A stretch of DNA of 24,870 nucleotides from a virus. The DNA is taken from IMG/VR virus record IMGVR_UViG_3300030107_001376, positions 8,751 to 33,620 of that record, one strand, 5' to 3'. Below the pieces are notes generated by a model. The model searched no databases. It was not told where the DNA came from and worked only from the letters and a program-made list of their open reading frames with translations. This document shows, piece by piece, positions 1 to 24,870 of the stretch. Positions within the stretch are counted from its first letter, which is position 1. Every line of letters begins with the position of its first letter. The position numbers were made by a program, and so were the translations under genes.

Positions 1-759
1 ATTCCACTCATACCCCCACATGATAGGTATTTTGAAGTCTTTGCTGGAGGTTTATCAATGTTCTTCAGAAAGAATAAAGCAATATGGAACGTACTAAATG
101 ACAAAGACAACAACATTGTAAATCTGTATATGTGTGTAATAGAAAAGACAGATGAATTGGTAGATATACTAAATTGGATTCCCAAGTCTCGTAAATTATT
201 CTTAGATTTCAAAGAAGAGGTTCAAGAAAAACAAGAGATTGAGATTCCTGACCCTATGAGAGCGGCTAAGTATTTCTATTGCATAAGGCATAGTTTCAAC
301 AAGCTAATACACACTCCATTGTCTATGATAAAAGATTGGAATAAGAACTGGGAAGAAGAATTTAAATATTCAAGAGAAAAGATAGGAGGCGCAACAATAG
401 AGAATCTAGACTTTGGAGAATTAGTAGACAGATACATACCAAGAGAGGGAGACTTTTGGTATCTTGACCCACCATACTTTGTTGCTCATGAAAAAGGTAA
501 CAAGTATTATCAACATAACTTCAATGCTGATGACCATTTAAGGTTAAAAGAAAAAGTTGATACAATACATAACAATGGTGGAAAATTCATGATTAGTTAT
601 GACCATGAAGAAAGAGTTGCTGAATTGTATAAAGATTATGATGTAAGAACCATAAATCTTAAATACGCAGGAGCCACAGACGAAGCAAAACAAAAAGAAC
701 GAAAGGAATATTTAATAATAAATTATGAACCAGCTAATCAAGTTGGATTATTTGAATAA
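1..759 (+). CDS. DNA adenine N6-methyltransferase, D12 class (5' partial)
   Basis: Methylates adenine N6 in DNA using S-adenosylmethionine; in phages this usually protects against host restriction or marks phage DNA. The reading frame is open to the window edge. The stretch before the first ATG (position 58) encodes YFEVFAGGLSMFF, which is the SAM-binding motif I of the D12 family (FxGG...). The real start therefore lies left of the window, and the ATG at 58 is internal. The catalytic motif IV is visible as YLDPPYF (DPPY at 466-477), with the usual wide spacing between the two motifs for the Dam/D12 order. The C-terminal EYLIINY segment also fits. About 252 codons are present, close to the 260-300 of the family. 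The stop TAA is followed 9 bases later by the helicase start. The target sequence cannot be predicted. The family call is secure. Confidence 0.9.
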   Translation: MPLIPPHDRYFEVFAGGLSMFFRKNKAIWNVLNDKDNNIVNLYMCVIEKTDELVDILNWIPKSRKLFLDFKEEVQEKQEIEIPDPMRAAKYFYCIRHSFNKLIHTPLSMIKDWNKNWEEEFKYSREKIGGATIENLDFGELVDRYIPREGDFWYLDPPYFVAHEKGNKYYQHNFNADDHLRLKEKVDTIHNNGGKFMISYDHEERVAELYKDYDVRTINLKYAGATDEAKQKERKEYLIINYEPANQVGLFE

Positions 760-768
760 GGAGATTAT

Positions 769-2082
769 ATGGCAAAAGAAATAAAAGTAGTTCCTTCTGC
801 CTCCGAAGCAGAACAAGCTTTATTAGGATGTATACTAGAAGGTGGAGAACGTGAACAAGAAATTGCTATGGCTTGGATAAGAGATGATAATGCATTTTAT
901 ACTCAAGACAACCAAGATGTTTGGAAAGCAATGTCAGAGTTGTATAAGGATGGAGTTGTAATAGATTTTGTAACTCTTTCAGAAAAGATGAAAGACATGA
1001 CAAATGATAGCAAAGCCTATTACATTACTGGATTATCTGAAAGTTTTGCAAGTACTGCGAATGTAGAAAACTATGCTAAAATAGTATGGGAACGATACAT
1101 ACAAAGAGAGACTGCTAAATCAGCTGAAGCTTTACTTGATGCTAGTTATGAAGACTACAAAGAAGTAGGCAGTATTCTAGAAAAACATAGCAAGTTAATT
1201 GAAGAATTAAGACACGTTCAACCATCTAAAATAAGAGACATTGAAGTGTTGGTTGAAGAGATGAAAGCAACAGTGGAAGAAGATACAAATCTGATACCAT
1301 TTAATCTTGGACATCTTGATACATTTGCAGGTGGAATGACTCGTAAAGAAATAACTGTATTAGGTGGAAGGCCCGGTCATGGCAAAACTACTCTTGTTAT
1401 TAATATAATAAGAGGATTGGTAGAACAAGGATACAGAGTGATGCTATTTAACCGAGAAATGAGCAATACAGAGATGTTAAAGAAAATGGTAGTAATGGAA
1501 TCAACTTCTCTTAAATACGGAGATATAAGACGAAATGACCTATCTGAAGGCAATAAGGAAGAGTTTGAATCCGTATCTGAAAGAATAAAAGGTAATTATG
1601 GTGAATTTCTTATGTATGATAATGTAAGAGGTTTAGATGATTGTCTAAGAGAGATTGCTAAGCATAAACCAGATGTAGTGATTGATGACTATATTCAATT
1701 GATACAAGTAGATGGAGTAAAAGAAGGAAGAAGGTTTGAGATTGAAAAGATAATGCAAGAATACAAATGGATATGTAAACAAGAGAATTGTTCATCTATA
1801 TTAGTTTCGCAATTAAATAGAGAAATAGAAAAGAGATTAGACCCTCGACCTCGTATGAGTGATTATGCAGAGTCAGGTGTAATTGAACAAACTGCTGAAT
1901 CAGCAATGTTTGTATTCTATGGACATAATTTTGATAGTGATAAATTTAATCCATATAAAAGTGAGATTATTGTTGCTAAAAGTAGATATGGAAAGATTGG
2001 AACTCATTTAGTTGGATTTAATGGAGGAAGATGCAAATTCTATATGAACTCTACAATGGCAGAAAAGGATAATATTGCATAA
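769..2082 (+). CDS. dnaB: DnaB-like replicative DNA helicase
   Basis: Hexameric ring helicase that unwinds the replication fork, acting 5' to 3' on the lagging strand. The N-terminal DnaB domain starts at about residue 8 (SEAEQALLGCIL, the typical opening of this domain). The RecA-type motor follows from about residue 175. Walker A is GRPGHGKT at 200-207 (K206), Walker B is VVIDDYIQLI at 303-312, and SQLNRE at 347-352 is the usual motif with the coupling arginine. The length of 437 residues is normal for a complete DnaB. An AAGGAG Shine-Dalgarno lies just before the ATG. The gene sits between a methyltransferase and a RuvC-like resolvase, as in many phage replication modules. No primase fusion is seen, and a primase must come from elsewhere in the phage genome or the host. 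Confidence 0.95.
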   Translation: MAKEIKVVPSASEAEQALLGCILEGGEREQEIAMAWIRDDNAFYTQDNQDVWKAMSELYKDGVVIDFVTLSEKMKDMTNDSKAYYITGLSESFASTANVENYAKIVWERYIQRETAKSAEALLDASYEDYKEVGSILEKHSKLIEELRHVQPSKIRDIEVLVEEMKATVEEDTNLIPFNLGHLDTFAGGMTRKEITVLGGRPGHGKTTLVINIIRGLVEQGYRVMLFNREMSNTEMLKKMVVMESTSLKYGDIRRNDLSEGNKEEFESVSERIKGNYGEFLMYDNVRGLDDCLREIAKHKPDVVIDDYIQLIQVDGVKEGRRFEIEKIMQEYKWICKQENCSSILVSQLNREIEKRLDPRPRMSDYAESGVIEQTAESAMFVFYGHNFDSDKFNPYKSEIIVAKSRYGKIGTHLVGFNGGRCKFYMNSTMAEKDNIA

Positions 2083-2380
2083 AAGTTGCTTGGGGTGTTA
2101 CTACGAAAATAAAAGTGTTTGCTATTGGTTCTCACTAGTGGGTAATAGCACCCCTAAACAAATACCTGAAAATGTAATAAATAAAGGTTGCGATAAGTAT
2201 CTTAATAATGTATCTATTGGATATAAAGCAGGAGACGAGTTAACTGATAAACTAATAAATACATTTAATGGAGAAATTGTAGGAGATAAGTACGAACCCC
2301 CTCAAAAACAAAGAAAAACATATAAGAAAAAATATGTTAAAAGCGCACATAACTATTCATATAGGAGAGATGCACAATGA
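2075..2380 (+). CDS. Small four-cysteine protein, possible zinc binder
   Basis: Unrecognised 101-residue protein. Four cysteines lie in the first 40 residues (C5, C8, C16, C39), a CxxC-x7-C-x22-C spacing that could bind a metal. The C-terminal third is strongly basic (QRKTYKKKYVK) and could contact nucleic acid. The start codon is TTG at 2075. It overlaps the end of the helicase gene by 8 bases and follows an AAAAGGAT Shine-Dalgarno at a sensible distance; no ATG in the same frame is available upstream. The stop TGA shares bases with the next ATG (ATGA), so translation is probably coupled to the resolvase. Placement between the helicase and the resolvase suggests a role in replication or recombination, but that is inference from position only. 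Confidence 0.75.
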   Translation: MHKSCLGCYYENKSVCYWFSLVGNSTPKQIPENVINKGCDKYLNNVSIGYKAGDELTDKLINTFNGEIVGDKYEPPQKQRKTYKKKYVKSAHNYSYRRDAQ

Positions 2381-2880
2381 ATATGAACGATAAAACAATA
2401 ATAGGTATAGACCCCGGTGCTAATGGGGCTATTAGTTTTACAACAACAGATAATAAGATAAGAAAGAAGAACGGAGTGATTCCATATAAATGTCATAAAT
2501 TAATACATGGCAGAACAATTATATGTACTATGGCAAAACAAGCATATCATAAAAAAATAGTAGCATATGTAGAAAAAGTTCATGCAATGCCTCACGATGG
2601 TAGAAGTTCTTTATTTAAATTTGGAGTAAACTATGGAATTTGGTTAGGAATATTAGATGCTAAAGGAATTAAAACAATAGAAGTATCACCACAAAAATGG
2701 ATGAAATGGTGGGAAACAAAGTTAGATATTAAACTTCCAAAAGAAAAAAAAGACAGAAAGAACAAACTTAAAGAGATAGCTTCTGATTATATTGACAATG
2801 AACAGAAAACTACTTTATGGAACGCAGATTCAATTTTAATAACAATGTACGGAGTGTACGCAGAAAAGGGAGAGCAATAA
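2377..2880 (+). CDS. RuvC-like Holliday junction resolvase
   Basis: RNase H-fold endonuclease that cuts branched DNA. In phages this resolves recombination or replication intermediates before packaging. The N-terminal IIGIDPGANGA (residues 8-18, D12) is the first RuvC strand with its catalytic Asp. The second acid is E66 in YVEKVHAMP, the common YxExVxxMP form. KFGVNYGIWLGIL at about 85-97 matches the helix usual in this family. The third acid is in NADSILITMYG (D151); a second Asp three residues earlier, as in E. coli RuvC, is replaced here by Trp148, with Asn149 next to it. The length of 167 residues is normal. An AGGAGAG Shine-Dalgarno precedes the ATG, which overlaps the previous TGA. The stop TAA overlaps the next ATG (TAATG). 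Confidence 0.87.
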   Translation: MNMNDKTIIGIDPGANGAISFTTTDNKIRKKNGVIPYKCHKLIHGRTIICTMAKQAYHKKIVAYVEKVHAMPHDGRSSLFKFGVNYGIWLGILDAKGIKTIEVSPQKWMKWWETKLDIKLPKEKKDRKNKLKEIASDYIDNEQKTTLWNADSILITMYGVYAEKGEQ

Positions 2881-3065
2881 TGGAAAATCAAAATAATATT
2901 AAAATGTACCTTAATACATTAAATAATGTTAATGGGACAATCAAATTAGCAGCTAAAAAATACGATATAGATTTTATTGTAGAACTTTTAAGTAAATTAA
3001 AAGAAGCAACTCATCAATTAGAAACGTTGCTTATTATGGAGAAAGAAGACAGATTTACAGCATAG
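2880..3065 (+). CDS. Small helical protein, unknown function
   Basis: A 61-residue protein predicted from sequence to be mostly alpha-helical, with Leu/Ile spaced as in an amphipathic or coiled helix (DIDFIVELLSKLKEATHQLE). I place the start at the ATG at 2880 rather than a longer in-frame ATG at 2817. The 2880 ATG forms TAATG with the resolvase stop and has a GGGAG Shine-Dalgarno at good distance. The longer version would lie 64 bases deep inside the resolvase gene and would add an Arg/Asn-rich stretch typical of out-of-frame translation. It is the last gene of the + strand block and ends with TAG, 14 bases before a hairpin. Function unknown. Confidence 0.7.
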   Translation: MENQNNIKMYLNTLNNVNGTIKLAAKKYDIDFIVELLSKLKEATHQLETLLIMEKEDRFTA

Positions 3066-3079
3066 CCTCCTTATGCGAT

Positions 3080-3115
3080 AAAGGTGGGTAGTGGTTTTCT
3101 CTGCTACCTGCCTTT
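3080..3115. terminator. Hairpin between convergent gene blocks, candidate bidirectional terminator
   Basis: The arms AAAGGTGGGTAG (3080-3091) and CTACCTGCCTTT (3104-3115) form a 12-base-pair stem with two G-T wobble pairs and a 12-base loop. It sits exactly where the + strand and - strand blocks meet, and its right arm contains the stop codon (TAG, 3104-3106) of the 936-residue gene. There is no clear T-run after the stem on either strand, so it is not a textbook intrinsic terminator. The position still argues for a role in ending or protecting transcripts. Confidence 0.5.
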
Positions 3116-5914
3116 AGATTGTAATTCAGATTCCATTCTTTTCAAACTTTGATAAACTCCAAAAGGAAGGTTTCTTTTACCCTTGATTGCTTTTTGCTTT
3201 TTTGATTCAAAAACTTCTGGTACAACTTTCTTCCATATATTATCATCTTCTTTTCTTGGATAAATTCCCAATTCTTGTTGAGCTGCCATACCAATATGAC
3301 CTTTCATTAACATAGGAATATGTCTATCAGTTGCTCTTTGGGCAAAGGTATTAAGTATCTTTAATTTTCTACCAGTATCAGACAAATTAGTATCGTTTGT
3401 GTATGAATCTACTCCAATTAACATATCGGTAATTCCTTCAAAATCAGCATTTATTAGGTCAAGTCCAATTCCAATATCAAGAGCATCGCTTAATAATGGT
3501 CCTCCAAATGTTGATATAAGAGCTCCTTTGCCATAAAATGCTTTTTTAACTTCTTCTTCATCACCAGTAAACAAAGTGGCCCATTGCTTTAATCTATCCC
3601 AAGTGTCATGTTGAACAAGGTTATCAAAATTTGTTCCCAATATAGCTGCTAATGCAACTGGAGCCATAAAGTATGCAATAGCCATTCTTGTTGCTTTGTG
3701 CATACCCTCAGCGTCTTTAAAACTGAAATCTTTATCCTTTCTAAATGAAGACCAATCCCCACCAGCTTCTTTAGCTATACTAATATTCTTTTCAAGAAAT
3801 TCCATTCCATAATGTTGAAATTGAAACATAAATCTTCCAATATTCTTTGGACCTCCCCTCATAAACTTTGCTTTTGCATAATCACCATAATCAAAATGAT
3901 TTGCTATGACCATGTTCTTTGCATAGTTAGAAGCGATTTTTTCCATACCAACTTTTATTTTAGACTCACGTTCAGTATCAGACAATTTTTCATACTTCTT
4001 AGCCATCTTTGCTTGATATGCTGTACTTGTTCTTAAAAGGTTATGCATTTGACCAAAAGCAATCTTAAAAGTATGCTTTCTGTTGCTGTTTTCTACTTTT
4101 CTATGAAGCACAGATGCGTAGCTTGCCATTTTAGATGTAGCTCCAGAAAATTTTGATAAACGAGATTCTTTATTATATGTTATTTTGCCATTTTCATCAA
4201 TAGTTCTAAGCTTATATAAAGATGGAGATGTTTTAACTGTACTTTCTAAAAGTTCTGGTGTAGTATCTTCAAATAACAATCCAGCTTCTTTTAATATATT
4301 TTCAATTTGAGACTCCACATCATCCCCAAATAATCCTTTTTGCTCAAGTTCCCGATTGGCAACTCTAGATATACGTCTTCCAAATTGGACAAAATCCAAC
4401 AATCTTTGAGTAGCATTTCTTACAGCTGAACGAGGATTGATACCAATTTTTGAAGTAAACTCAAATGCTAACAATGACCTCATTATTGCTTGACCATTTT
4501 CACCAAGTTTACTATTACCATTAGCAGCTTCATGTAGGTCTATTATTAAATCAGAAACATTTTTTGCATAATTGGAATCTTCGCCATTTCTATAAATATC
4601 GTGAACTTTATTACGAGCATTTACCAATACTTCATCCATAAATGCTGTTGTATTAAATCTATTTACATCATCAACATATCCTTTTACAACATCAATAAAG
4701 TTTCGTGAATATGCTAATTTTTCTTTTCTATTTCTTGATTTTGCATGATGTGTAATCCATTTGTTTATATCAGCTATAACACCATCAATATCTTTATCTT
4801 TTTTATTTTTAAAGTCATCAGAAGCTTCATCAAATTTTGCAAAATGAGGCATCAATCCATCCATATAAGAAGCATTTAAATCTCTTATGTAATGAGGGAA
4901 ATAACCATCTTCTTTATATGAAGGCATAATATCAGATATAAGTTTTTCTCTTAATTTTATAAGTTCGCCTTCAGTCTTGCTTTTAGCTCCTTTATTTCTT
5001 TGCACTTGAGCTATAACAGTATTAATTCTTTTTTCGATACCAGATTTTAAAGTACCATACATTTCATACATTAATGAATTATATTTTATAACAGCATCTA
5101 TTGTATTTCTATCAAGACCTTCTTTTTGAAAGAATCTTTGGTAATCAGAATCTTTTAATATGATTAATTTACCTTCGTCATATTTCTTTACATTATTTGC
5201 GTGTAGTTTTCTTTGTTTTGTAGTTAATGATTCATCTTTTGATAGTCTAACTTCTCTGTCATACTTTTCTTTAATTGCTATTGGCATTTTATTTTCAATA
5301 ATGCTTATAAAATCATCAAATATTTTTAAAGGTGATTTTGTAGTAAACTCAGATATTGCTTTTCTAGCAGCTGATATTGCTACATTATCTGCTTTATCTA
5401 ATGCTTTTATTAAATTTAAATCAAGTTTTCTATATTGTTTTTTTGCTTGTTCAAACTTTGCCTTTGACCATACGCCGTCAATTCCACCTGCAATCTTTAA
5501 TGATTCAATAATGTCGATTACTTTTCTTTCTGTTTCCAATGTTCTTTTTCTATCAGAATTAGATACCTTTTGCAAAGCACCTATTGTATATCCAACCGCT
5601 GGGTCTTTCTTTCCTAAAGCAGAACCAGACCAAAAACTTTTTAATGAAATATCTCCAGATTGTATTCTATCATTTAATTTATACAACTCTTTTGTGAACA
5701 TTTGTATTCTACCATTAGTTAAGAATCCAGAGTTGTTATCATCATATATAGCAAACTCCATTGGAACATAAAAGTCCCTTTCAAACAATCTCATAGCAGC
5801 TTCATAAGGGTCTTTAATATGTTTAAGGGTTTCTTTATCGTTAGCCCAATATTCGACAGCTTTTAAAAGAGATTTACCCTTTTTTAATCTATTGCAATCA
5901 ACAGCTTTAGCCAT
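3104..5914 (-). CDS. Large internal virion / DNA-ejection protein candidate
   Basis: A 936-residue protein with no enzyme motif that I recognise. The first 470 residues are charged and helical. The segment around 478-507 contains FTSKIGINPRSAVRNATQRL, which recalls the pattern KxGxNPRSAxRNxTQ that I associate with large phage internal or polyvalent proteins. Around 700-720 is GRFMFQFQHYGMEFLEKN. A hydrophobic stretch AIAYFMAPVALAAILG (about 741-756) could span or insert into a membrane, and a Gly-rich segment follows (LISTFGGPLLSDALDIGIGL). The gene starts directly after the TAA of the 2864-residue polymerase-like gene (TAAATG) and is last in the - strand block. By position and composition I infer a protein packed inside the virion and injected with the DNA, perhaps forming part of the conduit. 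Not proven by sequence. Confidence 0.65.
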   Translation of the reverse strand: MAKAVDCNRLKKGKSLLKAVEYWANDKETLKHIKDPYEAAMRLFERDFYVPMEFAIYDDNNSGFLTNGRIQMFTKELYKLNDRIQSGDISLKSFWSGSALGKKDPAVGYTIGALQKVSNSDRKRTLETERKVIDIIESLKIAGGIDGVWSKAKFEQAKKQYRKLDLNLIKALDKADNVAISAARKAISEFTTKSPLKIFDDFISIIENKMPIAIKEKYDREVRLSKDESLTTKQRKLHANNVKKYDEGKLIILKDSDYQRFFQKEGLDRNTIDAVIKYNSLMYEMYGTLKSGIEKRINTVIAQVQRNKGAKSKTEGELIKLREKLISDIMPSYKEDGYFPHYIRDLNASYMDGLMPHFAKFDEASDDFKNKKDKDIDGVIADINKWITHHAKSRNRKEKLAYSRNFIDVVKGYVDDVNRFNTTAFMDEVLVNARNKVHDIYRNGEDSNYAKNVSDLIIDLHEAANGNSKLGENGQAIMRSLLAFEFTSKIGINPRSAVRNATQRLLDFVQFGRRISRVANRELEQKGLFGDDVESQIENILKEAGLLFEDTTPELLESTVKTSPSLYKLRTIDENGKITYNKESRLSKFSGATSKMASYASVLHRKVENSNRKHTFKIAFGQMHNLLRTSTAYQAKMAKKYEKLSDTERESKIKVGMEKIASNYAKNMVIANHFDYGDYAKAKFMRGGPKNIGRFMFQFQHYGMEFLEKNISIAKEAGGDWSSFRKDKDFSFKDAEGMHKATRMAIAYFMAPVALAAILGTNFDNLVQHDTWDRLKQWATLFTGDEEEVKKAFYGKGALISTFGGPLLSDALDIGIGLDLINADFEGITDMLIGVDSYTNDTNLSDTGRKLKILNTFAQRATDRHIPMLMKGHIGMAAQQELGIYPRKEDDNIWKKVVPEVFESKKQKAIKGKRNLPFGVYQSLKRMESELQSKGR

Positions 5915-8900
5915 TTAACAATCCAATCCTTGTTTCATTTCATTAAATAATTCTTGACTAGTTTCTCTTACCATTAAACTTTCTTTAGCTTTAATTAAGT
6001 TAGCATCAAGAACAGATAATTGCCTAATTCTATCTAAAATAACTTTAGAAGATTTTTCAAGAGTTAATCCCTCTTCACCAGCTTTTGCTTCCATAAATTT
6101 GAATCCTCTTGACAACTTAAATGCTGGATGCTCTGTTATCTTTACTATATTATCAGTTCCATGTTCTCCGCTTTGCATAAAATCAATACCACTACTTATA
6201 AACTTTTGGAAATCAGCATCTAATTGCAATCTCATTCCCATATATTTATATGGATTTGTCAATGTATTTGATGATAATTCCACACTAATATTGTCTAATT
6301 CAGTTAAAAATTTATCAAATTCCTGACCTTTTCCTAAAGATTGATACATATTCTTATAAAAATCAAGAACAGAGTTATTTACTATTGATGTCGTATTGTA
6401 TGGCATATTATTTCTCATCCAAGAAAACTCTTCATAACTCTTTATTTGTCTTTCTAAATAAGGGTCAAAGCTTGCAAGTCCATATCTTTCACGATTTACT
6501 TCGCTTTCTCTTCTCATCATATGGTCACCTCTAAAGAACTTAGTATAATGACCTTCGGTACTTCTTAATATATTAAGCAATATTGGAGCATTCTCTTTTA
6601 TTTTCTGGACTTGAGCTTCATCATATACACCTGCGTCAATTAAATCATCATGCGTTCTTCTTCTACCATGAACTAAATCAGTTAAAAATCTAATACCTAG
6701 TTTATATCTATTAACATCTACATATGGGATTGATACGGCCCTATTTTTATACACTCCAACTTTTTTCTTATCTCTAGATGGTTCCATAAATGCCATTAAA
6801 AATTCCATGCCATGTTCATTTACTTTGCTATTAATGTATTTCATTTGCCATTCGTAAAAATCATCAGCATTGTAACTATTCAATATTTCAATATCTCTTT
6901 TTGTGAGAACTGATTTGTCTCCATATTGAGCTATTTCATTTATAAGTGATGTGTCTCCATATATACCGCTTCTTAATTTTTTTAATCTTTTTAAATCTTT
7001 TCTACCTTTATCATCAAGAGAAGTTTTAAAATCATCATATCTAGAAGCTCCTATAATTTCTGTTTTTAACAATGAATTGATTGTATTGAAATAAACAGTG
7101 GCATATTTTAAATCTGGGTCATTCTCAAGGTTTACAAATTCAATTTTTGTTAGGTCTTGATTTTTAAATGGAACATATTGACCATAATTATCACGAATTT
7201 CACCTTTTAATTTTTCTATAACGTACTTTATTCTTTTTATTTTTTCATTTTTCCACTTATAAGAGGCATTACTATTACCTATCTGTCTTATCTTTTTATC
7301 AAGATATTTAACTGTTCCAATTTTTTTATTTACTTGCAACACTTGTTTGACAAGGTCGTCACCAAATGCATCAGAATCTTTTACATTTGAATTTGACATC
7401 ATTTCAACATACCAATCATCTACTGCATCCATTGTTTCGTCTAAAATTGCCCTATCTTCGTTTTTAAATAAATCTGATTTTGCAATATTTACAACCATTC
7501 TATCTATATAAGAACCACTTTTACCCTTTGATATATTCTCGCCTTGACCTCTTATATATTCAAATAAATCATTTTTAAACTCAACTCTTTTCTTTTTCTT
7601 GTTGTAATCAAATCCAAATATGTCTTTTAATTCTTCATAATCTTTTCCTCTTAAAGCTCTTTTAGATGTAAGATTTTTCCAAACTCCAGACTCTAAATTC
7701 TTATTGAATCCTATAAATGTATTTGCTTGATTAATAAAAGAATCAAAATCTACACGTTGGCCTTCACCAGTATCAGCATAATGCTCTTTGCCAGTTACTT
7801 GAAGCAATGCGCTGTACTCAGAAATCATTTCTTTTATAATTGCTTTTTCAGCATTTGTAAGGTCTAAGTTAGATTCTCTATATTTTTTAGATGCTTTGTC
7901 ATAAGTTAATTTTTGAAATATCCTAACTCTTTTACCATCATTGTTAGCTCCTTTGTTATCAACAACTTCTTTAGCATCTCTGGTGGTAAATTCATTTGGA
8001 GCTATTGATTTTAATATTTCTGGAAATAAGAAATCATTTTTCCAAGAAAAAATATCACCAGCAATTTCAGGATTAAGTTGTCCATCACCATCAACGATGT
8101 ATTGCATTTCAAGAGCACTTCTCATAAAAAAATCTAGACTTCTATAATCAATAGTTATTAATTCTTTTTTTGCATTTTTAAATAATACACCGGGTCCGTC
8201 AACATTTCCTTGGTCATCTTCTCTTATAAAATCTTCCATAGATGCTCTATTTGTAGATAAGAAATTTTTATTTGAAAGATTATCTAAATAATTCAATTCT
8301 CTAGGAGTTTTTTGAACCATCCCAATAGCTTTCATATAAGACCTTGAATCGCCAACCATTTTTTCGACTGCTTTTGTTGATTCATTAGCTGTTAATCCAA
8401 AATGAAAATTACCCTTCATTTGTAGATTTGATGGGTCTATTGCTTGAACAAAGAATGATTGAGACCTTTTTATATGGTCAAAGAAATAATCATTGTGAGC
8501 AAAAAAGTAATCTATTTTATCAGCATCGTAATCACCTTCATAGACATTCACAATATCCATGCTATTTACCATAGCAGAATTACCATATCCCTCATCTAAA
8601 AATCCAGCTAATCCAAGCAATGTAATATCATTAGGTCTTGTTCTTGGATTTCTTCTTGATATAATGCCAAGTTGATATTTAGAGTCAACCTCATCCCCAG
8701 ATTGTTTTAAAATATCAAACACATCTTCAAGTGAAGACTTTGAAAGAATATCTCTAAATCTTTGTAGTTCTTCTTGTGGAATATCGTCATCTATTTTTGA
8801 TATATAATCATTGATAAATTCATCAACAGTAAATACTTTTTCATTATCTACAATACGGACTCCTCGACCTTCAAGTTTATCCAATGTTGATTTTCTTTCG

Positions 8901-11900
8901 TGATAAGGTAAAGCAATTTCACCTCTCATCAATAAATTACCTCTTTCATCAACTAATGTAGGTAGCAACCTAGAAGATTCATTATCATTAAAAGAGCTTA
9001 AGCTTTGTATCAAAGGAGCTTGTCCTCCATATCTTTTATTTTCTCCATTGTCATCAGTCCTATTGGTAAAACTCCTTGTATTATTCATAATGTTGTTAAT
9101 AAAAGCAGAATACAATTTATTCTTTACCATTCTATCGCTATAGCTCATTGGATTCGCATCTGGATGCGTTAAATAAAATAACATATTATTAATAGTGGAT
9201 ATGCTCATTGATGAATTATCAGTAGGTAGTTCACCATCACCAATCTCATCTATCATAAATTGTCTCATTGAAATTGGGTTTGTTAATATTTTTCTCATTT
9301 GTTCTAAAGCAAAATCTAGGTCCCCTTGCATTTCAGCAAGTTTTAAACCCGATTCTGCATTATCAAATAAATTTGCATCAGAAGGTGATTCTTTTGCAGT
9401 TGTTACAGATGCGTCTTTTTCAGGTTTAAATCCTATTGATTCTAAGGATATATTTCTTTTTTGACCTGCATTTAAAGAAACATTTGGCAAATCATTCCAT
9501 TTTGTATCATTTAATATGCTTGTATCAATTTTATCAACATCTGAAGAAACTTCTTCAAATACCTTAGCCCCACTTTTAGTAAGTAAAACATCTATTTTAT
9601 TATTGTTAAAAAACTCATCTAACTTTGGTTCATAAACAAATAATGTTTTGCCCAATAAAAGTTCCTTACCTTCCCCACTGGAAGATATAACAGGTTTAAT
9701 AGGATTTTTTGAATTTGGATTATGTCCCATAATTGCATGAGACTCCACCATCATTTCTTTTGATATAAAAGATATACTATCAAATGCAGTTGCTTTTTTA
9801 TGTGCGTTCCCCATAACATTTCTAAAAGACCAATTTCTTATTTGAGGATATTTTTCTTGATAATTTTTTATAACATCTTTCATTTCGCTTCTAAGCAAAG
9901 CACTTCCTTCATCATTCCATATAGAAACAGTATATGCATCTTTCTTCATTCTTTTTAATAATTCTTCAGATGCTTTATCTTTCTTATCGATTTGCCTTCT
10001 AGCAGTTATGACAGAGTATAAATATTCTTTACTTGGTCTTACGAAATTTTTTGTACCGACCAATTTTACTCTTTTTAATATTTTGGATACTTTTTCAGTA
10101 TCGGATTCATTTATTGTATCATATAATTTTTTATTAGTATTACTTCCAACCATTTTTTCAAGAACAAGATACCTAAGAGCTAATTCGTAATTTTCATTAC
10201 TTGAAGGAGTTTCATCTTCAGATGCTTTTTTAAATTCGGCATTTAAATCATCTAAAATCTTTTTATGATTTTTATTTATTATATTTTCTGGAGTAACATG
10301 CTTTTCATAGAAAGCCATAAATGTATCAGCAATTTTAGCTCTATCAGATGCTTTTACTATAATACTGTCCATTCCATTATACATTCTCATTTTTAATAAA
10401 CCTGTATCTGGAACAGAATATGCACCTGGAAAACCTTCAGCAATTCTATCATCTAAGTCTTCGACTCTTTGTATGTTTTTTAAATTACCAAGAGAATCAA
10501 ATCCGTAATTACCAAGTTGCTTTCTAACTTTTTCTTCTTGAGCGCTTATTGTTTTTTGCAACCATTCTGGTATATTTTGAGAAGAATCATCAAGATTATA
10601 CAACCTTGTTTCATGTTTATTAGTGAATGGATTGAATCCCCTTGCTAATACTTCTGTATTAAAAATAATAAGCTCAACATCCATTTCCTTAAAAAGATTT
10701 GTAATCTCATTTTTTTGCATATAATAAGGCTTATCTTCTACTCTAAGACCGTCGCTATGGATTCTCATTTCCTTACCAGTAACTATATTTCTTCTTGCAA
10801 ATACAATTTGAGTTATATCTTCAACAATTTCTTTTTGTTTTCTTCTTCCTAAATCTTTTAATGGTATTATTTCATTGTTTCTTTCAATAGCAGCTCTATT
10901 CATTAATCTTTTAATAGCATCTGCTCTAAAATATTGGTCTTCTGCAAGAGGGTCAAGGTCATCCTTAACTAAAGTATCAAATATTTCTTTTTGAGCTTCG
11001 GCTCCATGGTCTTTATAACTTTGATATATGGGGACATAATCAGATGAAAATGGTGAACGCATTTCAGGCTCTAGGAAAAGATATTTACTAAATAATTGTT
11101 GCATAGATATTGAAGGATTTTTTACAACATCATCAGCATCTCCTACGAATCTACCTTTTGAAAGATTTGCTTGTCTTTCATACTCTCTGTCAACATAATT
11201 ATCATCGTACCCTCTTCTGCTTAATATATTATCTACCTTTTCAAAATATTCATAAGCAACTTTTTCAGCGTCAATTTTTAAATCATAATTTTTATTTGTT
11301 GTAACAATACCAGCATTATGCAACCAAGTCATTATCTGTATTTGTGCTTGTTGACCATATTGTTGGATATAACTATGCATTTTACTTCTAACATTTGTCA
11401 ATCCATTGTTTTCCATAGCTTCAAACAATTCTGAAAGAACTATATTTTCTTCATTCGTATTTCTATTTGATTGAGCATTTCTAATTATTAAATCCAATTG
11501 CGCAGCTTCTTTACTATGTATGTTGATATATGAATCTTCTACAAGAATTAAACCTTTTGATTTATCTGCAATTGTTTCAATGAATCTATTATATTTAGCC
11601 GCAAATGTTGGGTCTTCTGGACTTGTTATTTTTCTTAGTATGAAATTGTTTTTACCAGTCTTTACATTAAATTCAGCTTTTCCATATGTACCATTTGTTT
11701 GCGTCATTACAAATTCAGCTTCAGATGGTTGTATATTTGTATTCTTCCATTTATCTGTATTGATTACTTGAATAACTTTTTGATGAAACCAGTCCCCTAT
11801 CTTATTTAAATCAAAACCTTCAACCTTTAAAAATTCTTCTAATGCTACAACATCATCTGGAGTTGTTTTTGTACTTGATTTAGATACCTCGTATCCACCA

Positions 11901-14509
11901 ACAGCAGTTTGTATAGCTAATACTTTTTGCAACTTTCTTCTAATGTCGGACTTGTCTGCATCAGTAAACCCATCTAAATCAATCTTTTCTACACCTTCTA
12001 TTAGTTTTCCATCATCAGTTAGAAGACCTGCATCTATTAATGATGTTGAAACTTCATCTTTCTTTGTATAGTCTTCTGAAAATATATTAATAACTCTTTT
12101 AGATGTTGACAATGCTTTGTTAGCCATTACAGATGGTAGGTAATCACCGTAATCAGAATATCTAAATTCTCTTGATATATTATCTTTTTGTTTAAATAAT
12201 TCATTTACAGATTTTTCTGATGACCTTATTGAATTATACAAATAAGATAATGTTTCTTCATTTCTAATTGTTGCTTGTTTCTCGGCTTGATTAAATGCAG
12301 AATCACCGAGAACAACACTTCCTCTTTGAATCATTTCATAACTATCAAGCATATTCTGTAATTCTTTAACTGCTTCAGCTCCAGATAAATCACCTAAATA
12401 ATCTAATTCTCCATTTCTTGCCTTTTCTTTAAGTTCTTTGCTTATTGTTATTATTTGAGGTACAATATATTTATCTGGTTCATTATTCAATGAACGAGTT
12501 GTTAATTTAGGAGCAAGGTCTGGAAATGATTTATTTACAAAATTACCAACTATTGATGTTAATTGAGCTTCAAAAGAAGCTGTATTGTCCATTATTTCTT
12601 GATTGTATTTCTCTTCAAAATCATTAACAGTTTCTACTTCTGTTAATTTTTTAAAATTCTTTATTAAATTTCTAGCTTCAGTAGCTCCTATTTCATCCAA
12701 TCCTTTTGAATGATTAAATGTTTCATTAACCATTTTAAGTATCTTTGGAAGCATTGGAAATGTTTCTCCCTGAGCCATAGCAACCTGCACAGACATTTCA
12801 CCTTCTGGAAGAGCATCGTTATTTATACCAGAATCATCATCACTTGCAAATCTATTTTCAATTAGATAATCTTTTAATTCAGCATTGTCTCTTACTAAAG
12901 CATTTCCAAATCTATTATTAGGTGAATCAAAACTTGATGAGTAATGAAAGTTCTTTACATCAAATCCTAATGTATTCAAACCGTCCCTTACTACATTAAT
13001 ATCTTTTCCTAAATCCCATTTTGCAGGATTGGCTTTTCTTTGGGTGTATGCGCCAATCATCATATTGCCTAATAAATCATAGTTATCCCAATCAACTCCA
13101 TACTGAGCTCCCATAACATTCATTTGAGCCCAATGAGCTGCATTAAATACTGCTCCACCTAAAAACATTCTCGGTAATGCTTTAACTGTGCTATTCCAAG
13201 ATTCTTTAGTAGACCATTTCATAAGGTCTCTACCAAATTGATTTTTTTCTTTATTTAAATAACCAACTACTTTGGATTTATATCCACCTTTAAAATCGTT
13301 TTGAATCTCTTCTCTAAGACTTTTTGCTCCCATTTTTCTATCATGTGGATGTTTTAATAAATCATATGTTTTTCCACCAATTACAACTTCAGTAGATTTT
13401 CCATTTCTAGACCTCATTTCACCCATAAATCTTAATCTTTCAGCTAATTCTTTGCGACTCATATTTTTATATGGATTTCTTCTAAAAATAGATTTCATTC
13501 CATCAAGAAAATCACGCCTACTATTTGCTATCTTACCTAAAGGTTTTAAATATTCAATAGATGATAATCCTACCCCAGTAAGAGCTCCTGCTCCAACTGC
13601 AATAGAAAAATTAGCCCAATTAAATTCTTGTTGTTTACCTCTCCACATCTCTTTGCCTTGATAAACTCCCTCCATAGCTGCGTCAATAAAACTAAATACA
13701 AATACATCGTTCAATGCTTGCCCAACAATTCTTCCTTTAGCTGTATTGCCATATAATTGTTTACCTAATTGCAACATATCTTGAACTGGTACGCCTTTTT
13801 CTGCAACTTTTTTTGTCATTTCTCTAAGAGCTTTTGCCTCAGAGCTTTTTAATGTGCCAGTCGCAAGTCCAGCTTTTATTTGTAGGTCTACTTCTCTAGA
13901 TAAACTTTTTCTAAATGTCTTAGCTGTTAATTCAGCATTATTAGCGTTTCTTGCAATAGTCCCACTAATATCTTTTTTAAATAAATTTATTGTCTTTTTA
14001 TCTATTCCAGCTTTTTTACCAGCTTTTGTAAATTCTTTTAGTACAGCAGATTCAGATGACTTTCCAAATGCTTTTGAAACAAGTGGTAATATAGTTTTCC
14101 CAGCTACTCCCCTAGCTACTTTTAAAGGAGCTCCTTGAACATACCCAAGAACAGAACCTGCCATTCCAGCAAGTCTAGCTTCTGGGGATTCTAAATCAAG
14201 AACCTCTTCTTTTATATATTCTTCAGTACCGGGAGATATTAAATCAGCTAAAACACCAGCAAGTCCAAGACTTCCAGTATCTACAGCTTGATAAGCAAAT
14301 GAACCTAAAGCATTCCAAGCGGATACTTTATCTTCGCCTATTATTTGTTGTTGCTGAGATTCTGCAAATGATTGAAGGTCTGGAGTAGAAAATGTATCAT
14401 CAGATAAAGGTTTTCTTTCTGGTGAGAAATCAAAGTCAGTTTCAGATTGAAGCTGAGAGCCTGATGCTATTTTGTCATACAGGGATTTTTGAGTTTTTGT
14501 TAAAGACAT
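5915..14509 (-). CDS. Giant virion RNA polymerase (double-psi beta-barrel type) with N-terminal ejection-like region
   Basis: A 2864-residue protein. Residues 1-550 look like an ejection protein: Gly/Ala-rich hydrophobic segments at about 110-136 and 297-318 (NFSIAVGAGALTGVG) among basic helices. The catalytic signature is VYEGDYDADKIDYF with D1993, D1995 and D1997, the pattern D-[FY]-D-x-D-K. It corresponds to the metal-binding DFDGD of RNA polymerase beta-prime and the DxDxD of YonO, QDE-1 and crAss-like phage gp66. About 35 residues upstream is RRNPRTRPNDI (1952-1962), matching the NRxPTLHR segment at the same distance in beta-prime. A first barrel is suggested by AFDSISFISKEMM (1575-1587), PIKPVI (K1605) and TKSGAKVF (K1645, K1649). 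The gene starts directly after the TAG of the 415-residue gene, without a clear Shine-Dalgarno, so translation is probably coupled. Seen: motifs and spacing. Known: this family includes packaged phage polymerases. Inferred: injected with DNA to transcribe early genes. Confidence 0.72.
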   Translation of the reverse strand: MSLTKTQKSLYDKIASGSQLQSETDFDFSPERKPLSDDTFSTPDLQSFAESQQQQIIGEDKVSAWNALGSFAYQAVDTGSLGLAGVLADLISPGTEEYIKEEVLDLESPEARLAGMAGSVLGYVQGAPLKVARGVAGKTILPLVSKAFGKSSESAVLKEFTKAGKKAGIDKKTINLFKKDISGTIARNANNAELTAKTFRKSLSREVDLQIKAGLATGTLKSSEAKALREMTKKVAEKGVPVQDMLQLGKQLYGNTAKGRIVGQALNDVFVFSFIDAAMEGVYQGKEMWRGKQQEFNWANFSIAVGAGALTGVGLSSIEYLKPLGKIANSRRDFLDGMKSIFRRNPYKNMSRKELAERLRFMGEMRSRNGKSTEVVIGGKTYDLLKHPHDRKMGAKSLREEIQNDFKGGYKSKVVGYLNKEKNQFGRDLMKWSTKESWNSTVKALPRMFLGGAVFNAAHWAQMNVMGAQYGVDWDNYDLLGNMMIGAYTQRKANPAKWDLGKDINVVRDGLNTLGFDVKNFHYSSSFDSPNNRFGNALVRDNAELKDYLIENRFASDDDSGINNDALPEGEMSVQVAMAQGETFPMLPKILKMVNETFNHSKGLDEIGATEARNLIKNFKKLTEVETVNDFEEKYNQEIMDNTASFEAQLTSIVGNFVNKSFPDLAPKLTTRSLNNEPDKYIVPQIITISKELKEKARNGELDYLGDLSGAEAVKELQNMLDSYEMIQRGSVVLGDSAFNQAEKQATIRNEETLSYLYNSIRSSEKSVNELFKQKDNISREFRYSDYGDYLPSVMANKALSTSKRVINIFSEDYTKKDEVSTSLIDAGLLTDDGKLIEGVEKIDLDGFTDADKSDIRRKLQKVLAIQTAVGGYEVSKSSTKTTPDDVVALEEFLKVEGFDLNKIGDWFHQKVIQVINTDKWKNTNIQPSEAEFVMTQTNGTYGKAEFNVKTGKNNFILRKITSPEDPTFAAKYNRFIETIADKSKGLILVEDSYINIHSKEAAQLDLIIRNAQSNRNTNEENIVLSELFEAMENNGLTNVRSKMHSYIQQYGQQAQIQIMTWLHNAGIVTTNKNYDLKIDAEKVAYEYFEKVDNILSRRGYDDNYVDREYERQANLSKGRFVGDADDVVKNPSISMQQLFSKYLFLEPEMRSPFSSDYVPIYQSYKDHGAEAQKEIFDTLVKDDLDPLAEDQYFRADAIKRLMNRAAIERNNEIIPLKDLGRRKQKEIVEDITQIVFARRNIVTGKEMRIHSDGLRVEDKPYYMQKNEITNLFKEMDVELIIFNTEVLARGFNPFTNKHETRLYNLDDSSQNIPEWLQKTISAQEEKVRKQLGNYGFDSLGNLKNIQRVEDLDDRIAEGFPGAYSVPDTGLLKMRMYNGMDSIIVKASDRAKIADTFMAFYEKHVTPENIINKNHKKILDDLNAEFKKASEDETPSSNENYELALRYLVLEKMVGSNTNKKLYDTINESDTEKVSKILKRVKLVGTKNFVRPSKEYLYSVITARRQIDKKDKASEELLKRMKKDAYTVSIWNDEGSALLRSEMKDVIKNYQEKYPQIRNWSFRNVMGNAHKKATAFDSISFISKEMMVESHAIMGHNPNSKNPIKPVISSSGEGKELLLGKTLFVYEPKLDEFFNNNKIDVLLTKSGAKVFEEVSSDVDKIDTSILNDTKWNDLPNVSLNAGQKRNISLESIGFKPEKDASVTTAKESPSDANLFDNAESGLKLAEMQGDLDFALEQMRKILTNPISMRQFMIDEIGDGELPTDNSSMSISTINNMLFYLTHPDANPMSYSDRMVKNKLYSAFINNIMNNTRSFTNRTDDNGENKRYGGQAPLIQSLSSFNDNESSRLLPTLVDERGNLLMRGEIALPYHERKSTLDKLEGRGVRIVDNEKVFTVDEFINDYISKIDDDIPQEELQRFRDILSKSSLEDVFDILKQSGDEVDSKYQLGIISRRNPRTRPNDITLLGLAGFLDEGYGNSAMVNSMDIVNVYEGDYDADKIDYFFAHNDYFFDHIKRSQSFFVQAIDPSNLQMKGNFHFGLTANESTKAVEKMVGDSRSYMKAIGMVQKTPRELNYLDNLSNKNFLSTNRASMEDFIREDDQGNVDGPGVLFKNAKKELITIDYRSLDFFMRSALEMQYIVDGDGQLNPEIAGDIFSWKNDFLFPEILKSIAPNEFTTRDAKEVVDNKGANNDGKRVRIFQKLTYDKASKKYRESNLDLTNAEKAIIKEMISEYSALLQVTGKEHYADTGEGQRVDFDSFINQANTFIGFNKNLESGVWKNLTSKRALRGKDYEELKDIFGFDYNKKKKRVEFKNDLFEYIRGQGENISKGKSGSYIDRMVVNIAKSDLFKNEDRAILDETMDAVDDWYVEMMSNSNVKDSDAFGDDLVKQVLQVNKKIGTVKYLDKKIRQIGNSNASYKWKNEKIKRIKYVIEKLKGEIRDNYGQYVPFKNQDLTKIEFVNLENDPDLKYATVYFNTINSLLKTEIIGASRYDDFKTSLDDKGRKDLKRLKKLRSGIYGDTSLINEIAQYGDKSVLTKRDIEILNSYNADDFYEWQMKYINSKVNEHGMEFLMAFMEPSRDKKKVGVYKNRAVSIPYVDVNRYKLGIRFLTDLVHGRRRTHDDLIDAGVYDEAQVQKIKENAPILLNILRSTEGHYTKFFRGDHMMRRESEVNRERYGLASFDPYLERQIKSYEEFSWMRNNMPYNTTSIVNNSVLDFYKNMYQSLGKGQEFDKFLTELDNISVELSSNTLTNPYKYMGMRLQLDADFQKFISSGIDFMQSGEHGTDNIVKITEHPAFKLSRGFKFMEAKAGEEGLTLEKSSKVILDRIRQLSVLDANLIKAKESLMVRETSQELFNEMKQGLDC

Positions 14510-15757
14510 CTACTTAGGAAGAGACGGAGGCATTATAAAAGAGGCTAATGAAGCATCGAAATAATTGTTATTCAATTCATCTTCAATTAATCTAAGAGCA
14601 GCTGAAAGACTATCTACAGCTGAATCAGCTTCTTCTAGGAAAGCATCTTTATTTAATAACAATTCATTTTCTTCAACAGTTCTTTGGTCTTCTGGTACTC
14701 TTTCAGCTTTTTGAATTGCTTGTTGTATCATATATCTCTGCTCGTTTGCAGTCATTAATTTTTGCCTATTTAATTGAGACTCATCTAGATTAAGAATTGT
14801 TTTTTCTTTAAGATTTGTCAAGTCTCCAAGGCTTAGTAAAGCTGTCTCAATTCTTTTCTTTTTTACTTCTGGGTCTACTGGGTCAAGTGCAGGTTCCATG
14901 TCTCCTATTTGTTCTGGAAGTTCCATATCTCCTTGCAATCTATACTCTTCTTCTTCTCTATCTATAGCTAGATTTACTATTTTATGTTTATTTGCAATTT
15001 GAGATAAAGAAGTCAAATCATTTATATTCGTGAAATGTGCCAAAGCTTCATATATTCTTTTTTCACCAGTTGCTAATTTTTCACCTCTTGCTTTTTTGTC
15101 AAGAGAATCATGGTAAACATCAAGCAAATCAACTAAAGGTTGATTGGTTCCTAATTGAGCAGCTGAAAATAAACTTCCAGATATTTCAGTTGCTAAGAAT
15201 TGCCTTTCTTTTTTCGAAAGTCTTGGGGCTGATTTAGACAATGCAATATTTACGTTTCTATGTATATCCTCAACAGAAACATCTTCTTGTTGGGCTATTG
15301 CAGCAGCATCTTGAAATCCAAATTTATCTACAAATGTAGTAGCTACTTGAGCTAAATTTTCAAGTTGTTCTTGTTTTAAATATTTTAAAGAATCTTCAAA
15401 TTTTGCTCTACTAAATGTTTCAGCAGCTCTTTTTTCTACTGCCAATGCTCTATCTTCAGCCTTAGATAATCTAGTTTCTCTACTTTTTCTTATTTCTTGT
15501 TCTTCATCCAATCTTTTTTGAGTTTGTCTTGCTTCCCAAGTACTTACTCCAAGTTTATCTTTTTCTAATCCCATCTGAGCTTCTCTATATCTTTCAGAAG
15601 CTGACATTTCATCGCTTTTTAATTGGAGCTCAAGTTCTTTAAATCTTTTACTTTGAGCCATCTCCATAAATCCAAGAGCTTCTTGAACTTTAAGCTGGTC
15701 ACGTTGTTGATTATATTGTAATATTCTATTTATTGATTGTAATACTTCAGCTGCCAT
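14510..15757 (-). CDS. Coiled-coil internal virion protein candidate
   Basis: A 415-residue, highly charged protein. Residues 1-130 are one long Glu/Lys/Gln/Arg-rich helix with Leu spacing (for example KRFKELELQLKSDEMSASER), expected to form a coiled coil. The middle (about 130-260) is helical with mixed composition, and an acidic Pro-containing linker (PEQIGDMEPALDPVDPE) precedes a second helical part. There is no signal peptide or membrane span. A GGAG Shine-Dalgarno lies before the ATG; 2 bases separate it from the 263-residue gene upstream, and its TAG abuts the giant polymerase start. In T7-like phages the middle ejection protein (gp15) has the same place between a gp14-like and a gp16-like protein, so I infer a comparable role. 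There is no sequence motif to prove it. Confidence 0.65.
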   Translation of the reverse strand: MAAEVLQSINRILQYNQQRDQLKVQEALGFMEMAQSKRFKELELQLKSDEMSASERYREAQMGLEKDKLGVSTWEARQTQKRLDEEQEIRKSRETRLSKAEDRALAVEKRAAETFSRAKFEDSLKYLKQEQLENLAQVATTFVDKFGFQDAAAIAQQEDVSVEDIHRNVNIALSKSAPRLSKKERQFLATEISGSLFSAAQLGTNQPLVDLLDVYHDSLDKKARGEKLATGEKRIYEALAHFTNINDLTSLSQIANKHKIVNLAIDREEEEYRLQGDMELPEQIGDMEPALDPVDPEVKKKRIETALLSLGDLTNLKEKTILNLDESQLNRQKLMTANEQRYMIQQAIQKAERVPEDQRTVEENELLLNKDAFLEEADSAVDSLSAALRLIEDELNNNYFDASLASFIMPPSLPK

Positions 15758-15759
15758 AA

Positions 15760-16551
15760 TTAACTCCAGAATTTATCTGGGTCCCCCCATCCTCTAATAT
15801 TTTTACCTAAATACCATTTATCAGCTGCTTGTTCAGATAAACTTATTTCTCTTTCAAATTTTTGTCTTTCTGCTTTTAATCTTGCTTTAGATTGTTCATA
15901 ATTTGCGGCTATGTCACCTAAACTCCTTCCGTATTCTCCAAGCATTCCTTCTTTATATGAAGATGCTTTTTCTTGAATAATATCTAAAGACCTTTCCTTA
16001 CCCGCTTCAGATTCTCCAGAATAAGCTAATCCTGTTTTACCAGCAGTTCTTGAAAAAGATTCGATTATTTGACCTTTTTCTATACCTGTTTTTGTTGAAA
16101 AATCTTCTATTTCTTTTCCAAATTTCTGACCAACAAGTTGTCTTTGAGATGCCACTGCTTCTGATAATCTTGCTTCAGATTCTTCAATGTCTAAAAGACC
16201 AGCTCGAGATTCTCTCAACCTTGCTTCAGCAGCATCTTGTTGAGCTGAACCAGCTCCATAAGAAGATACCCCTCCTAATAAAACGCTCAATCCAGTTAAA
16301 GCAGCTGTTACCCAATTTTCTCTTAACCCAGTTTCTGGATTAATTGTTTTAGAACCAATAGCATCAACAAGAGATTCTCCAAGTGCGTCACCCATTAGTT
16401 TTTCTTCAAAAGCGTTACCATGTTCAACTCTTCCATCAGAGAATTGCAGTATTCTATCATCTCCATGTCTCCCTTTTTGAGCTAAAGAAGATAAATGATT
16501 TTTTGCTATTGAATTACTCATTCGAGCTCCATAATTTTTTTGTCCAATCAT
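15760..16551 (-). CDS. T7 gp14-like internal virion protein candidate
   Basis: A 263-residue protein with one hydrophobic, Gly-rich segment (WVTAALTGLSVLLGGVSSYG, about 78-97) followed by GAGSAQQDAAEARLRE and a long Ala/Glu/Arg-rich helix. A hydrophobic Gly segment followed by a Gln/Ala-rich coiled coil is the layout of small ejection proteins such as T7 gp14, which enter the outer membrane during DNA delivery. Two starts are plausible. The ATG at 16551 (used here) has TCTGGAG upstream and overlaps the previous gene by 38 bases. The ATG at 16521 (residue 11, MSNSIAKNH) has ATGGAG upstream and overlaps by only 8 bases. Two bases separate its end from the coiled-coil gene. Role inferred from composition and neighbours. 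Confidence 0.66.
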   Translation of the reverse strand: MIGQKNYGARMSNSIAKNHLSSLAQKGRHGDDRILQFSDGRVEHGNAFEEKLMGDALGESLVDAIGSKTINPETGLRENWVTAALTGLSVLLGGVSSYGAGSAQQDAAEARLRESRAGLLDIEESEARLSEAVASQRQLVGQKFGKEIEDFSTKTGIEKGQIIESFSRTAGKTGLAYSGESEAGKERSLDIIQEKASSYKEGMLGEYGRSLGDIAANYEQSKARLKAERQKFEREISLSEQAADKWYLGKNIRGWGDPDKFWS

Positions 16552-17218
16552 ATAAATCTCCAGATGTAGCCTTTGGATATAATTCTAAAAATTGATTTCT
16601 TTCAGCTTCTTCTAATAAACTCCACGTTGCTCCAGTTTTAAAATCGGAATCTCCATAATCAGCTTCATATGTACTTATATCGCCCATATTTTCTTGAAAC
16701 CCGAAATAATCAGAAGATTCTAATCCCAATTCATCCCAATCGGATATTCCTTTTGCATATTTACCAGCAGCTGTTACCCTAGCTTTTGTAAATTGAGTAG
16801 CATCATCTCCACTTCCAAATTGATACATTGGCTTATCGCCTTTTAATCTATCCCATATGTTTCGTTCAATCTCATGAGCTTCAAACTTTTGTGTATATTC
16901 TGATGGTTTTTGTGCTTTAAATTCTTCAAAAGAAAGGTCTCCAGTATATTCTTTTTGAAATCTTTTCTTTTCAAGTTCTGGTAAATATTCTGTTTCTAAT
17001 GTTTTTTTATCTTCATACATACCAGCTGCTGTAGTTGCCAATTCTAATCCAGTAGCAGCTACCTTAACTTTTTCATTTAATTCATCTAAAGACATAGCTG
17101 CTTTTTTTGTTTCATAATCTATCGCTCCCCATCGGTCGCTAATGTCATATAAACTTGCTTGATATTTACCAGATGCCCTACCAGCAGACAAACCGGCTTG
17201 AAAAAGAGATTTAGCCAT
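16514..17218 (-). CDS. Virion-associated protein, unknown function, first of the ejection cassette
   Basis: A 234-residue protein of no recognised family. The N-terminus is Ala/Gly/Ser-rich and mildly hydrophobic (SLFQAGLSAGRASGKYQASL). The middle is a charged helix, and the C-terminus is acidic and rich in Tyr/Trp/Asp (STYEADYGDSDFKTGATW). It is translated just before, and overlaps, the gp14-like gene, so it is likely part of the same virion cassette. The start has no visible Shine-Dalgarno: the bases before the ATG are AT-only with a TATAAT box. This is unusual here, where GGAG-type sites are common. The start of this gene coincides with the largest gap in the - strand block. Confidence 0.6.
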   Translation of the reverse strand: MAKSLFQAGLSAGRASGKYQASLYDISDRWGAIDYETKKAAMSLDELNEKVKVAATGLELATTAAGMYEDKKTLETEYLPELEKKRFQKEYTGDLSFEEFKAQKPSEYTQKFEAHEIERNIWDRLKGDKPMYQFGSGDDATQFTKARVTAAGKYAKGISDWDELGLESSDYFGFQENMGDISTYEADYGDSDFKTGATWSLLEEAERNQFLELYPKATSGDLYDWTKKLWSSNE

Positions 17219-17276
17219 ATTGATTATATACTTTTACTATTTAATTTAACGAACATATTATTTTTATCCAATAGCA
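17219..17276 (-). promoter_or_regulatory. AT-rich gap with TATAAT box before the ejection cassette, candidate promoter
   Basis: This 58-base gap is the only real intergenic space in the - strand block, where other junctions overlap or are a few bases. It is almost pure A/T. TATAAT, a perfect sigma70-type -10 hexamer, lies at 17228-17223, only 4 bases before the ATG at 17218. A start about 7 bases downstream would give a nearly leaderless mRNA, in line with the missing Shine-Dalgarno. I see no convincing TTGACA -35 box at normal distance. TATAAT also arises easily by chance in such AT-rich DNA. Confidence 0.25.
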
Positions 17277-18320
17277 TTATGATGTGTGTTCTGTATCTGA
17301 TATATCCAGATTACCTGTTTCACCAAAAGGTTGAAAGAATACATTTACCCTACTTTTAAACCATTCCATATCTGCTTGAGAAGGTGAACCTGAAGTCCAT
17401 CCATCGTCAAAACCTCTTAATTGAATATCGATAACTAAATTCCAAAAATTAGTAAGATGGAAACCTCCCGCAGCTGAATGACTATATAATTCAGTAGCTC
17501 CAGCAGGGGTAGTCCCTGTTTGAGATACTATATTTAACCTATGAGTTCCATAAACTTTTACATCTTGGACTGGAGGAAAAAAAGTATTTTTATTAGCAGT
17601 TGATAAATCAATGTCTCCATCACCAGTAGTTGCTGAAGTAGAATGAGAGCCACAACTTGTAATATGTTTTTGAAAATTACCTCCATGAGTATTTGGATTT
17701 GTTCCACCAGTAGCAGAATAATTAGGAGGAGCAACTGTAGAATCGTGACCACTCCAACCTGCTTCATCAGACCTAAATTCATTTTTAGTAACAGCAATTG
17801 TTCCTTTGTATAACTCATCTCCCATTAAAGCAGCGTGACCATATCCATTATTAATTCTTGATATTAAATCATACTTTATAAAATTTTGACAATAGTCATC
17901 TATTCCTGTGTACCAAGCTCCAGCTGTTGTATCTGCATATCCATTTGAAGACAAATAACTACTTGAAGCTGGTGAACCAGTATATAAAGGTGCTTGTATA
18001 GTAAATCCACCAGCCACCCAAAACAATAAACAATCATAATCTCCAAAACTTAAAAATTTATTATCTCTGCCTTCATCGTCAAAAACACTAGCAGCTTGAG
18101 CTTGCCACGGATTAGCACTATGCCAATCTACTATATTTGATAGAGTACCAGCGGAAGTATGACTAACGATTTCATCCCTATACCATTGATATGCATCTTT
18201 TTTATCATCATTATTGTCATGGCTAATAACATTAATATGTAAAAATCCAGAAATCAACCTTCTTGGAGGAATCTTTATATATTTTTTAATTGATAAAGGA
18301 GTTGCTACATATCCGCCCAT
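17277..18320 (-). CDS. Tail-region structural protein, unknown (possible appendage or receptor-binding protein)
   Basis: A 347-residue protein rich in Gly, Ser, Thr, Asn and aromatic residues (for example GGTNPNTHGGNFQKH and GAWYTGIDDYCQNF), with low Lys/Glu content compared with the ejection proteins. This is the composition of an all-beta surface or appendage protein. No transmembrane span, collagen repeat or enzyme motif is seen. It follows the fibre-like 377-residue protein with a 2-base gap and precedes the promoter-like gap. I do not recognise its family. Its position at the end of the tail genes makes a receptor-binding or tail-tip role reasonable but unproven. Confidence 0.55.
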   Translation of the reverse strand: MGGYVATPLSIKKYIKIPPRRLISGFLHINVISHDNNDDKKDAYQWYRDEIVSHTSAGTLSNIVDWHSANPWQAQAASVFDDEGRDNKFLSFGDYDCLLFWVAGGFTIQAPLYTGSPASSSYLSSNGYADTTAGAWYTGIDDYCQNFIKYDLISRINNGYGHAALMGDELYKGTIAVTKNEFRSDEAGWSGHDSTVAPPNYSATGGTNPNTHGGNFQKHITSCGSHSTSATTGDGDIDLSTANKNTFFPPVQDVKVYGTHRLNIVSQTGTTPAGATELYSHSAAGGFHLTNFWNLVIDIQLRGFDDGWTSGSPSQADMEWFKSRVNVFFQPFGETGNLDISDTEHTS

Positions 18321-18322
18321 AA

Positions 18323-19456
18323 TTATGTCCCAAAGTCTGCGTTAAATGTTCCACCAGAAGAAACAGAATGCCTAGCTAGTAGACTGTAATTTTGTTGAAA
18401 ATCTGCAGTTCCAATAGTTAATAAACGATTAGTCGCATTAATATTAATATAATAATCAGAAAATAAAGTTTGAGCATAAGCATGAAAATATATATGATTA
18501 CTGGTATCAATTTTTAAACCATCTCTACCATTTGTTTTAGCTAAAAAATTACTAACAGCATCAAGGGTTATAGTGGAACTGCCATCTATTGTAAAAGCAC
18601 CATCAACATCAATTTCTGGAGCATCTTCTAAATTAAATATAAATTCAGCCGTACCATCTCCATTAGTTAATGAAATATCCTTACCAGCAGCATCCAAAAC
18701 AATATCCCCAGACGAATCTAATGTAATTGTGGTGCCTGCTAGCTCTGCCGTCCCATCAGCAGTTATTTGTATATTTGCAGCTGCCGCTGCATTATCAACG
18801 GTTGTTATGTTTAAAGCTCCATTAGTAGAACCAGCTATTGTAATAGTATCATTTGTAGAAGGAGTCATTACTATTGAATCATCAGTTATTACAGTACTGC
18901 CAACAGTATATCCAGAACTTCCAGAAGTGACACCACCAGCAATAATAACATTATGAGAAGCATCTATAGAAAATGAATTATTAGCAAGCGTAGCATCAAA
19001 AGCATCATCTGTATTAATAACAAATGCATCTGAACTATCATCTATTCCCATTATGGTTTTTAATGTAGAATGACCCCAAACAATGCTCCTGTCAGTTCCA
19101 TCAGCGTCAGTTCCAATTAACATTGTACTAGTCATAGCTCTTGAGCCATCAATGAGAAGATATTGAGGATGGTCATCACCACCGAGTCCCACTAATGAAT
19201 TATGGTCAGATACTCCTAATCCAGAAGACGTTCCCCCTCCACCAGAACCTATCCTTACAGGAGGCATTGAACCAGAAGAAGATAATGGAACCCATTCTTT
19301 ATTTTGTTTAATATATTGAACAGTTCCAGAACCAGAAATTTTTCTATAAGTTAAATCACCTTCAAGTCCTTGTAAATTATCTGGCCTACCAGAACCAAGA
19401 GTATGCTGTTTTGTTTTTTGATGTAATAACTTTCTTTCTTCTCTTGTTAAAGCCAT
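18323..19456 (-). CDS. Tail fibre / appendage protein with beta-repeat shaft
   Basis: A 377-residue protein. Residues 30-58 (EGDLTYRKI...VQYIKQNKEWVPL) resemble a short beta module that I recall from phage appendage and structural proteins (GD-x-T-x-R...Y-x-x-x-x-x-W). A Gly/Ser linker (GSGGGGTSSGLG) leads to HNSLVGLGGDDHPQYL (85-100), matching the HxxL...LxxDDHxQYLLxDGSRA signature common in tail fibres and collar proteins. From about 115 to 320 the chain is made of short Thr/Ser/Asp/Ile-rich strands (ITLDSSGDIVLDAAGKDISL), as in a trimeric beta-helical shaft. The C-terminus (about 320-377) is more mixed and may be the tip. The start TAATG overlaps the 1054-residue gene, with a GGTGAG Shine-Dalgarno. 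Virion surface location inferred. Confidence 0.75.
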   Translation of the reverse strand: MALTREERKLLHQKTKQHTLGSGRPDNLQGLEGDLTYRKISGSGTVQYIKQNKEWVPLSSSGSMPPVRIGSGGGGTSSGLGVSDHNSLVGLGGDDHPQYLLIDGSRAMTSTMLIGTDADGTDRSIVWGHSTLKTIMGIDDSSDAFVINTDDAFDATLANNSFSIDASHNVIIAGGVTSGSSGYTVGSTVITDDSIVMTPSTNDTITIAGSTNGALNITTVDNAAAAANIQITADGTAELAGTTITLDSSGDIVLDAAGKDISLTNGDGTAEFIFNLEDAPEIDVDGAFTIDGSSTITLDAVSNFLAKTNGRDGLKIDTSNHIYFHAYAQTLFSDYYININATNRLLTIGTADFQQNYSLLARHSVSSGGTFNADFGT

Positions 19457-22400
19457 TATCTCACCGTTTTTGTTCTATAAACAATACTAATATCATTAAT
19501 TTCAAATGTAGAAGGAACTGCGCCATCTGTTGTAAATTTAATAGCAAAAGAATATTTATTATTTGCTTCACTTGAAGTTGATGGTTTTAAAATAGCTTGA
19601 GTCCATGCTCCACTTCCAGCGTTGCCTAATTCATTACTTGCAAAATTTGTTCCATCTTGAAATGTTTTATTAAAAGCAGTGCCTCCATCAACATCATATT
19701 TAACTTGGACATTAGTTGCCCCTCCAGTTTTATAAGTAACATATACTTTATAAATCTTTTTTCTTACTCCCGGTTCTCCAAAATCAATATCTTTTGTTTG
19801 ATACACAAATGCAGTACTTGAAGCTGCGTCTGGATTCCAAGTATTTATATTAATGTCTGAAGTAGTATCTGCGTTTTGAGTAATATATATTAAATCTTCA
19901 TTCAACAAAACAAAGTTACTTCTTTTTGTTGTAGTTGTTATTTTAGAAGAACCTTTCATCCAAGCTCTTAATACAAAATCATATATAAAAACATCTTTAT
20001 TTTCATTGTTAATTAACAATTGTCTTTTATTTGGTATATATGCTATATGAGCAGAAGACATATCTGCATCATCAGAGCTTCCATCTTCCCCATCAGTAAT
20101 AAATGCTTTCCAATCAGATTCACTTATTAATCTCATTCCACCTTTTTCTAATAAGTTAAGAACTTGTTTTCCATCGTAAAAATAAACACCATGCTTGTTA
20201 AACCATGCAATTCCAAAATCTGTTTTTACAACATGATAAGGATAGGAACATCCTTTATTTCTAAAAGTATCTTCTAAAAATTCAACATTTTCAGCTACGT
20301 TTATTACATACATACTATTCTGTTTAAATTGCAATATCCTATCAGCATATTCTTCTAACTTTACAATGCTTTCACCATCATTTATTACAACGTCTATAGC
20401 ATTTGCATTTTCTGGGAATACGTCAAATTTATTTATTTCGCTTTTTATAATTCTATCTGGATAATCTTTAGAGGACCAAATTGAATTATAGTAATTTTTT
20501 GTTATTTGTCTTATGTTTCCTATATATGTTCTTCTTCCATGAACAACTGCAGTTTTGTATTTAGCCGTAATAGAACCTATACTAGAACTATATCCATTTA
20601 TATTTTTATATGTATCAATAATATTTGCAGAAATTGGTTTTATGCCTTGAACTAATGCACATGAAGCTAAATGAGCATCTCCGCTATTTGAACTATTTTT
20701 CATTACATAAGCCATTTTATCACCTTCTGGCAACCATTTAAATCCATTTTCTTCAAAATCTAATTCGCCTATTAAAAAATAATCATCATTTCCTTCCATT
20801 TTCCAATACAACCTAGAACCAGATATTCTTTTGCTTATACCATAATTATTACTTGCATCACCGGGACATACATAACAATCAAAATTAAATAATACAGAAC
20901 CTCCAAGAACATTAATTTTATTAGGATGAGAACCTTCGCTTCCATCAAGTCCAACAGCTGAAGCTTTTTCCCAGAATTTACTAGGAAGAGATTCTTGTTT
21001 ACGTTCATCATATAACCATGTATAATGAAATGTATAAGTTCCTTCTTGAAAACCTTCTAATCCTGAGTTTTTTACAATCACAGGCCCGCTTAATGTATAA
21101 GCTGGAGTTCCAGAAACTGTATCATATACCCAAATATACCAACTATCCAAACCGACTCCACTAGCTTCTCCACGGTCTATATTTGAAAGAGAAGAAACAA
21201 GCAGATTCCAACAATCTGGAACAATATCAGCTTTTGTAAATACATTCCACATATGTTCTCCACTAGTCGTCTCTGTATGTTGAATTTCAACTTTTGAAAT
21301 ATCATTCCATTCAGCCTCAGTAATATAAAAACCAACAACAGAACTTTGTTCTTCACTAATAGTATAATCAATACTTTTTGTTACTAAAGAATAAGCATAA
21401 GAGCCACTCCCAGCGGCTATATCAACATTGTTATTGCCAAGCAAAGGATAAAGAGTTACATCATTAGAGGCGGAACCAGTTCCAGCATAAGAAGTCCCAT
21501 AATTCGCAGCATCATTAGCTTCTATACTTGTATATTGCAATCCAACTCTAAGATTAACAGCATTAACACTAATTGTTCCATTATTATCAGCAATTGTCCC
21601 ATCGTATTCAGCTGTATCGTCATTAACTGTATTTCCAGCTGTTCCAGTTTCGGGATTTGATATTATACAAATACCTCCAAATGGAGATTCAATATCTTGT
21701 TTTGATAAATACCATCCTATATTTGCAGTTGTTCCAGAAGAAGCTCCTTCTTGTAAGGTAGTAACTATAAATCCAGTATCTCCATCTGAAGAATTTGTTC
21801 TTGAAGCATTTGCAGAATCAGTAATTAAAACAACCCTTCCAATAACTTCTGTACTAAAATCAGCATGGTCTCCAATTGCTTCAGCTACAGCTATTGCCAC
21901 AGCCTCCGCTGTATCGTTTGTTTCGACTTCAGTAACTTCAATAGTCTGCGCATAACTGCCACTTCCACTTGGGGCTGATGTTCCACTATTGTCATTATCA
22001 ATCCAAACTTCAGTTTTCCCACCAGCTCCGTATATATCAAAATATTTACCATTTAAACTATCGCTAGAATCACTAGTGCAAGTAACACTTGTAATTTCAG
22101 GCTTTGCTAAAGAACCAGTAGTTGCATTTAATCCAGAAAATTTATTTCCTTCTATGTATCCAAACCATTGATTGTTGTAAGTTCCAGTGGTTGAATGAAA
22201 ATCTGCATCTCCAATTCTCAAAATACCATCGTTTGCATAATATACAATATTTTCAGAATTAAAATTATTTCCAGAACCATAACCAACAGTACCGCCTATT
22301 TCAGCCATATTCCAACCTTCGCTATCTTTTACGTCAAAAGTATTTCCACCATCATCCCAAGAAACAATTAAATTTTCTTGAGCATCCCCACCATCAAGTT

Positions 22401-22620
22401 GTTTGTCTGAACCAAATACAAATAATCCATTATTTGAAACAGTTAAAGAAGCTACTCCTTGGTCCGATTCACTAACGGAACCTAAAGTTTTTATTCTACC
22501 AACAGAATCTATACTAACATCTATTAAAGAAGGTGATTCTATATCTTGTATATCTCTGGGGTCAGTATCAGAACTAATGCCTCCATGATAACCTTGAATT
22601 TTATATGTTCTCTTAGGCAT
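19456..22620 (-). CDS. Large beta-rich tail protein (tail hub or stabilisation type)
   Basis: A 1054-residue protein. The N-terminus YKIQGYHGGISSDTDPRDI...SIDSVGRIKTLG (6-46) resembles the opening of many podovirus structural proteins, in which the chain declares a list of DPRDI...G-x-I-K/R-xx-G. The rest is Gly/Ser/Thr/Asn-rich beta structure. The central blocks KLEEYADRILQFKQNSMYVI (about 753-772) and TDFGIAWFNKHGVYFYDGK (about 795-813) look like beta-propeller blades. The C-terminus (KIYKVYVTYKTGG...FEINDISIVYRTK) is a beta-sandwich-like ending that I associate with phage tail proteins. P22 gp10 or a tail-hub homologue is a possible counterpart, but no motif proves it. GAAGGAA precedes the ATG, which overlaps the upstream gene by 8 bases. 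A virion protein is secure; the exact role is not. Confidence 0.68.
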   Translation of the reverse strand: MPKRTYKIQGYHGGISSDTDPRDIQDIESPSLIDVSIDSVGRIKTLGSVSESDQGVASLTVSNNGLFVFGSDKQLDGGDAQENLIVSWDDGGNTFDVKDSEGWNMAEIGGTVGYGSGNNFNSENIVYYANDGILRIGDADFHSTTGTYNNQWFGYIEGNKFSGLNATTGSLAKPEITSVTCTSDSSDSLNGKYFDIYGAGGKTEVWIDNDNSGTSAPSGSGSYAQTIEVTEVETNDTAEAVAIAVAEAIGDHADFSTEVIGRVVLITDSANASRTNSSDGDTGFIVTTLQEGASSGTTANIGWYLSKQDIESPFGGICIISNPETGTAGNTVNDDTAEYDGTIADNNGTISVNAVNLRVGLQYTSIEANDAANYGTSYAGTGSASNDVTLYPLLGNNNVDIAAGSGSYAYSLVTKSIDYTISEEQSSVVGFYITEAEWNDISKVEIQHTETTSGEHMWNVFTKADIVPDCWNLLVSSLSNIDRGEASGVGLDSWYIWVYDTVSGTPAYTLSGPVIVKNSGLEGFQEGTYTFHYTWLYDERKQESLPSKFWEKASAVGLDGSEGSHPNKINVLGGSVLFNFDCYVCPGDASNNYGISKRISGSRLYWKMEGNDDYFLIGELDFEENGFKWLPEGDKMAYVMKNSSNSGDAHLASCALVQGIKPISANIIDTYKNINGYSSSIGSITAKYKTAVVHGRRTYIGNIRQITKNYYNSIWSSKDYPDRIIKSEINKFDVFPENANAIDVVINDGESIVKLEEYADRILQFKQNSMYVINVAENVEFLEDTFRNKGCSYPYHVVKTDFGIAWFNKHGVYFYDGKQVLNLLEKGGMRLISESDWKAFITDGEDGSSDDADMSSAHIAYIPNKRQLLINNENKDVFIYDFVLRAWMKGSSKITTTTKRSNFVLLNEDLIYITQNADTTSDININTWNPDAASSTAFVYQTKDIDFGEPGVRKKIYKVYVTYKTGGATNVQVKYDVDGGTAFNKTFQDGTNFASNELGNAGSGAWTQAILKPSTSSEANNKYSFAIKFTTDGAVPSTFEINDISIVYRTKTVR

Positions 22621-22858
22621 TTCCTTCTTCGTATTCTATGTCGCTTATAATATTATTTTGAGCATGCTCTGGAAGTTCGCATACACTACAATCACTTTCT
22701 GAAAAATCATATTCAGAGTTCTCATCGTGGTCAAATACGTCTATGCGCAATCCACCTTCAGAACCTTCAATTCTCCCACCGTTTCTTACTCGTAGCTTTT
22801 GGTTGATGGATTCCTGTAAGGAATCATCTTGTTCAATATATCTCGGCGCTTTTGACAT
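22613..22858 (-). CDS. Small acidic CxxC protein, unknown
   Basis: An 81-residue protein starting at the ATG at 22858 (MSKAPRYIEQ). A GTG three codons upstream (22867) is open too, but the AAAGGAG Shine-Dalgarno at 8 bases before the ATG decides the start. The C-terminal half is strongly acidic (DVFDHDENSEYDFSESD) and contains CSVC. It overlaps the preceding 58-residue CxxC gene by 73 bases in another frame and the 1054-residue gene by 8 bases. An in-frame TTG further in would avoid the overlap, but its ribosome site is weaker. Function unknown. Confidence 0.55.
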   Translation of the reverse strand: MSKAPRYIEQDDSLQESINQKLRVRNGGRIEGSEGGLRIDVFDHDENSEYDFSESDCSVCELPEHAQNNIISDIEYEEGNA

Positions 22859-22962
22859 CCTCCACACTCCTTTATTTTGCCACGAGTGACAGTTTTAATT
22901 GCTCGGCTAACTGTGTCACCTAAACCTTTATCATGCCCAAATAAATCTACTCGCTTAGACAT
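22786..22962 (-). CDS. Small CGGC protein, possible zinc knuckle
   Basis: A 58-residue protein, too short for usual cutoffs. It starts at ATG 22962 in a TAATG junction with the 101-residue gene, with AAAGG just upstream. The key segment is KECGGCQKRRDILNKMIP (residues 31-48): a CxxC followed by KRR and a short helix. The form CGGCxxRRxxLNxxxP recurs in many small phage proteins as far as I recall, so I take it as a real gene rather than a chance ORF. Its last 73 bases lie inside the start of the 81-residue gene. Role unknown; a single CxxC could complete a metal site only as a dimer. Confidence 0.7.
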   Translation of the reverse strand: MSKRVDLFGHDKGLGDTVSRAIKTVTRGKIKECGGCQKRRDILNKMIPYRNPSTKSYE

Positions 22963-23267
22963 TAGTAACCTTTAGGGCCGCTTTTAGCTTGTCTTTTTAA
23001 TTTTCTTTTCATTCTCCAATTTTTAGATTCAGCCATATCCCACATTATTTTATCTTGCTCTGCTTTTGAAGAAGTCCCAGCTTTTTGAGTTTTAGGTTTG
23101 TAATCTCTGCAAGCAGCTGCGCTTGAATATCCTAATTTCTTCCATTCTTTTGCACATTTTTCTTTACTTGGCATATTATGTTTCCTCCTGCCTCCACCTG
23201 TTTTTAATTGACTACCTTTGCCTGTGTCAGGTGATGATACATCAGACATTCCAATTACGTCAGCCAT
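22962..23267 (-). CDS. Small basic protein, unknown
   Basis: A 101-residue protein, Lys/Arg-rich and low in hydrophobic residues. The N-terminus is Gly/Ser-rich and probably disordered. The middle has two cysteines in CAKEWKKLGYSSAAACRDY, and the C-terminus is a basic helix (NWRMKRKLKRQAK). The ATG overlaps the TAA of the 49-residue gene upstream (TAATG), and the gene ends in TAATG with the CGGC gene. Not recognised; the charge suggests nucleic acid contact, which is inference. Confidence 0.6.
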   Translation of the reverse strand: MADVIGMSDVSSPDTGKGSQLKTGGGRRKHNMPSKEKCAKEWKKLGYSSAAACRDYKPKTQKAGTSSKAEQDKIMWDMAESKNWRMKRKLKRQAKSGPKGY

Positions 23268-23416
23268 TATAATCCCATTCTACCAGACAATTTATCCAAT
23301 TTTGTTTTTACAGATTCTAATTCTTCTAATAAATATACAATTGCTTCTTGACATTCTTTTAATTCATTAGATTTTTTAGGAACAGCCTTAGTTAATTTCT
23401 TTTTAGATTCTGGCAT
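23267..23416 (-). CDS. Small coiled-coil protein, unknown
   Basis: A 49-residue protein, in a frame bounded by TAATG at both ends (23416 start, 23267 stop). A Lys-rich N-terminus (PESKKKLTKAVPKKS) leads into an amphipathic helix (EAIVYLLEELESVKTKLDKL) with Leu/Val heptad spacing, fit for dimerising. GGAAG lies before the start. The exact overlaps on both sides support a real gene despite its size. No function can be given. Confidence 0.55.
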   Translation of the reverse strand: MPESKKKLTKAVPKKSNELKECQEAIVYLLEELESVKTKLDKLSGRMGL

Positions 23417-23613
23417 TATTTACTTCCAAATACTTTTGAAAAAAAGCCTTTCTTTTTCTTTTTACCTTTTACAGCTAATTTCTTGCCTTTCTTTTTTTTC
23501 TTCTTAACATCTTCCATGTTGTAAGCCATTGCATTGTATGTAGGATGAGTAGTTGGCTTTACCTTTACGCTATCTGCATCCATGAGCATTATTGTTAATA
23601 ATATTGATAACAT
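23416..23613 (-). CDS. Small protein with hydrophobic N-terminus and poly-lysine tail
   Basis: A 65-residue protein. I start it at the ATG at 23613, which is 9 bases after an AAGGGG Shine-Dalgarno and one base after the upstream TAA; the ATG at 23634 would place that site inside the gene. Residues 1-11 (MLSILLTIMLM) are hydrophobic, short for a full membrane span but possible as a signal or anchor. The C-terminal half has two lysine clusters (VKKKKKKGKK and KGKKKKKGFF). Such a tail could bind membranes or nucleic acid. Unknown function. Confidence 0.55.
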   Translation of the reverse strand: MLSILLTIMLMDADSVKVKPTTHPTYNAMAYNMEDVKKKKKKGKKLAVKGKKKKKGFFSKVFGSK

Positions 23614-23614
23614 T

Positions 23615-23842
23615 TTATTTCCCCTTAAATACACCTTCTAATATATCTGTTACTACATCAACAACTTTTTCAAAAAAGATTTGTTCTTTTTCTTCAGATA
23701 CAAATGGTATATCAATACGTTTATTAATTGCACTAGCAATTTTTTCTGTCATTTCATCAGAACCAAGATGTTTAACAGCTTCTTCTTGCATTTTAGCCGC
23801 TTGTGCTTCTGCTAGGTCAACTAACATTTTCTTTAAGTCCAT
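23615..23842 (-). CDS. Small helical phage protein, unknown
   Basis: A 75-residue protein in two parts: an Ala/Glu-rich helix (residues 1-30) and SAINKRIDIPFVSEEKEQIFFEKV (about 37-60), then a Val/Ile-rich helix to the end. The phrase INxxIDIPFxSEExE seems familiar to me from small phage proteins of unknown function, but I cannot name the family. A clear AAAGGAG Shine-Dalgarno precedes the ATG. One base separates it from the membrane protein upstream and one from the next gene. Probably cytoplasmic. Confidence 0.6.
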   Translation of the reverse strand: MDLKKMLVDLAEAQAAKMQEEAVKHLGSDEMTEKIASAINKRIDIPFVSEEKEQIFFEKVVDVVTDILEGVFKGK

Positions 23843-23843
23843 T

Positions 23844-23990
23844 TTAAGACTCCTTTATCTTTTTAGTTTTTAAATATAAATAATATATTTGTACTGCAAA
23901 CATTACACACATAAGTATGCCTGACAATAAATCTGTCCAATATACAAATCCTAAACTTGTACTTAATCCTGTTACTTTTAGACTATCCAT
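23844..23990 (-). CDS. Small single-span membrane protein, holin-like candidate
   Basis: A 48-residue protein with a TAATG start at 23990 overlapping the upstream gene, and a TAA one base before the next ATG. Residues 14-40 (FVYWTDLLSGILMCVMFAVQ and following) form one clear hydrophobic span, followed by a basic tail (KTKKIKES). A short N-terminus, one span and a positive C-terminus fit a small phage membrane protein such as a pinholin. No lysozyme gene is seen nearby to support lysis. Confidence 0.6.
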   Translation of the reverse strand: MDSLKVTGLSTSLGFVYWTDLLSGILMCVMFAVQIYYLYLKTKKIKES

Positions 23991-24232
23991 TAATTCACAC
24001 TCTGTGATTGTTTCACAGCTCCTTGACCGGGGTTAAAATAACTAATTGTTTGAGATTCTTGTTGTTGATTATAAATCATTTTTGAATATAATAAATCAAG
24101 ATGCCTAATAAGGCTTCTCACTTCTGGCATATGCAATACTAAATTGATTTGTTTAGATTGCTGAGGTTGTTCTTTTTTTTCAACATTCTTTTGCTTGTAT
24201 TGACTGTTATATATATCTGCTAAACTATTCAT
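23990..24232 (-). CDS. Small Gln-rich protein, unknown
   Basis: An 80-residue protein rich in Gln and Asn/Ser (KKEQPQQSKQ, NQQQESQ, VKQSQS), with a more ordered middle (VLHMPEVRSLIRHLDLLYSKMI) that could be a helix pair. No motif or membrane span. It starts inside the last codons of the 59-residue gene and ends in TAATG with the small membrane protein. There is no strong Shine-Dalgarno; translational coupling is likely. Function unknown. Confidence 0.55.
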   Translation of the reverse strand: MNSLADIYNSQYKQKNVEKKEQPQQSKQINLVLHMPEVRSLIRHLDLLYSKMIYNQQQESQTISYFNPGQGAVKQSQSVN

Positions 24233-24404
24233 TGTTCTTTAAATTTGATATTTCATCTCTTAATTTAGACATTTTTTCGTTATGTTCAATCTTCATTTCT
24301 AAAGCTTGCACTCTTAATTCCATTTGATACCATCCCCAAGCAATAGCTCCAATAACGCTAATGATATTAAAAATAAATTTTGCATCTAATTTAATGCCGC
24401 CCAT
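24225..24404 (-). CDS. Small membrane protein with coiled-coil tail
   Basis: A 59-residue protein below usual size cutoffs. Residues 9-25 (KFIFNIISVIGAIAWGW) are a membrane span and the remainder is a charged coiled coil (MELRVQALEMKIEHNEKM, then LRDEISNLKNN). It begins at ATG 24404, 14 bases inside the 105-residue gene, which has the same layout, and ends with TAG past the start of the Gln-rich gene. Two successive proteins with the same design suggest partners or a holin/antiholin-like pair; this is inference. Confidence 0.6.
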   Translation of the reverse strand: MGGIKLDAKFIFNIISVIGAIAWGWYQMELRVQALEMKIEHNEKMSKLRDEISNLKNNE

Positions 24405-24708
24405 TGATTCTGCTCATAGAGCCTTTTAATTCTGATACTTGATTATCAAGGTCATTTATTTCTTTAGTAATAGCATCAAACTTTCTATCTAGTTTATCAT
24501 CAGATTGGTTCCACCTGCCAATAAGTTTTATTACCATTCCTTCCATATTTTCTAATGTTTCACTTTGACCTTTGTTTTCAATTTTTAAACTTTCTAATGT
24601 TTCTTGTTGCTGTGCTGATTTATTTGATAAAGATACAACAAGATATACAAACATTGCCCCAACAACGCCTATCATTCCAGCTTCGCCATATAATGCCATA
24701 AAATCCAT
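24391..24708 (-). CDS. Holin-like membrane protein with coiled-coil tail
   Basis: A 105-residue protein. One strong hydrophobic, Gly-containing span lies near the N-terminus (GEAGMIGVVGAMFVYLVVSL, 9-28), followed by a long charged coiled coil (29-100) with Leu/Ile spacing. An N-terminal span plus a cytoplasmic coiled coil is seen in some phage holins and in other phage membrane proteins. The start is in TAATG with the upstream gene, with weak GAAG before it. There is no endolysin next to it, so the lysis role stays tentative. Confidence 0.65.
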   Translation of the reverse strand: MDFMALYGEAGMIGVVGAMFVYLVVSLSNKSAQQQETLESLKIENKGQSETLENMEGMVIKLIGRWNQSDDKLDRKFDAITKEINDLDNQVSELKGSMSRINGRH

Positions 24709-24870
24709 TACTTCTTCTTCTTTTTATTTGTTAGTTTTTGATACCATTTTAATTCTTCTTCCATTTCTTCATACCTTGCTTGTTCTTCTACGATATGCTT
24801 TTCAACAAGTTCGGTAATAGTTGTATTAGCGTCAGACATTTTTCTTTCTAATTCTGTAATTCTTTGAATA
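24708..24870 (-). CDS. Coiled-coil protein, partial at the window edge
   Basis: The C-terminal part of a protein whose frame is open to the right edge of the window. An ATG lies at 24839, but the residues before it (IQRITELERK) continue the same heptad pattern as those after it, so the true start may be outside. The visible 53 residues are acidic and helical (VEEQARYEEMEEELKWYQ) and end in NKKKKK. The stop is in TAATG with the 105-residue gene. Function unknown. Confidence 0.55.
   Translation of the reverse strand, partial: IQRITELERKMSDANTTITELVEKHIVEEQARYEEMEEELKWYQKLTNKKKKK

Follow-up and report, generated by a model that had tools for sequence, protein, structure and literature searches.

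A capsid-arm leader, a probable internal start and exchangeable basic modules in a small late phage gene

The record IMGVR_UViG_3300030107_001376, from an uncultured bacterial virus, ends in a chain of tiny late genes, one of which, o9, begins with what appears to be the N-terminal arm of its phage group's major capsid protein in a second copy. Within the window (the 24,870 nucleotides of the record that were analysed, in whose positions all coordinates are given), o9 lies on the minus strand at 22962–23267 and encodes 101 residues. The first 31 of these (23175–23267) are the arm-related leader, and behind them stands a basic, Cys-bearing module, here of type A. At the boundary between the two, an ATG at 23172–23174 opens a probable short form of 70 residues (22962–23174; net charge +13). 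Related phages carry the same leader in front of different modules.

Results

A coupled chain of small late genes

The chain occupies the minus strand from 24869 to 22613, flanked by head/tail genes on one side and by a large tail-side gene on the other. The record itself stops at the last base of the window, so the chain extends past it. The sequence-only reading had counted ten consecutive ORFs here; ORFs do lie at the coordinates that it gave, on the minus strand, but there are 11, the truncated o1 and ten complete ones, o2–o11. The tight coupling that it described agrees with the coordinates: with the final junction, to the 1054-aa gene, included, five junctions overlap by 1 nt (TAATG type), two leave a 1-nt gap (TAA-A-ATG) and the others overlap by 14, 8, 82 and 8 nt. 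Also recovered, as detailed below, were the four short complete ORFs, three membrane proteins and several highly basic members of that reading; coiled coils were assessed by eye.

Full-length relatives of o1 (24708–24869, cut by the record end) have 108 residues, with one hydrophobic stretch and a likely coil. This layout, together with lipobox-like frames in relatives (the lipobox judged by eye), may point to a putative spanin pair of o1 with an upstream lipoprotein, and an o1-like protein matched the Rz-like spanin family phrog_739 at E 0.013 only. The match of o2 (24391–24708; 105 aa, N-terminal TM segment, likely coil, dN/dS 0.12) to the same family was weak (E 3.3e-4), and its PDB matches, which look like helical-coil noise, were discarded. 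A TM segment and likely coil are again found in o3 (24225–24404; 59 aa), whose layout resembles that of o1. There follow o4 (23990–24232; 80 aa); o5 (23844–23990), a small membrane protein of 48 aa with dN/dS 0.12; the acidic o6 (23615–23842; 75 aa); and o7 (23416–23613), of 65 aa from its ATG, with a hydrophobic N-terminus and an otherwise Lys-rich sequence of net charge +14, whose relatives were found at seven loci only. The clear hydrophobic stretches of o2, o3 and o5 reach best 19-residue Kyte–Doolittle means of 1.6 to 2.1. The 49-residue o8 (23267–23416) joins o9 (net +15) by a TAATG junction. Beyond o9 lies the basic o10 (22786–22962; 58 aa, net +8, dN/dS 0.16), which has a CxxC motif and matches phrog_32048, a family of unknown function, at E 9.1e-6. 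The acidic o11 has 81 residues from an ATG (22613–22858) or 84 from a GTG at 22867. The ATG, which is preceded by AAGGAG at 22867–22872 and gives a 73-nt, out-of-frame overlap with o10, is the more likely start, because a relative (L117) has a stop between GTG and ATG. Searching the small ORFs against PHROG, Pfam and the PDB returned little beyond the o10 match to phrog_32048 and the weak matches of o2.

The sequence-only reading had made its case depend on conservation of the short frames, and these proved to be conserved and syntenic in relatives. Each complete slot has phmmer relatives at 7 to 47 loci among 7950 distinct ORFs, with median dN/dS values of 0.12–0.46 among those relatives; the exception, o3, at 0.59, was computed from a mixture that includes paralogues. 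The chain of small genes is real and under purifying selection. We picture the region as belonging to a late operon made up of tiny genes, in which several of o1–o5 would, by appearance, be membrane or lysis-side proteins and o8–o11 would form the block directly before the large tail-side gene. As to the suggestion that default gene callers may drop the shortest frames, the 90-nt minimum of Prodigal alone would not exclude them. Genes this small and this tightly coupled are ordinary among phage late genes; the interest of the region lies not in size cut-offs but in the capsid-arm leader, probable internal start and exchangeable modules of o9, which the first reading had missed.

The leader is related to the capsid arm

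Searched against the 7950 distinct ORFs, a leader profile returned 46 small leader proteins, followed, up to E = 2, by 67 capsid-family ORFs and one other ORF. Reciprocally, a capsid-arm profile built without leaders found all 46 leader proteins in this set and no other non-capsid ORF below E = 1, while 40 column-shuffled profiles gave no hits. A six-frame search of 24 whole records matched leader frames and capsid-length frames only. That the leader is homologous to the N-terminal arm of the major capsid protein in these phages, and would be a copy of it, is thus well supported computationally. The confident match spans only a few dozen residues, and the leader profile scored divergent capsid arms weakly, leaving 14 of 81 capsid ORFs above E = 2.

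The record from which the window comes breaks off ahead of the capsid gene and contains none, and the relation is taken from relatives, of which only 10 contigs hold both genes. In these 10, leader type agrees with capsid type (six of one type, four of the other), an agreement that we set aside as proof since shared descent can explain it. Among the 11 records longer than 40 kb in the six-frame search, six have a capsid without a leader match, so not every member of the capsid family needs the leader. One leader was seen per genome, and a scan of species genomes yielded two MAG contigs only. The leader set was collected with patterns drawn from the leader itself, so more divergent leaders may be missed. 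Pfam gave no match for o9, whose 101 residues lack the capsid domain, the arm alone being common to both proteins; PHROG assigned it to no family, with single members of a nine-member set reaching only chance-level scores (E 0.018 to 0.077), and these searches gave no sequence link to known T4 internal proteins.

Arm-matching capsid proteins carry the Pfam domain SU10_MCP (PF17236) in 43 of 43 cases, match a VP1 major capsid protein in the PDB (1.1e-6) and are encoded after a P22-like portal; on these grounds we assign the capsid to the SU10 type. The AlphaFold model was modest (pLDDT 58.7, pTM 0.58) and its fold matches had low TM scores, so the identity rests on Pfam and gene order. In viral contigs the family is represented by 592 relatives among the 600 pattern matches listed. 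In three contigs, ORFs in the scaffold position have net charges of −15 to −27. The ORFs listed near portal and capsid in three contigs included none recognisable as a prohead protease, which leaves T4-like cleavage unsupported. Among the large proteins of the window, the virion-side ones that were scanned, the 2864-aa protein not among them, were named by neither PHROG nor Pfam. Against annotated phages, the tail-side, 936-aa and capsid proteins found no match at the limits used, a second capsid gave one weak hit, and a DNA-level search was empty.

Exchangeable modules and an internal start

Across 46 distinct ORFs the 31-residue leader is near-invariant, and behind it stands one of several unrelated basic, Cys-bearing modules: the 46 distinct complete leader proteins carry 44 distinct modules, which fall into four clusters by gap-aware clustering. 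This clustering replaced a pairwise count (103 pairs of like leaders with different modules) that was inflated by small insertions. Identical leaders occur with different modules, the point of exchange is exactly the internal Met, and no leader gene found is out of frame with the module behind it. The 44 distinct short forms are without exception basic (+6 to +22), each with at least two Cys.

The leader's two Arg codons spell an AGGAGG Shine–Dalgarno (SD)-like site at 23184–23189, on the minus strand. An ATG stands directly behind the leader in 35 of 36 distinct leader DNAs; at the corresponding place capsids have Phe, without an SD-like site. The SD energy is at or below −5.5 at the internal ATG in 35 of 35 cases, as compared with 7.9% of 5778 internal Met codons, and the mean observed over 19 amino-acid tails was not reached in 20,000 synonymous simulations. 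Single tails, which share descent, were mostly not significant (p < 0.05 in 7 of 19). Free modules have an SD of their own at the same place. The ribosome-binding-site-like sequence at the internal Met exceeds what the amino acids require; the internal start is well supported computationally, and we infer its use. Probably, then, o9 is a two-product gene, giving an arm-tagged and an untagged protein.

Discussion

We suggest that the capsid-arm copy serves to bring a small basic protein to the prohead, from a two-product gene whose module is exchanged between phages. To this reading as a whole, in which use of the internal start, docking, head location and DNA binding are all inferred, we give an even chance. 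Translation of the long form is probably coupled to that of o8, and the product would present the arm copy at its N-terminus, fused to a small basic protein that has two or more cysteines. The copy would dock o9 at the prohead, either replacing a capsid arm or on a partner that reads capsid arms, most likely a strongly acidic scaffold-like protein, and docking would incorporate the basic, possibly DNA-binding protein in the head. From the internal ATG the same module would be made without the tag, and phages would swap the module while keeping the tag. More tentatively, the copy of the phage's own coat arm might be a general, exchangeable address tag: any small basic protein placed behind its last Met would enter the head, and the ribosome site in the same codons would produce the untagged form, so that one gene would set the ratio of packaged to free protein.

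The best placed of the alternatives, which we consider unlikely, is that o9 mimics the capsid arm as a competitor and regulates assembly (its rate, size or scaffold release), the basic module being an anchor or dimerizer. The arm copy itself, as recovered by the reciprocal profile searches, is consistent with this, and assembly-redirecting relatives of capsid proteins are known, such as SaPIbov5 Ccm, whose homology to the capsid protein of phi12 has been described (PMC8569155); a module that varies freely and yet is basic and Cys-bearing in every case is a better fit to a variable payload than to a fixed regulator. Ranked next, and also unlikely, is a relic origin of the leader, in which part of the capsid gene came to lie before small genes and was retained for the ribosome site of the module and the translational link to o8. 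The position of the SD-like site in the last codons of the leader, and the SD that leaderless modules carry in its place, favour such an origin, but the ribosome site needs those last codons only, whereas conservation at the protein level extends over the entire leader (dN/dS ∼0.27 over 486 pairs), and the frame into the module is kept in every leader gene found. Bacteria are known to have defences that bind phage proteins. Many defence systems are described as binding a specific phage protein (PMC13423816), and the leader could be imagined as a decoy for capsid-sensing ones; we think this very improbable, as the arm copy is its sole support here, o9 sits among late virion genes and a decoy would need no variable basic module. 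That the likeness is chance between low-complexity N-termini, in a chain of ordinary unrelated small late genes, is hardly credible: the chain is indeed ordinary and the confident match short, but the reciprocal specificity of the profiles and the silence of the shuffled ones disfavour it.

In T4, the capsid targeting sequence is removed by the prohead protease and, to our knowledge, is not known as a copy of a capsid arm. The T4 internal proteins (IPI and others) are described as having only a targeting sequence in common (PMC3012670); like o9 they are small, with a conserved N-terminal sequence and diverse bodies that vary between related phages (PMC3012670). The T4-type features present in o9 are its small size, its basic charge and an N-terminal sequence that is conserved ahead of a body that varies. 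It differs in that its tag resembles the coat protein, no protease was recognised, one leader was seen per genome and an internal start is probable; its virion location is putative.

SaPIbov5 Ccm and o9 are both capsid-protein relatives made beside a capsid protein, but Ccm, on the published description, is a whole HK97-fold capsid protein that redirects capsid assembly, whereas o9 is the phage's own and has the arm only, on an unrelated small protein (PMC8569155). In P22, coat arms are reported to bind scaffold at the inner procapsid face (PMC9965877), and a portal, an ORF in the scaffold position and an N-terminal arm before the shell domain are P22-like features here. There the arm is within the coat protein and its acidic residues meet basic scaffold residues (PMC9965877); here the arm copy is on another protein and the charges are reversed. 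The RpnL/RpnS gene-within-gene is described as giving, as we propose for o9, a full-length and a separately translated C-terminal short product (PMC10327210), although proteins and role are unrelated, the N-terminal part of o9 is the capsid arm and its internal start is predicted. In the portions of the open-licence literature available to us we found no earlier account of a small phage protein that bears a copy of a capsid arm.

If the recruitment reading is correct, o9 would carry a natural, short and portable tag of capsid-arm origin, in phages with a type of capsid often met in viral contigs, and such a tag would offer a simple evolutionary route to new packaged proteins. Short ORFs that belong to no family may be assignable by comparison with the phage's own virion proteins.

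Conservation and junctions of the small-ORF chain

The source virus record is 33,620 bases long; the window covers its positions 8751-33620, so that the right end of the window coincides with the record end. The sequence-only reading had described ten coupled tiny ORFs next to this end, and ORF lists and the sequence itself confirm a chain on the minus strand from 24869 to 22613, comprising one truncated ORF (o1) and ten complete ones (o2 to o11); the tight junctions described were also seen, as 1-nt overlaps, 1-nt gaps, or overlaps of 14, 8, 82 and 8 nt. A 1054-aa gene comes next. A profile of its product and the relative in L003 matched viral contigs at 15 loci, L016 and L003 being one contig, and tblastn detected the small ORFs of the window in these relatives. 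ORF lists showed a similar overall gene order in L013, L015, L010, L004, L009, L012, L007, L008 and L017.

The short frames proved to be conserved: in phmmer searches of 7950 distinct ORFs from 169 loci, every complete ORF had relatives. The number of loci and the median dN/dS were 37 and 0.12 for o2, 11 and 0.59 for o3, 33 and 0.29 for o4, 27 and 0.12 for o5, 31 and 0.46 for o6, 7 and 0.28 for o7, 27 and 0.39 for o8, 47 and 0.39 for o9, 36 and 0.16 for o10, and 37 and 0.35 for o11; the locus counts are not frequencies, because many loci miss the array and an ORF sequence occurring more than once was counted a single time. dN/dS was measured against the window ORF with at most 40 matches per slot; pairs were left out when codons were few or dS fell outside the range.

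The start and ribosome site of o11 (22856-22882) fall within conserved Lys-Glu-Cys-Gly-Gly-Cys codons of o10 (22786-22962), and the stretch thus probably serves both o10 coding and o11 initiation. The relative of o7 (23416-23613) in L009 (139-327) sits before o1 rather than between o6 and o8; its sequence resembles a signal peptide with a Lys-rich tail behind it, and a cationic lysis peptide is conceivable for this type of protein.

The o9 leader and the capsid arm

Residues 1-32 of o9 (22962-23267, minus strand; 101 aa) are almost completely common to nine aligned relatives, with little in common beyond. A six-leader profile run against the 7950 ORFs retrieved 46 small leader proteins, all at E 7e-16 or better, and next, up to E=2, 67 capsid-family ORFs with one other ORF among them. 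The best capsid scored 1.1e-7; 81 capsid ORFs were matched in all, mostly from residue 1. Conversely, a leader-free profile of 65 distinct N-terminal arms from 76 major capsid proteins recovered every one of the 46 leader proteins, at E 7e-10 to 0.27, and below E=1 nothing else among the 7950 outside the capsid family, while 40 column-shuffled versions found no leader at E<=1. When the leader alignment was compared with six frames of 24 whole records, leader frames of 79-98 aa were found in five, and all other matches were frames of 499-541 aa, that is, of capsid length. The capsid type was SU10 in 43 of 43. Taken together, these sequence comparisons indicate that the o9 leader and the capsid arm are related. 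Two different leaders in one contig group were not seen among 68 groups.

A predicted internal start behind the leader

Of 36 distinct leader DNAs, 35 have ATG as the codon immediately after the leader; L114 has GTT instead and also lacks AGG in its Arg pair. Capsids mostly have Phe at the corresponding place. Anti-Shine-Dalgarno energy averaged -7.3 in the leaders (35/35 at or below -5.5). For comparison, internal Met codons (5778, from 450 large ORFs) averaged -1.6, with 7.9% reaching -5.5 or lower, and the starts of 408 large ORFs averaged -3.9; in 76 capsids the same place averaged -2.0, weaker than the synonymous expectation of -3.5. AGG accounts for 37 of 59 Arg codons in leader tails as against 13% in large ORFs, and the Shine-Dalgarno-like motif is kept despite amino-acid change (KRS, NRS, NRR, KRR). 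None of 20,000 synonymous simulations reached the mean of the 19 distinct amino-acid tails; taken singly, 7 of the 19 fell below 0.05 and most were not significant, and the tails share descent. The near-constant ATG and a Shine-Dalgarno signal beyond synonymous expectation make an internal start likely, and the gene is predicted probably to yield both tagged and untagged products.

Exchangeable modules

The 46 complete leader proteins differ in their C-terminal parts, of which 44 are distinct; these form four clusters of 19, 13, 11 and 1, and four leader sequences are each paired with two different clusters. The window and L009 do not differ in leader DNA, yet ungapped identity drops to 28% over the next 75 nt. 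The same module may be a free ORF in one phage and fused to the leader in another: module A is free in L009 and L015, beginning there with a separate ATG, but joined to the leader in the window and in L004, and module B is fused in L146 and free in L008. Each of the 44 distinct forms predicted from the internal start has a basic net charge (+6 to +22) and at least two Cys. Further free ORFs at the same place in L007, L008, L010 and L017 are likewise basic and Cys-bearing, and one kind matches DUF6321 above cut-off. Such array ORFs, one of them matching DUF6321, lie at L010:3979-4765, L008:2105-3096 and L007:1845-2745; PHROG counterparts of their domains sit within much larger proteins (phrog_727, phrog_3477, phrog_10346). 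A short variant of o10 (33-34 aa) in L013, L125 and L162 keeps the start (about 'NNIDLFGH') and differs at the C-terminus, which again hints that sequence is exchanged downstream of a constant N-terminal part.

Genomic setting and distribution

Relatives extending past the window end have the order terminase, endolysin-like ORF, P22-like portal, acidic ORF (about 290 aa, in scaffold position), capsid, several ORFs, a Peptidase_S74 chaperone-domain protein, the small-gene chain and the 1054-aa gene homologue. From this order we infer that the 1054-aa gene is 'tail-side'; its product had no naming match in PHROG or Pfam. In L019 (13093-13943), terminase and portal are separated by the endolysin-like ORF (phrog_465, 6e-43) together with a Lys-rich ORF of 156 aa, both away from the other possible lysis genes. 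o1 has a single hydrophobic stretch near its N-terminus, and relatives have a frame just upstream that by eye looks lipoprotein-like (L013:7430-7663, L015:6755-6988, L010:2742-2972, L007:204-446, L009:639-734), which overlaps the preceding ORF and whose mature part opens with a conserved C-x-x-GW. This frame is a possible o-spanin, and with o1 may form a putative spanin-like pair. The window also encodes a 2864-aa protein (5915-14509; 96% identical in L003, 32-35% in four other records) and a 936-aa protein (3104-5914) with no significant match in PHROG or Pfam; both are possibly internal or ejected virion proteins.

Of the records searched in six frames, 11 exceed 40 kb, and 5 of these have the leader. 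Among 14 records searched, o10, a marker of the chain, was present in 5/5 with the leader and 0/9 without. The 111-kb record G017 (L057, L116) contains a single leader gene but two matches of capsid length; it is either a larger relative or a contig that combines two phages. Against annotated phages the leader protein had no relative (a single chance match, E 7), and of two capsids one had none and the other one weak match. Weak o10 relatives occur in Nonlabens phage P12024S (L024), in one case shortly upstream of the terminase gene, and in Podoviridae sp. ctfjg026 (L025). A scan of 84,980 species genomes for the capsid yielded two MAG contigs, whose titles name Flavobacteriales bacterium TMED123 and Roseobacter sp. 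NP10; as they were assigned by binning, they point only weakly to a host.

Function of the long form

The leader could be a competitor, a relic or a decoy, each of which is less likely than the reading given below. In three contigs, the ORF in scaffold position is acidic, with a net charge of -15 to -27. In P22, coat arms are described as touching scaffold on the procapsid inner face (PMC9965877), and the internal proteins of T4 are described as diverse, with a capsid targeting sequence as their sole common part (PMC3012670). By analogy with these two systems, the long form of o9 would most likely be a prohead-directed protein.
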